This document shows positions 1 to 59,530 of a DNA stretch of 59,530 nt, piece after piece. Each line of letters opens with the position of its first letter. Within the stretch, counting starts at the first letter, position 1. The notes under the pieces were generated by a model that made no database searches, was not told where the DNA came from, and saw only the letters and a list, made by a program, of their open reading frames with translations. Origin of the DNA: Akkermansia muciniphila (GTDB taxonomy: Bacteria; Verrucomicrobiota; Verrucomicrobiia; Limisphaerales; BJHT01); assembly GCA_945861535.1 (NCBI GenBank), contig CAMAUZ010000046.1, positions 1 through 59,530 on the forward strand. Direction: 5' to 3'. Both the position numbers and the translations under genes were made by a program.

Positions 1-714
1 GGAGCGCGGGCGGAAAACGCGACCGTCTTGGAACCGCTCGGCCGCCTGTGGAGTTATCACGCGTTCATCTTGCTGTGCATCCTCGGCGCGGGCGGGTTCT
101 TGCTGCCGCGTTTTCTCGGGCTGGGCGCGCGACGAAAGTTTGAAACCTCAATCGCCACCACTCCGGAATGGCGGCGGGCCGTGGCCGTGGCGGGCAGCGC
201 CGGGTTGCTCATCGTGGCGTCCTATCCGCTGGAGGCCGCAGGTTGGACGCGCTGGGCGGGTACGCTGCGGGCGCTCACGATGGTCGCGTATTTGTGGAAC
301 GAAATGCCGCTCGAACGGTTGCGCTGGTCGTGGAGCGGAGTGCAGTGGTTTTTGATCGTGGGCCTCGGGTGTCTGCCGCTCGGCGTGCTCACGGCGGCAT
401 GGCTGCCGGACACGCGGGTGGGATTGTCCCACATCGAACTGATCACCGGCTTCGGACTCATCACGCTCGGAGTCGGGACACGCGTGGTGTTCGGTCACAG
501 CGGCGAACGCGAGCAACTGGATCGCTTCCAGCCGTGGCTCACGACCGCAGGGGTGCTGCTGTTTCTCGCGATGCTGAGCCGGGTCAGCGGCGACTTCCTG
601 CCCAAGTCCACGCTCAGCCATTACGTGAGCGCCGCGTGGTGCTGGATCGCGGGCGTGGTGATCTGGGCGGTCTGTGTGCTGCCGAAAATTCTCCGGGCCG
701 ATCGGGAGGGATAG
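1..714 (+). CDS. NnrS-family membrane protein, C-terminal part (5' end outside window)
   Basis: The frame is open from the window edge, so only the C-terminal 237 residues are seen. A TTG at 28 is the first start-like codon but is probably internal. The visible part holds about six hydrophobic segments and a short signature near its middle, RVVFGHSGE, which resembles the R-x-x-x-G-H-T-G stretch of NnrS proteins. NnrS is a haem- and copper-containing polytopic membrane protein of about 400 residues and 12 helices, linked to nitric oxide and nitrosative stress. No denitrification genes follow; the next gene downstream is a sensor kinase after a 344 bp gap. The family call rests on the motif and the hydropathy pattern, and the truncation prevents a check of the N-terminal half. 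Confidence 0.6.
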   Translation, partial: GARAENATVLEPLGRLWSYHAFILLCILGAGGFLLPRFLGLGARRKFETSIATTPEWRRAVAVAGSAGLLIVASYPLEAAGWTRWAGTLRALTMVAYLWNEMPLERLRWSWSGVQWFLIVGLGCLPLGVLTAAWLPDTRVGLSHIELITGFGLITLGVGTRVVFGHSGEREQLDRFQPWLTTAGVLLFLAMLSRVSGDFLPKSTLSHYVSAAWCWIAGVVIWAVCVLPKILRADREG

Positions 715-1058
715 CCGGGGCGACTCCGCGGGCCCAGCCGGCCCGGACGCAGTCGGCGTGCGACGGTCGCTGCGGCCGAGGACGGTCAAACTCGGGGGCC
801 ACTGCTCGCCGCCCGCACGGCCTCAGTGTTCCCAGACGTTCGCGCCCGTCGCATGAGCAACCGATTTCAGTCGGCCACCAACAACTGCGGACCGTCGCCG
901 CCACCTCGCGCAAAATCCCCCTCAAGTCCCGCGTCGCCTCCGCCGATGCCTTGGGTGTTTGCTTATGATTGCCAGCCGCACGGGCCGGTCGTACCGTCAA
1001 CGCTTCCGGCGCGGACTGGCCGGTGAAGCGTGCTGTGGCCCCTAAAATATCCCTCGCC
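715..1058. other. Intergenic region with no recognised feature
   Basis: No plausible gene, strong palindrome or obvious promoter was found between the NnrS-like gene and the histidine kinase. The upstream in-frame TTG at 969 and GTG at 1023 are alternative starts of the kinase. Confidence 0.5.
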
Positions 1059-3092
1059 GTGACTGCCCTTTCGAGCGAACCCAAAACCGCCACCGCGGTG
1101 GAGCCGCCCCCGGTTCCTCACCCCCACCCCCACGCCGCCGCCCTCGTCTCGATTCGCCGCTGGCTGGACACCGGCTACGCGACGCTCGACTCGGCCGGCA
1201 ACATTCTCCAGCTCAGTCGCCCGCTCGCCGACTGGCTCGAACTCTCCGCCGAGACGCTCCCCGGAAAACCCTTCTGGCCGCTGCTCCTCGCGCGGTTTCC
1301 CGCGGCCGCCGACGCGCTGCGCGAGTTCAGCCAGGCACCCGCCCCGTTCGCACAACTGTCGCTTTCGTCCGCCCACGCCGGCGGCGCGCCCGCCGAGGCG
1401 GCCCGCGCCTGGTTCCAGCTCGAGCGCACCCTGCATCCCGGCGGCAGCGTCGTCCGCCTCAACTCCGTCCTCCCGCCCGCGCGCGACCTGGCCGACGCGC
1501 CGTGGGAAGAACACCTCCGCAATGAATCCTCGCGCCGCGACCTGTTCGTGCGCCTGCTGCGCGCCGAGTCGCAGTTGGAAAACCTGACCCAGCGCTGGCC
1601 CGGCGTGATTTTCAGTCAGAGCGCCGATTTCACGTTTCAATTTGTCAGCCCGCAGATTGCCGAACTCACCGGCATTCCCGCCGCGGAATGGCGGCGGCGG
1701 CTGCAACCCTTCTGGCAGGTCATCCACGAGGCCGACGCGCGCGATCTCCAGCAGCAATGCCTCCGCGCCGCGCAGACCGGCGAGCGCGTCACCAGCACCT
1801 TCCGCGTGCGCCATGTCCACACCGGCCACGTCACCTACGTGCTCGAACATCGCCAGGCCATCCGCAGCACCGGCGGGCTGCTCCTCGGCTACGAGGGCGT
1901 GTGGCTGGACATCACGCGCCAGACCATCGCCGAGCAGCGCCTCGCCTCGGCGGCGTGGAAGGAAACCCTCGGCCTCATCACGATGGGTCTGGCCCACGAT
2001 TTCAGCAACAGCATGGCCGGCATCCAGGGGCTGAGTGATTCCTTTCTGGCGGGCCTCGCCGCCGACCATCCCTTCCACGAGGGCCTCACGCTCATTCTCC
2101 GCAATGCCCGGCACGCCACCCAGCTCGTCCGCCGCATCATCAGCCTGCACCACGGAAAAATTGGCGAATGGAATTACCACGACCTGAACGAAATCGCGCG
2201 GGACAACGTGGACCTCGTCCGCCTCACCCTCCCGCGCCGCATTGAAATCCGCACCGAACTGGCCGCCGGCCAACTGCCGGTTTACGCCGACGCCGTCGAG
2301 TTCCGGCAGGTCATCATCAACCTCGCGCTCAACGCCGCGCACGCCATGCCCGAAGGCGGCACCCTCACCTTCCACACCTCGCAGCACGACACCCTGCCGC
2401 CGTTGGCCCATATTCAGGGCCTGCGCCCGCGGCTCCCCGCCGTCTGCCTCACCGTCACGGACACCGGCTGCGGCATCAAAACCTCGCATCTCGAGGCCAT
2501 CTTCAAGCCCTTCTTCACCACCAGCGCGCTCAACCAAGGCTCCGGCCTCGGCCTCTACAACGCCCGACTCTTCGTCGAGAAACACCGCGGCATGATCTCC
2601 GTGGAATCGGTCGAAGGCGTTGGCACCGTCTTCCGCGTCTGGCTGCCGCTGCCCAATTTCTACGAAGCGGAAACCGCCACCTCCGGGGGTGCCGCCAGCG
2701 CTCCACCGCCGCCCATCGCCCGGCGGCAGCTCGTGCTCGCCGGCCCCGCGGGCCAGCTCCGCTCCGCCACCGCCGAGCGCCTGCGCGTCGCCGGCTATTA
2801 CGTCGCCAACGCCCGCTCGCCGCGAGACGCACTCGAAATCCTCACGGCACCGGGGCACCGTTTCGACGGTTTGGTAATCGTCACCGACCGCGACCATCCC
2901 AATTTCTGCGACCTCCCCGGCGAGGTGCGCCAGCGCGCCCTGCCGGTGAAAACGATCCTGCAAGTACTCGGCTGCGGTGCCGATGACCTCGACCCCCGCT
3001 GGCTCGCCGCCACCGACCTGTTCATCCCGCCCGAGCTTTCCGGGCCGGACATCCTCGCCCGCCTGGATCAACTCCTAAGTCCGCCCACCTAG
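1059..3092 (+). CDS. PAS-domain sensor histidine kinase with degenerate C-terminal receiver
   Basis: Probable cytoplasmic sensor kinase of 677 residues from this GTG; TTG at 969 or GTG at 1023 would add up to 30 residues, and no clear Shine-Dalgarno sequence decides between them. Order of domains: a weak PAS-like segment (about 30-130), a clear PAS domain (about 170-285), a DHp segment with H-box GLAHDFSN (His near 313), then a HATPase domain with N-box around NLALNAAHAMPEGG, D-box DTGCGI, F-box FKPFFTT and G-box GSGLGL. The last 120 residues look like a receiver fold, but the usual phospho-acceptor context is missing (VTDRDHP in place of a D-x-x-M-P loop). No transmembrane segment is seen. 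The next gene starts 9 bp downstream and encodes a receiver-HD-GYP protein, its likely partner. Confidence 0.85.
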   Translation: MTALSSEPKTATAVEPPPVPHPHPHAAALVSIRRWLDTGYATLDSAGNILQLSRPLADWLELSAETLPGKPFWPLLLARFPAAADALREFSQAPAPFAQLSLSSAHAGGAPAEAARAWFQLERTLHPGGSVVRLNSVLPPARDLADAPWEEHLRNESSRRDLFVRLLRAESQLENLTQRWPGVIFSQSADFTFQFVSPQIAELTGIPAAEWRRRLQPFWQVIHEADARDLQQQCLRAAQTGERVTSTFRVRHVHTGHVTYVLEHRQAIRSTGGLLLGYEGVWLDITRQTIAEQRLASAAWKETLGLITMGLAHDFSNSMAGIQGLSDSFLAGLAADHPFHEGLTLILRNARHATQLVRRIISLHHGKIGEWNYHDLNEIARDNVDLVRLTLPRRIEIRTELAAGQLPVYADAVEFRQVIINLALNAAHAMPEGGTLTFHTSQHDTLPPLAHIQGLRPRLPAVCLTVTDTGCGIKTSHLEAIFKPFFTTSALNQGSGLGLYNARLFVEKHRGMISVESVEGVGTVFRVWLPLPNFYEAETATSGGAASAPPPPIARRQLVLAGPAGQLRSATAERLRVAGYYVANARSPRDALEILTAPGHRFDGLVIVTDRDHPNFCDLPGEVRQRALPVKTILQVLGCGADDLDPRWLAATDLFIPPELSGPDILARLDQLLSPPT

Positions 3093-3101
3093 CCCGCTGT
3101 T

Positions 3102-4379
3102 ATGCCCGAGCCTGCCGCCAGCCCCGCCGCCAGCTACCGCGTCCTCGTGGTGGACGATGAAGAAATCGTCCTCGTCGCTCTGCGTGACACCCTGCGCCGC
3201 GAAGGCTACCAGGTCGTCACCGCCACCAACGCCATGGACGGCCTGGCCATTTTGCAGCGCGAAAAATTCGCCGCCATCCTCACCGACCAGATGATGCCGA
3301 TGCTTACCGGCCTCGAGTTCCTCGCCCAGGTGAAGCAGATCCAGCCCGACGCCACGCGCATCCTCATCACCGCCGTCCTGAATCTCACCACCGTCATCGA
3401 AGCCATCAACAAGGGCGAAATCTACCGCTTCATCGTCAAGCCCTGGCTGCGCGAGGAACTCCTCGCCACCCTCCGCAACGCCGTCCAGCGCTACGATCTC
3501 ATCTGCCGCAACGCCGCCCTCCAGGCCACCACGCTCGCGATGAACGAGCAACTCCGGCAGCTCAACCAATCGCTCGCCCAGCAGATGGCCCGCATCGCCG
3601 AGCAGAACACCCAGCTCGCCACCTTGAACCAGGCCCTCGACGCCAACCTCCAGCGCTCCGTCGAGCTGTGCCTGCGCACGATGCAGACCTTCTACCCCAC
3701 GCTCGGCAACCAGGCCCGCCGCGTGCAGCAGCTCTGCCTCGCCATGGCCGATGAACTCCGGCTGCCGCCCAACGACCGCAAGGTGCTCGAAATCAGCGCG
3801 TGGCTCCACGACATCGGCCTCGTCGGCATTCCCCGGTCGCTGATCAAAAAGTGGGAGCAAAACCCCGGCAACCTCAGCGAAAACGAACGCCTCCTCGTCG
3901 AGCAGCACCCCGTCCTCGGCGAGGAACTCGCCGCCTTCGTCCACCACCTCAAGCCCGTCGGCCCCATCATCCGCGGCCACCACGAACGCTTCGACGGCCA
4001 CGGCTACCCCGACCGGCTCGCCGCCGACAACATCCCCTGGCTGGCCCGGCTGCTCGCCGTCGCCGTTGGCTACGCCGCCAGCCCGCTGCACAGCGAGGAA
4101 GCCCTCGAGGCCGTCAAGCACGCCAGCGGTTCCCTCTACGATCCCGACGCTGTCCGCGCCTTCCTCCGCGTCCTCCCGCGCACCGTCCTGCCGCACCGCG
4201 AACGTGAGGTCATGCTCACCGAACTGCGCCCCGGCATGATCCTCGCCAAAGGCATTTATACCGCGAGCGGCATGCTCCTCCTGCCTGACGGCGAGCGATT
4301 AAGTGAGCTGAACATCGATAAATTGCGAAACCACAACCGGATTAATCCGATAACCCAATCACTGATCGTGACTGCTTGA
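3102..4379 (+). CDS. Response regulator with receiver and HD-GYP domains
   Basis: 425 residues. The receiver (about 12-130) has the acidic pocket VVDDEE, phospho-acceptor Asp62 in TDQMMP, and Lys113 in VKPW. A glutamine-rich coiled-coil linker (about 130-185) leads to an HD-GYP domain with HD at 237-238, His270 and HHERFDGHGYP at 294-304. Intact HD-GYP domains hydrolyse cyclic di-GMP, and all metal and GYP residues appear to be present here, so an active phosphodiesterase is likely. It lies between two histidine kinases; its stop codon overlaps a possible TTG start of the next gene, which indicates one transcript. The kinases would set c-di-GMP turnover through Asp62. Confidence 0.92.
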   Translation: MPEPAASPAASYRVLVVDDEEIVLVALRDTLRREGYQVVTATNAMDGLAILQREKFAAILTDQMMPMLTGLEFLAQVKQIQPDATRILITAVLNLTTVIEAINKGEIYRFIVKPWLREELLATLRNAVQRYDLICRNAALQATTLAMNEQLRQLNQSLAQQMARIAEQNTQLATLNQALDANLQRSVELCLRTMQTFYPTLGNQARRVQQLCLAMADELRLPPNDRKVLEISAWLHDIGLVGIPRSLIKKWEQNPGNLSENERLLVEQHPVLGEELAAFVHHLKPVGPIIRGHHERFDGHGYPDRLAADNIPWLARLLAVAVGYAASPLHSEEALEAVKHASGSLYDPDAVRAFLRVLPRTVLPHREREVMLTELRPGMILAKGIYTASGMLLLPDGERLSELNIDKLRNHNRINPITQSLIVTA

Positions 4380-4387
4380 TCGGTATC

Positions 4388-6670
4388 ATGGTTTTGCGAG
4401 AACGAACAATCACACCCGCCGTCGGACCGCCCGGACGTGAGGAATGGTGGCGCTGCCTCTTCGAGCAATCGGAGGACGCCCAGATCATCTGCTCCGCCCG
4501 CGGCGAGGTCTTCGAGGCCAACCGCCGGGCCTGCCAGCTCCTCGGCTTCACCGCCGACCCCGCCCGCCGCCGCGCCACGGTCTTCGAGTTTTTCACGCCC
4601 AACGTCGGCCACAAAATCGAGGAGTGGCTCCGCCGCCCGCATCGCCGCACCGAGGTCATCCCCGCCGTCGGCCTCGTCGGTCCCGGTTTCCTCAGCTACC
4701 TCGTCGATGTCCACCTCACCGCGCTGGACGCCCACACCTGGCTGCTGGCCATCCGCGACGCCAGCCGCCGCTGGCGCATGGAATCCCACGTCCAGCGCCT
4801 GATGACCGCCGTCAATTCCACGCCCGACGTGGTTTTTCTGACCGACGCCGATTTCAAAATCATTTTCGCCAACGCCGCCCTCCACACCGTCACCGGCTAC
4901 TCCCTCGAGGATGTCCTCGGCCGCCCCGCGATTTTTCTGCGCGCCGAATCCGACCGTCCCAAAGTTCACGACTACCTCGCCGCGGTGCGGAAAGGCTCCG
5001 ACTGGATAGGCGAACTCCTGAATGTCCGCAGCGACGGCACCACCTATCCCGTCGAGGCCACCATCTCGCCGATCTTCGATGCGAACGGCGTGCTCATCGG
5101 CCACGCCGCCTTCGAGCGCGACATTTCCTCCAAGCAACGCCTGCAAGGCGAGCTCGAACGCGAGCGCAAGTACGCCCTGAGCATCCTCAATTCCCTGGAC
5201 GCCGCCGTGTACACGATGGACCGCCAGTTCCGCCTCAGCCACGTCAACGACGGCTGGCGCAAAATGCCCGGGCAACACGGCTGGCTCACCATCACCACCC
5301 CGCCCGCGACCGGCATGCCGCTGCTCGATTTCGTCACCGATCCCGATCACCGCTCCGAGTTGAACTACCTGTTTGAAGGCGTCCTCGCCAAAGGCGAACC
5401 GCACCACATGGAGGTCACTGACTCGGAAAAGCGCTGCTGGAACATCAAGATTTCCCCGTGGCAGCAGGCCAATGAAAAGATCGGCCTCATCTACATCGTC
5501 ACCGAACACACCAAGATTCACGAACTCCAGCGCCAGCTCTTCCAGGCCCAGAAAATGGAGACCGTCGGTGCGCTCGCCGCCGGCGTCGCCCACGATTTCA
5601 ACAACCTCCTCCAGGCCATCCGCGGCAACGTCACGCTCCTCCAACTCAAGGGAAATCTCGCCCCGCCCCACCTGGCCCGCCTCGCGCACATCGACGAGGC
5701 CGCCGTCCGCGCCGCCGACATCACCCAGCAGCTCCTCTCCTTCAGCCGCCCCACCGAAGATCAGGACAGCGTCGTCGATCTCAATCACATCATCGAGGAA
5801 GTCAGCCACCTCGCGCACCGCTCGCTGCGCAACAACGTCGCCATCGAACTCCGGCCCTACCCCGGCCAGCTCATGGCCCGCCTCGACGCCAGCCGCACCC
5901 AGCAGGTCCTCCTCAATCTCTGCGTCAATGCCATCGACGCCATGCCCGACGGCGGCACGATCGTGGTGAAAAACGACCTCGTGGAACTCACCGCCGAACA
6001 AGCCGCCAAGGCGCATCAGGTCCCCGGCGCCGTCTTCGCCTGTTGCAGCGTCACCGACACCGGCACCGGCATTCCGCCGGAAGTCCTCAGCCGCATGTTC
6101 GATCCCTTTTTCACCACCAAAGAAAATGGCAAAGGCACCGGCCTCGGCCTCGCCATCGTCCACAACATCACCGCGCACTGCGGCGGCTTCCTCGAGATCG
6201 ACACCGCGCTGGGCCGCGGCACCACCTTCCGCGTCTTCCTCCCCGCCACCCAGCCCGGCACCGCCCGCAGCCTCCCCGCCGTCGCGCCCGACCTCAGCCA
6301 AGGCACCGGCCGCGTCCTCGTCGTGGATGACCTCGACCTCGTCCTCGAGTTCGCCCGCAGCTTCCTGCTCGCCGCCGGCTACGACGTCCTCACCGCCACC
6401 AGCGCCGAGGAAGCCCTCATCCTCTTCGAGCGCGAAACCGTCCCCATCGACCTCCTCTTCACCGACTTCAACATGAAGGGCAAAACCGGTTTGCAGCTCA
6501 TCGACGAAGTCTCCGCCGGCTGGCCGAAAACCAAGTTCATCCTCGCCTCCGGCTACCTCGAACAAAACGAGCGCCGCCAGATCGAGCTCTCCTACGGCGC
6601 CCACGTCCTGGGCAAACCCTACAACGTCCGCGAGGCCACCAACCTCATCGCCGAAATCCTCGGCCGCTGA
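4388..6670 (+). CDS. Hybrid histidine kinase with three PAS domains and a receiver
   Basis: 760 residues from ATG 4388; an in-frame TTG at 4376 overlaps the stop of the upstream gene. Domains: PAS (about 20-125), PAS (about 135-250), a third PAS-like region (about 262-375), DHp with His402 in AAGVAHDFNN, HATPase with Asn514 (NLCVNAIDAM), DTGTGIPPE, FDPFFTTK and GKGTGLGLA, then a complete receiver with phospho-acceptor Asp693 (FTDFNMKG) and Lys743 (LGKPY). No membrane segments are seen, so sensing is probably cytoplasmic. In contrast to the upstream kinase, this receiver keeps all key residues and could start an intramolecular phosphorelay. It is the last gene of a three-gene signalling cluster, and no DNA-binding output protein is nearby. 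Confidence 0.9.
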   Translation: MVLRERTITPAVGPPGREEWWRCLFEQSEDAQIICSARGEVFEANRRACQLLGFTADPARRRATVFEFFTPNVGHKIEEWLRRPHRRTEVIPAVGLVGPGFLSYLVDVHLTALDAHTWLLAIRDASRRWRMESHVQRLMTAVNSTPDVVFLTDADFKIIFANAALHTVTGYSLEDVLGRPAIFLRAESDRPKVHDYLAAVRKGSDWIGELLNVRSDGTTYPVEATISPIFDANGVLIGHAAFERDISSKQRLQGELERERKYALSILNSLDAAVYTMDRQFRLSHVNDGWRKMPGQHGWLTITTPPATGMPLLDFVTDPDHRSELNYLFEGVLAKGEPHHMEVTDSEKRCWNIKISPWQQANEKIGLIYIVTEHTKIHELQRQLFQAQKMETVGALAAGVAHDFNNLLQAIRGNVTLLQLKGNLAPPHLARLAHIDEAAVRAADITQQLLSFSRPTEDQDSVVDLNHIIEEVSHLAHRSLRNNVAIELRPYPGQLMARLDASRTQQVLLNLCVNAIDAMPDGGTIVVKNDLVELTAEQAAKAHQVPGAVFACCSVTDTGTGIPPEVLSRMFDPFFTTKENGKGTGLGLAIVHNITAHCGGFLEIDTALGRGTTFRVFLPATQPGTARSLPAVAPDLSQGTGRVLVVDDLDLVLEFARSFLLAAGYDVLTATSAEEALILFERETVPIDLLFTDFNMKGKTGLQLIDEVSAGWPKTKFILASGYLEQNERRQIELSYGAHVLGKPYNVREATNLIAEILGR

Positions 6671-6892
6671 AAAACCCGGTGCCCCTCCGCACAACCGATC
6701 CCTTCGCCACCGGGATCAGTCCGTGCTTTTGACACTCAGTTCACGCGACGGCGGCGACAGACTTTCACCACTCATGGTTCCCGTTCTCCGTGACCGTCCG
6801 CATCCGAGTGTCGCCAGCGAGGACTGCTCTGGCTCGAGTCCGAAACGGGAAATCGCTATTCGCTCCGCGGTGAACGCGCTAAACTTTGCCGC

Positions 6893-7297
6893 ATGAGCAA
6901 AGAACGATTTGCCGAGCGGCAAGGCGAAGTGCGGGACAGCGCCGCCCGGCTGGCGGAAGCGGTCGCGGAGCCGGAAAGCGAGCTGGTCCGGGACGCCACG
7001 ATCCAGCGTTTTGAATTCACGTTCGAGGTCGTGTGGAAAGCGCTGAAACTTTATCTGGAGCGGCAGGGCTACGAGTGCGGCGGCCCCCGTCCCACACTCA
7101 AGAAGGCGTTTGCGGAAAATCTCATTGCCAGTCCCGGGGAGGCCGATGTCTGGCTCCAGATGCTCGAAGACCGCAATCTCACCAGCCACGCTTACGATGA
7201 AGCGCTCGCCCGCCGGATTTACCGGAATATCGTCGCCGACTATGCGCCGTTGCTCCGCGCGATGGCGGGCAAAATCCAGGCATTGAATTGGGATTGA
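6893..7297 (+). CDS. HEPN-domain toxin of a HEPN/MNT toxin-antitoxin module (HepT-like)
   Basis: 134 residues, a helical protein of the nucleotidyltransferase-substrate-binding (HI0074-type) HEPN family. The RNase motif is complete: Arg94-NLTS-His99, followed by Ala and Tyr101, giving R-x4-H-x-Y. In characterised HepT toxins, the Arg/His pair cuts RNA and the nearby Tyr is the residue modified with AMP by the partner MntA. The MNT gene starts 4 bp after the stop, so the two are co-transcribed. The preceding 220 bp holds no other gene. Nothing suggests decay of either gene. The family and motif are clear; the actual RNA target cannot be read from the sequence. Confidence 0.85.
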   Translation: MSKERFAERQGEVRDSAARLAEAVAEPESELVRDATIQRFEFTFEVVWKALKLYLERQGYECGGPRPTLKKAFAENLIASPGEADVWLQMLEDRNLTSHAYDEALARRIYRNIVADYAPLLRAMAGKIQALNWD

Positions 7298-7301
7298 GCC
7301 T

Positions 7302-7619
7302 ATGAAGCCGCTCGCGCTCCGAGATCAGGATCTGGCGGTGCTACGCCGGACGTTTCAACGTTTCCCGTGGGTAAGCGAAGTCCGCGTGTTCGGTTCCCGC
7401 GCCACGGGGCAGGCGCGCCGGGCCTCGGACATTGACCTCGCCATTTCCGCTCCCGCCGCGAGTGCGCACGAGTGGTTGGAACTGACGGAAGCATTGGAGG
7501 AAGCCCCCATCATCTATGAGGTGGATGTGGTGCGCCCGGAGCGGACCCAGAACCCACGGTTGCTCGAGAAGATTGCGCGGGAAGGCGTGGCGATCTATTC
7601 GGAAAAAATCGCCAAATGA
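7302..7619 (+). CDS. MNT-domain minimal nucleotidyltransferase antitoxin (MntA-like)
   Basis: 105 residues, one minimal nucleotidyltransferase domain. The signature is intact: Gly31-Ser32, ten residues, then Asp43-Ile-Asp45 (GS-x10-DxD), with a third acidic residue at Asp75 (YEVDVV). In studied HEPN/MNT systems this protein adds AMP residues to a tyrosine of the HEPN toxin and so silences it. The gene lies 4 bp behind the HEPN gene and has the same strand and composition. A 918 bp repeat-rich gap follows, which suggests that the module sits in a permissive region. Confidence 0.87.
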   Translation: MKPLALRDQDLAVLRRTFQRFPWVSEVRVFGSRATGQARRASDIDLAISAPAASAHEWLELTEALEEAPIIYEVDVVRPERTQNPRLLEKIAREGVAIYSEKIAK

Positions 7620-7670
7620 TTCGGGCACTGGGCTGAGCCGGGATCAGCCAGTTGGGCTGGTTTTGGTGGT

Positions 7671-7830
7671 CCACAGAGACTCGATGGAAACAGAGCGGCG
7701 AAGCCGCAATCAAAGCGGAGCGTGACCGGTCCCCGGTCGCAGCGCGGGAAGCGTGAGGGCAGCGGAAACTTCCAATGACGTGTGCCCGGCCGGCGCGCTG
7801 CGGGTGCGGAGGGACAGGCCTGATTTGATT
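7671..7830. repeat. REP-like segment shared with 46.76 kb
   Basis: The stretch from 7671 (cacagagactcgatggaaac) through an AGCGGCGAAGCCGC hairpin and a GACCGGTCCCCGGTC hairpin resembles 46758-46810, which has the same order: an 'agaga-cgatg-aacaca' lead, a GCGGCGGAGCCGC hairpin, then 'aaggagcgcgg'. Both copies lie in long repeat-bearing gaps that also hold the TTAGCCGG palindrome. Confidence 0.5.
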
Positions 7831-7887
7831 GGCGGCGCTGGCAGGAGCCGCCCGCGAGCACAGCCGGATTGGGCAGGGGAGTTCGGG

Positions 7888-7918
7888 GCAAGGGAATGGA
7901 GGCAAAGGAATGGGACGA
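7888..7918. repeat. Heptamer-type array (GGCAAAGGAATGGA)
   Basis: Two units of a 14 bp motif (two heptamers, GGCAAAG and GAATGGA). The same unit forms an inverted pair at 27791-27866. It lies in the 7620-8537 gap, which otherwise holds only the REP-like segment at 7671 and the large palindrome at 7985. Confidence 0.55.
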
Positions 7919-7984
7919 GGATAATCGCGAGGAGTTTCTTTTTTTGCCTCAAATTTTCGTTCGGACCCGGCCGCGCCTACACGT

Positions 7985-8334
7985 CGTGCCGGAGGCACGT
8001 AAGATATTAGCCGGTGGTGAAGCGCAGCGGAACCACCGGACCCACCGCACCAACCCACCCGTGCGCCCCGGCGGGGCGCGAGAGTCGTGAAAACAAGCCG
8101 ATATCACTCACCTTTACGACACATCCTCCGTCGCACTGCCTTCCGGCCGGCGCACGCCGACTGGGTTGCAGGCAAGTCGGAAGGTCGGTCAATAATGAAA
8201 CGTCGCCATGCGTGGCGTAGCGGCGGGTTTCGCGGTTCTCGCGCCCCGCCGGGGCGCAGCGGTTTTCGGCACGGTTATTCCGGTGGTTCCGCTGCGCTTC
8301 ACCACCGGCTAATTTCTTGCGTGCCTCCGGCACG
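7985..8334. repeat. 350 bp two-armed palindrome, TTAGCCGG family, copy 1
   Basis: The outer arms at 7985-8040 and 8280-8334 are reverse complements with about two mismatches in 55 bp. Each arm has a terminal hairpin CGTGCCGGAGGCACG and then TTAGCCGGTGGTGAAGCGCA with its own GGTGG/CCACC stem. A second inner pair of arms (about 8058-8080 and 8240-8262) shares a 20 bp GC stem around GCGCCCCGGCGGGGCGC. No credible ORF lies inside. The architecture is repeated at 47021-47330. The 8335-8537 stretch that follows shows only an open frame continuous with the antisense of rng. Confidence 0.85.
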
Positions 8335-8537
8335 AGTCGGCGGCGCGGTAAGGCGCGCGCTAGGAGCCGAACGTAAAATGTCCAAACTCCCAGGGCGGCG
8401 GGTCGCCGCTGAAACTCGCAGGCGTCCCCGCCTACGAGTTCCAGACTGCCGGGCGCGACGACATTTTCGGCACCGTCGCGGGTGTGGAGCCGCTGCGCGG
8501 GGACCGCCGGCGCACCGGCGCCGCTGCTGTTGGCGCG

Positions 8538-10523
8538 TCAGTGATCCGAGGTGGCGAGTTCCTCGTTGGTGAGGGCGTTGATGATTTTGAAGTGTTCGAG
8601 GTGCAGCGCGGGTTCGGCGCGGAAGGAGAGTTTGCCGAAGTAGCGTTTCTCCATCTCGATGAGGATCTTCTCGTCGTCCTTGCGCAGGCGCTCGAGGACG
8701 GTGGGGTTGACAATGATCTTGAGCTGGAAATCGCTTTCGTCGCGGTGCCGGCGTTTGAGGATTTCACCGAGCTTGCGCTGGATTTCCACGCTCATGGTGA
8801 CGGAGCTTTTGATTTTTCCACGGCCGGTGCAGTAGGGGCAGTCGTCGAGGATGGCGGAGCGGACGCTCTCGGTGTGGCGCTGGCGGGTCATTTCCATGAG
8901 GCCGAGCTGGGAGATGGGGAGGATGTGGGTCTTCGCCTTGTCGCGGCGGAGTCCGTCTTTCATGCGCTGGGCGACCTGGGCGCGGTCGCGGCCGCTTTTC
9001 ATGTCGATGAAGTCGAGGACGATGAGGCCGCCCATGTTGCGGAGGCGGAGCTGACGGCAGATTTCGTCGGCGGCCTCGGTGTTGACTTTGAGAATGGTGG
9101 AGTCGTGGTCTTTGCTGCCTTTGTGGCTGCCGGTGTTGACGTCGATGGCGACGAGCGCCTCGGTTTCGTCGATGACAATGTAGCCGCCGCTCTTGAGGTG
9201 GACCTGGCGGGCGAAGGCGCTGTTGAGCTGGCGGGTGATGTTGAAGCGGTCGAAGACGGGCTGGAATTCGGCGTAGAACTTGACCTTGGCGATGGAGCGT
9301 TTGGAGATGCGGCCGATCATCTCGCGCATGGCGTCGTATTTCTGTTGGCTGTCGATGACGATGCGCTCGACGTCTTCGGTGAGGAAGTCGCGGACGGTGC
9401 GTTCGACGAGGTCGGGTTCCTGGAAGACGCAGGTGGCCAGGGGCTGCTTGGTCATGCGTTCCTGAATCTGGGTCCATTCCTCGAGGAGGAGGGCGAGGTC
9501 GCGCACGAAGTAGCGGGCCTGCTGGCCTTCGCCGACGGTGCGGATGATGACGCCCATGCCGTCGGGAATGGTGAGGCTGCGGACGATTTTTTTGAGGCGC
9601 TGGCGTTCCTCGTGGTTCTCGATTTTGCGGGAGATGCCGCATTGATCGGAGTTGGGCAGGAGAACGAGGTAGCGGCCGGGCAGCGCGAGATGGGTGGTGA
9701 TGCGCGGGCCTTTGGTGCTGATGGGGCCTTTGGTGACCTGAACGATGATCTCGCTGCCGGGCGGGTAGAGACGGGGGATGTCTTTTTGCGTGATGCGCGG
9801 GCGCTCGCGGCGTTTGGCGTTCTCGCGTTCGACGACTTCGACACCGCTGTCGAGGCTGCTGGGGACAATGTCCCAATAGTGGAGGAAGGCGTTTTTCTCG
9901 AAGCCAATATCGACGAAGGCGGCCTTGAGGCCGTCCTCGAGGTTTTTGATTTTGCCTTTGAAAATGCTGCCGACGAGGCGTTCCTCCTCGGTGCGTTCGA
10001 TGGTGAATTCCTCGAGCTTGCCGTCTTCGAGGACGGCGACGCGGGTTTCGAGCGACTCGGAGTTGATGATGACTTCTTTGTGAACCTTCTTCTCGGGCTT
10101 TATCAGCTTCTTGACCCGGTGGATGACCTTGTTCGCGGCGTTGCGGAGGGTCTCGACGATGCCCTGAGGTTTGTCGGGAACTTTCACCGGGGTGAACGTG
10201 GAATCCTCGTGGGCCTCGTCGGCGGTGGCGCGGTTTGGTTCGCGGAATTCGCGGTCGCGCGAAGTGCCCGAAGCGCTGCCGGCGGGGGCGGCGTGGGCCT
10301 CGCCGTCGGCGGGGAGACCGGCGGCGAGATTTTCCGAGCGCTCGATCTCGCCCTGGTAGCGGCCGCGGTTAAAGACCTGCTCTTCGGTGAGCTTGGGGCC
10401 GGTGGCGTCGGCGCGGGCCTCGGTGGCATCGCGCTCGGAGCTGGGTTTGATCTTGGGGGTGAGGCCGCCGGCGGGACGGAAGCGCTGGGGGCCGCGACGA
10501 CGGGAAAAATTACGATCACTCAT
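8538..10523 (-). CDS. rng: Ribonuclease E/G family endoribonuclease
   Basis: 661 residues. A charged, low-complexity N-terminal extension of about 145 residues precedes an S1-like domain (about 150-270) and the RNase E/G catalytic core. Metal-binding aspartates are visible at Asp461 (ALVAIDVNTG) and Asp504 (GLIVLDFIDM), and the Zn-link is CPYC at 562-565. Cytoplasmic RNase G/E enzymes cut single-stranded, A/U-rich RNA in rRNA maturation and mRNA decay. The protein lacks the long C-terminal scaffold of E. coli RNase E, which favours the RNase G type. It is the last gene of mreB-mreC-mreD-mrdA-rodA-rng and starts 16 bp after the rodA stop; rng next to mre genes is a common bacterial arrangement. 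Confidence 0.93.
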   Translation of the reverse strand: MSDRNFSRRRGPQRFRPAGGLTPKIKPSSERDATEARADATGPKLTEEQVFNRGRYQGEIERSENLAAGLPADGEAHAAPAGSASGTSRDREFREPNRATADEAHEDSTFTPVKVPDKPQGIVETLRNAANKVIHRVKKLIKPEKKVHKEVIINSESLETRVAVLEDGKLEEFTIERTEEERLVGSIFKGKIKNLEDGLKAAFVDIGFEKNAFLHYWDIVPSSLDSGVEVVERENAKRRERPRITQKDIPRLYPPGSEIIVQVTKGPISTKGPRITTHLALPGRYLVLLPNSDQCGISRKIENHEERQRLKKIVRSLTIPDGMGVIIRTVGEGQQARYFVRDLALLLEEWTQIQERMTKQPLATCVFQEPDLVERTVRDFLTEDVERIVIDSQQKYDAMREMIGRISKRSIAKVKFYAEFQPVFDRFNITRQLNSAFARQVHLKSGGYIVIDETEALVAIDVNTGSHKGSKDHDSTILKVNTEAADEICRQLRLRNMGGLIVLDFIDMKSGRDRAQVAQRMKDGLRRDKAKTHILPISQLGLMEMTRQRHTESVRSAILDDCPYCTGRGKIKSSVTMSVEIQRKLGEILKRRHRDESDFQLKIIVNPTVLERLRKDDEKILIEMEKRYFGKLSFRAEPALHLEHFKIINALTNEELATSDH

Positions 10524-10539
10524 AGATTTGGGCCGGGGT

Positions 10540-11697
10540 TCAAGACCGGCGATGGATGTGGACGTTTTGTAAAAGGCCCGCGGCGATCAACGAGCAGAGC
10601 ACTGAGGATCCGCCATAACTTAAGAGCGGCAGTGGCACGCCCGTCACGGGCATCAACCGAATATTCATGCCGATATTGATGAAGACGTGGCAGCCGAGGA
10701 GGGTGACGACCCCCACGGCCAGCAGTTTGCCGAGGCGGTCGCGCGCCTCGCTGGCAATCCGAATGCCCACGAACAGAACCACCGTGTAGAGCGTGAGCAC
10801 GATCACGCTGCCCACGAACCCACTCTCCTCGGCGATGACGGAGAAAATGAAGTCGTTGTGGGCCACGGCGCGCGGCAGGTAGCCGAGGGCGTTTTGCGTC
10901 CCCCGCATCCAGCCTTTGCCGGTGAGACCACCGGAACCGACCGAAATGAGCGCCTGCACGATGTTGTAGGAATCGGCGCGGCCGACTTCCCGGCCAAAAA
11001 ACACGAGCAACCGGCGGCGTTGATATTCCTCCAGCTTGATCTGCCAGTTGGGCGGCGCGAACAGGATGTCCACCAGCAGAAGGAGGATCAGCAATCCCGT
11101 GCCGCCCACCAGATTGGCGAGGTAGCGGCCCGGCACGCCGGCGACAAACATCATCGCCAGGCCCACCGGCAGCAGCAGCAGGGCCGAGCCGAGGTCCGGT
11201 TCCTTGAACACGAGCAGGAACGGCAGGACGATCATGCCGAGGGCTTTGAAGAAATTGTTGAGCTGGCGCAGTTCGTCCTTGGGCCGACTGAGGAAGTGGC
11301 CGAGCGCGAAGATGAGCGAGAGCTTGGCGAACTCGGAGGGCTGGAACTGAAAGAAGCCGAGGTCGATCCAGCGGCGCGCGCCGTACCGCATCGAGCCGAT
11401 GCCGGGGATCAGGACCGCGGCGAGGAAAAGGATGTTGGTCCAGTAAAAGATGAGCGCGAAGCGGGCGATGCGCTGGTAGTTGATGGCGCACACGAGGACG
11501 GCACCGACGAGGCCGATGGCGCACCAGACGCCCTGCTTGAACCAGACCTGCCGGTGAAAGGGCGCGCTGGCCGCCGCGGGGTTCACCATCGTGGCGCTGT
11601 AGATGAACGCCACGCCCACAGCCATCAACCCGAGCAGCGCCAGGATCAGGAGCCAGTCGAACTCGGCGAGGAAGTTTTTGGCGGTGGTGGATTTCAT
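10540..11697 (-). CDS. rodA: Rod-shape-determining peptidoglycan polymerase RodA
   Basis: 385 residues from the ATG at 11697; longer upstream frames run into repeat sequence. The protein is a SEDS-family polytopic membrane protein with about ten helices. It opens with a hydrophobic helix (LLILALLGLMAVGVAFIYSA) and keeps SEDS landmarks such as FQPSEFAKL and FKEPDLGSA, plus a C-terminal GVPLPLLSYGGSS. RodA polymerises lipid II glycan strands in the elongasome together with PBP2, which is encoded just upstream on the same strand. Unusually, the two genes are 394 bp apart and the gap holds repeat sequence. Confidence 0.95.
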   Translation of the reverse strand: MKSTTAKNFLAEFDWLLILALLGLMAVGVAFIYSATMVNPAAASAPFHRQVWFKQGVWCAIGLVGAVLVCAINYQRIARFALIFYWTNILFLAAVLIPGIGSMRYGARRWIDLGFFQFQPSEFAKLSLIFALGHFLSRPKDELRQLNNFFKALGMIVLPFLLVFKEPDLGSALLLLPVGLAMMFVAGVPGRYLANLVGGTGLLILLLLVDILFAPPNWQIKLEEYQRRRLLVFFGREVGRADSYNIVQALISVGSGGLTGKGWMRGTQNALGYLPRAVAHNDFIFSVIAEESGFVGSVIVLTLYTVVLFVGIRIASEARDRLGKLLAVGVVTLLGCHVFINIGMNIRLMPVTGVPLPLLSYGGSSVLCSLIAAGLLQNVHIHRRS

Positions 11698-12091
11698 GCG
11701 GGCCTCCGCGGTGGGTTTGGGGCGTGCGGCTGTAGCCGCCGACGTGAGGAGGCGGAGGGCTGCGGCGAGCGGTGGGAATTCACGCGGGCGAACTCGCGGG
11801 CGGGCCGCCCGCGCTCCTGGCGTAAGCCGCTCGGGCGCGCGATGGCAGCGGGTTGTTCGGATGTGCCGTTCGCGTTCCCCGTTGAAGCGGCGTGAACGCC
11901 GCGCTCTTGGCGCGCGTCGCGCCGGGGAGCGCACGCCGCTGGCGTGCCGTTTTCGGCGGCTCGCCGAAAACCTCGTGCCACTAACTTTTCCCCGCTGAAG
12001 AAAAGGCTGACTGGGGAACGGCGGTTTGGGCGGGCCGCCCAAACCGGCACGCGGGCCGCGTGCGCTCCCCGTTTGGTTTCGCAGCTCAGCT
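11698..12091. repeat. Repeat-bearing gap inside the mre operon
   Basis: No gene is recognised. The gap holds a 25 bp stretch (11732-11756, GTAGCCGCCGACG...GGCGGA) that is identical to 22767-22791. It also holds short hairpins of the type GGCGTGAACGCCGCGCTC (about 11889-11910), GGCGGCTCGCC (about 11955) and two GGGCGGGCCGCCC-like stems (about 11800 and 12030). The content looks like an aggregate of REP-type elements between mrdA and rodA. Confidence 0.65.
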
Positions 12092-14020
12092 TCATCGGCC
12101 TCCTCCCGTGGTGGCGAGGGTCTTGCGCGCTTTGGCGGCGGCGGGGTCGTAGGTCTTGAGGAACCGATAAATCTGCTCGGCCACGGGCGCGCACGAGGAG
12201 CCGCCGGAGACGCCGCTTTCGATCATGACGACGACCGTGTAGCGGGGTTTGTCGAACGGCGCGAACGAGACAAACCAGGTGATCTGATCCACGCGGGTGT
12301 GGCCGTGCTTGACCTCGGCGGTGCCAGTTTTCCCGCACACCTGCATGCCGGGAACGGCGGCGCGCCGGCCGGTGCCGTCGGGTTCCTCGACATCGGCGAG
12401 CATGGCTTCGCGCAACACATTCATGTGCTGGGGATGGATGTTGAGTTCCTCGCGCACGCGCCCTGCGGGGAACTCGGTTTTCGGATCATCAGGGCGGAAC
12501 TCGGGCGGCTCGATGCTCATGACCACGCGGGGCCAGAGCACCTTGCCGCCGTTGGCAATCGCGGAGGTCATCACGGCCATCTGGATGGGCGTGACGGTGA
12601 TCGGTCCCTGGCCGATGGAGAGGTTGGCGGTGTCGCCGTCGGACCACGCGTGGCTGACCTGCTGGAGCGTCGGGAATTCGCCCTCGACCTCCTGGCGCGA
12701 GAGCACGCTGGTGAGTTCGCCGAGATGAAAACGATTGCCCATGGCGATGATGCGGCGGATGCCGCAGCGCAGGCCGTGGGTGATGAAGTAGGTGTTGCTG
12801 GAGGCCTTGAAGGCGCGGCGGAAGTTGTAGTCACCGGGGCGCGCGGTGTCGTGAATGCTGCGTTTGCCGAGCTGGAAGGAGCCGGGATTGTACACCGATT
12901 CGTTGGGGCGCAGCGTGCCGGCGTCGAGCGCGGCGAGGGCGACGACGATTTTGAAAATCGAGCCGGGCGGGTAGCGCTCCTGCGTCGCGCGATTGATCAT
13001 CGGGCGCTGGGTTTCATCGTCGAGGCGCTCCCATTCGCGCTGCGACATGCGCGGGATGAACGAGTTGGGATCGAAGCTCGGCGCGGAGACGAGCGCGAGG
13101 ATGTCGCCGTTGTTGGGGTCCATGACGACCACGGCGCCGCGCTGGTGCGGATTGCCCTGGCGCAGGGCGCGCTCGGCTTCCCGTTGAATCTCGAGATCAA
13201 GGGTGAGGACGACGTTGTGGCCGGGTTCGGCGGGCGCGACGAGTTCCTCGGACTGCCGGTAGCCGAGGTTGTTGACGAGCATGTTTTTCACGCCGGCGCG
13301 GCCACGGAGGGCGCGGTCGAAGGAGGATTCGAGGCCGGCTTTGCCCATGTAATCGGGGAGGCGGTAGTTGAAAAAAGCCTCTTCGTCTTCGGCGGAACTG
13401 TTGTCGCGATTGAGATAGCCGAGCACATGTGCGGCGACGCTCGCCTGCGGATAGGTGCGGATCGGCATGATCTCGACATCCATGGCCGGAAGGCTGCCGC
13501 CCTGCTCCATGAAGCGGGCGATTTGTTCCTGGCTGAGATTTTCCATGAGCGCCATCGGCAGCGCGAGTTTGTTGGTGAAATGCCGGTGCAGCGTCGCCTC
13601 GGTGAGCTGCGGAATGTCGAGCGCGAAACCGTTCATCTGCTCGACGAGGTTGCTGACGACGAGGAAGCGGCCGAACTGTTCGAGCTGGCTGCGGGCGGCG
13701 CGGGCGAGCTTGGTCTTGGGCCGGATTTCGCCCCACTTCTGCTGGAACTGCTCGCGGAGTTCCTCGAGGTAGAGGTTGAGGTTGTAGTTGGGGCGGCTCT
13801 CGGCGAACAACTCGCGGTTGCGGTCCAGAATCTGGCCGCGGATGGCGGGAATGCGGACGCTGCGGAAGGATTGGTTGCGCAGGGTTTCCACGTAGCGCTG
13901 CGACGAGACGACCTGCACGTACCACAGGCCGCCGAGCAGCACCAGCAGCCCGAGCAACACCAACGCCGACAGCACCTGCAAGGGGCGGTCGGTCTTTTTC
14001 AGTTGGTCGAAAATCAGCAT
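12092..14020 (-). CDS. mrdA: Penicillin-binding protein 2, elongasome transpeptidase
   Basis: 642 residues. One N-terminal membrane anchor (about 15-38) is followed by the PBP dimerisation domain and a class B transpeptidase domain. The catalytic motifs are all present: S354-IF-K357 (PPGSIFK), S408-S-N type motif at 407-409 (ASSNTY) and K564-T-G (CGKTGTAE). PBP2 cross-links peptidoglycan in the periplasm during rod elongation, working with RodA and MreC. The gene begins 1 bp after the mreD stop, so it is translated as part of the mre operon. The C-terminus ends in a short basic, glycine-rich tail. Confidence 0.95.
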   Translation of the reverse strand: MLIFDQLKKTDRPLQVLSALVLLGLLVLLGGLWYVQVVSSQRYVETLRNQSFRSVRIPAIRGQILDRNRELFAESRPNYNLNLYLEELREQFQQKWGEIRPKTKLARAARSQLEQFGRFLVVSNLVEQMNGFALDIPQLTEATLHRHFTNKLALPMALMENLSQEQIARFMEQGGSLPAMDVEIMPIRTYPQASVAAHVLGYLNRDNSSAEDEEAFFNYRLPDYMGKAGLESSFDRALRGRAGVKNMLVNNLGYRQSEELVAPAEPGHNVVLTLDLEIQREAERALRQGNPHQRGAVVVMDPNNGDILALVSAPSFDPNSFIPRMSQREWERLDDETQRPMINRATQERYPPGSIFKIVVALAALDAGTLRPNESVYNPGSFQLGKRSIHDTARPGDYNFRRAFKASSNTYFITHGLRCGIRRIIAMGNRFHLGELTSVLSRQEVEGEFPTLQQVSHAWSDGDTANLSIGQGPITVTPIQMAVMTSAIANGGKVLWPRVVMSIEPPEFRPDDPKTEFPAGRVREELNIHPQHMNVLREAMLADVEEPDGTGRRAAVPGMQVCGKTGTAEVKHGHTRVDQITWFVSFAPFDKPRYTVVVMIESGVSGGSSCAPVAEQIYRFLKTYDPAAAKARKTLATTGGGR

Positions 14021-14021
14021 T

Positions 14022-14585
14022 TCAGAGGCGTCCGCGGCGGATCGAGCGGTCGGGACGATGCTTGGATTCGTGGAACACGGGATGCGTCAGCGAGGCGGTC
14101 AATCCACCCATGGCCCAGAAAATTATCGGCGTGGCAACCGCGCCGATGAGCGACACGACGAGCCATTGCCAGAGCGAACCCCAGCCGACGATCGGCTGCC
14201 GACCCATCGTGTAGAGCAACAGCACGGTGAGGAAGGGAGCGAACGCGCTGGCCCCGAGGCCCACGGCGAATTGCGCAAATGGCTGGTCGCGCAGGATGAG
14301 TTCGTGGGAGCGGTGAACGATGAGTCCCACGAGGAACAACGGCAGGATGCTGATGCCGAGCGGATTGGCGGACAGCGAGTCCTGCCACAGCCCGCCGAGG
14401 CACGCGGTGACCGTGACGGTCGTGATGCCCGCGGTGAGCGCGGCGAAAACCATCACCGCCGGCAGGAAGTCGATCTGCGCGCGCAGCCACGTCGAGAGCG
14501 GATTCACCGCCGCGCCGAGAAACGCCGCGACAAATGCGGCGAGCAAGATGGCGACGGGGGTGAGGATGGGGTTGAGGAAGTTCAT
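14022..14585 (-). CDS. mreD: Rod-shape-determining membrane protein MreD
   Basis: 187 residues from the ATG at 14585, which overlaps the mreC stop as ATGA; the longer frame through mreC is a shadow. Five or so hydrophobic segments fill the protein (for example PVAILLAAFVAAFLGA at the N-terminus), with a basic tail. MreD proteins diverge strongly in sequence, so the call rests on size, hydropathy and position between mreC and mrdA. MreD is an inner-membrane component of the elongasome that modulates MreC and PBP2. Confidence 0.85.
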   Translation of the reverse strand: MNFLNPILTPVAILLAAFVAAFLGAAVNPLSTWLRAQIDFLPAVMVFAALTAGITTVTVTACLGGLWQDSLSANPLGISILPLFLVGLIVHRSHELILRDQPFAQFAVGLGASAFAPFLTVLLLYTMGRQPIVGWGSLWQWLVVSLIGAVATPIIFWAMGGLTASLTHPVFHESKHRPDRSIRRGRL

Positions 14586-15394
14586 CAGAAAACCACCCAC
14601 ACTTCCTCGACCCGGCTGGGGTCCACGGCCAGTTTCACGCGGGCCGCCGTGTACAATTCGTAGCCGACCTGCCGCACATCCCCGACCGTGCCGACGGGAA
14701 TGCCCTTGGGGAAAATGCCGCCCTGACCGCTGGTGACCACGCTGGAGCCGGGCTTCACCTGGCTGTTCCGCGGCAGGTATTTCAGATCCACCAAGGTCTG
14801 ATCGAGCTGGCTCGTCGAGCCGGGCACCAGCACGCCGTGTTCGCGAGTTTCGCTGATAAGCACCGCGACGCGGCACGCGGGATCGCCGAGCAGCACGACC
14901 TGCGAGCGATTGAAGCTGACCGATTCAATGCGCCCGACCAAGCCCTCGGCACAGATCACGGGGAGATTCGCACGCACGCCGTCGCGCGTGCCGAGGTCGA
15001 TCTGGAGCGAGCGCCACCAGTTCGCCGGATCGCGGCCGATGACGCGCGCGGCCTTGAGTTTCCACGGGGCGGTTTTGGCAAAGCCAAGCATCTCGCGATA
15101 CTGGGCGTTGGCGCGGTTTTGCTCCTCCTGCTGGCGCAACTGAACCTGCAACTCCTGGACTTCCCGGCGGAGTTGATCCAGTTCCTGCGTGAGCGTTTGC
15201 CGCGGTGTGAAGGCGTCGGAGAGCCGATGCGAGGTGGACTGGAAGAAACTGACCAGCCCGAACAACGGCAGATACAGCCCGCTGATCGCGAGCTTGAGGC
15301 GCGCCGAGGTCGGCTGGGGCAGGTTGAGAATCCCCACCACCAGCAGGACGACAAACAGGGTCGCGACGTAATGCGGACGTTTGAACATGTTCAC
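14585..15394 (-). CDS. mreC: Rod-shape-determining protein MreC
   Basis: 269 residues. An N-terminal membrane helix (about 9-27) is followed by a coiled coil (about 62-100, rich in Leu/Gln/Arg) and the periplasmic beta-barrel core, with recognisable family segments such as VIGRDPANWWRSLQIDLG, GLVGRI and GGIFPKGIPVG. MreC dimers activate PBP2 in the periplasm. The gene sits 32 bp after mreB and overlaps mreD by one base at ATGA, as expected for one operon. A second ATG two codons in could also be used. Confidence 0.93.
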   Translation of the reverse strand: MNMFKRPHYVATLFVVLLVVGILNLPQPTSARLKLAISGLYLPLFGLVSFFQSTSHRLSDAFTPRQTLTQELDQLRREVQELQVQLRQQEEQNRANAQYREMLGFAKTAPWKLKAARVIGRDPANWWRSLQIDLGTRDGVRANLPVICAEGLVGRIESVSFNRSQVVLLGDPACRVAVLISETREHGVLVPGSTSQLDQTLVDLKYLPRNSQVKPGSSVVTSGQGGIFPKGIPVGTVGDVRQVGYELYTAARVKLAVDPSRVEEVWVVF

Positions 15395-15426
15395 CCGTTA
15401 CCGAACGGGCGAACGCACGAAAAGGA

Positions 15427-16455
15427 TCAAGACTGGCTGGAAGAAGCGACGCGCTTCAGAAATTGCAACTCCTGCAAGACCCGGCCCGTGCCCTCGGCGA
15501 CGGCGCTCAGCGGATCATCCGCAATATGGACCGGCAAGCCGGTTTCCTTGGCCACCAACCGGTCGATGCCGCGCAACAACGCGCCGCCGCCGGCCATGAC
15601 AATGCCGCGGTCCACCAAGTCGCCCGACAACTCGGGCGGGCAGCGTTCCAGCGTCAGGCGGATGGATTCCAAAATGCTGTTGAGGGGGTCTTTCAGTGCG
15701 TCACGAATTTCTTCCGACCGGATGGTTATGGTTTTGGGAAGGCCGGTCCCGAGGTCGCGGCCTTTGGTTTCCATGTTCAATTCTTGTTCCAGCGGGTAAG
15801 CCGATCCGATCCGGATCTTGATTTCTTCCGCCGTACGTTCGCCAATCAACAAATTGTAAGCACGCTTCATGTAGGCCACGATGGTTTCGTCAAACTCATC
15901 GCCCCCGACCCGCAAGCTGTGCGAAAAAACGATGCCGGCCAGCGAGATGATCGCGATCTCGCAGGTGCCGCCGCCGATATCCACGATCATATTGCCCGCC
16001 GGTTCCTGTACCGGCAGCCCCACGCCGATGGCCGACGCCATCGGTTGCTCGATCAGATAAACCTCCCGCGCCCCGGCGTGCGTCACCGAGTCCTTCACCG
16101 CCCGGCGCTCGACCTCGGTGATGCCCGAGGGCACAGCCACGACGACGCGCGGCGCGATCAGTTTCCGGTGGTGAACCTTCTGGATGAAATACCGCAGCAT
16201 CGCCTCCGTGATCTCGAAGTCCGCGATCACGCCGTCCTTCATCGGCCGGATGGCCACGATGTTGCCCGGCGTGCGCCCCAACATGCGTTTGGCCTCTTCG
16301 CCGACGGCCAGCACGTTGGTGGTGCCAGCCTGAATGGCGACCACCGAAGGCTCACGCAACACGATCCCCCGATCCCGCACGTAAACCAAGGAGTTCGCCG
16401 TCCCTAAGTCGATGCCTATATCGTTGGAGAACAGGCTCTTAAGCTGAGCAAACAT
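15427..16455 (-). CDS. mreB: Cell-shape actin homologue MreB
   Basis: 342 residues from the ATG at 16455; the longer frame upstream is not supported. The N-terminal amphipathic segment MFAQLKSLF is the usual membrane-binding helix. It is followed by [13 protein letters not shown] (phosphate 1), [24 protein letters not shown] (phosphate 2) and [11 protein letters not shown] (adenosine motif). MreB polymerises on the inner face of the cytoplasmic membrane and guides the elongasome. It is the first gene of the cell-shape operon, with a candidate promoter 25-55 bp upstream. Confidence 0.97.
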
Positions 16456-16479
16456 GAAAAATATCTTATTTAGTGCGCG

Positions 16480-16509
16480 AGAGTACGTGCGCCCCTCTCG
16501 CCGGGTCAA
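16480..16509 (-). promoter_or_regulatory. Candidate sigma-70-type promoter of the mre operon
   Basis: On the minus strand, TTGACC (16504-16509) is 18 bp from TACTCT (16480-16485). The -35 matches the consensus in 5 of 6 positions, but the -10 matches in only 3 of 6. An alternative AT-rich stretch, TAAATAAGAT, lies closer to the ATG. This is a weak call based only on pattern. Confidence 0.3.
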
Positions 16510-16810
16510 GACATTAAACCCGAACCGTGAATAAAAACCCGCGGCACCCGCCGGACGCGGTGGGTCGCCGCCCCGGAGCGGCCAACGCCCGTCCGGCGCG
16601 TCTCGGAGAGGTGCGCGACGGGTACCCGCCCGCAGCGGCGCGAAACTAACCGTGGCGCCGGTACATTTCACCCGTCTCAGCCTGCGCGCCGCCGCTGCGG
16701 CCGGGGACCAGTCGCGCTCCGCAAGCTGTGTGAAACCACCCCTTCCCGTCGCCGCGGAAAAAGTTTTCCCTCGAATTGTCGCGCCGCACGGCGTAGTTAA
16801 GGCCAGTCCT

Positions 16811-17005
16811 ATGAAGTTCTTGTTGAAGCCACTCCGCCGGTTGATGTCGAGCCTTGCCGGTCCGCCCAAGGACAAGTTGAGCCGCGGCCAGTTGGTGGGG
16901 CTGTATCTGGACACCAACAACAACCGGGAAGATTACGCCGCCCGCGGACGCGGCGCGCGCGTCCGGCGGGATGGAAAATTCAGCCAGAACCGCGAGCGCC
17001 GTTAA
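16811..17005 (+). CDS. Small basic protein of unknown function
   Basis: 64 residues from ATG 16811, in the 680 bp between divergent mreB and the Sel1 protein. I do not recognise the family. The N-terminus ([17 protein letters not shown]) is amphipathic and basic; the middle ([21 protein letters not shown]) reads as ordinary protein; the tail is rich in Arg and Gly. There is no clear Shine-Dalgarno sequence and no partner. Codon usage resembles real genes here (GC-rich third positions), which is the main support. The 355 bp upstream towards mreB shows nothing else apart from the mreB promoter region. Confidence 0.45.
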
Positions 17006-17139
17006 GCTTGGATTGCCTGTCGTCCGCCCTCTCCGCCGCGTGAAGATTTCCCGTGCCACGACCCGGTTTCTCCCCTCCGCGACGAGTTCCTCTCCGGTGC
17101 GAAGTCCGCGTTGAGCTTGACCCGCGTCCTCCGAAAAAA

Positions 17140-18168
17140 ATGCCGCGCCCACCATTTCATTTCGGCTTGAACTTGCTCCGCTGTTTTCCCCTCACCCTCG
17201 TGCTGCTCTGCGCGGCGGCGTGCCCGTTGGCCGGTGCGGACGCGGTCGAGTCGCTCGGGTCCCTCCGCGCCAAGGCCGACCAGGGCGACGCCGCCGCCCA
17301 AACCGCCCTCGGCTGGCGGCATTACATCGGCGATGGCGTGCCGAAAAATTATGCAGAGGCGATGAAGTGGTCGCTCAAGGCCGCCGAAGCGGGCTTCGCC
17401 GGCGCCCAGTACAATCTCGGCGCGATGTATGAAGCCGGCATTGGTTTCGCGCAGGATTACGCCGCCGCCGCCCAGTGGTATCGCAAGGCCGCCGAGCAGG
17501 GCGACCCCGACGCCGCGTTCAGTCTCGGCCTCCTCCACGACAAAGGTCTCGGTGTTCCCAAGAGCGCGACCGAGGCGGCGAAGTGGTTGCAGAAAGCCGC
17601 CGAGAAAGGCGACGCCGAAGCGCAGAATCAGCTCGGCGAACTCTACTCGCGCGGCGTCGGCGGACTCCCCAATCACGTGGAATCCGCCAAGTGGTACCTC
17701 AAGGCCGCCGAACAGAATTTCCCCGAAGCCCAGGCCAATCTCGCGGGCCTCTACGCCAAGGGCAGCGGTGTGAAACAGGACCTCGCCGAAGCCCTGAAAT
17801 GGTGGCGCAAAGCCGCCGACCAAGGCGTGGCGTGGGCGCAATACAACCTCGGCGTGGCCTACGACCGCGGCGAAACCGTCGCCGTCGATTACAAGGAGGC
17901 CCGCAAGTGGTATGAGCTCGCCGCCAAGCAAGGTTTCGCCGAGGCGCAGTGCAATCTGGCCGTGCTGTACTTCAACGGCGACGGCGTCGAGAAGGATCCC
18001 GTGGAAGCCTACAAATGGTTCACGCTCGCCGCCCGTCAGGGCGTGCCCAAGGCCATCGAAGACCGCGACACCGTCGCCGACAAACTCACCGTTGAACAAC
18101 TTTTCGCCGGTCGCCAACGCGCCCTTGAATTCGTCCCGCGCAAGACAGACGGCGCGCCGAAGCGCTGA
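17140..18168 (+). CDS. Exported Sel1-like repeat (TPR-type) protein
   Basis: 342 residues from ATG 17140. A signal peptide (hydrophobic about 11-28, cut near ACPLAGA-DAV) is followed by about eight tandem Sel1-like repeats of 36 residues. Typical lines are A-x-x-x-L-G-x-x-Y-x-x-G-x-G-V-x-x-D and A-x-x-W-Y-x-K-A-A-E-Q-G. These helical repeats serve as protein-protein scaffolds, and the signal peptide suggests a periplasmic place. The protein has no catalytic domain and ends about 30 residues after the last repeat. It stands alone: the repeat-filled 160 bp that follows separates it from the debranching enzyme. Confidence 0.88.
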   Translation: MPRPPFHFGLNLLRCFPLTLVLLCAAACPLAGADAVESLGSLRAKADQGDAAAQTALGWRHYIGDGVPKNYAEAMKWSLKAAEAGFAGAQYNLGAMYEAGIGFAQDYAAAAQWYRKAAEQGDPDAAFSLGLLHDKGLGVPKSATEAAKWLQKAAEKGDAEAQNQLGELYSRGVGGLPNHVESAKWYLKAAEQNFPEAQANLAGLYAKGSGVKQDLAEALKWWRKAADQGVAWAQYNLGVAYDRGETVAVDYKEARKWYELAAKQGFAEAQCNLAVLYFNGDGVEKDPVEAYKWFTLAARQGVPKAIEDRDTVADKLTVEQLFAGRQRALEFVPRKTDGAPKR

Positions 18169-18192
18169 CCAACCGCGCGGCAGTCAGACAGC

Positions 18193-18325
18193 GGGAGTAA
18201 TTAGTGATTAGTAATTAGCAGGCAACAACCCGTAACCTCCCCTCACGAATCACGGATCACGAATCACCCTCCCCAGACCCCAGACCCCAGACCCTAGCCC
18301 CCAGCCCCCAGACCCCATCCCCCTC
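18193..18325. repeat. Heptamer arrays (TAATTAG, GAATCAC, AGACCCC)
   Basis: Three different degenerate arrays with a 7 bp period stand in series: TAATTAG/TGATTAG/TAATTAG near 18198-18220, GAATCAC/GGATCAC/GAATCAC near 18247-18267, and AGACCCC repeated near 18274-18325. They fill the gap between the Sel1 gene and the debranching enzyme. They resemble the short tandemly repeated repetitive sequences described in cyanobacteria. Confidence 0.7.
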
Positions 18326-18330
18326 CCCGC

Positions 18331-21300
18331 ATGGACCAACCCCCCATCTCCCCGCCCGCCGGCACGCGTCTCCTCCGCTACGTCGGCGACACCGCCCAGT
18401 TCACCCTCGGCGGTGGTGGCACCAACTTCGCGCCCGACCAAGGCTGGCAGGCCCGTCTGCGCACCGACCTCGGCCGCGCCGCGCTGCTGCGCCAGGAAAT
18501 CATCCGCTCCCATTTTCACCATGTGCCGCTCGCCGGCGCGTCGTGGCATGACGTGCCGATGCGCTGGGAAAACGACCACTGGACCGCCACCATTCCGCTC
18601 ACCGAAGTCGGCTACTTCCGCGCCAAGCCGTACGCGCTCAACGCCCTCGGCCGCCAGTTCTGGGCCGGCGGCTCGGACCTCGGCATCACCGTCCACCCCG
18701 ATTCCTATCGCACGGCCAACACCATCTACTGCGCCTTCCCGCGCATGTTCGGCCCCGGCAAAACCGCCGCGAAAACCAAGGACGACCATCTCGAACAACG
18801 CCTCCAGCTCCTCGACCAAAACGGCTACACCGTCATCCCGCCCTCGGGAAAACTCCGCGACCTCACGCGCGAACTCCCGCACATCTTCGACACCCTCGGC
18901 TGCCGCATTCTCCATCTGCTGCCCGTCACGCCCACGCCCACGACCTACGCGCGCTTCGGCCGTTTCGGCAGTCCGTACGCGTGCCAGGAACTCACCGGCG
19001 TCGATCCCGCGCTCGTCGAGTTCGACAAACAAACCACCGGCATCGACCAGTTCTGCGAACTCGCCGACGGCGTGCATCAACGCGGCGGCCGCCTCTTCCT
19101 CGACATCGTCATCAACCACACCGGCTGGGGCGCGCCGCTTTGGGAAAATCATCCCGAATGGTACCTCCGCAAACCCGACGGCGAATTCATCAGCCCCGGC
19201 GCGTGGGGCAACATCTGGGAAGACCTCGTCGAACTCGAACACACGCACCCCGAGCTGTGGGAATATCTCTCCGAAGTTTTTCTCACCTGGTGCCGCCGCG
19301 GCGTGGACGGCTTCCGCTGCGACGCCGGCTACAAAGTCCCCACCGTCGCGTGGCAGTACATCACCGCCCGCGTCCGCCAGGAATTTCCCGACACGATCTT
19401 TCTCCTCGAAGGCCTCGGCGGTTCGTGGGCGGCCACCGAAACGCTCCTCACCGAGGGCGGCATGCAGTGGGCGTACTCCGAGTTGTTTCAAAATTACACC
19501 GGCGCAGAAGTCGCCGGCTACCTCGAGAACAGCCCGCAGGCCCGCAATGTCGGCGTCATGGTTCATTACAGCGAGACGCACGATAACAACCGCCTCGCCG
19601 CCCGCGGTCGCGCCTGGTCGCTCCTGCGCAACCGCCTCTGCGCGCTCACCAGCGTCAGCGGCGGTTTCGGCTTCACCTGCGGCGTGGAATGGCTCGCTGC
19701 CGAACAGGTCAACGTCCACTCCAGCCGCGGCCTGAACTGGGGCAACTCCGACCATCTCGTCCCCGAACTCGCCCGCCTGAATCATCTCCTCGCGCATCAT
19801 CCCGCGTTCTTCGACGGCGCGAAACTCACGCGTCTCAGCGCACTCGACTCGCCCGTGTACGCGCTCCTCCGCGAACCCGCCATCGGCCGCGACGCCCTGC
19901 TCGTCCTCGTCAACACCGACCCCGAGCGCGCGCAAACCTTCCATCTCAGCGAAGCCCACTACCGCGCCCTCGGCGACCTGCGCCACGAACTCCTCGGCCA
20001 GCCGCGCCCCAACACCCAGCCCAATCACCTCGGCCAGATCGCCCTCGAGCTCGCACCCGCCGCCTGCCACTGCCTCGCCGCGCAAGCCCTTCCCGAAACT
20101 CCCGCCGGCGACACCTACCGCCGCACCCGCGCGCAAACCGCCTGGGGCCTCACCGCGTTGAGCCGCTTCTGGCCGATTGAAAATGTCGCCGTCTTCGATG
20201 GCGCGGTCCTCGCCGAATTCGTGGACACGCGCCCCGCGCAATTCCTCGCGGCCATCCAGCAGGTCGATCGCGATCTCGCGCGCCAGGACTGGGCTGAAGC
20301 GCTCGTGCGCCTGCTCGACAAAAATCTTTTCCCGCAAGTCGTCACCTGGCGGCTCGCCGACCGCCGCCGCATCGTGCCCGTGCCGCCGCACCACTGGCTG
20401 CTCATCCACGACGACCTTCCCTTCCGCGCGCACCTCCAGCTCGGCGACAAAACCCGCCCGGTGAATGTCGAATCCATCGCCGTGCGCGACGGCCATGTCG
20501 CCTGCTTCCCGCCGCGCGAGCACGCCGCCGACGCCGAGCTGCACCTCGAACGCTTCGCCGCCGCCAGCCTCGCCGACCGCCGCCTCGCCGCGCGCGTCCG
20601 CTACCTCACGCTGCCGCCCGATCTCGACGCCCCCGTTTTTTCCGCCAAAAAAATCGCCACCTCGCCGCTCGAAGCCCCGCTGGTCCTGCTCACCAACGGC
20701 CGCGGCGGCATGGCCCGCATGGCCGTCGATCTCGGCGCGGTGAAATCCAAGTACGATTGCGTCCTCGCCGCGAATCTCCACGCGGCCGTGCCCGTGGACC
20801 GCCACGTCTTCGTCAAGCGCGCCCGCGTCTGGGTCAATGCCGACGGCTTCATCACCGCGCTCAACATCGAGAACCTCGTGCGTTTCGAGCCCGGCCCGCC
20901 GGCGCACTGGCGCTTCGTCGCCAACGCCGGCAACGGCCGCAGCGCCGAAATTCATCTCGAAGCCGACCTCGCCGAAGATCAAAACCTCGTCGTCTTCCGT
21001 TTCAGCCGCCCCGCCGCCGCGCCCTTGCTTGGTCGCGATCTGCCCGACGAATGCCGCGTCACCCTCACCGTGCGCCTCGACATCGAGGACCGCGGCTTCC
21101 ATTCCGAAACCAAGCACAACGACGGCTCACATCATCATTTCACCCGCCACAGCCACGCGCTGCGCGAGCGCCCCGGCTTCGCCTTCACGCCCGCGCCCGA
21201 CCGCCAGATGCGCGCCTGGTCCACCGCCGGCGCGTATCATCACGAAGCCGAGTGGTCGCACAATCTCCCGCACGTGATCGAAGCCAGCCGCGGCCAGGAA

Positions 21301-22770
21301 GGCGCGGGCGACGCGTTCAGCCCCGGCTGGTTCGAGATTCCCCTCGCAAAAGGCGCCGACGCCTGCCTCGCCACCAACGCCGAAGCCGAAGCCCACGACC
21401 CCGCGCCCGCGCAACTCCGTTTCCTGCTCGCCCAGCGCCGCACCGCGAATGCCGCCGCCATCCAGCGCGCCCAGCTTCCCGAGAGCGATCACTTCGGCCG
21501 CCAGCTCGCCCTTGCCACGCACGCATTCGTCGTGCGCCGCGGCGCGGGCAAAACCGTGATCGCCGGTTATCCCTGGTTCCTCGACTGGGGCCGCGACTCG
21601 CTCATCTGCGCGCGCGGCCTGCTCGCCGCCGGAATGCTCGACGAAGTGCGGCAGCTCCTCCAGGTCTTCGGCCGCTTCGCCGAAAACGGCACCCTGCCCA
21701 ACACCATCCACGGCGAAGACGCCACCAATCGCGACACCACCGACGCCCCGCTCTGGTTCGGCGTCGTCTGCGAAGAAGCCGCCGCCGCTTTCACCGCTCT
21801 GCCATCGAGTCCATCGGGTCAATCGGGTCAGTCGGGTCCACCCCGTCCACACACCCCCACCGCCTTCTACGCAACCCCCGTCGATGACCACGCCCGCACC
21901 CTCGCCGACGTCCTCCGCGAAATCGCCGAGGGCTACCTTCGCGGCACGCCCAACGGCATCCGCGTGGACGACGAATCCGCCCTTGTCTGGAGTCCCAGCC
22001 ACTTCACCTGGATGGACACCAACTACCCCGCCGGCACGCCGCGCCAAGGCTACCCCGTCGAAATCCAAGTCCTCTGGATTCGCCTCCTGCGCCAGTTGGA
22101 AACCATCTCCCCCGCCCGCGAAAAAACCCGCTGGGCCACGCTCGCCAACCGCGCCCAAGCCTCGTTCGAACGCCACTTCTGGCTCGAAGACCGCGGCTAC
22201 CTCGCCGACCTCATCATCGCCACACCCGGCCAGCGCGCCGCCGAAGCCACACTCGACACCGCCCTCCGCAGCAACGGCCTCCTCGCCGTCGCCTTCGGAT
22301 TCCTCACCGGCGAACGCGCCCGCCGCTGCGTCGCCGCCGCCCTCCAACACCTCGTCGTCCCCGGCGCGCTCCGCACCCTCGCCCCGCTCCCCGTCGAATC
22401 GCCCCTCCCCATCCACGGCCCGCACGGACAACTCCTGAACAACCCCGCCGAACCCTACTGGCCGCGCTACGACGGCGACGAAGACACCCGCCGCAAGCCC
22501 GCCTACCACAACGGCACCGCGTGGACCTGGACCTTCCCCGTCTTCTGCGAAGCCCTCGCCCGCGCCTGGGATTTCTCCCCCACCGCCACCGCCGCCGCGC
22601 GCGCCTACCTTGGCAGCATGGACCGCCTCCTCAAAACCGGCTGCCTCGGCCACCTCCCCGAAATCGTGGACGGCGACACCCCGCACACCCAGCGCGGCTG
22701 CGACGCCCAAGCCTGGGGCGCCACCGAAGCCCTCCGCGTCTGGAAACTCCTCACCACCCCCAGTCCGTAG
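18331..22770 (+). CDS. Fused GH13-GH133 glycogen debranching enzyme
   Basis: 1,479 residues. The N-terminal half is a GH13-type catalytic module with DIVINHTG (about 258-265), nucleophile candidate Asp331 in GFRCDAGY, acid/base Glu360 in FLLEG, and the ETHDNN motif at 415-420 (Asp418). The C-terminal half is a GH133 amylo-1,6-glucosidase module with AGYPWFLDWGRDSL (about 1077-1090), GTLPNTI and HNGTAWTW. The pairing of a 4-alpha-glucanotransferase with an amylo-1,6-glucosidase is that of eukaryotic-type debranching enzymes; bacterial enzymes are more often single-module. A Ser/Gly/Pro linker near residues 1156-1172 is encoded by a 9 bp tandem repeat (21801-21850) and lies inside the GH133 part. 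The TAG stop lies inside a dispersed 25 bp repeat. It probably works with the phosphorylase at 52.5 kb. Confidence 0.88.
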   Translation: MDQPPISPPAGTRLLRYVGDTAQFTLGGGGTNFAPDQGWQARLRTDLGRAALLRQEIIRSHFHHVPLAGASWHDVPMRWENDHWTATIPLTEVGYFRAKPYALNALGRQFWAGGSDLGITVHPDSYRTANTIYCAFPRMFGPGKTAAKTKDDHLEQRLQLLDQNGYTVIPPSGKLRDLTRELPHIFDTLGCRILHLLPVTPTPTTYARFGRFGSPYACQELTGVDPALVEFDKQTTGIDQFCELADGVHQRGGRLFLDIVINHTGWGAPLWENHPEWYLRKPDGEFISPGAWGNIWEDLVELEHTHPELWEYLSEVFLTWCRRGVDGFRCDAGYKVPTVAWQYITARVRQEFPDTIFLLEGLGGSWAATETLLTEGGMQWAYSELFQNYTGAEVAGYLENSPQARNVGVMVHYSETHDNNRLAARGRAWSLLRNRLCALTSVSGGFGFTCGVEWLAAEQVNVHSSRGLNWGNSDHLVPELARLNHLLAHHPAFFDGAKLTRLSALDSPVYALLREPAIGRDALLVLVNTDPERAQTFHLSEAHYRALGDLRHELLGQPRPNTQPNHLGQIALELAPAACHCLAAQALPETPAGDTYRRTRAQTAWGLTALSRFWPIENVAVFDGAVLAEFVDTRPAQFLAAIQQVDRDLARQDWAEALVRLLDKNLFPQVVTWRLADRRRIVPVPPHHWLLIHDDLPFRAHLQLGDKTRPVNVESIAVRDGHVACFPPREHAADAELHLERFAAASLADRRLAARVRYLTLPPDLDAPVFSAKKIATSPLEAPLVLLTNGRGGMARMAVDLGAVKSKYDCVLAANLHAAVPVDRHVFVKRARVWVNADGFITALNIENLVRFEPGPPAHWRFVANAGNGRSAEIHLEADLAEDQNLVVFRFSRPAAAPLLGRDLPDECRVTLTVRLDIEDRGFHSETKHNDGSHHHFTRHSHALRERPGFAFTPAPDRQMRAWSTAGAYHHEAEWSHNLPHVIEASRGQEGAGDAFSPGWFEIPLAKGADACLATNAEAEAHDPAPAQLRFLLAQRRTANAAAIQRAQLPESDHFGRQLALATHAFVVRRGAGKTVIAGYPWFLDWGRDSLICARGLLAAGMLDEVRQLLQVFGRFAENGTLPNTIHGEDATNRDTTDAPLWFGVVCEEAAAAFTALPSSPSGQSGQSGPPRPHTPTAFYATPVDDHARTLADVLREIAEGYLRGTPNGIRVDDESALVWSPSHFTWMDTNYPAGTPRQGYPVEIQVLWIRLLRQLETISPAREKTRWATLANRAQASFERHFWLEDRGYLADLIIATPGQRAAEATLDTALRSNGLLAVAFGFLTGERARRCVAAALQHLVVPGALRTLAPLPVESPLPIHGPHGQLLNNPAEPYWPRYDGDEDTRRKPAYHNGTAWTWTFPVFCEALARAWDFSPTATAAARAYLGSMDRLLKTGCLGHLPEIVDGDTPHTQRGCDAQAWGATEALRVWKLLTTPSP

Positions 22771-22829
22771 CCGCCGACGTGAGGAGGCGGATGGGACGTG
22801 CCCGAAATGCGGGGCGATCCGCCTCCCCT
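22767..22829. repeat. Dispersed repeat with hairpin that supplies the stop codon
   Basis: Positions 22767-22791 are identical over 25 bp to 11732-11756 and include the TAG stop of the debranching enzyme. A perfect 9 bp stem, GAGGCGGAT at 22783 and ATCCGCCTC near 22819, closes a hairpin that could also end transcription, although no T-run follows. Confidence 0.7.
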
Positions 22830-23426
22830 ACCCGGTAAACACACGACTTTCCACCCCCCCGTTCCTATCCGCGTTAATCCGTGTCCCCCCGTGGTCGAAC
22901 CGCCGTTTTCAGATTCATGTTTAGGGCTATTCCCTTGCCTCAACCGACAGCTACGCCCCGACATTCTTACCGCCAATCGTGCTATTTTTGCTGGCAAGAC
23001 CAACGGGAGTTGAGTCAAGGCGATGGACCTCATTTCCTTATCTTTTACCGCCCATCTCTTACCAAAAACTTCCCCGGAATCACCCTCACGAACAGTGGCC
23101 AGGCCTTCGCCGAGCGATCACCCATCGACTGAACTTTTCACAATCACGGGGCTGCCGGACCGGCTCGACGAGGTGGCGGCGCAGGCAAGCAAGCTGATCC
23201 AGCGCCCGACCCTGAAGTGAGGGTAAAAGATGCGGGGTAAAAGATGGGAAAGCTCTGCTGTTTTTCAGAACTATGTCTTTGCCTCTGCCGACAGCGACGC
23301 ACCGAAATCTATGCCGCCAGTTGTGCCATTTGTGGTGGCCAGATCAACGCGAGTTGAGCCAAGAGGACAGCCCGGTTCATTTTTCGCCGACTCCTTAACG
23401 CCGGCACGCTGGTCGGCGAGAGGCAC
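22830..23426. repeat. Intergenic region with an imperfect direct repeat
   Basis: Two direct copies of a roughly 100 bp segment, 22935-23036 and 23279-23386, are about 70-75% identical by eye. In both, one frame gives a similar peptide: P-x-P-T-A-T-x-R ... RQ-x-C ... W-x-DQRELSQ. Short GGTAAAAGATG motifs occur as a tandem at 23219-23248 and inverted near 23040-23065. A degenerate 'atccgcgttaatccgtgt' array lies at 22868-22900. No intact gene is recognised. Confidence 0.55.
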
Positions 23427-24314
23427 CTACTTCTGCTTCCCCACCCGCTTCGTCGCCGGCGCCTTCAACGCTTTGAACTCCCGCGTCAGCGACGTCAGCG
23501 ACGCCTCGATGCCCATGCGTTCGAGGCTGCTCGCGCCGACGAAGCCGACGGCGTCGGTGTTTTGCAAAACGCGCCCGGCGTCCGCGGGCGTGTTGATCGG
23601 GCCCCCGTGGGCGAGGAAGAAGATGTCTTTCCGCACGCGGCGCGCGGCGGCGATGATTTCCTGCGTGCGTTGGATCGCGAAATCCCACGTCACCACCGCG
23701 TTTTTCACACCGATGCTGCCGCCCACCGTGGTGCCGACATGGGCGATGATCGCGTCCGCGCCCGCCTTGGCCATCGCGACCGCTTCGTCCGGCGTCGCGA
23801 CATAAACGATGGAGAACAGGTCCATTTTCCGGGCCAGCGCGACCATCTCGAATTCCTTCTGCACACTCATGCCGGTCTCCTCGAGCACGCCGCGGAAGTG
23901 ACCGTCCACAATCGTGTGCGTCGGGAAATTGTTCACGCCGCTGAAGCCCATCTCCTTCACGCGCCCCAGCCAGTGCCACATCCGGCGGCGCGGGTCCGTG
24001 GCGTGAACGCCGCAGATCACCGGCACTTCCTCCACGACCGGGAGCACCTCGTATTCGCCAATCTCCATCGCGATGGCGTTGGCGTCGCCGTAGGCCATGA
24101 GGCCGCAGGTCGAGCCGTGGCCCATCATGCGAAAGCGCCCCGAGTTATAGATGATGAGCAGGTCCGCGCCGCCCTGCTCGATGAACTTGGCGCTGATGCC
24201 CGAACCCGCGCCGGCGGCGATGATGGCGTCGCCTTTTTTCAACGTGGCGCGCAGCCGCTCCACGACTTCTTTGCGGGTGTAGGGATTACCTTTTCCAGTC
24301 CACGGGTTCGGCAT
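23427..24314 (-). CDS. TIM-barrel protein of the phosphoenolpyruvate hydrolase-like family (PF09370 type)
   Basis: 295 residues, cytoplasmic, no signal peptide. Family-like segments include AAGAGSGISAKF near the N-terminus, GGADLLIIYNSGR, VPVICGVHATDP, THTIVDGHFRG, IIAHVGTTVGG and FFLAHGGPI. Proteins of this family are annotated as PEP hydrolase-like or TIM-barrel signal transduction proteins, and their bacterial chemistry is poorly defined. They often stand beside Tm-1-like (UPF0261) genes, which are absent here. The gene is divergent from the MFS transporter at 25.2 kb, and the 856 bp between them is packed with palindromes. A role in the same carbon-source pathway is inference from position. 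Confidence 0.82.
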   Translation of the reverse strand: MPNPWTGKGNPYTRKEVVERLRATLKKGDAIIAAGAGSGISAKFIEQGGADLLIIYNSGRFRMMGHGSTCGLMAYGDANAIAMEIGEYEVLPVVEEVPVICGVHATDPRRRMWHWLGRVKEMGFSGVNNFPTHTIVDGHFRGVLEETGMSVQKEFEMVALARKMDLFSIVYVATPDEAVAMAKAGADAIIAHVGTTVGGSIGVKNAVVTWDFAIQRTQEIIAAARRVRKDIFFLAHGGPINTPADAGRVLQNTDAVGFVGASSLERMGIEASLTSLTREFKALKAPATKRVGKQK

Positions 24315-24400
24315 AAGTCGTTCGTTTTAGTTTCAGGAAATTGGCGACAGCCAGCGTGCCGCGACCGTAGCAACCGAACCGCGCAGGCGAACAGGCAAAA

Positions 24401-24668
24401 TGCGCCCGGAGCGCCGCTCCCGGGCGCATCTCAGTTTCCTGCAACCTGCGGCGGCACGCGCGCGGGCGCGGTGGGGCAGGCATCCTTGCCTGCCAGTTCG
24501 GGCGGCGTCCCTGCCGCCCGTTTCCATGGCCGAGCACCCCCGCCGAACTGGGAAGACGGGGCAAAGATGCCCCGCCCACTGGAAGGCAAAGATGCCTGCC
24601 CCACCCGGCTGGCGCGGACGCCAATCCGCGTGCAAGAAACAGAGCTGCGCCCCAACGCTCCGGGCGCA
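24401..24668. repeat. 268 bp nested palindrome, GTTCGGGCGGC family, copy 1
   Basis: Outer arms TGCGCCCGGAGCG (24401-24413) and CGCTCCGGGCGCA (24656-24668) enclose CAGTTTC.../...GAAACAG, then inner arms at 24471-24490 (GTGGGGCAGGC, hairpin GCAGGC/GCCTGC) and 24585-24604 (GCCTGCCCCAC). The centre carries AGTTCGGGCGGC and GCCGCCCG. Related copies lie at 27603-27704 and 45185-45318. Confidence 0.8.
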
Positions 24669-24683
24669 TCCTGACACTGCCCC

Positions 24684-25075
24684 TGGAGCGCCGGCCTCCG
24701 ACCCCGCGGCCTCCGACCCGCGGCCTGCGAGCACGATGGCACTGCGCGCCGGATCGGAGATCGGCGCTCCGCAGGGGCTGCTATGCCGCGTCGAGACCAG
24801 TGTCGAGCTGCGCCCCGACCGCAGCCGCGGGGAAATTTTTTCTGGCCACACCCGGAGCCGCAGTCATAAACACGGGCATTCATCCGCCACTCCATTTGCC
24901 CAGCATGAAACCGCGCCGCAGCGGCCCGGATTATTGCCAGGCGGAGACAAGGCTCCGGCAAATTCCCAGCTCCCTTGGTTCAATGAACGCGCGCTCCCTC
25001 ACGCCGGCCCGCCCCCGCTGGGGACGGCGGAATCGCCACCCGCTCCCGGCGGGCGATGGTTGGCGTGAGGGAGAA
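24684..25075. repeat. Further palindromes upstream of the MFS gene
   Basis: Arms GGAGCGCCGGCCTCCGA (about 24684) and TCGGAGATCGGCGCTCC (about 24752) match in 15 of 17 positions. A second pair, CTCCCTCACGCC near 24990 and GGCGTGAGGGAG near 25063, lies just before the transporter gene. No promoter could be recognised in this repeat-filled stretch. Confidence 0.6.
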
Positions 25076-25170
25076 CCGCTCCGAACTCCCAGCCACGCAG
25101 CGAACAACCCGGACCATCGCGATCGTTGCCGCGCATGGCGCGCCACCAACCGAACGCCAGCGCCGCTCGC

Positions 25171-26496
25171 ATGACCACCGCCGCCGCCACCGAATTCCCC
25201 GACCTCCGCCGCAAGGTCGCGTGGCGCACGCTGCCGCTCGTATTCGTGCTCTACATCGTCGCGTATCTGGACCGCGCCAATGTCGGCTTCGCGAAGCTGC
25301 GCATGGCCGCCGACCTGAAATTTTCCGAGGAAGTGTTCGGCCTCGGCATCGGGATTTTCTTCATCGGCTACCTGCTGCTCGAAATCCCCGGCGCGCTCCT
25401 GGTCGAGCGCTGGAGCGCACGGAAATGGTTCGCCCGCATTCTCATCTCGTGGGGCTTCATCTCGGCGCTCACGGCCTTTGTCCGCACGCCGATGGAATTT
25501 TACGTCGCGCGCTTTTTGCTCGGCGTGGCGGAGGCCGGATTCTTTCCCGGCATCATCGTTTACTTCACGCACTGGTTCACGAGCCGGGACCGCGCGCGGG
25601 CGCTCTCGGGACTCGTCATGGCGGTGCCGTTCAGCCTCGCGCTGGGCGCGCCAGTGTCGGGCCTGCTGCTCGACGTGAACTGGCTCGGGCTGGCCGGCTG
25701 GAAATGGCTCTTCATCGTGGAAGGTCTGCCCGCCGTCGCGCTCGGCGTCGTGACGTTGCTCTGGATGACCGACCGGCCGCGCCACGCGCAATGGCTCACG
25801 CCCGCGGAGCGCGATCATCTCGAAAACCAGCTCGCCGCCGAGGCGCGCGCCAAGGACAGCGGCGGCGGCACGACCGTCTGGCAGGCGCTGCGGCTGCGCA
25901 ATGTCTGGCTGCTCGCGCTCGGCATTTTCGCCGCCAACACCGGCGGCTACGCCCTCGCCTTCTGGCTGCCGACGACGGTGAAGAATCTCTCGCAAGGCTC
26001 GGACCGCGCGACCCTGCTCTACAGCGGCCTGTTTTTCGCCTGCGGCATGATCGGCGTGTATGTCTCGGGGCAATCCTCCGACCGCAGCGGCGACCGCAAA
26101 TGGCATTGCGTCGGCGGCATGGTCGCGACCGCGCTGTGCCTCGCGGGCAGCGCGCTTCCCGGCCAGCCGTTCCCGCTCGTGATGACCTGGCTGTTCGCCA
26201 CCGGGCTGGTCGCGTTTTTCTGGCCGTCGCCGTTCTGGGCGCTGCCGACCGTCACGCTCACGGCCTCGACCGCCGCCGTTTCCATCGGGTTCATCAACAT
26301 GCTCGCGAACCTTGCGGGCTACTTCGGCAACCACTTCACCGGCTGGCTGCGCAAGCACGACGCGACCGAAAGCACCTGCTTGTTCTTCCTCGCCGCGTGC
26401 TATTTGCTCGGCGGCATCGTCGTCAGTTTCGTGAGCGTGAAAAAGACCACCACCGCCGGCCCGCCGCCGCCATTGCAACCCGATTTCAAAACATGA
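25171..26496 (+). CDS. MFS transporter, anion:cation symporter (ACS) family
   Basis: 441 residues from ATG 25171 (an ATG at 25126 would add a charged 15-residue leader). Twelve hydrophobic segments are readable. The loop after helix 1 has YLDRANVGFAKLRM, a mark of ACS-family carriers for tartrate, hexuronates, phthalate or other organic anions. The central loop carries the second basic motif (VSGQSSDRSGDRKW). The gene overlaps the following hydroxyacid dehydrogenase at ATGA, so the two are co-translated. This points to import of a sugar acid or hydroxy acid that the dehydrogenase then oxidises, or whose product it reduces; the substrate cannot be read from the sequence. Confidence 0.88.
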   Translation: MTTAAATEFPDLRRKVAWRTLPLVFVLYIVAYLDRANVGFAKLRMAADLKFSEEVFGLGIGIFFIGYLLLEIPGALLVERWSARKWFARILISWGFISALTAFVRTPMEFYVARFLLGVAEAGFFPGIIVYFTHWFTSRDRARALSGLVMAVPFSLALGAPVSGLLLDVNWLGLAGWKWLFIVEGLPAVALGVVTLLWMTDRPRHAQWLTPAERDHLENQLAAEARAKDSGGGTTVWQALRLRNVWLLALGIFAANTGGYALAFWLPTTVKNLSQGSDRATLLYSGLFFACGMIGVYVSGQSSDRSGDRKWHCVGGMVATALCLAGSALPGQPFPLVMTWLFATGLVAFFWPSPFWALPTVTLTASTAAVSIGFINMLANLAGYFGNHFTGWLRKHDATESTCLFFLAACYLLGGIVVSFVSVKKTTTAGPPPPLQPDFKT

Positions 26497-27470
26497 ACGC
26501 TGCCCAACCCACCGTGGTCATCACCGACTGGACCTTCCCCGACCTCGGCGTCGAGGCGGGAATCTTCCATGCCCATGGCCTCCAACTCCTCGCGCGCCAG
26601 TGCAAGTCCGAGGCGGAACTCATCGCCCTCTGCACCGACGCGGACGCGGTCATCACGCAATTCGCGCGCGTGAATGCCAACGTCATCGCCGCCCTAAAAA
26701 AAGCGCGCGCCATCGTGCGCTACGGCATCGGCGTGGACAACGTGGACCTCGACGCAGCCCGCGCGCGCGGTATCCCCGTGTGCAATGTGCCGGACTACTG
26801 CATCGACGAAGTCGCCGACCAGACGCTCGCTTTCATCCTCGCGACGACGCGCCAGGTCGTGACCCACGCGACCCATCTGCGCGCCGGCAAATGGGGCCTC
26901 GCGACGCCGCTCGCGGGCATGAAGACGCTGCGCGATCTCACGGCGGGCGTCGTCGGCTGCGGGCGCATCGGACGCGAGGTGGTGAGGCGCTTGCTCGCGT
27001 TCAAGTGCGCCGTGCTGGTGTTCGACCCCGTGGTACCGGCCGCCGAAATCGAGAAGCTCGGCGCGCGCTCCGTGAGCTTTGGCGACCTCCTGAGAAACGC
27101 GGACGTGCTCACGCTCCACTGTCCCTCCACGCCGCAGACGCGCCGCCTGATGAATCGCGAGGCCTTCGCGCAGCTCAAGCCTGGCGCCATTTTCATCAAC
27201 GTGGGCCGCGGTGATCTCGCCGATCCCGACGCGCTCACCGCCGCGTTGCAAAGCGGCCACCTCGGCGCGGCGGCGCTCGATGTGTTCGATCCCGAACCCA
27301 TTCCCGCCGGCCATCCGCTGCTCGCGATGCCGAACGTCATTCTCGCCCCGCACATCGCCTCGTGCAGCGTGCCCGCGGTGAAAAAACTACGCGAATCCGT
27401 GGCCCACATCGCGCTCGCCGCCGTGCGCGGCGAGGCGCTGACCACGGTCGTCAACGGAGTGAAACGATGA
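26493..27470 (+). CDS. D-isomer-specific 2-hydroxyacid dehydrogenase (CtBP/SerA-like)
   Basis: 325 residues, start ATG overlapping the MFS stop. The NAD-binding Rossmann motif is GCGRIG at 155-160, followed by Asp in VFDPV. The catalytic triad of the family is present: Arg239 (NVGRGD), Glu268 (FDPEP) and His287 (APHIAS). It lacks the ACT domain of full phosphoglycerate dehydrogenases and resembles C-terminal-binding-protein-like members. The reaction is reversible conversion of a D-2-hydroxy acid and NAD(P)+ to a 2-oxo acid. Its neighbours (transporter upstream; SDR and an E1-type decarboxylase downstream) suggest that it makes or uses the 2-oxo acid of this pathway. Confidence 0.9.
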   Translation: MNAAQPTVVITDWTFPDLGVEAGIFHAHGLQLLARQCKSEAELIALCTDADAVITQFARVNANVIAALKKARAIVRYGIGVDNVDLDAARARGIPVCNVPDYCIDEVADQTLAFILATTRQVVTHATHLRAGKWGLATPLAGMKTLRDLTAGVVGCGRIGREVVRRLLAFKCAVLVFDPVVPAAEIEKLGARSVSFGDLLRNADVLTLHCPSTPQTRRLMNREAFAQLKPGAIFINVGRGDLADPDALTAALQSGHLGAAALDVFDPEPIPAGHPLLAMPNVILAPHIASCSVPAVKKLRESVAHIALAAVRGEALTTVVNGVKR

Positions 27471-27477
27471 GCGCCCG

Positions 27478-27571
27478 GAGCGCGGCGGGTACGCCGCTTC
27501 ACCGTTCCACCGTCACGGCGCGTTCGGTCCCGCCCGACTGCCCCACGCTGAAGCGGCGTAAATGCCGCGCC
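27478..27571. repeat. Inverted pair of GAGCGCGGC...GCCGC hairpins
   Basis: Arms at about 27478-27503 (GAGCGCGGCGGGTACGCCGC then TTCA) and 27547-27571 (TGAAGCGGCGTAAATGCCGC) face each other. The same hairpin type occurs at 48629-48732, in the mrdA-rodA gap and at the ends of the 51.7/59.4 kb element. Confidence 0.65.
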
Positions 27572-27602
27572 CCCCGCACCGAGCAGTCGGCCCGCGGCCA
27601 GC

Positions 27603-27704
27603 GTACCGCAGGCGTCCCGCCTGCGAGTTCGGGCGGCGTCTCGCCGCCCGTTCCGACTCGGGGCAAGACGCCCCGCAGACTCGCAGACCGGACGCCTGCG
27701 GCAC
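27603..27704. repeat. GTTCGGGCGGC-family palindrome, copy 2
   Basis: The left arm GTACCGCAGGCGTCCCGCCT (from 27603) and the right arm ending at 27704 are complementary in about 23 of 26 positions. The centre has GAGTTCGGGCGGC, a GCCGCCCGTTCC stem and GGGGCAAGACGCCCC. It is the shortest of the three copies. Confidence 0.75.
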
Positions 27705-27790
27705 CCATGCGCCGTCGCACCTTGGCGGCGGATCGGGAGTTAAGCTGCGGCCTTCCCCCCGCCACCGTCCCTCGCTCCCCAAAACGGATT

Positions 27791-27866
27791 GGGCAAAGGA
27801 ATGGAGGCAAAGGAATGGAGGCAAACAATTCCCGTCCCCATTCCTTTGCCTCCATTCCTTTGCCCC
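27791..27866. repeat. Inverted pair of GGCAAAGGAATGGA arrays
   Basis: The left arm (27791-27818) carries two units of the 14 bp motif. The right arm (27838-27866) is its reverse complement, with one mismatch in about 29 bp. A related but weaker pair built on GGCAGACGAATGG follows at 27900-27962, just before the SDR gene. Confidence 0.75.
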
Positions 27867-27985
27867 AACCTCCGCTGCCCCTCTCCCGAAACACCGCTTT
27901 GGCAGACGAATGGGAAAGGACAAATTCCTTTTTGTTATTCGTCTGCCCCGATTCGTCTGCCAATTCCATCCCCGCATTTTCACCT

Positions 27986-28861
27986 ATGATTTCCCCCTTG
28001 TTTGATCTCACCGGCAAAGTCGCCCTCGTCACCGGCGCCGCCCAAGGCCTCGGCCGCGCCATGGCCACCGCGCTTGCCGAAGCCGGCGCCGACGTGCTGC
28101 TCGTGGACCGCAACGAAGCCGGTGCGCGGGAAACCGCCGCAACCCTGGACAAGCTTGGCCGTCGCGCCCTCGCGGCCGGCTGCGATGTCTCCGACCCGAC
28201 GCAGATTCGCGAACTCTTCCGCCGACTCGACACCGAGTTTGGCCGCATCGATTTCCTCGGCAACGTCGCGGGCGACGGCATCCTCGGCCCCCCCGAAGAC
28301 ATCTCCCTCGATGACGTGGAGAAATGCTGGCGCAACCTCGTGCTCGGCCGCTTCTGCGCGTGTCAGGAAGCGGGCCGCCGCATGCTGCCCGCCGGACGCG
28401 GGAGCATCGTGAACATCGGCTCCCTCGCGAGCATCACCGCGCTCGGACGCAGCCACATCGCCTACAGCATGGCGATGGGCGCGGTCGCGCAGATGACCCG
28501 TGAACTCAGCACCGAGTGGGCCGGCCGCGGCGTCCGCGTCAATGCCATCCTCCCCGCGCAAGTGATCAATCCCGGCCTGCAACAGCGCATGGCCGACCAC
28601 CCCGCCCTCCGCGAAAAATTCCTCAGCGGCATCCCCGCCGGACGCTTCGGCCAGCCCGATGACATCCGCGGACTATCGGTGCTCCTCGCGTCCGATGCGT
28701 CGAGCTGGATCACTGGCGCACTTATCCCGATGGATGGAGGGAATCTCGCTGTGAATGCGGGCGGCTCGGTGGGGCCGCGGACAGGGAACAGGGAACAGGG
28801 GACAGGGGACAGGGGGCAGGGGACAGGGGGCAGAAGACAGGAAGCAGAAATCAGGAAATAA
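27986..28861 (+). CDS. Short-chain dehydrogenase/reductase lacking the catalytic lysine
   Basis: 291 residues from ATG 27986. A classical SDR fold with TGAAQGLG (about 16-23), the usual N-x-A-G position present as NVAG, Ser146 (NIGSLAS) and Tyr160. The residue four after Tyr is Met164 (YSMAM) where almost all active SDRs have Lys; codon ATG at 28475-28477. The C-terminal 28 residues, after WITGALIPMDGGN, are glycine/arginine/glutamine-rich and are encoded by a GGGGACAG-type heptamer array, so the natural end was probably nearer residue 263. The next gene begins 19 bp later. The protein may be inactive, structural or use an altered mechanism. Confidence 0.85.
   Translation: MISPLFDLTGKVALVTGAAQGLGRAMATALAEAGADVLLVDRNEAGARETAATLDKLGRRALAAGCDVSDPTQIRELFRRLDTEFGRIDFLGNVAGDGILGPPEDISLDDVEKCWRNLVLGRFCACQEAGRRMLPAGRGSIVNIGSLASITALGRSHIAYSMAMGAVAQMTRELSTEWAGRGVRVNAILPAQVINPGLQQRMADHPALREKFLSGIPAGRFGQPDDIRGLSVLLASDASSWITGALIPMDGGNLAVNAGGSVGPRTGNREQGTGDRGQGTGGRRQEAEIRK
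28783..28858. repeat. Heptamer array (GGGGACAG type), left flank of the four-helix-bundle gene
   Basis: Degenerate 7 bp units (ACAGGGA, ACAGGGG, GCAGGGG) run through the last codons of the SDR gene. The reverse-complement array stands on the other side of the small gene at 29278-29344. Confidence 0.85.
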
Positions 28862-28880
28862 TCGGAAATAGAAGAATATT

Positions 28881-29264
28881 ATGGCTGTTCGAACAGCGAA
28901 GGAACTTACGGTTTACAAAAAGGGGTATGCGCTCGCGATGCGGGTATTCCAGATCAGCAAGCGCTTTCCCACCGAGGAGCGCTTTGCCCTCACCGGTCAG
29001 ATTCGGAGATCATCCCGCTCCGTCTGCAACAATTTGCGCGAAGCGTGGGCCAAGCGTCGCTATCCCTCCCACTTTGTCAGCAAGCTCACTGACTGCGACG
29101 GCGAGAGCAACGAAACCGATACGTCTCTAGATTTTGCCAAGGACTGTGGCTACATCACCGACGCTGAGCACCTTGAACTCAAAGCTCTCAACACCGAAGT
29201 CTGCAAAATGCTCGGCTCCATGATAAACAACCCCGATCCGTTCCTCCTTCCCCCCACACGCTAA
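28881..29264 (+). CDS. Four-helix-bundle protein (S23/IVP family)
   Basis: 127 residues. Family-like segments are ELTVYKKGYALAMRVFQISK, FPTEERFALTGQIRRSSRSV, a conserved-looking NLREAWAKRRY and an FVSKLTDCDGESNE stretch, so the S23 (23S rRNA intervening-sequence protein) family call is firm. Members are common in PVC bacteria and cyanobacteria; many are not in rRNA, and their function is unsettled. Some related bundles are the Avd accessory proteins of diversity-generating retroelements, but no reverse transcriptase or variable repeat is seen here. The gene is flanked by inverted heptamer arrays, and its TAA stop overlaps the ATG of E1 (TAATG), which suggests insertion between SDR and E1. Confidence 0.9.
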   Translation: MAVRTAKELTVYKKGYALAMRVFQISKRFPTEERFALTGQIRRSSRSVCNNLREAWAKRRYPSHFVSKLTDCDGESNETDTSLDFAKDCGYITDAEHLELKALNTEVCKMLGSMINNPDPFLLPPTR

Positions 29265-31333
29265 TGCAAACTACGACGACTGCCCCCTGCCCCCTGTCCC
29301 CTGTCCCCTGTCCCCTGCCTCCTGTCCCCTGTCCCCTGTCCCTCTATCGCACCATGCAGCTCATCCGCCACACGGAAGAGCAGCTCGCCCGCTGTCACCA
29401 GCGCGGACTCATCCACGGCGCGTGTCACACCTACGTCGGGCAGGAAGCCATCGCGACAGGCGTGTGCTCCCACCTCCGCAGCGATGACGTGGTCTTCAGC
29501 ACCCATCGCGGACACGGACACGCGCTGGCCAAAGGAATGCCACCGGTTGAACTCATCGCCGAACTGTTCGGGCGCGCGAGCGGCTGCTCCCGCGGGCGCG
29601 GCGGCTCGATGCACCTCTTCGCGCCTGAGATAGGGATGATGGGTACCAGCGGCATCGTGGGACCGAGCATGTTACAGGCGGCAGGTGCGGGCTATAGCTT
29701 CAGACTGCTCAAGACCGACCGGGTCGCCGTGGCGTTCTTTGGTGATGGCGCGGTGAACAATGGCGCGTTCCATGAGGCGTTGAACATGGCGAGCATCTGG
29801 CGGCTGCCAGTGCTCTTCGTGTGTGAGAACAATCAGTTCGCCACCGAGGTTCCTTTCCAGCATGTCGCCGGGAATCCGAGTGTCGCCAGTCGGGGCGCGG
29901 CCTACGGGATTCCGGGAGTCGAGGTGGATGGCAACGATGTGACTGCCGTGGCGCAGGCCGCCGCCACCGCCGTGCAGCGCGCCCGCTCCGGCGGCGGACC
30001 GACTCTGCTCGAGTGCAAGACCTATCGCACGCGGCCGCATTCCGAAGGCATGGGAGACTATACTTATCGCACGCGCGAAGAAGTCACCGCCTGGCGCGAG
30101 CGGTGCCCGATCAAGCGGCTGCGCGCTGGACTGCTGGAACAGAAGCTCGCAACGGCGGCGGAGTTCGATGCCATCGACGCGGAGATAGGGGCCGAGGTGG
30201 CGGCGGCGAATCAGGCGGCCGAGCAGGCGGCGGCACCGGACGGAGCGGTGGCCACGACGCATGTCTATTGTGAGGAGTCAGGAGACAGGGGACAGGGAGC
30301 AGGGGACAGGGAGCAGGGGACAAGGGGCAGGAGTCAGGGGGCAGGGGAGAAGAGTCAGCGGGAAATCTCATTCGTGGCCGCGACGGTGGAGGCATTGGAT
30401 TATGAGATGGCCCGCAATCCGGGAATCTTTGTGCTCGGGGAAGGAATCGGCGTGCGCGGGGGTAACTTCGGCACCACGACGGGCCTGTTTGCCAAGTATG
30501 GGGCCGAGCGCCTGCGGGACACGCCCATCTGCGAGCGTGGATTTGTCGGTTTGGGCTGTGGCGCGGCTATGACAGGTACCCGGCCGATCATTGACTTCAT
30601 GTTCATCGACTTCCTCAACGATGCCTTCGGCGAACTCATCAACCAAATCGCCAAGATGCAATATATGAGCAGCGGCCGGCTGCGGATGCCCATTCTCCTG
30701 CGCGGTTGCATCGGCATCGGGCACGCGGCGGCGACACATCACTCGGGTAGTTATCACTCGATCTACAGTCACATCCCCGGCCTGCGCGTCGTGGTGCCGT
30801 CCACGTCCTACGATGCCAAGGGATTGTTCACCCGCGCGCTGCGTTGCAGTGACCCGGTGCTGTTCCTCGAGCCGCGCGAACTCATGACGACCAAAGGACT
30901 CGTGCCCGCCGAGTCTTACGAAATCGAATTCGGCCAGGCCCGCATCGCCCGCGAGGGCCGTGATGTCACGGTGGTCGCCATCGCATTGATGGTGCAGCGC
31001 TCGCTCGCCGCCGCGGAACTGCTCGCAAAGGAGGGTATCTCGGTCGAGGTCATCGACCCGCGCACGGTCTCGCCACTGGACACCGGGACTATTCTCGCTT
31101 CCGTGAAGAAGACCGGGCGACTGCTCATCGTGGACGAGGCTTTCTCCCCCTGTAGTCTCGGCGCGGAAATTGCCGCCCAAATTGCCGACACCGGCTTCGA
31201 TGACCTCGACGCCCCCATCCGCCGCCTCAACGGTGCCTTCGCCCCCACCCCCTACAGCCCGCCGCTGGAGCGGGCCGTGATACCGCAAGTCGATGACGTG
31301 GTGGCGGCCATCCGAGACCTGTTGAGCGAATGA
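29264..31333 (+). CDS. Fused E1 alpha-beta subunits of a 2-oxoacid (pyruvate/acetoin-type) dehydrogenase
   Basis: 689 residues. The alpha part (about 31-337) has the thiamine-diphosphate motif GDGAVNNG (about 160-167) ending in ENN, and the GRGGSMH and YRTRPHSEG segments. The beta part (about 367-689) has GEGIGVRGGNFGTT, RFMFI-like core IIDFMFIDFLNDAF, and the C-terminal VDEAFSPCSLGAEI transketolase domain. I keep ATG 29264 because the family-like LYRTMQLIRH continues upstream of the internal Met; the preceding 28 residues (repeats of C-P-L-S/P-V-P) are encoded by a CCCCTGT array. The inter-domain linker (about 338-366, G-D-R-x-Q-G-x repeats) is also array-encoded. E1 decarboxylates a 2-oxo acid and loads the acyl group on a lipoyl arm, which the next gene supplies. 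Confidence 0.9.
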   Translation: MQTTTTAPCPLSPVPCPLPPVPCPLSLYRTMQLIRHTEEQLARCHQRGLIHGACHTYVGQEAIATGVCSHLRSDDVVFSTHRGHGHALAKGMPPVELIAELFGRASGCSRGRGGSMHLFAPEIGMMGTSGIVGPSMLQAAGAGYSFRLLKTDRVAVAFFGDGAVNNGAFHEALNMASIWRLPVLFVCENNQFATEVPFQHVAGNPSVASRGAAYGIPGVEVDGNDVTAVAQAAATAVQRARSGGGPTLLECKTYRTRPHSEGMGDYTYRTREEVTAWRERCPIKRLRAGLLEQKLATAAEFDAIDAEIGAEVAAANQAAEQAAAPDGAVATTHVYCEESGDRGQGAGDREQGTRGRSQGAGEKSQREISFVAATVEALDYEMARNPGIFVLGEGIGVRGGNFGTTTGLFAKYGAERLRDTPICERGFVGLGCGAAMTGTRPIIDFMFIDFLNDAFGELINQIAKMQYMSSGRLRMPILLRGCIGIGHAAATHHSGSYHSIYSHIPGLRVVVPSTSYDAKGLFTRALRCSDPVLFLEPRELMTTKGLVPAESYEIEFGQARIAREGRDVTVVAIALMVQRSLAAAELLAKEGISVEVIDPRTVSPLDTGTILASVKKTGRLLIVDEAFSPCSLGAEIAAQIADTGFDDLDAPIRRLNGAFAPTPYSPPLERAVIPQVDDVVAAIRDLLSE
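29278..29344. repeat. Heptamer array (CCCCTGT type), right flank of the four-helix-bundle gene
   Basis: About nine degenerate units of CCCCTGT/CCCCTGC. It is the reverse complement of the 28783-28858 array and is translated as the proline-rich N-terminus of E1. Confidence 0.85.
30277..30362. repeat. In-frame heptamer array inside the E1 gene
   Basis: Degenerate GGGGACAG-type units in the coding strand. Three heptamers equal 21 bp, or seven codons, and the translation repeats every seven residues (GDRGQGA, GDREQGT, RGRSQGA). It separates the alpha and beta parts of E1. Confidence 0.88.
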
Positions 31334-31640
31334 GAGTAGCAGGCGACAGGGGGCAGGAGACAGGAGACAGGAGTCAGACCGACTCCTATCGCGAGCCAGT
31401 AAACTTGCTGGCCGTTCTCCCTCACCCCTGCCCTCTCCCGCTGGGAGAGGGAGCCACGCAGCCCGCGTTGGTTGACAAGAGAACGCTACGGTTGGTCGGG
31501 ACGGCGGCGAACATTCTCCCTCTCCCAGCGGGAGAGGGCAAGGGTGAGGGAGAAACTGTGCGATGCCCCAGCCCCAGCCGATTTCACCGCGACTCATCTG
31601 TCCCCTGTCTCCTGCCCCCTAACTCCTGACTCCTCTCCCT
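31332..31640. repeat. Nested cassette without a gene: heptamer arrays around a CCCTCTCCC palindrome
   Basis: The outer pair comprises a GGGGGCAGGAGACAGG-type array at 31332-31378 and its complement at 31596-31637. Inside, arms 31415-31453 and 31516-31554 are reverse complements with one mismatch in 39 bp and contain CCCTCTCCCGCTGGGAGAGGG. The 60 bp centre has no ORF. It fills the whole gap between E1 and the lipoyl-epimerase gene. Confidence 0.85.
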
Positions 31641-33128
31641 ATGCCCATTGAAATCATCGTTCCCCGGCTCGGTTGGTCCATGGAAGAAGGCGCGTTCGTC
31701 GCGTGGCACAAGCGCGACGGCGAGCTGGTCAAGGCCGGTGAGCCGCTCTTCAGCATCGAGGGTGACAAGGCCATCCAGGAGATCGAGTCCATCGACAACG
31801 GTATCTTGCGCATCGCAGCGAACTGCCCGAAGCCGGGCGCGGCGGTGCGCGTTGGCGATGTGCTCGGACACCTGGTTGCAGCCGCCGAACTAACGCCGGC
31901 TGCCAAATCGGCGAGCGCGAGTCCGGTCGCCGCGCCGCCGCCAGCCACAGCACCACAGCACGTGGCGGAAGCTGCTGCGGTCACGCCAGCCGCACCGCCT
32001 GTTCCAGCGGTCGCTCGCATCGCCAGCGTTCCTGCCATCAGTCCGCGGGCGCTGCGGGTGGCGGGGGAGCTGGGTGTGGACTGGACTAAGTTGAGCGGCA
32101 CGGGTCGGACCGGCCGCATTCGTGAGCGAGACGTGCGTGCCGCAGTCCCTACCAGCACGGCCGCCCCCATGGCTCCGGTCACCTCCTCGGTTGGCCAGGC
32201 TGCGACTGTCCTTGTCACCGGCGGCTGTGGGTTCATCGGAACCTGGGTGGTGCGCGAGTTGGTGGGACGCGGACTACGCGTGGTGGTGCTGGATGCGGGG
32301 GAACGCCCGGCGCGCTGGGGACGGGTCATCGGCGCGGCGAGCGAAGACGTGTCACTCGTGCAGGGTAGTCTGCTGGACCGGGAGTCACTGGCGCGGGTTT
32401 TTGCAGAGTATCAGGTCACTCAGGTCATTCATCTGGCCGCGCTGCTAACGCCCGCGTGTCAGTCCGATCCTTGGGAAGGCTGCCGCGTGAACGTGCTCGG
32501 CACGGTGGCGTTGCTGGAACAAATCCGACTGTCTCCCATCCGCATCCAAGGTTTCTCCTATGCCAGCTCAGTCGCGGTGTTTGGCGATGAACCCGACCAC
32601 GCCCAGAGTCTCTCGGAGGGAGAGAGTCAGCCCCTGACCTTCTACGGTGTGTTCAAGAAATCCGTGGAACTGATCGCTGCGCAATACTGGCGGGAGTTTC
32701 AAATAGCGTCTGTCGGCATCCGCCCGCAGGTGGCCTACGGACCGGAGCGCGAGGTCGGTCTGACCGCCGGGCCGTCGCTGGCCGCCCGGGCCGCCGCGCG
32801 GGGCGAGAGTTATTGCATCAGTTACACCGGCAAGGTGGGTTGCGATTATGTCGAGGACGTGGCGCGGGCCTTCGTCCGCGGCGCATTGGAGACTCCGCCC
32901 GGCGCACCGGTCGTCGATCTCTCCGGCGAGGTGGCGGATGTCAGTCAGATCATCGCCGCCATCGTCGCCGTGGTGCCGGAGGCCGCCCCGAGACTATCGC
33001 TGAGTGGTCCACCCATTCCCGCCCACCTGCCACCCAGCCCACGCCCCATCGCTACTCTCTATCCTGACTGGAAAACCACCTCCCTTGCCGAAGGTATCCG
33101 GCGCACGGTTGAGTTCTATCGAGTGTAA
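31641..33128 (+). CDS. Lipoyl domain - E1/E3-binding domain - NAD-dependent epimerase/dehydratase fusion
   Basis: 495 residues. Residues 1-80 form a lipoyl domain with the lipoylation site Lys43 in EGDKA. An Ala/Pro-rich linker (about 81-130) leads to a peripheral-subunit-binding domain (about 132-167: SPRALRVAGELGVD ... GTGRTGRIRERDV). After a short linker, residues about 188-495 form an extended-SDR NAD epimerase/dehydratase with TGGCGFIG (about 193-200), a Ser-rich strand FSYASSVAVFGD, and catalytic Tyr335-GVF-Lys339. The acyltransferase domain (with HxxxD) that normally follows in E2 is absent. The first two domains should bind E1 (and E3) and carry acyl groups; the third should bind NAD(P). 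No E3 or normal E2 is in the window. AcoC-type E2 proteins with an alpha/beta-hydrolase in place of the acyltransferase are the nearest known analogy. Confidence 0.9.
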   Translation: MPIEIIVPRLGWSMEEGAFVAWHKRDGELVKAGEPLFSIEGDKAIQEIESIDNGILRIAANCPKPGAAVRVGDVLGHLVAAAELTPAAKSASASPVAAPPPATAPQHVAEAAAVTPAAPPVPAVARIASVPAISPRALRVAGELGVDWTKLSGTGRTGRIRERDVRAAVPTSTAAPMAPVTSSVGQAATVLVTGGCGFIGTWVVRELVGRGLRVVVLDAGERPARWGRVIGAASEDVSLVQGSLLDRESLARVFAEYQVTQVIHLAALLTPACQSDPWEGCRVNVLGTVALLEQIRLSPIRIQGFSYASSVAVFGDEPDHAQSLSEGESQPLTFYGVFKKSVELIAAQYWREFQIASVGIRPQVAYGPEREVGLTAGPSLAARAAARGESYCISYTGKVGCDYVEDVARAFVRGALETPPGAPVVDLSGEVADVSQIIAAIVAVVPEAAPRLSLSGPPIPAHLPPSPRPIATLYPDWKTTSLAEGIRRTVEFYRV

Positions 33129-33572
33129 CCGTTGGTATTGGGTGGCGGAACGGCGGTCTCCGCTCCGACTCGCTCCTCCGCGGCTCGCGCCCCGTGCCCC
33201 GGGCGATCTCACGGCCGGTGCGGTAGGAGGAGGCGGGGTTCATGTAGTGGGTGCGGGAGGCCTGCGGGCGCGGGTTGGGCAGCGAGAACCTTCGCCCGGA
33301 TGACGAAGCCCTGCCGCGACACGCATCCATGCACCGCTCGCGGAGAGCGACCGGAGCGCGGCCGGGCGGCGCGCCACCGAGTTTCAACGTCCCCTCGCCG
33401 CGCCAAAAATTTTCCCCGCCCGCCGAATTCCGCCAGAATTCCCCCGCCGCGTTACGGCCCAACGCGCCCAGCCCGCCGCCTCCAAACCCACATTTTCCCG
33501 CTTGAAAAACCGCCCCAAAACAATCCTCCCCGCAAACCAATAAACCGCCGCCACCTCCCGTCGAAGGCGCCC
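33129..33572. other. Intergenic region without a recognised gene
   Basis: Between the epimerase fusion and the DUF4159 gene. The sequence is open in several frames because of its GC content, but no frame shows a recognisable protein. A long plus-strand frame from 33132 runs into the DUF4159 gene; its first 147 codons are Arg/Pro/Ala-rich and not protein-like. Confidence 0.5.
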
Positions 33573-35285
33573 ATGCAAACGGCCGCAAATACTCGTCTCG
33601 CACGCTTCCGCACGTCCTCCCTGGGCGCGCAAGCGGTCCCCGCCCGCAGCAACCGCGCTGGGAATGACCGCTCCGGACTTACCCCATTCTCTCCGCTGGC
33701 GACGACGACGCGAGCCGGGACGGCGCGCACTCTTGGGGCACTCGCGCCCTGCCTTTGCCTGCTCCTCGCGCTCCTCGGCTTCCTCACCCTCCCCTGCCCC
33801 GCCCTCGCCCAGCGCCAGGTCAATTTCCCTCCCGCCCAAGGCAAACCACCCGCGCCCGCCAAGGCCCCGCCGAAAACCCAGACCGGCGGTGAGGAGACCG
33901 ACGTCATCCCCGACCCCGGCCCCACGATGCGCAAAACGCAGGAGCGCACGCCGCCCCCGCCCACCACGCTCACCGTGATGTATAAGGTGGAATACGGCGA
34001 GAAGCTCAAATACGTCCACCCCGACGGCACGGTGCAAATCTTCGAGCAATGGCAGAGCTACCCCGGCGACGCCCAGAAACTCATCGTCGCCAGCAACGAG
34101 CGCCTCGCCGACGGCAACAATTACCAATACGCCACCAAGCCCCTCGCCAGCTCCGGCTTCGACCCCGTGGACATCCCGATTCTCTACATGACGGGCGACT
34201 ACGATTTCACCCTGACGCCCGCCGAGGTCGAGAACCTCCGCAAATACCTCACCGCCGGCGGTACCATCATCTTCAACGCCGCGCGCGGCATCGACGAATT
34301 CTCCCTCGCCGTCGCGCGCGAGATGCGAAAGGTCTTTCCGCAAAAGCAGTTCATGCGGCTGCCGCTCGACCATCCCGTCTTCAACTCCCGCTACCGCATC
34401 CAGCAGGTGATGACGCTGGTCAACGGCGTGCAGTTCCAGCAGCCGCCCGAGATTTACTCCATGGACATCGGCACGCGCGCCGCCGTGCTGCTCGTGCCCA
34501 CGGGCCTGGGCGCGGCGTGGAGCAGCGCGAAATATCATCCCGCCGGCAAACACATCACCGGCGAGACCGCGTGGCGGCTGGGCGTGAACCTCGTCGCCTA
34601 CGTCCTCGGCAGCACCGAGTATGGCCGCTTCCTCGCGCAGCAATTCCCGCTCTACGACGGCCAGTCACGCCCCGGCGACGTCTTCCGCCACGCCACCGTG
34701 ATGTATCGCGGGAGCTGGGACCTGCACCCCGGCCTGCACAACAGCATCGCCATCGGCCTCAACGACAACACGAAGATTGACGTGGATTACGCGCCCCACC
34801 GCATCGCGCTCGACGACCCGCAGCTCGGCAATTACCCGCTGCTCTTCATGACCGGGCACTACGACTTCGAGCTAACCTCCAAGGAAATCGAGGGCCTGCG
34901 CCGCTATCTCGAACGCGGCGGGATGCTCGTCGCCAGCGCGGGCGCGGGGCTGAAGCCCTTCGACACCGCGTTCCGGCGCGAGCTGAAAAAAGTCTTCGGC
35001 AAGAATGAACTTCTAAAACTCCCGCCCACGCACCCCATCTTCACCGCCGGCTGGAATCCGCTGGAGAAAGTCACCTTCACCGCGCCCGCGCTGCGCGACG
35101 ACCCGGCGCTGGAACACCCCGAGTTCCACGGCCTCTTCCTCGACCAGCGGCTGGCGGTGCTCTACACGCCCTTCGATTTCCAGAGCGCGCTCAACCGCGA
35201 GTCCAACGCCTACGCCAAGGGCCTCGAACCCACCGACGCCCTGCGCGTGGCGCTGAACGTCATCACGTATGCGCTGAGTCATTGA
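33573..35285 (+). CDS. Exported protein with two DUF4159 domains
   Basis: 570 residues from ATG 33573. A long basic leader precedes a hydrophobic signal segment (about 50-72, ending PALAQ-RQV), then a Pro/Lys-rich linker. Two DUF4159-type domains follow (about 130-330 and 360-570). Both carry the parallel motifs MTGDYDFTLT/MTGHYDFELT and GG-x-x-x-x-xAARG/GG-x-L-V-A-S-A-G-A-G, which indicates an internal duplication. The function is unknown; in PVC and related bacteria the family usually sits with MoxR, DUF58, BatA-like and VWA/glutamine-amidotransferase-like genes, exactly the set found downstream. A periplasmic or outer-envelope role is likely. Here the set is split by an ATP-grasp gene and a repeat block. 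Confidence 0.8.
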   Translation: MQTAANTRLARFRTSSLGAQAVPARSNRAGNDRSGLTPFSPLATTTRAGTARTLGALAPCLCLLLALLGFLTLPCPALAQRQVNFPPAQGKPPAPAKAPPKTQTGGEETDVIPDPGPTMRKTQERTPPPPTTLTVMYKVEYGEKLKYVHPDGTVQIFEQWQSYPGDAQKLIVASNERLADGNNYQYATKPLASSGFDPVDIPILYMTGDYDFTLTPAEVENLRKYLTAGGTIIFNAARGIDEFSLAVAREMRKVFPQKQFMRLPLDHPVFNSRYRIQQVMTLVNGVQFQQPPEIYSMDIGTRAAVLLVPTGLGAAWSSAKYHPAGKHITGETAWRLGVNLVAYVLGSTEYGRFLAQQFPLYDGQSRPGDVFRHATVMYRGSWDLHPGLHNSIAIGLNDNTKIDVDYAPHRIALDDPQLGNYPLLFMTGHYDFELTSKEIEGLRRYLERGGMLVASAGAGLKPFDTAFRRELKKVFGKNELLKLPPTHPIFTAGWNPLEKVTFTAPALRDDPALEHPEFHGLFLDQRLAVLYTPFDFQSALNRESNAYAKGLEPTDALRVALNVITYALSH

Positions 35286-35326
35286 GGGGGGACTTCAATT
35301 AAGTCTCCTCTGAGCGCACCTCGACG

Positions 35327-36292
35327 ATGAGCATTTCACCTAAAGACTGCTGCGTATTGAACAGCGGCAGCGGCGCGTGGGCTTTCGAGCCGCTGGCGGT
35401 CCAACTGGCGTCGTCACTGAGCGTTGAGGTTTCGAGTGAGCCACGCCGGTTCAACTATCTATTGCACGTCGAGCGTCCTGACCAACTGGTTGGGTGCAAC
35501 GTCTTCATCCCGACTGAGTCCATACGCCTTGCGTCCGACAAGCGCCTCCTCGCCGCAATGTTCCGTAAACATGGGGTCCCGACACCGCTGACCAGACTTC
35601 TGGATTCCTACTCCGAAGTCCTGAATTACGTCCGTGAGTATTCCGACCGCGAGTGGTGCCTCAAGTTCCCGACGAGTTGTGGAGCAAGCGGGCATCGATT
35701 GGTCTCGGCGACAAGCTTTGAGCCGCCGAACTGGCCACGCCCATTCATCGTTCAAGAGTTCATCCGGCTGGAGCGCCCCGAGGTCTATCGCACCTATTGC
35801 GCTGGAGGTGAGTTGTTCGGTTGGGTTTCCAGACGCTTCCCCGAGGGCACCCGAGTGTCTCCATGGGTGGCGCACGCTCGCGGCGCTCGCTACGTGCGGC
35901 TCGGCCAGCCACCGACGGCGGCTCTGGATGCTGCGCGGCGAGCCTTGCAGGCCACGAATCTTTGGGACTCCTTCGGCTGCGTGGACTTGCTGTGCAAGCC
36001 AACGGGCGAGTGGGTCGTGCTGGAGGTTGGCACGGACGGCATGTTCAACCACGTTGACCGCGACCTTGGCGACGCGGACTTGGAACATGAATTACTACAG
36101 CGCGTCGCAGGTGCTTTTTGGAGAGCAGCGGAGAGGTATGATTTCACGTCCGCGCAGCGCGGACATGCCGAGTCCTACGTTCGCCGTCGGGCTAGCCGTG
36201 GAAGCGCCGAGCAGATGCAGCAGATTTTGTCGCAGGCACCCCGTGTCGAACCGGAGCCGAACGACCGGCTGCCAATGACAACCAATGACTAA
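35327..36292 (+). CDS. ATP-grasp family protein (RimK-like)
   Basis: 321 residues. The middle and C-terminal parts read as an ATP-grasp fold: CLKFPTSCGASGHRLV (flexible loop with Lys), FIVQEFIRLERPEVYRTYCAGG, then the metal-binding end DLLCKPTGEWVVLEVGTDGMFNH with Glu and Asn as in E-x-N motifs. Such enzymes ligate a carboxylate to an amine using ATP, and make amino-acid or peptide conjugates. No precursor peptide or partner enzyme is recognised next to it. Its codon use (more A/T in third positions, for example the AGT and TTG codons) differs from the neighbouring genes, and it splits DUF4159 from MoxR, so it may be a later insertion. The substrate is unknown. Confidence 0.7.
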   Translation: MSISPKDCCVLNSGSGAWAFEPLAVQLASSLSVEVSSEPRRFNYLLHVERPDQLVGCNVFIPTESIRLASDKRLLAAMFRKHGVPTPLTRLLDSYSEVLNYVREYSDREWCLKFPTSCGASGHRLVSATSFEPPNWPRPFIVQEFIRLERPEVYRTYCAGGELFGWVSRRFPEGTRVSPWVAHARGARYVRLGQPPTAALDAARRALQATNLWDSFGCVDLLCKPTGEWVVLEVGTDGMFNHVDRDLGDADLEHELLQRVAGAFWRAAERYDFTSAQRGHAESYVRRRASRGSAEQMQQILSQAPRVEPEPNDRLPMTTND

Positions 36293-36322
36293 CCTTTCCC
36301 CTTCTTGCCGGCCCGGCTCAGC

Positions 36323-36535
36323 CAGCCCCAACGGGGCTGCGGCCTCCAGCCCAAGGTTGCGCCACCGGCGCTACCTTGGGTGTCAGGCGCAAACCAGCAC
36401 AACCCCAACGGGGTTGCGGCTCGGGCGGCACACCGGACACAACCCCGTTGGGGTTGGCGGCTGGGAGCAATCGTTTCCCCAGGGTAGCTCGTGCCTCGCA
36501 ACCCTGGGCTGGAGGCCGCAGCCCCGTTGGGGCTG
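36323..36535. repeat. 213 bp palindrome, CAGCCCCAACGGGGCTG family
   Basis: Arms 36323-36361 and 36497-36535 are reverse complements with one mismatch in 39 bp; each contains the hairpin CAGCCCCAACGGGGCTG. Inner arms are built on AACCCCAACGGGGTT (about 36403 and 36437). There is no ORF inside. Confidence 0.88.
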
Positions 36536-36550
36536 TCAGTGGCAGGTGCC

Positions 36551-36722
36551 CCTCTCATTAGCACCCGGCTTCAGCCGGGTGTTTTCCGCCGTAGTGAGTT
36601 CCAGTCGTTTTAACGGCTTCGGCGGTGCCCCGTTGTGTCACGGACCGGTCGGGAAACCGCTGAAGCGGTTGTATCTCCCTATGTCGCCAAACACCCGGCT
36701 GAAGCCGGGTGCTAATGAGAGG
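36551..36722. repeat. 172 bp palindrome with perfect 33 bp arms
   Basis: Arms 36551-36583 and 36690-36722 are perfect reverse complements and contain CACCCGGCTTCAGCCGGGTG. The inner stems are of CCGCTGAAGCGG type. It lies directly after the first palindrome and 25 bp before the stop of the small antitoxin-like gene. Confidence 0.9.
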
Positions 36723-36747
36723 GGACTTATCCACGACCACCGGCCTA

Positions 36748-36972
36748 CTAGCCCGCATCTCCTTCCCGAAGCTCTCTCATCCAATCCGCCGTGGCCCGTG
36801 GCGCACGGCCTTCCCGCAACGCGAAGCCAATCATCGCGTGAGCACCCAGCGGTCGCTCTTGTTGCGGGGCGGATGGGGAGCATCGCTGGCCGTCGAGCCA
36901 GGCGAGCAACTCGACGGCTTGGGACTCGTCGAGCGCGGCGACCCGTTGCATGGCCAGTTCAATGGTGCTCAT
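36748..36972 (-). CDS. Small antitoxin-like protein, apparently without a toxin
   Basis: 74 residues. The start MSTIELAMQRVAALDESQAVELLAWLDGQ reads as the N-terminal helices common to small plasmid- and chromosome-type antitoxins that precede PIN toxins, and the tail ends WMRELREGDAG. I cannot name the exact family. A toxin gene would be expected just downstream on the minus strand (below 36748), but that place is taken by the 33 bp-arm palindrome and no PIN-like frame is present. It is therefore an orphan or the remnant of a module. No good ribosome-binding site is visible. Confidence 0.5.
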   Translation of the reverse strand: MSTIELAMQRVAALDESQAVELLAWLDGQRCSPSAPQQERPLGAHAMIGFALREGRAPRATADWMRELREGDAG

Positions 36973-37118
36973 GTGGCTTGCTTACGCCATTGGGAGCGGT
37001 CGAACAAGATTTGGTAGCGACCCCAAGCACGCCGAGCGCATCTCCCTTTCTTGCAGGGAGACCTAGAGGCTTCGACACCCAGGCAGCCGCCATTTTCCCG
37101 CGGACCATTTCCCCTGCG

Positions 37119-37382
37119 GCCCAACGGGCCGCCAGAACCCAGCCCAGGGCTGAGCGCAGCGATGCCCTGGGAACACCCGTCCCCCACAGCCATCGCCCTG
37201 AAGGGGCGAGAGAGCGGTCTTTACGAAGCTTCGCGGACGTGTGCTTCCTGATGCCCTCCGTTCTTCATCCCTTCTCGCGCCCTTGCAGGGCGCTATCCTC
37301 CGGGCGTGCGTGGTCCCAGGGCATCGTGCTGCCGCACTCAGCCCTGGGCTGGACTCTCACGGCCTTTCAGGCCGTTCTCTCT
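37119..37382. repeat. Palindrome of the AGCCCAGGGCTGAG family
   Basis: Arms 37141-37172 (AGCCCAGGGCTGAG...GATGCCCTGGGA) and 37314-37350 are reverse complements apart from a 3 bp gap. Inner arms are GCCCTGAAGGGGC-like (about 37195) and GCCCTTGCAGGGC (about 37279). Outer hairpins are CGGCCCAACGGGCCG (about 37126) and CGGCCTTTCAGGCCG (about 37360). It fills the gap before the MoxR gene. Confidence 0.8.
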
Positions 37383-37482
37383 GCCAGACTGCAAGAAACT
37401 GAATTGCGCCCAACACGTCTCTAAAGAGTCTCAAACCAACCAACAACGCCGCACCCAATCCTTTTCCAACGCAACCCCACCC

Positions 37483-38487
37483 ATGAGCAAAGAATCCATC
37501 GAACAAAAAATCCAAAAACTGCACCGTTGCCAAAACGACATGCTCGCCGAACTCGGCAAGGTCGTGGTCGGCCAGCGCGAGGTGCTGGAACAACTCCTCA
37601 CCACCATCTTCGCCGGCGGCCACAACCTCCTCGAAGGCGTGCCCGGCCTCGCCAAGACGCTGATGATTAGCACGCTCTCCCGCGTGCTGGCGCTCCAGTT
37701 CAAGCGCATCCAGTTCACGCCCGACCTCATGCCCTCGGACATCGTCGGCACCAACGTCATCGAGGAGAATCACGAGACCGGCAAGCGCGAGATCGTCTTC
37801 GTGCGCGGCCCGATTTTCAGCAACATCGTCCTGGCGGACGAAATCAACCGCACGCCGCCCAAGACTCAGGCGGCGCTGCTCCAAGCCATGCAGGAGCGCG
37901 AGGTCACCGCCGGGGGCCAGACGTGGAAGCTCGCGCACCCGTTCTTCGTGCTGGCCACGCAAAACCCGATTGACCAGGAGGGCACCTACCCGCTGCCCGA
38001 GGCGCAGAAGGACCGCTTCCTGATGAACACCTTCATCAAGTATCCCAAGCTCGACGAGGAGGAGAACATCGTGATGCAGACCACGATGAACACCGACGCC
38101 GACGTGCGCGCGATTCTCGACGGCCCGACGCTCCTCGCGCACCAGCAGCTCATCCGCAGCATCCCCGTCTCGCGGCACGTCACCGGTTTCGCCGTGGACC
38201 TCGCGCGCGCGACGCGTCCGCACGAGGCGGGCGTGCCGGCGTTCATCAAGGAACAAGTCGGCTGGGGCGCCGGCCCGCGCGCGAGCCAGGCGCTCGTCCT
38301 CGCCGCCAAAACCCACGCCGCCCTCGCCGGCCGCGTGAACGTCTCCTGCGACGACGTCCGCCACGTCGCGCTGCCCGTCCTGCGCCACCGCATCCTCGCC
38401 AGCTTCACCGCCGAGGCCGAAGGCATCACGACGGACACCATCGTGGAGCGGCTGCTGAAGGAAGTGCGCGAGCGCGCGACGTCGTGA
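37483..38487 (+). CDS. MoxR-family AAA+ ATPase
   Basis: 334 residues from ATG 37483. Walker A GVPGLAKT, Walker B IVLADEIN, the family segment PPKTQAALLQAMQE and sensor segment FFVLATQNPIDQEGTYPLPEAQKDRF are all present. MoxR ATPases act as chaperones for VWA-domain proteins, and the DUF58, BatA-like and VWA genes follow downstream on the same strand. The DUF58 gene is 126 bp away, separated by an array of TTCAACCC repeats. A longer frame upstream runs into the palindrome and is not the true start. Confidence 0.95.
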   Translation: MSKESIEQKIQKLHRCQNDMLAELGKVVVGQREVLEQLLTTIFAGGHNLLEGVPGLAKTLMISTLSRVLALQFKRIQFTPDLMPSDIVGTNVIEENHETGKREIVFVRGPIFSNIVLADEINRTPPKTQAALLQAMQEREVTAGGQTWKLAHPFFVLATQNPIDQEGTYPLPEAQKDRFLMNTFIKYPKLDEEENIVMQTTMNTDADVRAILDGPTLLAHQQLIRSIPVSRHVTGFAVDLARATRPHEAGVPAFIKEQVGWGAGPRASQALVLAAKTHAALAGRVNVSCDDVRHVALPVLRHRILASFTAEAEGITTDTIVERLLKEVRERATS

Positions 38488-38498
38488 GCGAAAATGAG

Positions 38499-38613
38499 TG
38501 AAAGGGTTAAAGAGTTGAATCGTTGAAGCGTGAAGAGCGCGGCCAGCGCACCGCTCGCCTCCCCTTCAACCCATTAACTTTTCAACCCTTCAACCCTTCA
38601 ACCCTTCAACCAG
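38499..38613. repeat. Inverted pair of GGTTGAA/TTCAACC arrays
   Basis: Left: GGTTAAAGAGTTGAATCGTTGAA (about 38508-38528). Right: CCCTTCAACCCATTAACTT and four units of CCCTTCAA with an 8 bp period (38562-38611). They fill the gap between the MoxR and DUF58 genes; the centre holds a short GCGCGGCCAGCGC stem. Confidence 0.75.
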
Positions 38614-39633
38614 ATGCCCGGCACCACCCCATCGCTCCTAACCGCCCTGCGCACGCGCGCACGAGGTTTTGCCAACCGCTTCCACCGCGAGGTCGTCCAG
38701 CGCGGCAACCCCCAGGTCATCACCGAAGTCTCGCGCAATCCCGACCCGCGCCGTTACCTCGACCCCGCGCTGCTCGACAAGTTCACCCTCTCGCCGCTCA
38801 TCGCGAAGCTCGTCGTCGAAGGCTTCATCAACGGCCTTCACCGCAGCCCGTTCCACGGCTTCTCCGTCGAGTTCGCCGACCATCGCGAGTATGTCCCCGG
38901 CGACGACCTCAAGTATCTCGACTGGCAGGTCTTCGCGCGCACCGACCGCTACTACATCAAGCGCTACGAAGAGGAGACCAACCTCCGCGCCTACATCCTG
39001 CTCGACCGCTCGGCCTCGATGGCTTTCGGCACCGGCAAGGTGACCAAGTGGGACTACGGCTGCTTCCTCGCCACCTGCCTTGCCTACCTCATCATCAAGC
39101 AGCAGGACGCCGTCGGCCTCTCGCTCTTCGGCGCGAAGCCCGGCCTCCTGCTCCCGCCGCGCTCGCGCCTCTCGCACCTGCGCCAGATGATTCAGGCGAT
39201 GACCGCCAACCCTCCAACCGGCGAAACCAACGTCGCCGCCAGCCTCCGCGCCCTCGTGCGCAACCTCAAGCGCCGCGGCCTCATCGTGCTCATCAGCGAC
39301 CTCATCGACGACCCGGCCGAAACGCTCAAATCCATCCGCCTCCTCCGCAGCCACGGCCACGACGTCATCGTCTTCCAAATCCGCGACGCGACCGAAGTCG
39401 AGTTCCCCTTCGACGGCGCGACCGTCTTCCGCGACCTCGAGACCGGCGAAGAACTCGAGGTTGACCCCGCCTCCGTCCGCGAGAGCTACCTGCAAAACCT
39501 CACCGCCGAAACCGAGCTGTTCCGCAAAGGCCTCGTCGAAGTCGGCATCGACTACGTCCCGCTGAACACGCGCCAGCCCTACGACGAAGCCTTCACCGCC
39601 TACCTCCACCGCCGCGCAAAGCTGCGCGGCTAA
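38614..39633 (+). CDS. DUF58-domain protein with VWA-like fold
   Basis: 339 residues, no membrane segment. Hallmarks are HGFSVEFADHREYVPGDD, DLKYLDWQVFARTDRYYIKRYEEETN and the MIDAS-like LLDRSASM (about 129-136), then ISDLIDD. DUF58 proteins are the usual partner between MoxR and BatA-type genes; their molecular role is unclear, but they are thought to be assembled or remodelled by MoxR. The expected next gene (BatA-like) is displaced by an antisense toxin-antitoxin pair. Confidence 0.93.
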   Translation: MPGTTPSLLTALRTRARGFANRFHREVVQRGNPQVITEVSRNPDPRRYLDPALLDKFTLSPLIAKLVVEGFINGLHRSPFHGFSVEFADHREYVPGDDLKYLDWQVFARTDRYYIKRYEEETNLRAYILLDRSASMAFGTGKVTKWDYGCFLATCLAYLIIKQQDAVGLSLFGAKPGLLLPPRSRLSHLRQMIQAMTANPPTGETNVAASLRALVRNLKRRGLIVLISDLIDDPAETLKSIRLLRSHGHDVIVFQIRDATEVEFPFDGATVFRDLETGEELEVDPASVRESYLQNLTAETELFRKGLVEVGIDYVPLNTRQPYDEAFTAYLHRRAKLRG

Positions 39634-39668
39634 AAATCAACCCGCGATCCGCGATGCAGCCCGAAGCC

Positions 39669-40148
39669 TCAACGTTTCCGCCGATGCCGCTCTTTCAACG
39701 CCTCGATCAACCGGCGGGGCGCACGGAAGTTTGTCTTCAGCAAGGAATCGAGCAGCGTGTGGAAATCCCCAAAATCATTCATCGCCGCCGCATCGAGGAC
39801 ACCCAGCGTCCCCATGACGACGAGGCCCGCATTCGCCGCGGCCATGCGACCGTCCAGATCATCCATCAGCAACAAATCCGCGCGCGTCGCCGTCGCCAGC
39901 GAAATCGCCGCCGCTTCGCCACGATGGAGATGTTCGAGCTGGCTGGAAATGGCGGGAGCTTCTGCGTGAATCACCAGCCAGGCGGGTGGCGAAGCTCCCC
40001 AAGACCGCACGCCACTCGGCGCAGCCGGATCTCGCAACTCCTCAACCACAGCCTGCGGCACATGAATCTCGCGATACAACGCCGACAGCAGTTCAACCGC
40101 ACCAATCTGGATCAGGTAGTTCAGCGGCGACGTGTTGCAGACCACCAT
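39669..40148 (-). CDS. DUF3368 PIN-like toxin
   Basis: 159 residues. A compact PIN-fold protein that opens with VVCNTSPLNYLIQIG; many DUF3368 members have Asn in this first position where other PIN domains have Asp. Further acidic residues follow in RGEAAAISLA and LLMDDLDGR. It would act as a Mg-dependent RNase toxin. It starts 6 bp after the stop of the small UPF0175-like gene, the usual antitoxin partner. The pair lies antisense between the DUF58 and BatA-like genes and ends 35 bp from the DUF58 stop. Confidence 0.85.
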   Translation of the reverse strand: MVVCNTSPLNYLIQIGAVELLSALYREIHVPQAVVEELRDPAAPSGVRSWGASPPAWLVIHAEAPAISSQLEHLHRGEAAAISLATATRADLLLMDDLDGRMAAANAGLVVMGTLGVLDAAAMNDFGDFHTLLDSLLKTNFRAPRRLIEALKERHRRKR

Positions 40149-40154
40149 GCGCCC

Positions 40155-40418
40155 TCAGCGGTTCAGCTTGCCGATGGTGGCAAGCTCTCGCTCCACTTCG
40201 CTGTCCGGCCACTCCCGCTCGGCTCGATGCTCCGCGATGAGGCGCTCGAACGCCGCCCGGCTGGTGATGTCCAGCGACTTCATCGCCTCGACCGCCGACA
40301 CGCGGCCTTCGCGATAAAGCCCGCAAACCACGGTACGCAGCGTTTCATCGGCTACGTTGCCGCTGGACTGCGCGAGCCTCGCCGCAATCAAGTCCGGCAT
40401 CTGGAGAGCGATTGTCAT
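40155..40418 (-). CDS. UPF0175-type antitoxin
   Basis: 87 residues from the ATG at 40418; a longer frame to 40487 is less likely. The body has the UPF0175 pattern: an N-terminal strand and helix (MTIALQMPDLIAARL), EETLRTVVCGLYREGRVSAVEAMKSLDITSRAAFERLIAEH, and a short acidic/basic tail. It is probably the DNA-binding antitoxin of the DUF3368 toxin encoded 6 bp downstream. The 120 bp before it, up to the BatA-like gene, must hold promoters in both directions; no clear consensus was seen. Confidence 0.8.
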   Translation of the reverse strand: MTIALQMPDLIAARLAQSSGNVADETLRTVVCGLYREGRVSAVEAMKSLDITSRAAFERLIAEHRAEREWPDSEVERELATIGKLNR

Positions 40419-40540
40419 GGCCAAAGAATGCCGCAGACCTGCTTCACTGCCAACGCCGCAGTTGGAGGCCCGGAAACTTTGCCTCAACTGAGGCCCCGCC
40501 CAATCCGCTGATGCAAACGTTTTTCCCGTTGCACTGACCG

Positions 40541-42748
40541 ATGTTCACCCTCCTCGCCCCCCTCGCCCTCGCCGCCGCCGCGCTGCTGGCCATCCCGGTC
40601 ATCATCCACCTGCTCAAGCCCAAGCGCGTGCGCACGATGCCCTTCAGCAGCCTGCGCTGGCTGCGGACCTCGCAGCACAAGCTCTCGCGCCGCATCCAAT
40701 GGCATCAGGTGCTGCTCTTCCTCTTGCGCGCGGCGTTCCTGCTGCTGCTCGTGTTCGCGCTCGCCAAACCCATCTTCTCCACCAGCGGCCAGCGCCATTT
40801 CACCGAGCGCTTCATCGTCCTCGATACGAGCCGCAGCATGAACTACGAGCAACCCGGCAAGGACACGCCCTTCATCCAGGCCAAGAAAATCGCCCGCGCC
40901 CTCCTCGCCCAAGGCCTCCCCGGCGACCGCGCCACCGTCCTGCTCACCGCGAACAAAACCACCGCCCTCGGCGCGCTCGCGGAAGACCCGACCCGCTACG
41001 TTGCGCGCCTCGAAGCCGCGCGCGCCGGCCTCGGCGACACCGACCTCTCCTCCGCGCTTGCCGTCATCCGCCCGCTGCTTGCCGCGCCGCGCCCGAACAC
41101 GCGCACCGAACTCGTTTTCCTCACCGACCATCATCAAGGCGTCTGGTCGCAGGGCGCGGTCGCGTCCTTCAGCGACGGCCTGAAAATTCCGGTCAGCGTG
41201 AAGGTCATCGACGTCGGCCCCTCCGCCCCGCGCAACGCCTGGATCGCCGACGCCCGTCCCGTCGAAGCCGGCGGCCGCCGTTTTCTGCACGCCCGCCTCG
41301 GCGCGTCCGGCAACGAACCGCTCGAACGCACCGTCCGCGTGAAACAACTCGCCGGCCTCGGCGATGTCTCGCAAAAGGTAACCATACCGCCCGGCAGCTT
41401 CGCCGAGGTGAACCTCCCGCTCCCCGACGATTACGACCTCCAGGGCAAGCTCGCCGAACTCGTGCTCGAGCCGCGCGACGCCCTCCCCGACGACGACCAG
41501 TTCTGGCTCAACCTCGACGCCCGCGCCAGCGTGCGCGTCCTGCTCCTCGAACCCGACAGCACGCAGATCGAGTCGTTGCAGCCGGGCTTTCCCCTGCGCA
41601 TGGCGCTCGGCGCGCTCAGCGAAGGCGACACCGGCGTCGTGCAGGTCACACGCCGCAAGCCCGACGCCGTCGCCGCCACCGATTTCGCCAACGCCGACGT
41701 GATCGTGCTGGCCAACGTCGGGCACCTGACCGACGACCGCCTGCTCGCGCTCGAAAACCGCGTCCGCTCGGGCGCGGGCCTGCTCATGTTCCTCGGCCCC
41801 GCCGTGCAAGCGCCGTTCTACAACTCGAAGCTGCACAATCCCGAACGCCCCGCCGACAGCCTCCTCCCGCGCCCGCTGCTCCAGCTCACGCAAGCCGACC
41901 AGACCAGCGGCGAACTCGCCCGCCTCACGCGCATCGACTGGACCCATCCGCTGCTTGCGCCGCTCTTCGACCCGACCTTCGGCGACTTCGCGCGCGTGCG
42001 CGGACGCTTTTTCTATCGCTTCGGCGACGCCCCGAAAGGCGACGCCAGCCAGGCCCTCGCATGGTTCGATGACGCCGCGCCCGCGCTGCTCGAACACGCC
42101 TGCGGCGCCGGCCGCGTGCTGATCGTCAACGCCACCGCCAACGACGAATGGAGCGACCTCCCGCGCCGCAACAGCTTCGTCCCGTTCCTCGATCAGGCGC
42201 TCAACCGCCTCGCGGGTACGCGCCTCAGCCGGAATTTCCGCGCCGGCGAAATGGTCGCGCTCTCCGTTCCCGGTCTTGGGAAAAATGCGACCGCCACCAT
42301 CACCACGCCCGCTGGACGCGCCCTCACGCCTGCGCTCCAACAGTTCGATGCGCAAACCATCGTGCGGCTCGAATCCGCGGACGAAGCCGGCATTTACACA
42401 CTCACCGCGCGGGGCGAAAGCGGCGCGGCAGAAATGAACTTCGTCGTCCACGTCGGCCGCGGCGACAGCACCGTCACCAAGACCGATGTCGAAACATTGC
42501 GCTCGTGGTGGGCCGGCGCGGCCTTCGAGACCATCCATCCCGATCCCGCTGAAAAACCCGAGACCGCCGTCGCCACCAGCCGCGTGCTGCTCTGGCCGTG
42601 GCTCTTCGCGCTCGCCGCGCTGGTGCTGCTCGCCGAGATGTATTTCGTCCACCGCCTCTGTCCCGTGATGAACCCCGCCGTCACCAGTTCCACCGTCGCC
42701 CGCCACGGCATCCTCGCCCCCACCACCAAAGCCGAGGTGGCACGATGA
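40541..42748 (+). CDS. BatA-like membrane protein with VWA domain
   Basis: 735 residues. The N-terminal BatA segment has two membrane helices (LAPLALAAAALLAIPVIIHLL and VLLFLLRAAFLLLLVFALA) separated by the basic loop KPKRVRTMPFSSLRWL, the mark of the family. A VWA domain follows with the MIDAS DTSRSM (about 95-100). A long periplasmic beta-rich part leads to a C-terminal helix (about 688-706). The protein is a presumed partner of MoxR and DUF58 in envelope assembly or stress. Spacing to the next VWA gene is 137 bp and holds two identical short palindromes. Confidence 0.85.
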   Translation: MFTLLAPLALAAAALLAIPVIIHLLKPKRVRTMPFSSLRWLRTSQHKLSRRIQWHQVLLFLLRAAFLLLLVFALAKPIFSTSGQRHFTERFIVLDTSRSMNYEQPGKDTPFIQAKKIARALLAQGLPGDRATVLLTANKTTALGALAEDPTRYVARLEAARAGLGDTDLSSALAVIRPLLAAPRPNTRTELVFLTDHHQGVWSQGAVASFSDGLKIPVSVKVIDVGPSAPRNAWIADARPVEAGGRRFLHARLGASGNEPLERTVRVKQLAGLGDVSQKVTIPPGSFAEVNLPLPDDYDLQGKLAELVLEPRDALPDDDQFWLNLDARASVRVLLLEPDSTQIESLQPGFPLRMALGALSEGDTGVVQVTRRKPDAVAATDFANADVIVLANVGHLTDDRLLALENRVRSGAGLLMFLGPAVQAPFYNSKLHNPERPADSLLPRPLLQLTQADQTSGELARLTRIDWTHPLLAPLFDPTFGDFARVRGRFFYRFGDAPKGDASQALAWFDDAAPALLEHACGAGRVLIVNATANDEWSDLPRRNSFVPFLDQALNRLAGTRLSRNFRAGEMVALSVPGLGKNATATITTPAGRALTPALQQFDAQTIVRLESADEAGIYTLTARGESGAAEMNFVVHVGRGDSTVTKTDVETLRSWWAGAAFETIHPDPAEKPETAVATSRVLLWPWLFALAALVLLAEMYFVHRLCPVMNPAVTSSTVARHGILAPTTKAEVAR

Positions 42749-42757
42749 GACGGAACA

Positions 42758-42833
42758 GTAGCTCGACATTGGAATGTCGAGATCCGCGCGCGTGGATGGC
42801 ATCTCCGAACTCGACATTGGAATGTCGAGCTAC
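42758..42833. repeat. Two identical 20 bp palindromes in inverted array
   Basis: CTCGACATTGGAATGTCGAG occurs at 42762-42781 and again at 42810-42829. The outer bases (GTAG before, CTAC after) make the whole 76 bp a larger inverted structure. It lies between the BatA-like and VWA genes. Confidence 0.8.
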
Positions 42834-42885
42834 CCTTGCCACGCCATGTCCCAAATCTCGGAGAGTTCGAGTTTGATTCACTGAA

Positions 42886-45174
42886 ATGTTCCCCTCCCTC
42901 ACCATCAGTTGGATGCCCGTTCTGCCCGTGTGGCTCATCGCGCTGCTCACGCTCGCGCTGCTCGCGCTGCTCGGGCGCGGCTCGCTGCTGCTGGCGCAGA
43001 AACGCCTGCCGCGCCGCTGGATCATCGGCCTCGGCGCGTTGCGCGTGGCCATCGTCGCGGTGTTCGCGCTGTGCCTGCTCCAGCCCATCGTCTCGTTCCG
43101 CCGCACCGTGCCGGAAGGCCCGCCCGTATTGGTCCTGCTCGATGCCTCGCTGAGCATGGGAGTCAAGGACGCCGCCGCGCCCAGCGGACGCCTCGCCGAG
43201 TCGCTGCGCTGGCTCGAACAGTCCGGCCTGAAAAACAAACTCGCTGCGCGCCCCAACACCCACTGGTTCGCCTTCGATTCCCACGCGCGCACCACCGCCC
43301 CGGCCGACCTTGCGACTCTCACGCCCAACGGCGCGACCACCCGCTACGGCGAAAGCCTCGCCGACGCGTGGGAACACTACCGCCAGCAGCGCAATGCCGA
43401 CGCCCCGCTCGTCCCCGGCGGACGCGTCCTGCTCGTCAGCGATGGCCGCGATTTCGGCACGCGCGACGTGACCGAAGTCGCGCGCCAGCTCGGGCTGGTC
43501 GTGGACACCCTCGCCCCCGCCAGCGCCAGCGGCGGCACCGAGCCGGCGCAGCTCACCATCGCCCAGGTGCAGGCCCCGCGCCGCGTGCTGCTCGGCGCGG
43601 AATCGCGCTTCAGCGTCGCGTTGCGCGCCACCGGCCTCGCGGGCAAACCGCTCACGCTCCAGCTTCGCGACGGCGACAAACTCGTCGCCACGCAGCCCCT
43701 GACCTTCGCCGCGAACGAAACGGAAAAACGCGTGAGCGTCACCTTCCGCCCCGAGGAAGCGGGCCTGAAGGAATACCAAATCACCATCGACGGCGCGCCA
43801 GCCACCGCGCCCGCCGCCGCGCCCGCCGCCGACGCCGACACCGCGAACACCCACAAGTTCAGCGTGCAAGTCGTCGGCACGCGCAACGAGGTGCTCTTCC
43901 TCGAAGACAACTGGCGCTGGGAGTTCAAATTTCTCCGCCGCATTTTCGAGGACGATCCGAGCTTCACGCTCACGGCGTTTCTGGCGCGCGGAGAGAACGC
44001 CTTCGTGCAGCTCGCCGAGCCGGACCGGCGCACACAGGCCACCGGTTTCCCGCAATCCCGCGCCGAGCTGGCGGGCTTCGACACCCTCGTGATCGGCAGC
44101 GCGGACCCGCGCCGCTGGCCGCGCGGCTTCGCGCGCGCGGTGCAGGAACTGGTAGTCGAGGAAGGCAAATCGCTCATCGTCATCGGCGGCCCGAACCTGC
44201 GCGCCATGCTCGCGCAGCCACCCATCGCCGCGTTGCTCCCCGTCGAGCTGTCGCCCGAGTCGGGCACACCGCTGCCCGGCCCCGTGCCCGTGCGCGTGAC
44301 GCTCGAGGGCCTCGCCACGCCGTTCTTTTCCGCGCCGACGGGCGTGCCCGGCGGCTACTGGTCGGCGCTCCCGCCGGTGGACCAGATTTACCCGCCGCTG
44401 CGCAAAAAACCCGCCGCCACCGCGTTGGTCGAGACCGAGAAACTCGCCAACACCTACGGGAAATTGATCCTCATCGCGGAACACACCGTGGGCCGCGGAC
44501 GCGTGCTGTTCGTCGGCACCGACACGCTGTGGAAATGGCAGATGACCGGCGCGGCCGCCGACGGTCCGACGCCGTATCAGGTTTTCTGGCAGCAGGCCTT
44601 GCGCGCGCTCGCGCCCATCCGGCAGAGCACGGGCAACGTGAACCTCAACCTCGTACCCGACCGCAGCCGCTACGAGCCGGGCCAGACCGTCGTGCTGCGC
44701 GCCGACGTGCAAGCCGCCCAATCGTTGCCGAAAGCCCGCGTGCAGGCGCAGGTGACGCTGCCCGATGGCAAACAACTCCCGCTGGATTTTGTCCCCGACC
44801 CGGCCGCGCCCGGCTCCTTCACCGCGCGTTTCGAAACCACGCGCGCCGGCCAGCACAAGGTCGCCGCCACGGTCATCGCCGACGACAAAACCGCCGCCGA
44901 CGCGCTCATCGCCTTCGATGTCGAGGCCGGCAGCGCCGAACTAGCCGACACGCGCATCAACGACGCCGGCCTCCGCCGCATCGCCCGCGACACCGGCGGC
45001 CAGCACCTCGACCGCGCGGACCCGGCGACCTGGCGCGCACTCGAGAGCCTCGAAAAAGTCCCCGTCGTCCGCGTGCAAACCGTGGACCTGTGGAACCGCT
45101 ACGCGCTGCTCCTCCTGCTCAGCGCGCTGCTCGGCATCGACTGGCTGCTGCGGCTGCTGCGGGGTTTCGCGTAG
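42886..45174 (+). CDS. Large VWA-domain membrane protein with amidotransferase-like fold
   Basis: 762 residues. Two N-terminal membrane helices are followed by a VWA segment with DASLSMG (about 86-92), then a beta-rich part, then a class I glutamine-amidotransferase-like region beginning near NEVLFLEDNWRWEFKFLRR (about 338-356). The C-terminus has one membrane helix (LLLLSALLGIDWLLRLL). No catalytic Cys-His-Glu triad of a true amidotransferase can be recognised, so that fold probably serves binding. This is the standard last gene of the DUF4159-MoxR-DUF58-BatA-like set. A GTTCGGGCGGC-family palindrome follows directly. Confidence 0.8.
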   Translation: MFPSLTISWMPVLPVWLIALLTLALLALLGRGSLLLAQKRLPRRWIIGLGALRVAIVAVFALCLLQPIVSFRRTVPEGPPVLVLLDASLSMGVKDAAAPSGRLAESLRWLEQSGLKNKLAARPNTHWFAFDSHARTTAPADLATLTPNGATTRYGESLADAWEHYRQQRNADAPLVPGGRVLLVSDGRDFGTRDVTEVARQLGLVVDTLAPASASGGTEPAQLTIAQVQAPRRVLLGAESRFSVALRATGLAGKPLTLQLRDGDKLVATQPLTFAANETEKRVSVTFRPEEAGLKEYQITIDGAPATAPAAAPAADADTANTHKFSVQVVGTRNEVLFLEDNWRWEFKFLRRIFEDDPSFTLTAFLARGENAFVQLAEPDRRTQATGFPQSRAELAGFDTLVIGSADPRRWPRGFARAVQELVVEEGKSLIVIGGPNLRAMLAQPPIAALLPVELSPESGTPLPGPVPVRVTLEGLATPFFSAPTGVPGGYWSALPPVDQIYPPLRKKPAATALVETEKLANTYGKLILIAEHTVGRGRVLFVGTDTLWKWQMTGAAADGPTPYQVFWQQALRALAPIRQSTGNVNLNLVPDRSRYEPGQTVVLRADVQAAQSLPKARVQAQVTLPDGKQLPLDFVPDPAAPGSFTARFETTRAGQHKVAATVIADDKTAADALIAFDVEAGSAELADTRINDAGLRRIARDTGGQHLDRADPATWRALESLEKVPVVRVQTVDLWNRYALLLLLSALLGIDWLLRLLRGFA

Positions 45175-45184
45175 GCGCGGAAAT

Positions 45185-45318
45185 GTGGGGCAGGCTTCCA
45201 GCCTGCCAGTTCGGGCGGCATCCTGCCTCCCGTTCCCAGCGGTCGGCGGCGGGATGGTCACCACGGCGGAACACGGGGCCGGGATGCCCAGCGAACCGGC
45301 AGGCAAGGCCGCCCGCAC
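45185..45318. repeat. GTTCGGGCGGC-family palindrome, copy 3
   Basis: Starts GTGGGGCAGGC with a GCAGGC/GCCTGC hairpin, then CAGTTCGGGCGGC and CCTCCCGTTCCCAGC. The right part, GGCAGGCAAGGCCGCCCGCACCA-like near 45298-45318, is only partly complementary, so this copy is degraded compared with that at 24.4 kb. The remaining 190 bp before the ATPase gene shows nothing else. Confidence 0.65.
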
Positions 45319-45507
45319 CACGCCCCGCCCACGTCAGCCCACGCAACGCAGTCCGCTGCTCGTACAGAACAGGTCAGAGTCTCGTTACCTTGACTCCTAC
45401 AAACGACTGCGGCGGCGCGCACCGCTCGCCGCCACGGATTAAATGCTCGCGAAGGCCCTGCCCGCTTGTTATCAGCTTCCGCCCTAGAAACTAACCCGAG
45501 CAAACCT

Positions 45508-46725
45508 GTGAGCCTCACCGCCCGTTACCTCCAATCGATCAGCGACGACGCCAACATCGAGACCGGCACGCTGGTCAATTATCTCCTCATCGACTCGGTC
45601 AAGGCCGGCGCGAGCGACATTCACATCGAGCCGTGGGAGAGCACGCTCGTCGTGCGCATCCGCCTCAACGGCGTCTTGAACGAGCTGATCCATCTGCCGC
45701 TCGATTTCTGCGACAAAATCTCCGGCCGCCTGAAAATCATGGCGAACCTCGTGTCGTATCAGAGCGGCGTGCCGCAGGAAGGGCACGCGGCGGCGATCCC
45801 CGAGATCGGCGGTGTGGAATTGCGCGTCTCCATTTTCCCCACAGTACGCGGCGAAAAAATCGTCATCCGCATTTTCGACCCGCGCAACCGGTCGTTCGAC
45901 CTTGTTGGCCTCGGCTTCGATGACGACACGCTGGAGGGCTTCACGCATCTGCTCACCCGCCCGAGCGGCCTGATCCTGCTCACCGGACCGACCGGCTCGG
46001 GCAAGACCACAGCCATTTACGCGTCGATTTATTACCTCATCAAAAAGCACGGCCCCACGATCAGCATCGCGACCGTCGAGGACCCCGTGGAATTCCATCT
46101 GCCCATGGTCAGCCAGGCGCAGGTGAATCCCGCGATGGAATTCACCTACCCGCGCGCGCTCCGTTCGCTCATGCGGCAGGACCCGCAGGTCATCATGGTC
46201 GGCGAGATTCGCGACGCCGAGACCGCCGCCATCGCCGTGCAAGCGGGGCTGACCGGGCATCTGGTCATCAGCACGATTCACTCGGGCACCACGGCGGGAA
46301 TTTTCGCGCGGCTCATCAACATGGAGATCGAGCCGTTTCTGCTGGCCTCGAGCATCATCGGCGTCATGGGCGTCCGGCTGGTCCGCAAGGTCTGCTCCTT
46401 CTGCGCGCAGCCCTACACGCCCGACGATGCGCTGCTCAAAACGCTGCCCGAGGACTACATCGCCAGCGCGCAATTCCGCCGCGGCGTGGGCTGTGCGGAA
46501 TGTCTCGAGACGGGTTTCAGCGGCCGCACCTCGCTCACCGAGCTGCTGGTCGTCGATGAAGTCTTCCGCGAATCCGTGCTCCAGAAACTGCCCAATCGCG
46601 CGCTCCAAAAAATTGCCTCCGACCGCGGCATGGTGACGCTCTGGATGGCCGGCCTCCGCCGCGTCGCCCGCGGCCAGGTGCCGCTCGAAGAAGTGATGCG
46701 CGTGGTGTCGGCGGAGGGGGTCTGA
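45508..46725 (+). CDS. GspE/PilB-type secretion or pilus ATPase, short form
   Basis: 405 residues from GTG 45508; TTG at 45466 would add 14. Motifs: the Asp-rich SDIHIEPWES at the N-terminus, Walker A GPTGSGKT (about 158-165), Asp box TVEDPVEF, Walker B VIMVGEIRDAETA, His box LVISTIHSGTTA, and the zinc tetracysteine CSFC ... GCAEC near 300-340. It lacks the N-terminal MshEN/N1E domain of most GspE/PilB proteins, and no other type II secretion or pilus gene is in the window, so it is a solitary ATPase here. Either PilB- or PilT-like use is possible; PilT lacks the tetracysteine motif, which favours GspE/PilB. Confidence 0.87.
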   Translation: MSLTARYLQSISDDANIETGTLVNYLLIDSVKAGASDIHIEPWESTLVVRIRLNGVLNELIHLPLDFCDKISGRLKIMANLVSYQSGVPQEGHAAAIPEIGGVELRVSIFPTVRGEKIVIRIFDPRNRSFDLVGLGFDDDTLEGFTHLLTRPSGLILLTGPTGSGKTTAIYASIYYLIKKHGPTISIATVEDPVEFHLPMVSQAQVNPAMEFTYPRALRSLMRQDPQVIMVGEIRDAETAAIAVQAGLTGHLVISTIHSGTTAGIFARLINMEIEPFLLASSIIGVMGVRLVRKVCSFCAQPYTPDDALLKTLPEDYIASAQFRRGVGCAECLETGFSGRTSLTELLVVDEVFRESVLQKLPNRALQKIASDRGMVTLWMAGLRRVARGQVPLEEVMRVVSAEGV

Positions 46726-46757
46726 GCCGAGTCCTTGAAGTTGAACCCGCCTACGAG

Positions 46758-46940
46758 ACCATAGAGATACGATGAACACAGCGCGGCGGAGCCGCAACCC
46801 AAGGAGCGCGGCTGTGTCCGCCGAGGACCAGCCGCAGCGGCCCCGAAACCTCGTGGGCAACCGTTGGATTCGGAGGCGTCCCCTGCGACCAACCTGCTGC
46901 GGCTGGTGCTCCGCTCGCACAGCCGTGCGCCGCGAAAAGC
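46758..46940. repeat. REP-like palindrome related to 7671
   Basis: Opens with the lead shared with 7671-7720. Arms GGAGCGCGGCTGTGTCCGCC... (about 46795-46832) and ...GCTGCGGCTGGTGCTCCGC... (about 46891-46935) are imperfect reverse complements. Confidence 0.6.
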
Positions 46941-47020
46941 CCTCGCGCGCCGCGCGAATTTTGCAGTCGCGCTGGCAACCATCAGAACACCGGCAGATGG
47001 CCGACGACGCCGGGCGATTG

Positions 47021-47330
47021 GTCCCGGAGGGACACCACAGGATATTAGCCGGGGGCAAGCCCGCGCCAGCGGGCGCGGCCCCCGGTTGCCACGCCGAACG
47101 GGGCGTGCCCCAGCGGGGCATCGGAGAATTTTTTGGCGTCGCCCGGCCCGCAGCGTCTCCGTCATCACTCGTCGCCTCGGGCAGCTCGGGCCGTCAGCGA
47201 TTGGCGCGCGTCCCGGGCCAGTTCTTCGATGCCCCGCTGGGGCACGGAACCATTCGGCACGGTTTCCGGGGGCGGCGTACGCTGCTGCGGACTTGCCCCC
47301 GGCTAATCTCCTGCGGCGTCCCTCCGGGAC
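47021..47330. repeat. 310 bp two-armed palindrome, TTAGCCGG family, copy 2
   Basis: Terminal hairpins GTCCCGGAGGGAC (47021-47033) and GTCCCTCCGGGAC (47318-47330) are followed inward by ATATTAGCCGGGGGCAAG and its complement CTTGCCCCCGGCTAAT. Inner arms GTGCCCCAGCGGGGCA (about 47105) and TGCCCCGCTGGGGCAC (47230-47245) match exactly. It has the same order of parts as 7985-8334 but with different stem sequences, that is, compensatory divergence. Confidence 0.85.
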
Positions 47331-47435
47331 GGGAACCTGTCGCCCACGCCCTGACCACGGGAAATCACCGGCGCGAGAATGGCGTTCCAAAATCGTTCGG
47401 TTGCGGCTGAGTTCGACCGCTCGCCGCAAAAGACC

Positions 47436-48593
47436 ATGCTGCTCTGGACCTTCGCCGCACTGGCAACCCTAAGCGTGTTCATCGGGCTGTGGCAGTTCAT
47501 CGCCGCGCTCCGCTTTCCCCTGCATCGCCGCCACGCGCCGCTGGCCGCGCCCCCGGCGGTCACAATCCTCAAACCGCTGAAGGGCTGCGACGCCGAGACC
47601 ACCGCGTGCCTCACCAGTTGGCTCACGCAGGATTATCCCGCGCCCGTGCAGATTATGTTCGGCGTCGCCTCGCCTTCCGATCCGGTTTGCGAACTGGTGG
47701 GCGAACTCCTCACCCGTTTTCCGCGCGTGAACGCCCAGTTGGTGATCTGCGGCGAATCTCTCGGCGCGAATGCGAAGGTCTCATCGCTCGTGCAACTGGA
47801 ACGGCTCGCGCGCCATCCGGTCATCGTCGTCAGCGACGCCGATGTTCGGGTGCCCGCGGATTTTCTCGCGCAGGCGGTGCGCCCGCTCGCCGAGCCCGGC
47901 GTCGGTTTGGTGAACTGTTTCTATCGCCTCGCCAATCCCGCCAACCTCGCGATGCACTGGGAGTCCGTGGCCGTAAACGCCGACTTCTGGAGCCAAGTAA
48001 CGCAGTCACTCACGCTCCAACCGATGAACTTCGCGCTCGGAGCGGTCATGCTCACGCGCCGCGAACAGCTCGGCGAAATCGGCGGTTTCACCGCCGTCGT
48101 GAATCACCTCGCCGATGACTACCAGCTCGGCAACCGCATCGCCCGCCGGGGCCATCGCCTGGCGATTTGTCCCGTCGTGGTCGAGTGCTGGTCCGGGTCA
48201 ATGACCGCGGCGGAGGTCTGGTCCCACCAACTCCGGTGGGCGCGAACCATCCGCATCTGCCAGCCCCTGCCCTACTTTTTCAGCATCCTCAGCAACGCGA
48301 CTGTGTGGCCGCTCCTTTGGCTTGCCGTCGCCGCCAGTGCGGCCGCGAATGCCACCGCCCTCACGCAGCCGCTGTTTGGCGTCGCGCTGTGCCTCGCGTT
48401 CCGCATCGCGTCCGCCCGCATCCTGCTCACGCGCCTCGCGGGCGATTCGCGCGACACGTCGCCCGCGTGGCTGGCACCCGTGAAAGACCTGTTGCAGGCT
48501 TTGATCTGGGCGCTGGCTTTTCTCGGCAATCACGTCGTCTGGCGCGGCATCCGCTACCGCGTCGAGCGGGATGGGCGACTCGTGCCGGAGTGA
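47436..48593 (+). CDS. Family 21 glycosyltransferase (ceramide glucosyltransferase/HpnI-like)
   Basis: 385 residues from ATG 47436 (ATG 47379 would add 19). One N-terminal membrane helix, then a GT-A catalytic domain with VTILKPLKGCDAE, the metal-site VVSDADVRVP, and the acceptor motif QLRWARTIR (Q-x-x-R-W). Two or three C-terminal helices anchor it. Homologues glucosylate ceramide, or act in hopanoid glycolipid synthesis as HpnI; without neighbouring hopanoid genes the acceptor cannot be fixed. It stands alone between repeats and hemL. Confidence 0.85.
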   Translation: MLLWTFAALATLSVFIGLWQFIAALRFPLHRRHAPLAAPPAVTILKPLKGCDAETTACLTSWLTQDYPAPVQIMFGVASPSDPVCELVGELLTRFPRVNAQLVICGESLGANAKVSSLVQLERLARHPVIVVSDADVRVPADFLAQAVRPLAEPGVGLVNCFYRLANPANLAMHWESVAVNADFWSQVTQSLTLQPMNFALGAVMLTRREQLGEIGGFTAVVNHLADDYQLGNRIARRGHRLAICPVVVECWSGSMTAAEVWSHQLRWARTIRICQPLPYFFSILSNATVWPLLWLAVAASAAANATALTQPLFGVALCLAFRIASARILLTRLAGDSRDTSPAWLAPVKDLLQALIWALAFLGNHVVWRGIRYRVERDGRLVPE

Positions 48594-48628
48594 CGCCCGA
48601 GGTAACTCGACACCGCCCCTTCCTGGCG

Positions 48629-48732
48629 GAGCGCGGCGTTTACGCCGCAGAAACGTCCGCATGGAGAGAAGGTGCCGATAAATCCAGCGCTCCCTTCCTA
48701 TTCAACGCTTCTGCGGCGTGAACGCCGCGCTC
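48629..48732. repeat. Inverted pair of GAGCGCGGCGTT...GCCGCAGAA hairpins
   Basis: Arms 48629-48652 and 48709-48732 are reverse complements with one mismatch in 24 bp. The left arm continues into AACGTCCGC, as does the end of the 51.7/59.4 kb element, so the two belong to one family. It fills the gap before hemL. Confidence 0.8.
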
Positions 48733-48821
48733 CTGCGGCCCATGTCCGCAGGCGCTCCGATTCCCGCCATCCCAGAGAAAATCGTCGCACCCATTCCGAC
48801 CACGCGGCTAGTTTCACCGTC

Positions 48822-50108
48822 ATGCGATCACTTGCCCGATCTGAAGCCCTGTTTGCCGAAGCGCTCGAACACATTCCCGGCGGCGTCAACTCGCCCGTGC
48901 GCGCGTTTCGCGCGGTGGGCGGGCGGCCGTTTTTCGTCGATCACGCCGCCGGGTCGCGGGTGCGCGATGTCGATGGCAATGAGTATGTCGATTACGTCGG
49001 CACCTGGGGGCCGGCGATCCTCGGGCATGCGCATCCGAAAATCATCGCGGCAATCAAGGCCGCGGCCGATCACGGAACGAGCTTCGGGATTCCCAATCCG
49101 TTCGAGGTCACGATGGCCAAGCTCATCAAGGCCGCCTACCCGAGCGTGGGCAAAGTGCGCATGTGCAACTCCGGCACCGAGGCGTGCATGTCGGCCATCC
49201 GCCTCGCCCGCGGTTTCACGAAGCGCGACAAGATCATCAAGTTCGACGGCTGCTATCACGGCCACGCGGACTCGCTGCTGGTGAAGGCCGGTTCGGGCGC
49301 GCTGACGTTCGGTCATCCCGACAGCGCCGGCGTGCCCGCCGATTTCGCCAAGCATACGCTGGTGCTGCCGTTCAATGACGAGGCCGCCGTGACCGCGACG
49401 TTCGCCGCGAATCCGGGCGCGATTGCCGCCATCATCGTCGAGCCGGTCCCGGGCAACGCGGGCCTGTATCTGCCGCGCCCGGGCTATCTCGAATTCCTCA
49501 GCCGCGTCACCGCGGCCAACGGGGCGCTGCTCATTTTCGACGAAGTGATGACCGGCTTTCGGCTCGCGTTCGGCGGGGCGCAGGAGCGCTTCGGCATCAC
49601 GCCGGACCTGAGCTGCTTTGGGAAAATCATCGGCGGCGGTCTGCCCGTGGGCGCGTTCGGCGGACGCACGGACATCATGGATTACCTCGCGCCGCTCGGG
49701 CCGGTGTATCAGGCCGGCACGCTCAGCGGCAATCCGCTCGCCATGGCCGCGGGCCTCGCGGCGCTCGAGGAACTTCGCGCCACCAACGCCCACGCGCGCC
49801 TCGAAACGCTCGGCGCCGCGCTCGAAACCGGCCTGGGGCAAGCCGCCAAATCCGCGGGCGTGCCGGTGCGGTTCAACCGCTGCGGCTCGATGTTTTGCGG
49901 CTATTTCACGTCCGAGCCGGTCCACAATCTGGCCGACGCGATGAGGAGTGATCGCGAGCGCTTCAAAAAATTCTTCCACGGGATGCTCGATGCCGGCGTG
50001 TATCTCGCGCCCTCGCAGTTCGAGGCCGGCTTCCTCTCGACCGCGCACACCGAGGCGGACCTTGAGCACACGGTGAGTGCGGCGGCGCGGGTGATGAAGG
50101 GGCTGTAG
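48822..50108 (+). CDS. hemL: Glutamate-1-semialdehyde 2,1-aminomutase
   Basis: 428 residues from ATG 48822, the usual family length. The start [24 protein letters not shown] is the standard N-terminus. PLP-binding Lys268 lies in [17 protein letters not shown], and the cofactor Asp is in [11 protein letters not shown]. The enzyme makes 5-aminolevulinate in the C5 route to tetrapyrroles, in the cytoplasm. No other hem gene is adjacent; the gene has repeat-filled gaps on both sides. An earlier in-frame start at 48672 would pass through repeat sequence and is rejected. Confidence 0.97.
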
Positions 50109-50126
50109 CGGGGCGGGGCGGGAAAA

Positions 50127-50292
50127 GTAATTAGTGATAAGTAATTAGTAATTGGTGGGGAGCCTTGGCATGTCACGAAGTTCCAGCCCAAATGTTCGCA
50201 CTGACCGCCCACGGAGCGGCAGGGAGATACCGGTGCAGCCCATTGCTCCCGCCTATTTCTAATCGCCAGTTACTAATTACTTCCCCCCTCCC
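50127..50292. repeat. Inverted pair of TAATTAG arrays
   Basis: Left array: AAGTAATTAGTGATAAGTAA and more at 50128-50155. Right array: TTACTAATTACTTCCC near 50270-50288. The spacer (about 110 bp) has no ORF. GC-rich GGGGCGGGGCGGG and CCCCTCCCCTGCCCC ends extend the inverted symmetry. Confidence 0.7.
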
Positions 50293-50317
50293 CTGCCCCG
50301 CTCGTACACTGCGCGGC

Positions 50318-50602
50318 ATGAGACGCGCGTTGCGCCTGACGGCGCTGGCCGTGGCGCTGGTCGGCATGGTGTTCTGGTTTTTCGGCGGCCCCAATCTGGG
50401 CTGGACGAAGACGCGCGTTCCCGTGGCGAAGCTGGACCCGGTGACCGAAATCGAATTTACCGAGTATGAAGAACGGTTCGTGCCCGGCGTGGATTTCGTG
50501 GCGGGAACGCTCGGCCTGGCCGGAGTTTTCTTCGCCGTTTCGCTGTTCTGCCGCGCGCCCCAAATAGGTGCGCCCAACCAAAACCAAACCTCCTCGTTAT
50601 GA
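50318..50602 (+). CDS. Small two-helix membrane protein of unknown function
   Basis: 94 residues from ATG 50318. A basic start and hydrophobic helix (about 6-24) are followed by a short extracytoplasmic or cytoplasmic segment rich in Glu and Thr (DPVTEIEFTEYEERFVPG) and a second helix (about 62-80). I do not recognise the family. Its stop overlaps the ATG of the YceI gene (ATGA at 50599-50602), so the two are translationally coupled and may work together in the envelope. Confidence 0.6.
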   Translation: MRRALRLTALAVALVGMVFWFFGGPNLGWTKTRVPVAKLDPVTEIEFTEYEERFVPGVDFVAGTLGLAGVFFAVSLFCRAPQIGAPNQNQTSSL

Positions 50603-51219
50603 AAACTGTCCTGTCACAACTCCTGGTCCCGACCCTCAGCTTCCTCGCCCTCGTCGCCGCCGAGGCCGCGCCGATCAAGTTCGATCTGGCCGATCCGAAG
50701 AAGGTCAACCACGCGACCTTCCAGCTTGATGCACCGCTGGAGGCCATCGCCGGCACCGCCAACGGCGTGAGCGGCGAGGTGGTGTTCGATCCCGCGGCCC
50801 CGGCCGGCGTGCGCGGAAAAGTGACGATTCAGGCGGCGTCGCTGCAAGTGCCCAACGCGACGATGCAGGAGCACCTGCACGGCGCGATGTGGCTGGATGT
50901 GAAGAGTCATCCCGAAATCACCTTTGAAACCACCGGCGTCGCCGAGGTGCGGACGCGCGAAAATGTCACCAGCGCCGTGGTCTCCGGGCGACTGACCATC
51001 AAGGGCGTGACGCGCGAGTTGAAGACCCCGGCGACGTTCACCTATCTCAAGGACAAGCTCCGCGCGCGCGGCGGCCAGCAGGACGGCGACATCCTGGTGG
51101 TGCGCGCCAGTTTCGTGATCAAGCGGAGCGAGTTCGGCATCAACGCCGGGAAGGCCGAAGAAAAGGTCGCCGACGACATCCACATCAAGCTCAGCCTCGC
51201 CGGTCTGGCTCCGCGTTGA
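50599..51219 (+). CDS. Exported YceI-family protein
   Basis: 206 residues. A signal peptide (MKTVLSQLLVPTLSFLALVAAEA) precedes a lipocalin-like YceI domain, with INF-type beta strands, the family-like MQEHLHGAMWLDVKSHPEI and a VSGRLTIKGVTREL segment. YceI proteins bind isoprenoid or amide lipids in a hydrophobic pocket in the periplasm; they are often paired with small membrane proteins such as cytochrome b561, and here with the two-helix protein upstream. The apaG start is 11 bp beyond its stop. Confidence 0.92.
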   Translation: MKTVLSQLLVPTLSFLALVAAEAAPIKFDLADPKKVNHATFQLDAPLEAIAGTANGVSGEVVFDPAAPAGVRGKVTIQAASLQVPNATMQEHLHGAMWLDVKSHPEITFETTGVAEVRTRENVTSAVVSGRLTIKGVTRELKTPATFTYLKDKLRARGGQQDGDILVVRASFVIKRSEFGINAGKAEEKVADDIHIKLSLAGLAPR

Positions 51220-51229
51220 GCGCCGTCGC

Positions 51230-51634
51230 ATGAATCCCGCATCGCAATACTCCGAGCCGGCCGGCTTCCGCGTGACCGTGGACCGCGTGCTCCATCAACC
51301 CGACGCGCAGACCCCGCCCGAGCGCCCGCACTGCTTTGTCTATTTCATCACGATTCACAACGACACCGACCTCGCGATCACCGTCCGCGCGCGCAAATGG
51401 GTCGTGACCAGCGGCACCGGCGAGGTCCTCGCGGTGGAAGGCGAAGGCGTCGTGGGGCAGATGCCGCGCATCGCGCCCGGGGAGAGTTTTTCGTACAACA
51501 GCTTTCACCTGCTCGATACGCCCAGCGCGGTGGCGGAAGGCAGCTATCTCGGCGTCGATGCGGCAGGCCGCCCGGTGCTCGCGCGGATTCCCCGGTTCAA
51601 GATGATCGTGCCGGAGGAAACGATGTGGGCGTGA
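51230..51634 (+). CDS. apaG: ApaG/DUF525-domain protein
   Basis: 134 residues, one fibronectin-III-like ApaG domain. Landmarks are FVYFITIHNDTDLAITVRAR, KWVVTSGTGEVLAVEGEGVVGQ, IAPGESFSYNS and GSYLGVDAAG, all typical. The protein is cytoplasmic and of unknown exact function, linked genetically to Co/Mg tolerance and dinucleoside polyphosphate turnover in enterobacteria. It is probably co-transcribed with the YceI gene. The repeat at 51702 follows 67 bp later. Confidence 0.95.
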   Translation: MNPASQYSEPAGFRVTVDRVLHQPDAQTPPERPHCFVYFITIHNDTDLAITVRARKWVVTSGTGEVLAVEGEGVVGQMPRIAPGESFSYNSFHLLDTPSAVAEGSYLGVDAAGRPVLARIPRFKMIVPEETMWA

Positions 51635-51701
51635 GGCGGGCGGCGGGCGGACGCGATGGGCGCGGCGATCTGCGATTGGGAATTTGAGATTGGAAATCTC
51701 A

Positions 51702-51914
51702 GCCGTAACCATTCAGTGAGGGCGCAAGAAGCACGGCCTTCAGGCCGCAGAAGCGTGCGTCCTGTAGAGGGCGGGCGAATTTCCGAACACTTTATGGAAC
51801 TCACCAAATGGTGAGTGGGAGGACGCGTCCGTAGCGTGTGACACGGTCGCTGCGGGCGGACGTTTCTGCGGCCTGAAGGCCGCGCTCCTGTCGCCCTCAC
51901 TGAATCGTTACGGC
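51702..51914. repeat. 213 bp palindromic element, GTTACGGC...AGTGAGGGCG family, copy 1
   Basis: End arms GCCGTAACCATTCAGTGAGG (from 51702) and CCCTCACTGAATCGTTACGGC (to 51914) are reverse complements; each continues into GGCCTTCAGGCCGCAGAA or its complement. The right 150 bp matches the reverse complement of 59381-59530 with about three differences. It holds no ORF; an internal TTTATGGAACTCACC part is AT-richer than the arms. Confidence 0.9.
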
Positions 51915-51991
51915 TCAGCTCGGAAATCGCGCGGCTCCGGCTGGAGAATCTCCCCGCCTCCACCCGTCACTCCCCGCCGCCCGCACCGCAG

Positions 51992-52210
51992 CTACCGATG
52001 GCGGAAACTGATGCGGGCCTTGGTCAGATCGTAGGGGGACATCTCGACATCCACTTTGTCCCCCACGCTGATGCGGATGAAATTCTTCCGCATCTTCCCG
52101 GAGATATGGGCGAGGACTTCGTGGCCGTTCGGCAAAGCCACCCGAAACATGGTGCCCGGCAACACCTGGGTCACCGTCCCCATCAACGCAATCGGCTCTT
52201 CTTTCACCAT
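51992..52210 (-). CDS. infA: Translation initiation factor IF-1
   Basis: 72 residues from the ATG at 52210, exactly the family length. A single S1/OB domain with [44 protein letters not shown] and a basic C-terminus. It binds the 30S A-site region in initiation. The gene is solitary rather than in the usual secY-infA-rpmJ context. The frame upstream of the chosen ATG adds 32 residues without similarity and is rejected. It is divergent from the glucan phosphorylase. Confidence 0.97.
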
Positions 52211-52545
52211 GCAACTCTCATTCACAATATGCGCATTGGCCGGCCTGGTCAGCCCACCCGGCCAATAACAAGGCCGGTTTGATAGCAGAGGAGATTTGGA
52301 ATGCAAGGGGTTTACCGCCGCCCAGAAAACCGCCTCTGCGAGCGGCTACGACGGCGGATCGGCCGCCCGCCGCAGCCGCCGCCGGACTATCAATTCGGCC
52401 CGTGATCCGGGAGAAAAAGTTTCATGCGCAAAAGCCCGCTCCGGGCAAAATTGCTCTTGGATTCAAGGATTGGCGTCCCTAGCGTCCCGCTTCCTTGAAA
52501 CAGGCGTTAGGGAGCGACAGCAAATTCGGATCGGAAAATCAGGCT
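52211..52545. other. Divergent promoter region between infA and the glucan phosphorylase
   Basis: No gene or long repeat was recognised. A GGCCGG-type stem (about 52239-52275) lies near infA. No convincing -35/-10 pair could be chosen for either gene. Confidence 0.45.
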
Positions 52546-54741
52546 ATGAAAAGCAAAGTAATATCGGCGCAGGAAATCACGGAGATCGTCGTGGGGTTGA
52601 ACCGCATGGCGCGGAATCTCTGGTGGACATGGAATCAGGACGCGCAGGAGTTGTTTCAGGAATTGTCGCCGCGCGGCTGGCAGAACCTCTACCACAACGC
52701 CGTGGCCATCCTGCACGAGGTGTCCGAGTACGAACTGCGCACCCGCCTGCAGGACCATGAGTTTGCCGCCCACGCCCGCCGGGTGCTGCACAATTTCAAA
52801 TCCTACATGGAGGAAAAGGACACCTGGGGTCGCCAGAACGCCCCGGCGCTGCACCAGAATCCGGTTGCCTATTTCAGCGCGGAGTTTGGCTTTCACGAAA
52901 CCCTCCCCATCGCCGCCGGCGGTCTCGGGATGCTGGCCGGCGACCACGCCAAATCGGCCAGCGACCTGGACATCGGTTTCGTCGGCATCAGCCTGTTCTA
53001 CCGCGAAGGCTATTTTCAGCAGGCGCTCAACCAGGAGAACTGGCAGACGGAGTACTATACCCTGCTCAACCCGCGGAACCTCCCGATCGAGCCCGTGCTC
53101 AACGCCGCGGGCGATCCCGTCATCTGCTCGGTGCGCATCGCGATGAGCCAGGTGTCGTTCAAGGCCTGGCGCGTCAATGTCGGCCGCAACCCCGTCTTCC
53201 TCCTCGACACCAATCTCCCGGAAAACGAATCCCATTTCCGCGACCTCACCTTGCGCGTGTACGGCGGCGACAGCACCACGCGCATCATGCAGGAAATCCT
53301 CCTCGGCGTCGGCGGTGTCCGCCTGTTGCGCGCCCTCGGCTACCAGCCCTCGACCTTCCACATGAACGAGGGGCACGCCGCCTTCCTCACCGTGGAACTG
53401 GTCCGCGAGAAAATGGCGCAGCTCCTGTCCTTCGACGCCGCGGTCGCGGCCACCAAAAAGGAGTGCATCTTCACCACGCACACGCCCGTCGAGGCCGGGC
53501 ACGACCGCTTCAGCAGCGAGCTGATGAGCTACGCGGCGCACAAGTTTGCCACGCAACTCAAGCTCACCCACCAGCAGATGATGGCGTTCGGTCGCGTGAA
53601 TCCCACCGATGAAAACGAGCCGTTCTGCATGACCGTGCTCGCGCTCAAGCTCTCCCGCGCCGCCAACGGCGTCAGCGAACTCCACGGCCAGGTCAGCCGC
53701 GAGATGTGGCAGTGCCTCTATCGCGACCACAAGGTCGCCGACGTGCCCATCGGCCACATCACCAACGGCATCCATCTCATGGGCTGGATGAAAGGTCCCG
53801 TCCGCCGGTTCTGGCGCCGCAAAGTGGCCGCGACCACCTATGCCAAGGCGGGCACCGAGGCGGGTGCGACCAGTTGGCAGCACGATCCCAACGTGCCCTT
53901 CGAGAAAGAAATCAACTCCGCGGAATTCTGGAAACGCATGGAAGATCCGAACTTCGTCACCGACGAGGATCTCTGGGCCTTCCGCTACAAACTCCGCCGC
54001 GAACTCATCGAGTTCAGCCGCCGCCGCCTGCTGCTCCAGGGCCAGCGCCTCGCGCAAGGCGACTTCATCGCGTTCGATTCCCTGATGAATCCCGACGCGC
54101 TCACCATTGGCTTCGCGCGCCGCTTCGCCACCTACAAGCGCGCCCCGCTGATTTTCCAGCAGTTCGAGAACATCGTGAAGCTGTGCAACGACAAGCAGCG
54201 CCCGGTGCAATTCATCTTCGCCGGCAAGGCCCATCCGCGCGACGACGAAGGCAAGCGCTTCATCCAGCACATCATCCACCTCAGCAAACACAGCGAACTG
54301 AAGGGCCACCTCGTCTTCATCGAGAACTACGACGTCCACGTCGCGCGCCAGATGGTTTCCGGCTGCGACATCTGGCTCAACAACCCCCGCCGGCCGCTCG
54401 AGGCCTCGGGCACCAGCGGCATGAAGGCCAGTTGTCATGGCTGTTTGAACATGAGCATCCTCGACGGCTGGTGGCGCGAGGGTTTCGACGGCACCAACGG
54501 GTTCGCCATCGGCGAGGATTCCCACGCCGCCTCCACGGAAGTGCAGGATCGCACCGACAGCGAAAACCTCTACACCGTCCTCACCGAACAGGTCATCCCC
54601 GAATTCTTCAACCGCGACGCCACCGGCATTCCGCGTCAATGGATCCAGCGCATCCGCCGCGCCATGGTCACGCTGGTGCCGCAGTTCAACACCTGGCGCA
54701 TGGTGCAGGAGTACACGCGGAAATATTACCTGACGAAATAG
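52546..54741 (+). CDS. glgP: Alpha-glucan phosphorylase, short GT35 type
   Basis: 731 residues from ATG 52546; an upstream frame from 52495 adds 17 unsupported residues. The N-terminus (GLNRMARNLWWTWNQDAQELF) and FSAEFGFHETLPIAAGGLG are marks of the short bacterial and archaeal alpha-glucan phosphorylases, shorter than the 800-residue GlgP/MalP type. THTPVEAGHDRF, KRAPLIFQQ and ASGTSGMKASCHG follow, the last with the PLP-binding Lys near 627. It releases glucose 1-phosphate from glycogen or maltodextrin in the cytoplasm and would cooperate with the debranching enzyme at 18.3 kb, although the two genes are far apart. Confidence 0.93.
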   Translation: MKSKVISAQEITEIVVGLNRMARNLWWTWNQDAQELFQELSPRGWQNLYHNAVAILHEVSEYELRTRLQDHEFAAHARRVLHNFKSYMEEKDTWGRQNAPALHQNPVAYFSAEFGFHETLPIAAGGLGMLAGDHAKSASDLDIGFVGISLFYREGYFQQALNQENWQTEYYTLLNPRNLPIEPVLNAAGDPVICSVRIAMSQVSFKAWRVNVGRNPVFLLDTNLPENESHFRDLTLRVYGGDSTTRIMQEILLGVGGVRLLRALGYQPSTFHMNEGHAAFLTVELVREKMAQLLSFDAAVAATKKECIFTTHTPVEAGHDRFSSELMSYAAHKFATQLKLTHQQMMAFGRVNPTDENEPFCMTVLALKLSRAANGVSELHGQVSREMWQCLYRDHKVADVPIGHITNGIHLMGWMKGPVRRFWRRKVAATTYAKAGTEAGATSWQHDPNVPFEKEINSAEFWKRMEDPNFVTDEDLWAFRYKLRRELIEFSRRRLLLQGQRLAQGDFIAFDSLMNPDALTIGFARRFATYKRAPLIFQQFENIVKLCNDKQRPVQFIFAGKAHPRDDEGKRFIQHIIHLSKHSELKGHLVFIENYDVHVARQMVSGCDIWLNNPRRPLEASGTSGMKASCHGCLNMSILDGWWREGFDGTNGFAIGEDSHAASTEVQDRTDSENLYTVLTEQVIPEFFNRDATGIPRQWIQRIRRAMVTLVPQFNTWRMVQEYTRKYYLTK

Positions 54742-54936
54742 CCGCCACCTCGCGGCAGGGGGCGGCGCGCCGAACTCCCGTTTGGCGCGTCCCCCCAACC
54801 CCACCCACGCACCGATTTGGAAACCGGCGCTCTGCCGGACTTTGGTGGCGCTACGCCGGGTCAGGCCGTGGGTTTCGGTGCGAGCGCAGACCAAGACTAG
54901 GGCGTTCGTTCGCAGTTGAACGCGACCATCCGGCCG

Positions 54937-55060
54937 CCCGGCTGGTTGCCAGCGGATGGGTCGGGCCGAGGGTGCGCTGGCAGTGCGGACACCAGCCGAC
55001 CTCGGTGGTCACTCGCGTGAAGTTGGGGCGCGCCACGGGGATTTCCTCACGGTATCGCAC
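54937..55060 (-). pseudogene. Fragment of an IS66-family transposase (zinc-finger region)
   Basis: On the minus strand, a frame starting at 55060 reads REEIPVARPNFTRVTTEVGW followed by CPHC and GPTHPLATSRAAG. This resembles the C-x2-C ... HP-x-QTS-x-ALG region of IS66 transposases. The similarity ends after about 40 residues and no catalytic domain, inverted repeats or helper genes are found. The remaining sequence of the 54742-55093 gap shows only a short GCCGCC/GGCGGC stem after the phosphorylase. Confidence 0.5.
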
Positions 55061-55093
55061 GAGTGGACGCTGCCCATGCGGCCGCCGATCCGG

Positions 55094-56509
55094 CTACTTC
55101 TTTTTCTTCCGGTCGCCGCCAATGATGACGCGCTCGGCGGCCTGGCAGGCGCCGCTGGTGGGGCCGCCGGTGAGGTCGAGCTTGCCGGTGCTGTCACCCA
55201 TGCGGGCGGTGGGGGCGTTCATGCGGTCGAGCAGCGCGAGGAAGAGATTGGCGGCGGGGGTTTCCTTCTCGAATTCAACATGGCGGCCGGTCTGGATGGT
55301 GCCGCCGCCACGGCCGGCGAGGATGAGCGGGAGATCGTGGTGCGCGTGGGCGTTGCCGTCGGCGATGCCGCTGCCGTACACGATCATGCAGTTGTCGAGC
55401 AGCGTGCCGTCGCCTTCCCTCACGGATTTGAGCTTGTTCAGGAAATAGGCGAACTGCTGCATGTGCAGCGTGTTGATCTTCGCGAGCTTGTGCATCTTGG
55501 CTTCCTCGCGACCGTGATGGGAAAGGTCGTGATGGCCTTCGGGGACGCCGATGGACGGGTAAGGGCGGTTGCTGCCGTCGTGGGCGGCAAGGAGCGTGGC
55601 GATGCGCGTGGTATCGGTCTGGAACGCGACGGTCATCAGGTCGTACATCATGCGGACATGCGGCTCGAAGTCCTTGGGGATGCCGGTGGGGGCCTTGAGG
55701 TCGGGTTGGCTGGCGGCGAATTGCTCGGTCTTTTCGATGCGCTGTTCGAGTTCGCGCACGGAGGTCAGGTATTCGTCGAGCTTCCGCTGGTCGGTGTGGC
55801 CGAGGTTGGATTTCATCCGGCGGGCGTCTTCCATCACGAAATCCAGCACGCTCTTCTGATAACTCTGGCGCTTGGCGCGGGCCTCGGCGGATTCGCTCGC
55901 AGTGCGGCCGGCGAAGAGGCGCTCGAACACCAACCGCGGATCGACCTCCGGCGTCATGGGCATCGAGTCGGAGCGCCACGCGAGATTGTATTGATAGGCG
56001 CAACTGTAGCCGGAGTCGCACGCGCCGGCGTTGCGGGCGCGGTCGCAGCTCAGTTCAAGCGAGGGGAAACGGGTGAGGCCGCCGATTTTTTGCGCCGCAA
56101 TCTGGTCCACCGAAATGCCCACCTTGATGTCCGCGCCGGCGGTTTTGCGCGCCTGACAGGCGGTGAGGAAGGTCGCGTTTGCCCGCGCGTGGTCGCCGGG
56201 GCCGTCGCCGTTGCCGCGAGCCTTCGTGTGGGCGAGGCCGCTGAGGACGAGGAGGTCGCTTTTGAAATCTTTCACCGGCTGGAGAATGGCGGGCATCTCG
56301 TAGTCACGCCCGAGCGTCTTGGGAGTCCAGTCAGCCATGTTCGCGCCATTGGGGATGTACACGAAGGCCATGCGCTTGACGGGGCCGGCGGGCGCGCCGG
56401 GCCCGGCCAGCAGGGGCGCGGGCAGCATGGCTTCGAGGGCGGGCAGCGCAACGAGCGTGCCGAGGCCGCGGAGAAAGGTGCGGCGCGGGAGGTGCCAGGA
56501 TTTGTTCAT
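55094..56509 (-). CDS. Tat-exported DUF1552 protein
   Basis: 471 residues. A twin-arginine signal, RRTFLRGLG, is followed by a hydrophobic segment (LVALPALEAMLPAPLLAG). The DUF1552 body has MAFVYIPNGANMADWTPK, HTKARGNGDGPGDHARANATFL, SVDQIAAQKIGG, DFVMEDARR, LAAHDGSNRPYPSIGVPEGHHDLSHHG and MIVYGSGIADGNAHAHHDLP. The function is unknown. In Planctomycetes and Verrucomicrobia it nearly always stands beside a DUF1592/DUF1588 planctomycete-cytochrome-type gene, which is absent on either side here. It ends in a lysine-rich tail. Confidence 0.95.
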   Translation of the reverse strand: MNKSWHLPRRTFLRGLGTLVALPALEAMLPAPLLAGPGAPAGPVKRMAFVYIPNGANMADWTPKTLGRDYEMPAILQPVKDFKSDLLVLSGLAHTKARGNGDGPGDHARANATFLTACQARKTAGADIKVGISVDQIAAQKIGGLTRFPSLELSCDRARNAGACDSGYSCAYQYNLAWRSDSMPMTPEVDPRLVFERLFAGRTASESAEARAKRQSYQKSVLDFVMEDARRMKSNLGHTDQRKLDEYLTSVRELEQRIEKTEQFAASQPDLKAPTGIPKDFEPHVRMMYDLMTVAFQTDTTRIATLLAAHDGSNRPYPSIGVPEGHHDLSHHGREEAKMHKLAKINTLHMQQFAYFLNKLKSVREGDGTLLDNCMIVYGSGIADGNAHAHHDLPLILAGRGGGTIQTGRHVEFEKETPAANLFLALLDRMNAPTARMGDSTGKLDLTGGPTSGACQAAERVIIGGDRKKKK

Positions 56510-56581
56510 AGACTCAATGGGTTGCGAGCGGCGGGAAAGTAGCCTTGGGGGTGCGTGAAAACAACGGGGATTTCAAGATGG

Positions 56582-56760
56582 CGAAAAGCTCAAAGTTCAA
56601 AGCTCAAAGCTCAAGGGAAGCTGCAAACACCAAGCTTCAAAGTGGTTCGCCCCCCGAGATTTGCTGAACGACCGGCACGGAAACACCTGCCGAAAACGGT
56701 GGCGCTGGGTGCTTGATGTTTGGCGCTTGGTCCTTCCCTTGAGCTTTGAACTTCATCCCT
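56582..56760. repeat. Inverted pair of CTCAAAG arrays
   Basis: Left: CTCAAAG, TTCAAAG, CTCAAAG, CTCAAGG (about 56590-56620). Right: CTTCCCTTGAGCTTTGAACT (about 56735-56755). The inner part has GCTTGATGTTTGGCGCTTGG, also with a 7 bp rhythm. It fills most of the 56510-56813 gap. Confidence 0.75.
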
Positions 56761-56813
56761 CCCCCGCGCTCATTGCCGGGGTCGCTCCCCGCCGCACGTC
56801 GTTCGGGTTTCGC

Positions 56814-58664
56814 TCACGGCAGCACCTGCAGGCGGTAGAAACGGATGTTGTCAGTGCCGGACACATCATGAAATCGCGCCGTCGCGTTTGCGGCGGTCAC
56901 GGGCGCTCCCACCTTGAGCCACGGGCCAGGACCGAAGGCGGCCTTGGTGAAAACCTGATAGCGTTTGCCGGGGCAGCTTTTCCATTCCACCACCGTGCCG
57001 GCGGCAGTCTGCGTTACGCGGTCGATGCTGAAGAATGAGCTGCCATTGGTCGGATCGGTGCCCGCGATGTGCTCCTGCGCGTTGGAAATTCCGTCGCCGT
57101 CCGGGTCCGCCGTCAGGCCGGCTATGGGGGCGGTGAACACGGGGAAATAGCGGCGTTGAAAGGTGTCATCCAGGCCATCGAAATTATTGTCAGGAACGGT
57201 GGGCAGGATTTTCACGTAGCCATTCGCGTAGGCGAGACTGGCGCCCTGTTGCACGACGAGGCTGCGCAGGCCGGGCGTGGCGTTGGTGGCCACCGATACG
57301 CTGACGAGCAGGCCCCGCAGCACGAGTCCGCCGCCGAAATCCATCGCAGGCTGGGGGTAGGTCAGGCTATGGCTCACCCCGTCGCCCGTGAGGCGCAGCG
57401 TCGCGCCGCTCGGCGGCAGATCGGGCGAATAGACGCCGATCACAATATTACTCTGACCGGGTGACAACACGGCGGGCAGCGGACTGAGCGTGCTGGCCTC
57501 GCCATTCGGCGCGGGCTGGCGGAGATAGGCGATGCGGAAGGCGGGCCGTCCGCTGGTGACAGTCACGTCGTGCGTGTTGGTGCGCGACTGGGACACGGTG
57601 ACGGGCTGATTTGCCGTCGGCAGAAATTCCGTGGTGGCGCGGTAGTAGGGATCCCCCACCTCCGCGCCGCGAATCAGCCATTGCTCAGCCTCCGCCGGAT
57701 CCAGCGGCCAGACGCGGAGCTGATGAACACCGGGTGGCAGCGCGTTCAGCACGAAGCTGCCGCCGGCACCGGTCACCGTCGCCCCGAGGAGATTTCCCGC
57801 CGCGTCCTCCACGCCCACGGCCGCGCCGAACACGCCCGCGCCATCCATCCGCACGCGCCCGGTGAGATGCCCGAGGTGCGCGAGACCCGCGGCATCGCCA
57901 TACGCCGCGCGCGCAAAGGCGATTTCATCCGCGGAAAGTCCGTGGCGGGCATCGACGCCGGTGCCGCCCGTCGGGGCCATGGTCGCGCCGCCGAGCGGGC
58001 AATGATCCAGGCCAAGCAGGTGGCCGATCTCGTGCAGGAGCGTGGTCTCGGCGAAGAAGCCGGAATTCTGCCGGTCGTTGAAATCCGTGAACCACTGGCG
58101 CTCGAAACCATTGAGCACGATGTCCGCGCCCAGCAGCGTGCCGTCCGCGCGCGAGCTGGTGAGCGTGAGACCGAGCGTGCCGCGCAGGCTGATCGTGCCG
58201 CCCGCGACGAGGTCGGAAGTCTTCGCCCAGTAGATGACGTTGGTGCCGTCGGTCGGGTCCATGAGGTCGGGCGCGGGCGGTAGGGAGACCGCTTCCTCGA
58301 AGCGCAGCGCCGAGCCGGGAATGCTCTGCCATTGCCCGAACGCGGCGCGGACGGCGTTGAGTTCGTTGGCGGTGTTGGTGGTCGAGTAACCGTCGGTCGC
58401 GAGGTGAAAACGGATGACGTTGGTCCCGGGCGTGGCAGCGGCCGCCGGTGCGTGCGTTGCGGGCCCTGGCTCCGCGAGACGCCACCGCAGCGGCGCACCG
58501 GTTTGCAGGTCGGTGGCGGAAACGAAGGCGTGGCTGACGGGCGGCGCGAGAAGGAGGAGAGCGGCGGCGATGACTCCGAGACCAGCGATGGTAGCACGGT
58601 GAAAAGCGTTCGTTCGCGGCGTTTGCGCGCCGTGGCCGGACTGGTTCCGGAGACAAACTTTCAT
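56814..58664 (-). CDS. Exported matrixin-like (M10-type) metalloprotease
   Basis: 616 residues. A signal segment (about 25-46) precedes a metzincin catalytic domain with zinc motif HEIGHLLGLDH (about 210-220) and Met-turn candidate ATMAPTG. A carboxypeptidase-regulatory-like beta domain follows (about 265-325, GHLTGRVRMDGAGVFG). Two further beta-rich regions lead to a calcium-binding-type segment DPDGDGISNAQEHIAGTDP (about 520-540) and a final beta domain. The protein probably acts in the periplasm or outside the cell. The start overlaps the stop of the small exported protein upstream (58661-58664), so the two are coupled. Confidence 0.88.
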   Translation of the reverse strand: MKVCLRNQSGHGAQTPRTNAFHRATIAGLGVIAAALLLLAPPVSHAFVSATDLQTGAPLRWRLAEPGPATHAPAAAATPGTNVIRFHLATDGYSTTNTANELNAVRAAFGQWQSIPGSALRFEEAVSLPPAPDLMDPTDGTNVIYWAKTSDLVAGGTISLRGTLGLTLTSSRADGTLLGADIVLNGFERQWFTDFNDRQNSGFFAETTLLHEIGHLLGLDHCPLGGATMAPTGGTGVDARHGLSADEIAFARAAYGDAAGLAHLGHLTGRVRMDGAGVFGAAVGVEDAAGNLLGATVTGAGGSFVLNALPPGVHQLRVWPLDPAEAEQWLIRGAEVGDPYYRATTEFLPTANQPVTVSQSRTNTHDVTVTSGRPAFRIAYLRQPAPNGEASTLSPLPAVLSPGQSNIVIGVYSPDLPPSGATLRLTGDGVSHSLTYPQPAMDFGGGLVLRGLLVSVSVATNATPGLRSLVVQQGASLAYANGYVKILPTVPDNNFDGLDDTFQRRYFPVFTAPIAGLTADPDGDGISNAQEHIAGTDPTNGSSFFSIDRVTQTAAGTVVEWKSCPGKRYQVFTKAAFGPGPWLKVGAPVTAANATARFHDVSGTDNIRFYRLQVLP

Positions 58665-59236
58665 GGCGCGGTGCGACCGACGAGCTGCTTCAACCGCTCG
58701 ACGGTGAGGGGGCCGCCGGTCGGCGCGCTCGCTGGAGTCTTGGCGGCTGCGCCCGCAGGCCGCGTCGTCCTCGCCCCGGGTTCACTGTGGCCGAGGAACG
58801 CGCTCTGTGCCCGCAGCTCACCCGATTCCGGGGCACGGACCAGCGAGAATTTCCCATGCGCCAAACCGAGCGTGACGCCTTCGCCGGCGCGGTTCAGCGC
58901 GAGGAAGGCGACGACTTCCTCGCCGATGCGATATTCGGCCTGGCCCGTGACGGTCTGACGTTGTTCGCCGAGCGTGCCGCCCGCCTGCACGACGGTGAAA
59001 TGCGCGGTGCGCGCCCCTTTCCATACCTCGGAGACCGCAAGTTCGATGCGCGTGGTGAGGCGCCCGCGCGCGTCGCGTTCGCAACTCCGGCTGACGACCT
59101 CGCCACGCAGCACCACGTCGGCGGTGCGCGCGAGTTCAGCAATGGGAACCGGGAGAAATTGCGTGGCGAATCCCGAGGAAACGCACCACACCCCCCACAA
59201 CACGAAAGTCAGACGAAGCACCTCCGAGGGTACCAT
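58661..59236 (-). CDS. Exported protein of unknown function, coupled to the metalloprotease
   Basis: 191 residues. A hydrophobic signal (VLRLTFVLWGVWCVSSGFA) is followed by a compact beta-rich domain: LARTADVVLRGEVVSRSCERDARGRLTT, VSEVWKG, GEEVVAFLAL. The tail (about 150-180) is Ala/Pro/Thr-rich. I do not know the family name, but such small 'ADVVLRGEV'-type proteins often accompany secreted M10 proteases in PVC genomes. The overlap ATGA with the protease gene indicates coupled translation; a role as inhibitor or secretion partner is only inference. Confidence 0.75.
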   Translation of the reverse strand: MVPSEVLRLTFVLWGVWCVSSGFATQFLPVPIAELARTADVVLRGEVVSRSCERDARGRLTTRIELAVSEVWKGARTAHFTVVQAGGTLGEQRQTVTGQAEYRIGEEVVAFLALNRAGEGVTLGLAHGKFSLVRAPESGELRAQSAFLGHSEPGARTTRPAGAAAKTPASAPTGGPLTVERLKQLVGRTAP

Positions 59237-59380
59237 TCGTCGCGCGGCGCTTCAAAAAGTTTGTGACCAACCCGTAAAGAAACTGCCCGGCCTGCGGCGT
59301 AAACCGCGATTGGCGGGGTGAACCGGCGCACCTCGGGGCGGGGGACGGCGGGCGGCCCGCGGCGACCTATCCACCTCTTG

Positions 59381-59530
59381 GCCGTAACGATTCAGTGAGG
59401 GCGACAGGAGCGCGGCCTTCAGGCCGCAGAAACGTCCGCCCGCAGCGACCGTGTCACACGCTACGGACGCGTCCTCCCACTCACCATTGGGTGAGTTCCA
59501 TAAAGGGTTCGGAAATTCGCTCGCCCTCGA
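59381..59530. repeat. GTTACGGC...AGTGAGGGCG-family element, copy 2 (cut by window end)
   Basis: Starts GCCGTAACGATTCAGTGAGG and runs off the window. It matches the reverse complement of 51765-51914 with about three substitutions, so it is inverted relative to copy 1. The remaining 145 bp after the small exported gene shows nothing. Confidence 0.9.

Follow-up and report, generated by a model that had tools for sequence, protein, structure and literature searches.

A lipoyl and peripheral-subunit-binding arm joined to an extended SDR in a 2-oxoacid dehydrogenase operon, and its counterparts in related genomes

In the window, the whole 59,530-nucleotide stretch of DNA, the gene following a ThDP-dependent E1 encodes a chain that begins like an E2 dihydrolipoyl acyltransferase and continues as an NAD-dependent epimerase/dehydratase of the extended SDR family. 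This raises the question of what a lipoyl arm does where the acyltransferase domain (CAT; PF00198, 2-oxoacid_dh) has given way to an unrelated enzyme.

Table 1. Coordinates of the fusion, its operon and related fusions (rows with an L handle refer to catalogue loci, all others to the window)
Feature	Coordinates	Strand	Basis
MFS transporter	25126-26496	+	Pfam; NCBIfam on L026 ortholog
D-2-hydroxyacid dehydrogenase	26493-27470	+	Pfam on longer ORF 25056-27470; conserved order
Classical SDR (operon gene SDR1)	27986-28861	+	Pfam on longer ORF 27362-28861; conserved order
E1 alpha-beta fusion (ThDP 2-oxoacid dehydrogenase)	29264-31333	+	Pfam, NCBIfam TIGR03182/NF006667, PDB relatives
Lipoyl-PSBD-extended SDR fusion, 495 aa	31641-33128	+	ORF, Pfam, motifs
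Lipoyl domain of fusion, Lys43 codon at 31767	31650-31868	+	Pfam PF00364, residues 4-76
Ala/Pro-rich linker of fusion, 58% A+P across residues 81-130	31881-32030	+	
Peripheral-subunit-binding (E3_binding) domain of fusion	32037-32138	+	Pfam PF02817; same position in whole-genome search
Extended SDR (NAD-dependent epimerase/dehydratase) of fusion, TGGCGFIG, Ser309/Tyr335/Lys339	32199-33125	+	Pfam, motifs
Lipoyl-PSBD-PfkB kinase fusion, L026	7608-9197		
Lipoyl-PSBD-PfkB kinase fusion, L027	8345-9940		
Lipoyl-PSBD-PfkB kinase fusion, L029	2304-3911		
Lipoyl-PSBD-PfkB kinase fusion, L030	8365-9975		
Lipoyl-PSBD-classical SDR fusion, L091	3144-4439	-	
Lipoyl-PSBD-classical SDR fusion, L092	8631-9923	+	

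The fusion protein and its operon

The reading frame of the fusion is uninterrupted from ATG to TAA (Table 1). Pfam matches, each above its cut-off, correspond to a Biotin_lipoyl domain (residues 4-76, 1.2e-10) with Lys43 lying within an EGDKA motif at residues 40-44, a peripheral-subunit-binding domain (PSBD; E3_binding, residues 133-166, 3.4e-9) with the motif GTGRTGRIRERD at residues 153-164, and an Epimerase domain (PF01370, residues 190-413, 2.7e-32). The SDR carries TGGCGFIG at residues 193-200, Ser309 in SYASS, and Tyr335 and Lys339 in YGVFK, and Pfam gave no match to PF00198 in the chain. An earlier note on this DNA had read these same parts by eye (a lipoyl domain with EGDKA, a PSBD, a full extended SDR with TGGCGFIG and YGVFK, and no acyltransferase region), and the domain searches bear it out throughout. 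In the structure predicted from alignment A1 (mean pLDDT 63), values are mostly above 70 for the lipoyl domain, the PSBD and the first Rossmann half, and mostly below 70 after about residue 310.

Three further genomes, each a different database record, carry the fusion at full length with the same three Pfam domains, at 83% identity in G001 of the same genus (locus L023), 68% in G004 (L024) and 69% in G880 (L025). A frameshift or assembly join, which the earlier note had named along with absence from all relatives as grounds for dropping its reading, is therefore ruled out. An E2-like chain without CAT adjoining an E1 was found to be conserved across three genera of three families.

The five genes of the operon lie on the same strand in the conserved order of MFS transporter, D-2-hydroxyacid dehydrogenase, classical SDR, E1 and fusion, with E1_dh, Transket_pyr and Transketolase_C domains identified in the E1. 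The L026 ortholog of the transporter is nearest to the D-galactonate transporter model TIGR00893, at a score below its cut-off, and some other loci add genes for a gluconolactonase-like protein, a KDPG aldolase, an FAH-type hydrolase and a malate:quinone oxidoreductase. From its gene content (MFS transporter, hydroxyacid dehydrogenases and SDRs), the cluster looks like one for sugar-acid catabolism. Also seen were an apparent inverted repeat, recognized by eye as ctctcccgctgggagaggg and its complement, in the gap between E1 and fusion (31400-31640), and a PEP_hydrolase-like gene (PF09370) upstream of the operon on the opposite strand (23427-24314).

Replacements of the acyltransferase across related operons

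Ordinary lipoyl-PSBD-CAT E2s were identified in the same operon in G207 (L028/L047) and G020 (L011/L070), where Pfam confirmed them, and in G860 (L032/L095), where the E2 was assigned by similarity. In all three the same extended SDR is a separate gene directly after the E2, with a 4-base overlap in G207 and spacings of 7 bp in G020 and 26 bp in G860. In view of this adjacency the fusion fits a loss of the stretch from the PSBD to the start of the SDR; at L025 the sequence MPSVLVTGG is retained at the join, as if from a former SDR start. Free relatives of the SDR on Sagittula and Caballeronia plasmids neighbour transporter and sugar-enzyme genes.

Using the fusion as query at E <= 1e-28, and counting one row per genome (with catalogue L-loci paired to G-handle loci), we obtained matches in 45 of 320 genomes of the order, three of them in the SDR part alone and 42 with a lipoyl-PSBD arm. 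CAT is present in 30 of these 42, including G742, which is cut inside CAT by a contig end, and absent from 11, while the contig of the remaining one, G865, ends before CAT. The 11 CAT-less genomes comprise four with the extended-SDR fusion, four with a kinase fusion, two with a classical-SDR fusion and one with the arm only (G248); a further arm-only genome, G452, falls outside the order and is not among the 42. With the E1 as query and E <= 1e-180, matches were obtained in 18 of 384 genomes of the class and 6 of 387 of the phylum, the present genome and G108 occurring in both sets. The type count leaves out the class genomes G225, G045, G108 and G210, whose E1s are about 50% identical and whose E1 frames include a lipoyl domain. 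Distant E1 alpha-beta fusions of about 50% identity, with a lipoyl domain ending the same frame, were observed at L061, L062, L063, L064 and L071.

The kinase fusions of G858, G859, G790 and G041 consist of lipoyl domain, PSBD and a PfkB kinase resembling 2-keto-3-deoxygluconate (KDG) kinase, as identified by Pfam on the catalogue copies L026, L027, L029 and L030. The kinase part of L026 scored 307 bits to KDG kinase 2afb and 442 bits to NF041633, the latter under the model cut-off of 700. In kinase-type loci the extended SDR follows as a gene of its own. Among 14 genomes searched, the kinase part is fused in these four (58-100% identity) and occurs as an unfused copy in G274 (61% identity; next to a KDPG aldolase, with an E1/E2(CAT) pair a few kb away); the other nine held nothing above 41%, and an unfused copy beside an E2 was not seen. 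In G041 the arm-kinase gene and the E1 are on different contigs, and the neighbours of the arm-kinase gene are unrelated.

In G743 and G304 the arm is joined to a classical SDR. At L092 a C-terminal E1 remnant alone precedes the fusion, with other sequence between them; in G304, a 92% complete genome, all that is left of the E1 beside the fusion is a C-terminal piece of about 45 residues. An intact E1 ortholog was not found in this genome, yet the arm still carries DKA. Among the best 45 matches to L091, the fused classical SDR is 60-66% identical to an SDR in 12 other loci, which precedes E1 on its strand in 11 of them and lies on the opposite strand in L072. Identity of the fused domain to the SDR immediately following CAT does not exceed 38%. 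The proposition that every fused enzyme is the gene that directly followed CAT consequently holds for the extended SDR and fails for these classical SDRs. Finally, the CAT-less chains of G248 and G452 consist of lipoyl domain and PSBD only (184 and 169 aa), the SDR of G248 being located elsewhere than the arm. A second short lipoyl protein was seen in G452 (L144, about 11459-12001, minus strand); its frame of about 180 aa matches the PSBD in part and lacks CAT, and a further E1 alpha/beta pair lies a few kb away.

Phylogenetic reconstruction of the E1 used the 51 of 58 chosen loci with a long enough match; the seven loci lacking a usable E1 include G743, in which the E1 is split, G304 with its remnant, and further copies that are partial or split. 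L105, L040 and E1s of about 50% identity were left out of the trees, and two tips were labelled by hand (the unlinked G041 E1 as kinase type, G865 as CAT). In the E1 tree a weakly supported branch (66/72) separates the extended-SDR fusion from the remaining rows; the fusion requires two changes in the arm tree and three in the SDR tree, where a single clade is not rejected (p-AU 0.18). For the arm, a single clade of the four kinase rows with G248 is likewise not rejected (p-AU 0.147). CAT against all other states requires five changes in the E1 tree and four in the arm tree, with starred branches forcing at least two in each. Furthermore, the CAT-bearing G020 sits among CAT-less rows in both trees, and the history is therefore not a single clean loss. 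As far as gene trees record it, these results show that CAT has been lost or replaced more than once in this operon family.

Role of the arm and fate of the acyl group

A spare acyltransferase encoded elsewhere could in principle serve the operon E1. PF00198 places numbered two each in the CAT-less genomes G000, G001, G004, G041 and G452 and one in G248, with none in the operon of any of these six, and three to four, one of which lies in the operon, in the CAT-type genomes G207, G020, G030 and G398. In the CAT-less genomes outside the PF00198 search, PSBD places were counted (two each in G880, G858, G859 and G743, three in G790 and four in G304), and the one of these that was read outside the operon, at C21 of G304, is a full E2. 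In the eight genomes covered by both searches, PSBD places outside the operon adjoin PF00198 places, except for the short second one in G452. The two CATs of G000 are parts of E2s, one (C3) neighbouring a lipoamide-dehydrogenase-like gene and the other (C100) its own E1. The six CAT-less genomes searched accordingly have no dedicated CAT elsewhere, the PF00198 places being E2s unrelated to the operon. With no PF00198 in the operon and other E2s present, the operon E1 is therefore without a transferase of its own in these six genomes. AceE scored above cut-off in seven of eight genomes searched, with G004 matching in part at the end of a contig, and is separate from the operon, on other contigs. 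As a separate observation, the frame of a housekeeping-type E2 in G041 (L080, 6880-9411; 843 aa) extends about 400 residues upstream of the lipoyl domain.

At a probability of roughly one half, we read the fusion as a former E2 that has lost its acyltransferase core, with the lipoyl-PSBD arm now placed at the N-terminal end of a catabolic extended SDR and tethering E1 and E3 to this pathway enzyme. Lys43 would be lipoylated, the PSBD would bind the operon E1 and the housekeeping E3, and E1 would still load acyl groups onto the arm. The fused C-terminal enzyme would provide the new anchor and may act on a soluble metabolite of the same sugar-acid or hydroxy-acid pathway; the occurrence of three different enzyme types in the place of CAT argues for such soluble targets. 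The acyl group would leave by another route, being either hydrolysed or passed in trans to the housekeeping pyruvate dehydrogenase (PDH) E2. We infer the transfer in trans by analogy with Corynebacterium glutamicum, where two E1s are described as working on one E2-E3 in a hybrid PDH-ODH (PMC7568260). Against the tethering role stand the G304 arm without an intact E1, the unlinked arm-kinase gene of G041, and the arm alone in G248.

The first and the last of these cases, together with G452, may also indicate that function resides in the SDR, the arm being a tolerated N-terminal extension, and constraint on the PSBD is weaker in the comparison of G743 with G304 (dN/dS 0.345). However, lipoyl dN/dS, estimated by the Nei-Gojobori method with dS near saturation in distant pairs, was 0.062-0.131 in seven CAT-less pairs, resembling that of eight CAT pairs (0.019-0.218; two mixed pairs gave 0.098 and 0.124), the DKA lysine was retained in 12 of 12 CAT-less chains read, and E1 is constrained in the five CAT-less pairs having one (0.044-0.093). 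These ratios show that, at the level of coding sequence, the lipoyl domain, PSBD and E1 remain under purifying selection, and a leftover arm is in our estimation improbable, although it fares best among the alternatives.

Slightly less probable again is the proposal of the earlier note, in which the SDR site reduces or epimerises the group held on the arm and yields a product other than acyl-CoA. Extended SDR domains of NRPSs and carboxylic acid reductases can reduce carrier-bound thioesters, and the fusion offers a single chain, a flexible Ala/Pro linker, an intact NAD motif and the Ser/Tyr/Lys residues. Yet relatives with a complete E2 encode the same SDR as a separate adjoining gene, the nearest matches of this SDR are GalE-like and aldonate-dehydrogenase-like, and elsewhere its place is taken by a KDG-type kinase, for which an acyl-lipoyl group would be an unexpected substrate. 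The free SDR beside a normal E2, and the same arm bearing a kinase or a classical SDR, are therefore better accommodated by tethering than by special lipoyl chemistry.

The chain might otherwise be an E3-binding protein (E3BP, or protein X), an accessory arm recruiting E1 or E3 to the housekeeping PDH core. A lipoyl domain and PSBD without active CAT match the E3BP plan, and some fungal E3BPs are much reduced, as set out in PMC10156792. This role is nevertheless doubtful, since what follows the PSBD is an SDR, a kinase or no domain at all rather than an E2-like core fold, and the arm is accompanied by an E1 of its own, with AceE located on different contigs. Least probable of all is an E1 that acts as a carboligase or simple decarboxylase with the lipoyl arm for docking only, which would suit the missing acyl-CoA-forming acyltransferase but sits poorly with the conserved DKA lysine and with an E1 83% identical to that of the CAT-bearing G207, which is paired with a normal E2.

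Returning to the tethering reading, the range of C-terminal partners suggests that the arm is re-usable for tethering pathway enzymes. In a broader formulation, which we hold more tentatively and at somewhat less than even odds, the lipoyl-PSBD arm would, in this branch of Verrucomicrobiota, be an exchangeable chassis from which CAT has repeatedly been discarded in favour of an extended SDR, a classical SDR, a KDG-type kinase, all of sugar-acid-type catabolism, or nothing. E1 and lipoyl arm persist in every CAT-less case except G304, CAT having been exchanged or lost. If the chassis formulation is correct, there would be 2-oxoacid dehydrogenase assemblies without an acyltransferase core and with a different fate for the acyl-lipoyl group, and a new type of multienzyme complex would be broader in scope than the earlier note envisaged. 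The series of CAT, extended SDR, classical SDR, kinase and arm only allows the role of the arm without a transferase to be asked, and suggests a natural design for enzyme tethering through lipoyl-PSBD arms.

Comparison with known systems

Word searches of open-licence PubMed Central, in which subscription papers are mostly uncovered, gave among the hits listed no fusion of a lipoyl-PSBD arm to an SDR or a sugar kinase. With E2 dihydrolipoyl acyltransferases the fusion shares the lipoyl domain with its DKA lysine, the Ala/Pro linker, the PSBD and the position after E1, and differs in having an NAD-binding SDR in place of CAT. With extended SDRs (GalE-like, and weakly like D-erythronate dehydrogenase, NF043036) it shares fold family and motifs, but here the enzyme is fused to a lipoyl-PSBD arm; its SDR falls under every NCBIfam cut-off among the best 25 of 26 families. 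AcoC-type acetoin dehydrogenase E2 combines a lipoyl domain with an alpha/beta hydrolase and is similar in that another enzyme follows the lipoyl domain. No alpha/beta-hydrolase fold was matched by Pfam in the fusion, which sets it apart from this type, and the AcoC model NF011457 aligned over model positions 5-149 of 372 only, scoring 65 bits where the cut-off is 307. E2 functions are likewise rearranged between chains in actinobacterial OdhA and the hybrid PDH-ODH, but OdhA itself performs the succinyl transferase step (PMC10415282), unlike the fusion. The nearest precedent for an arm without a transferase is the E3BP/protein X of fungi and mammals, which also combines lipoyl domain and PSBD without a working acyltransferase. 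Whereas E3BP of eukaryotic PDH retains an inactive, E2-homologous core-binding part (PMC10156792), the fusion carries PF01370, an unrelated enzyme, in that position.
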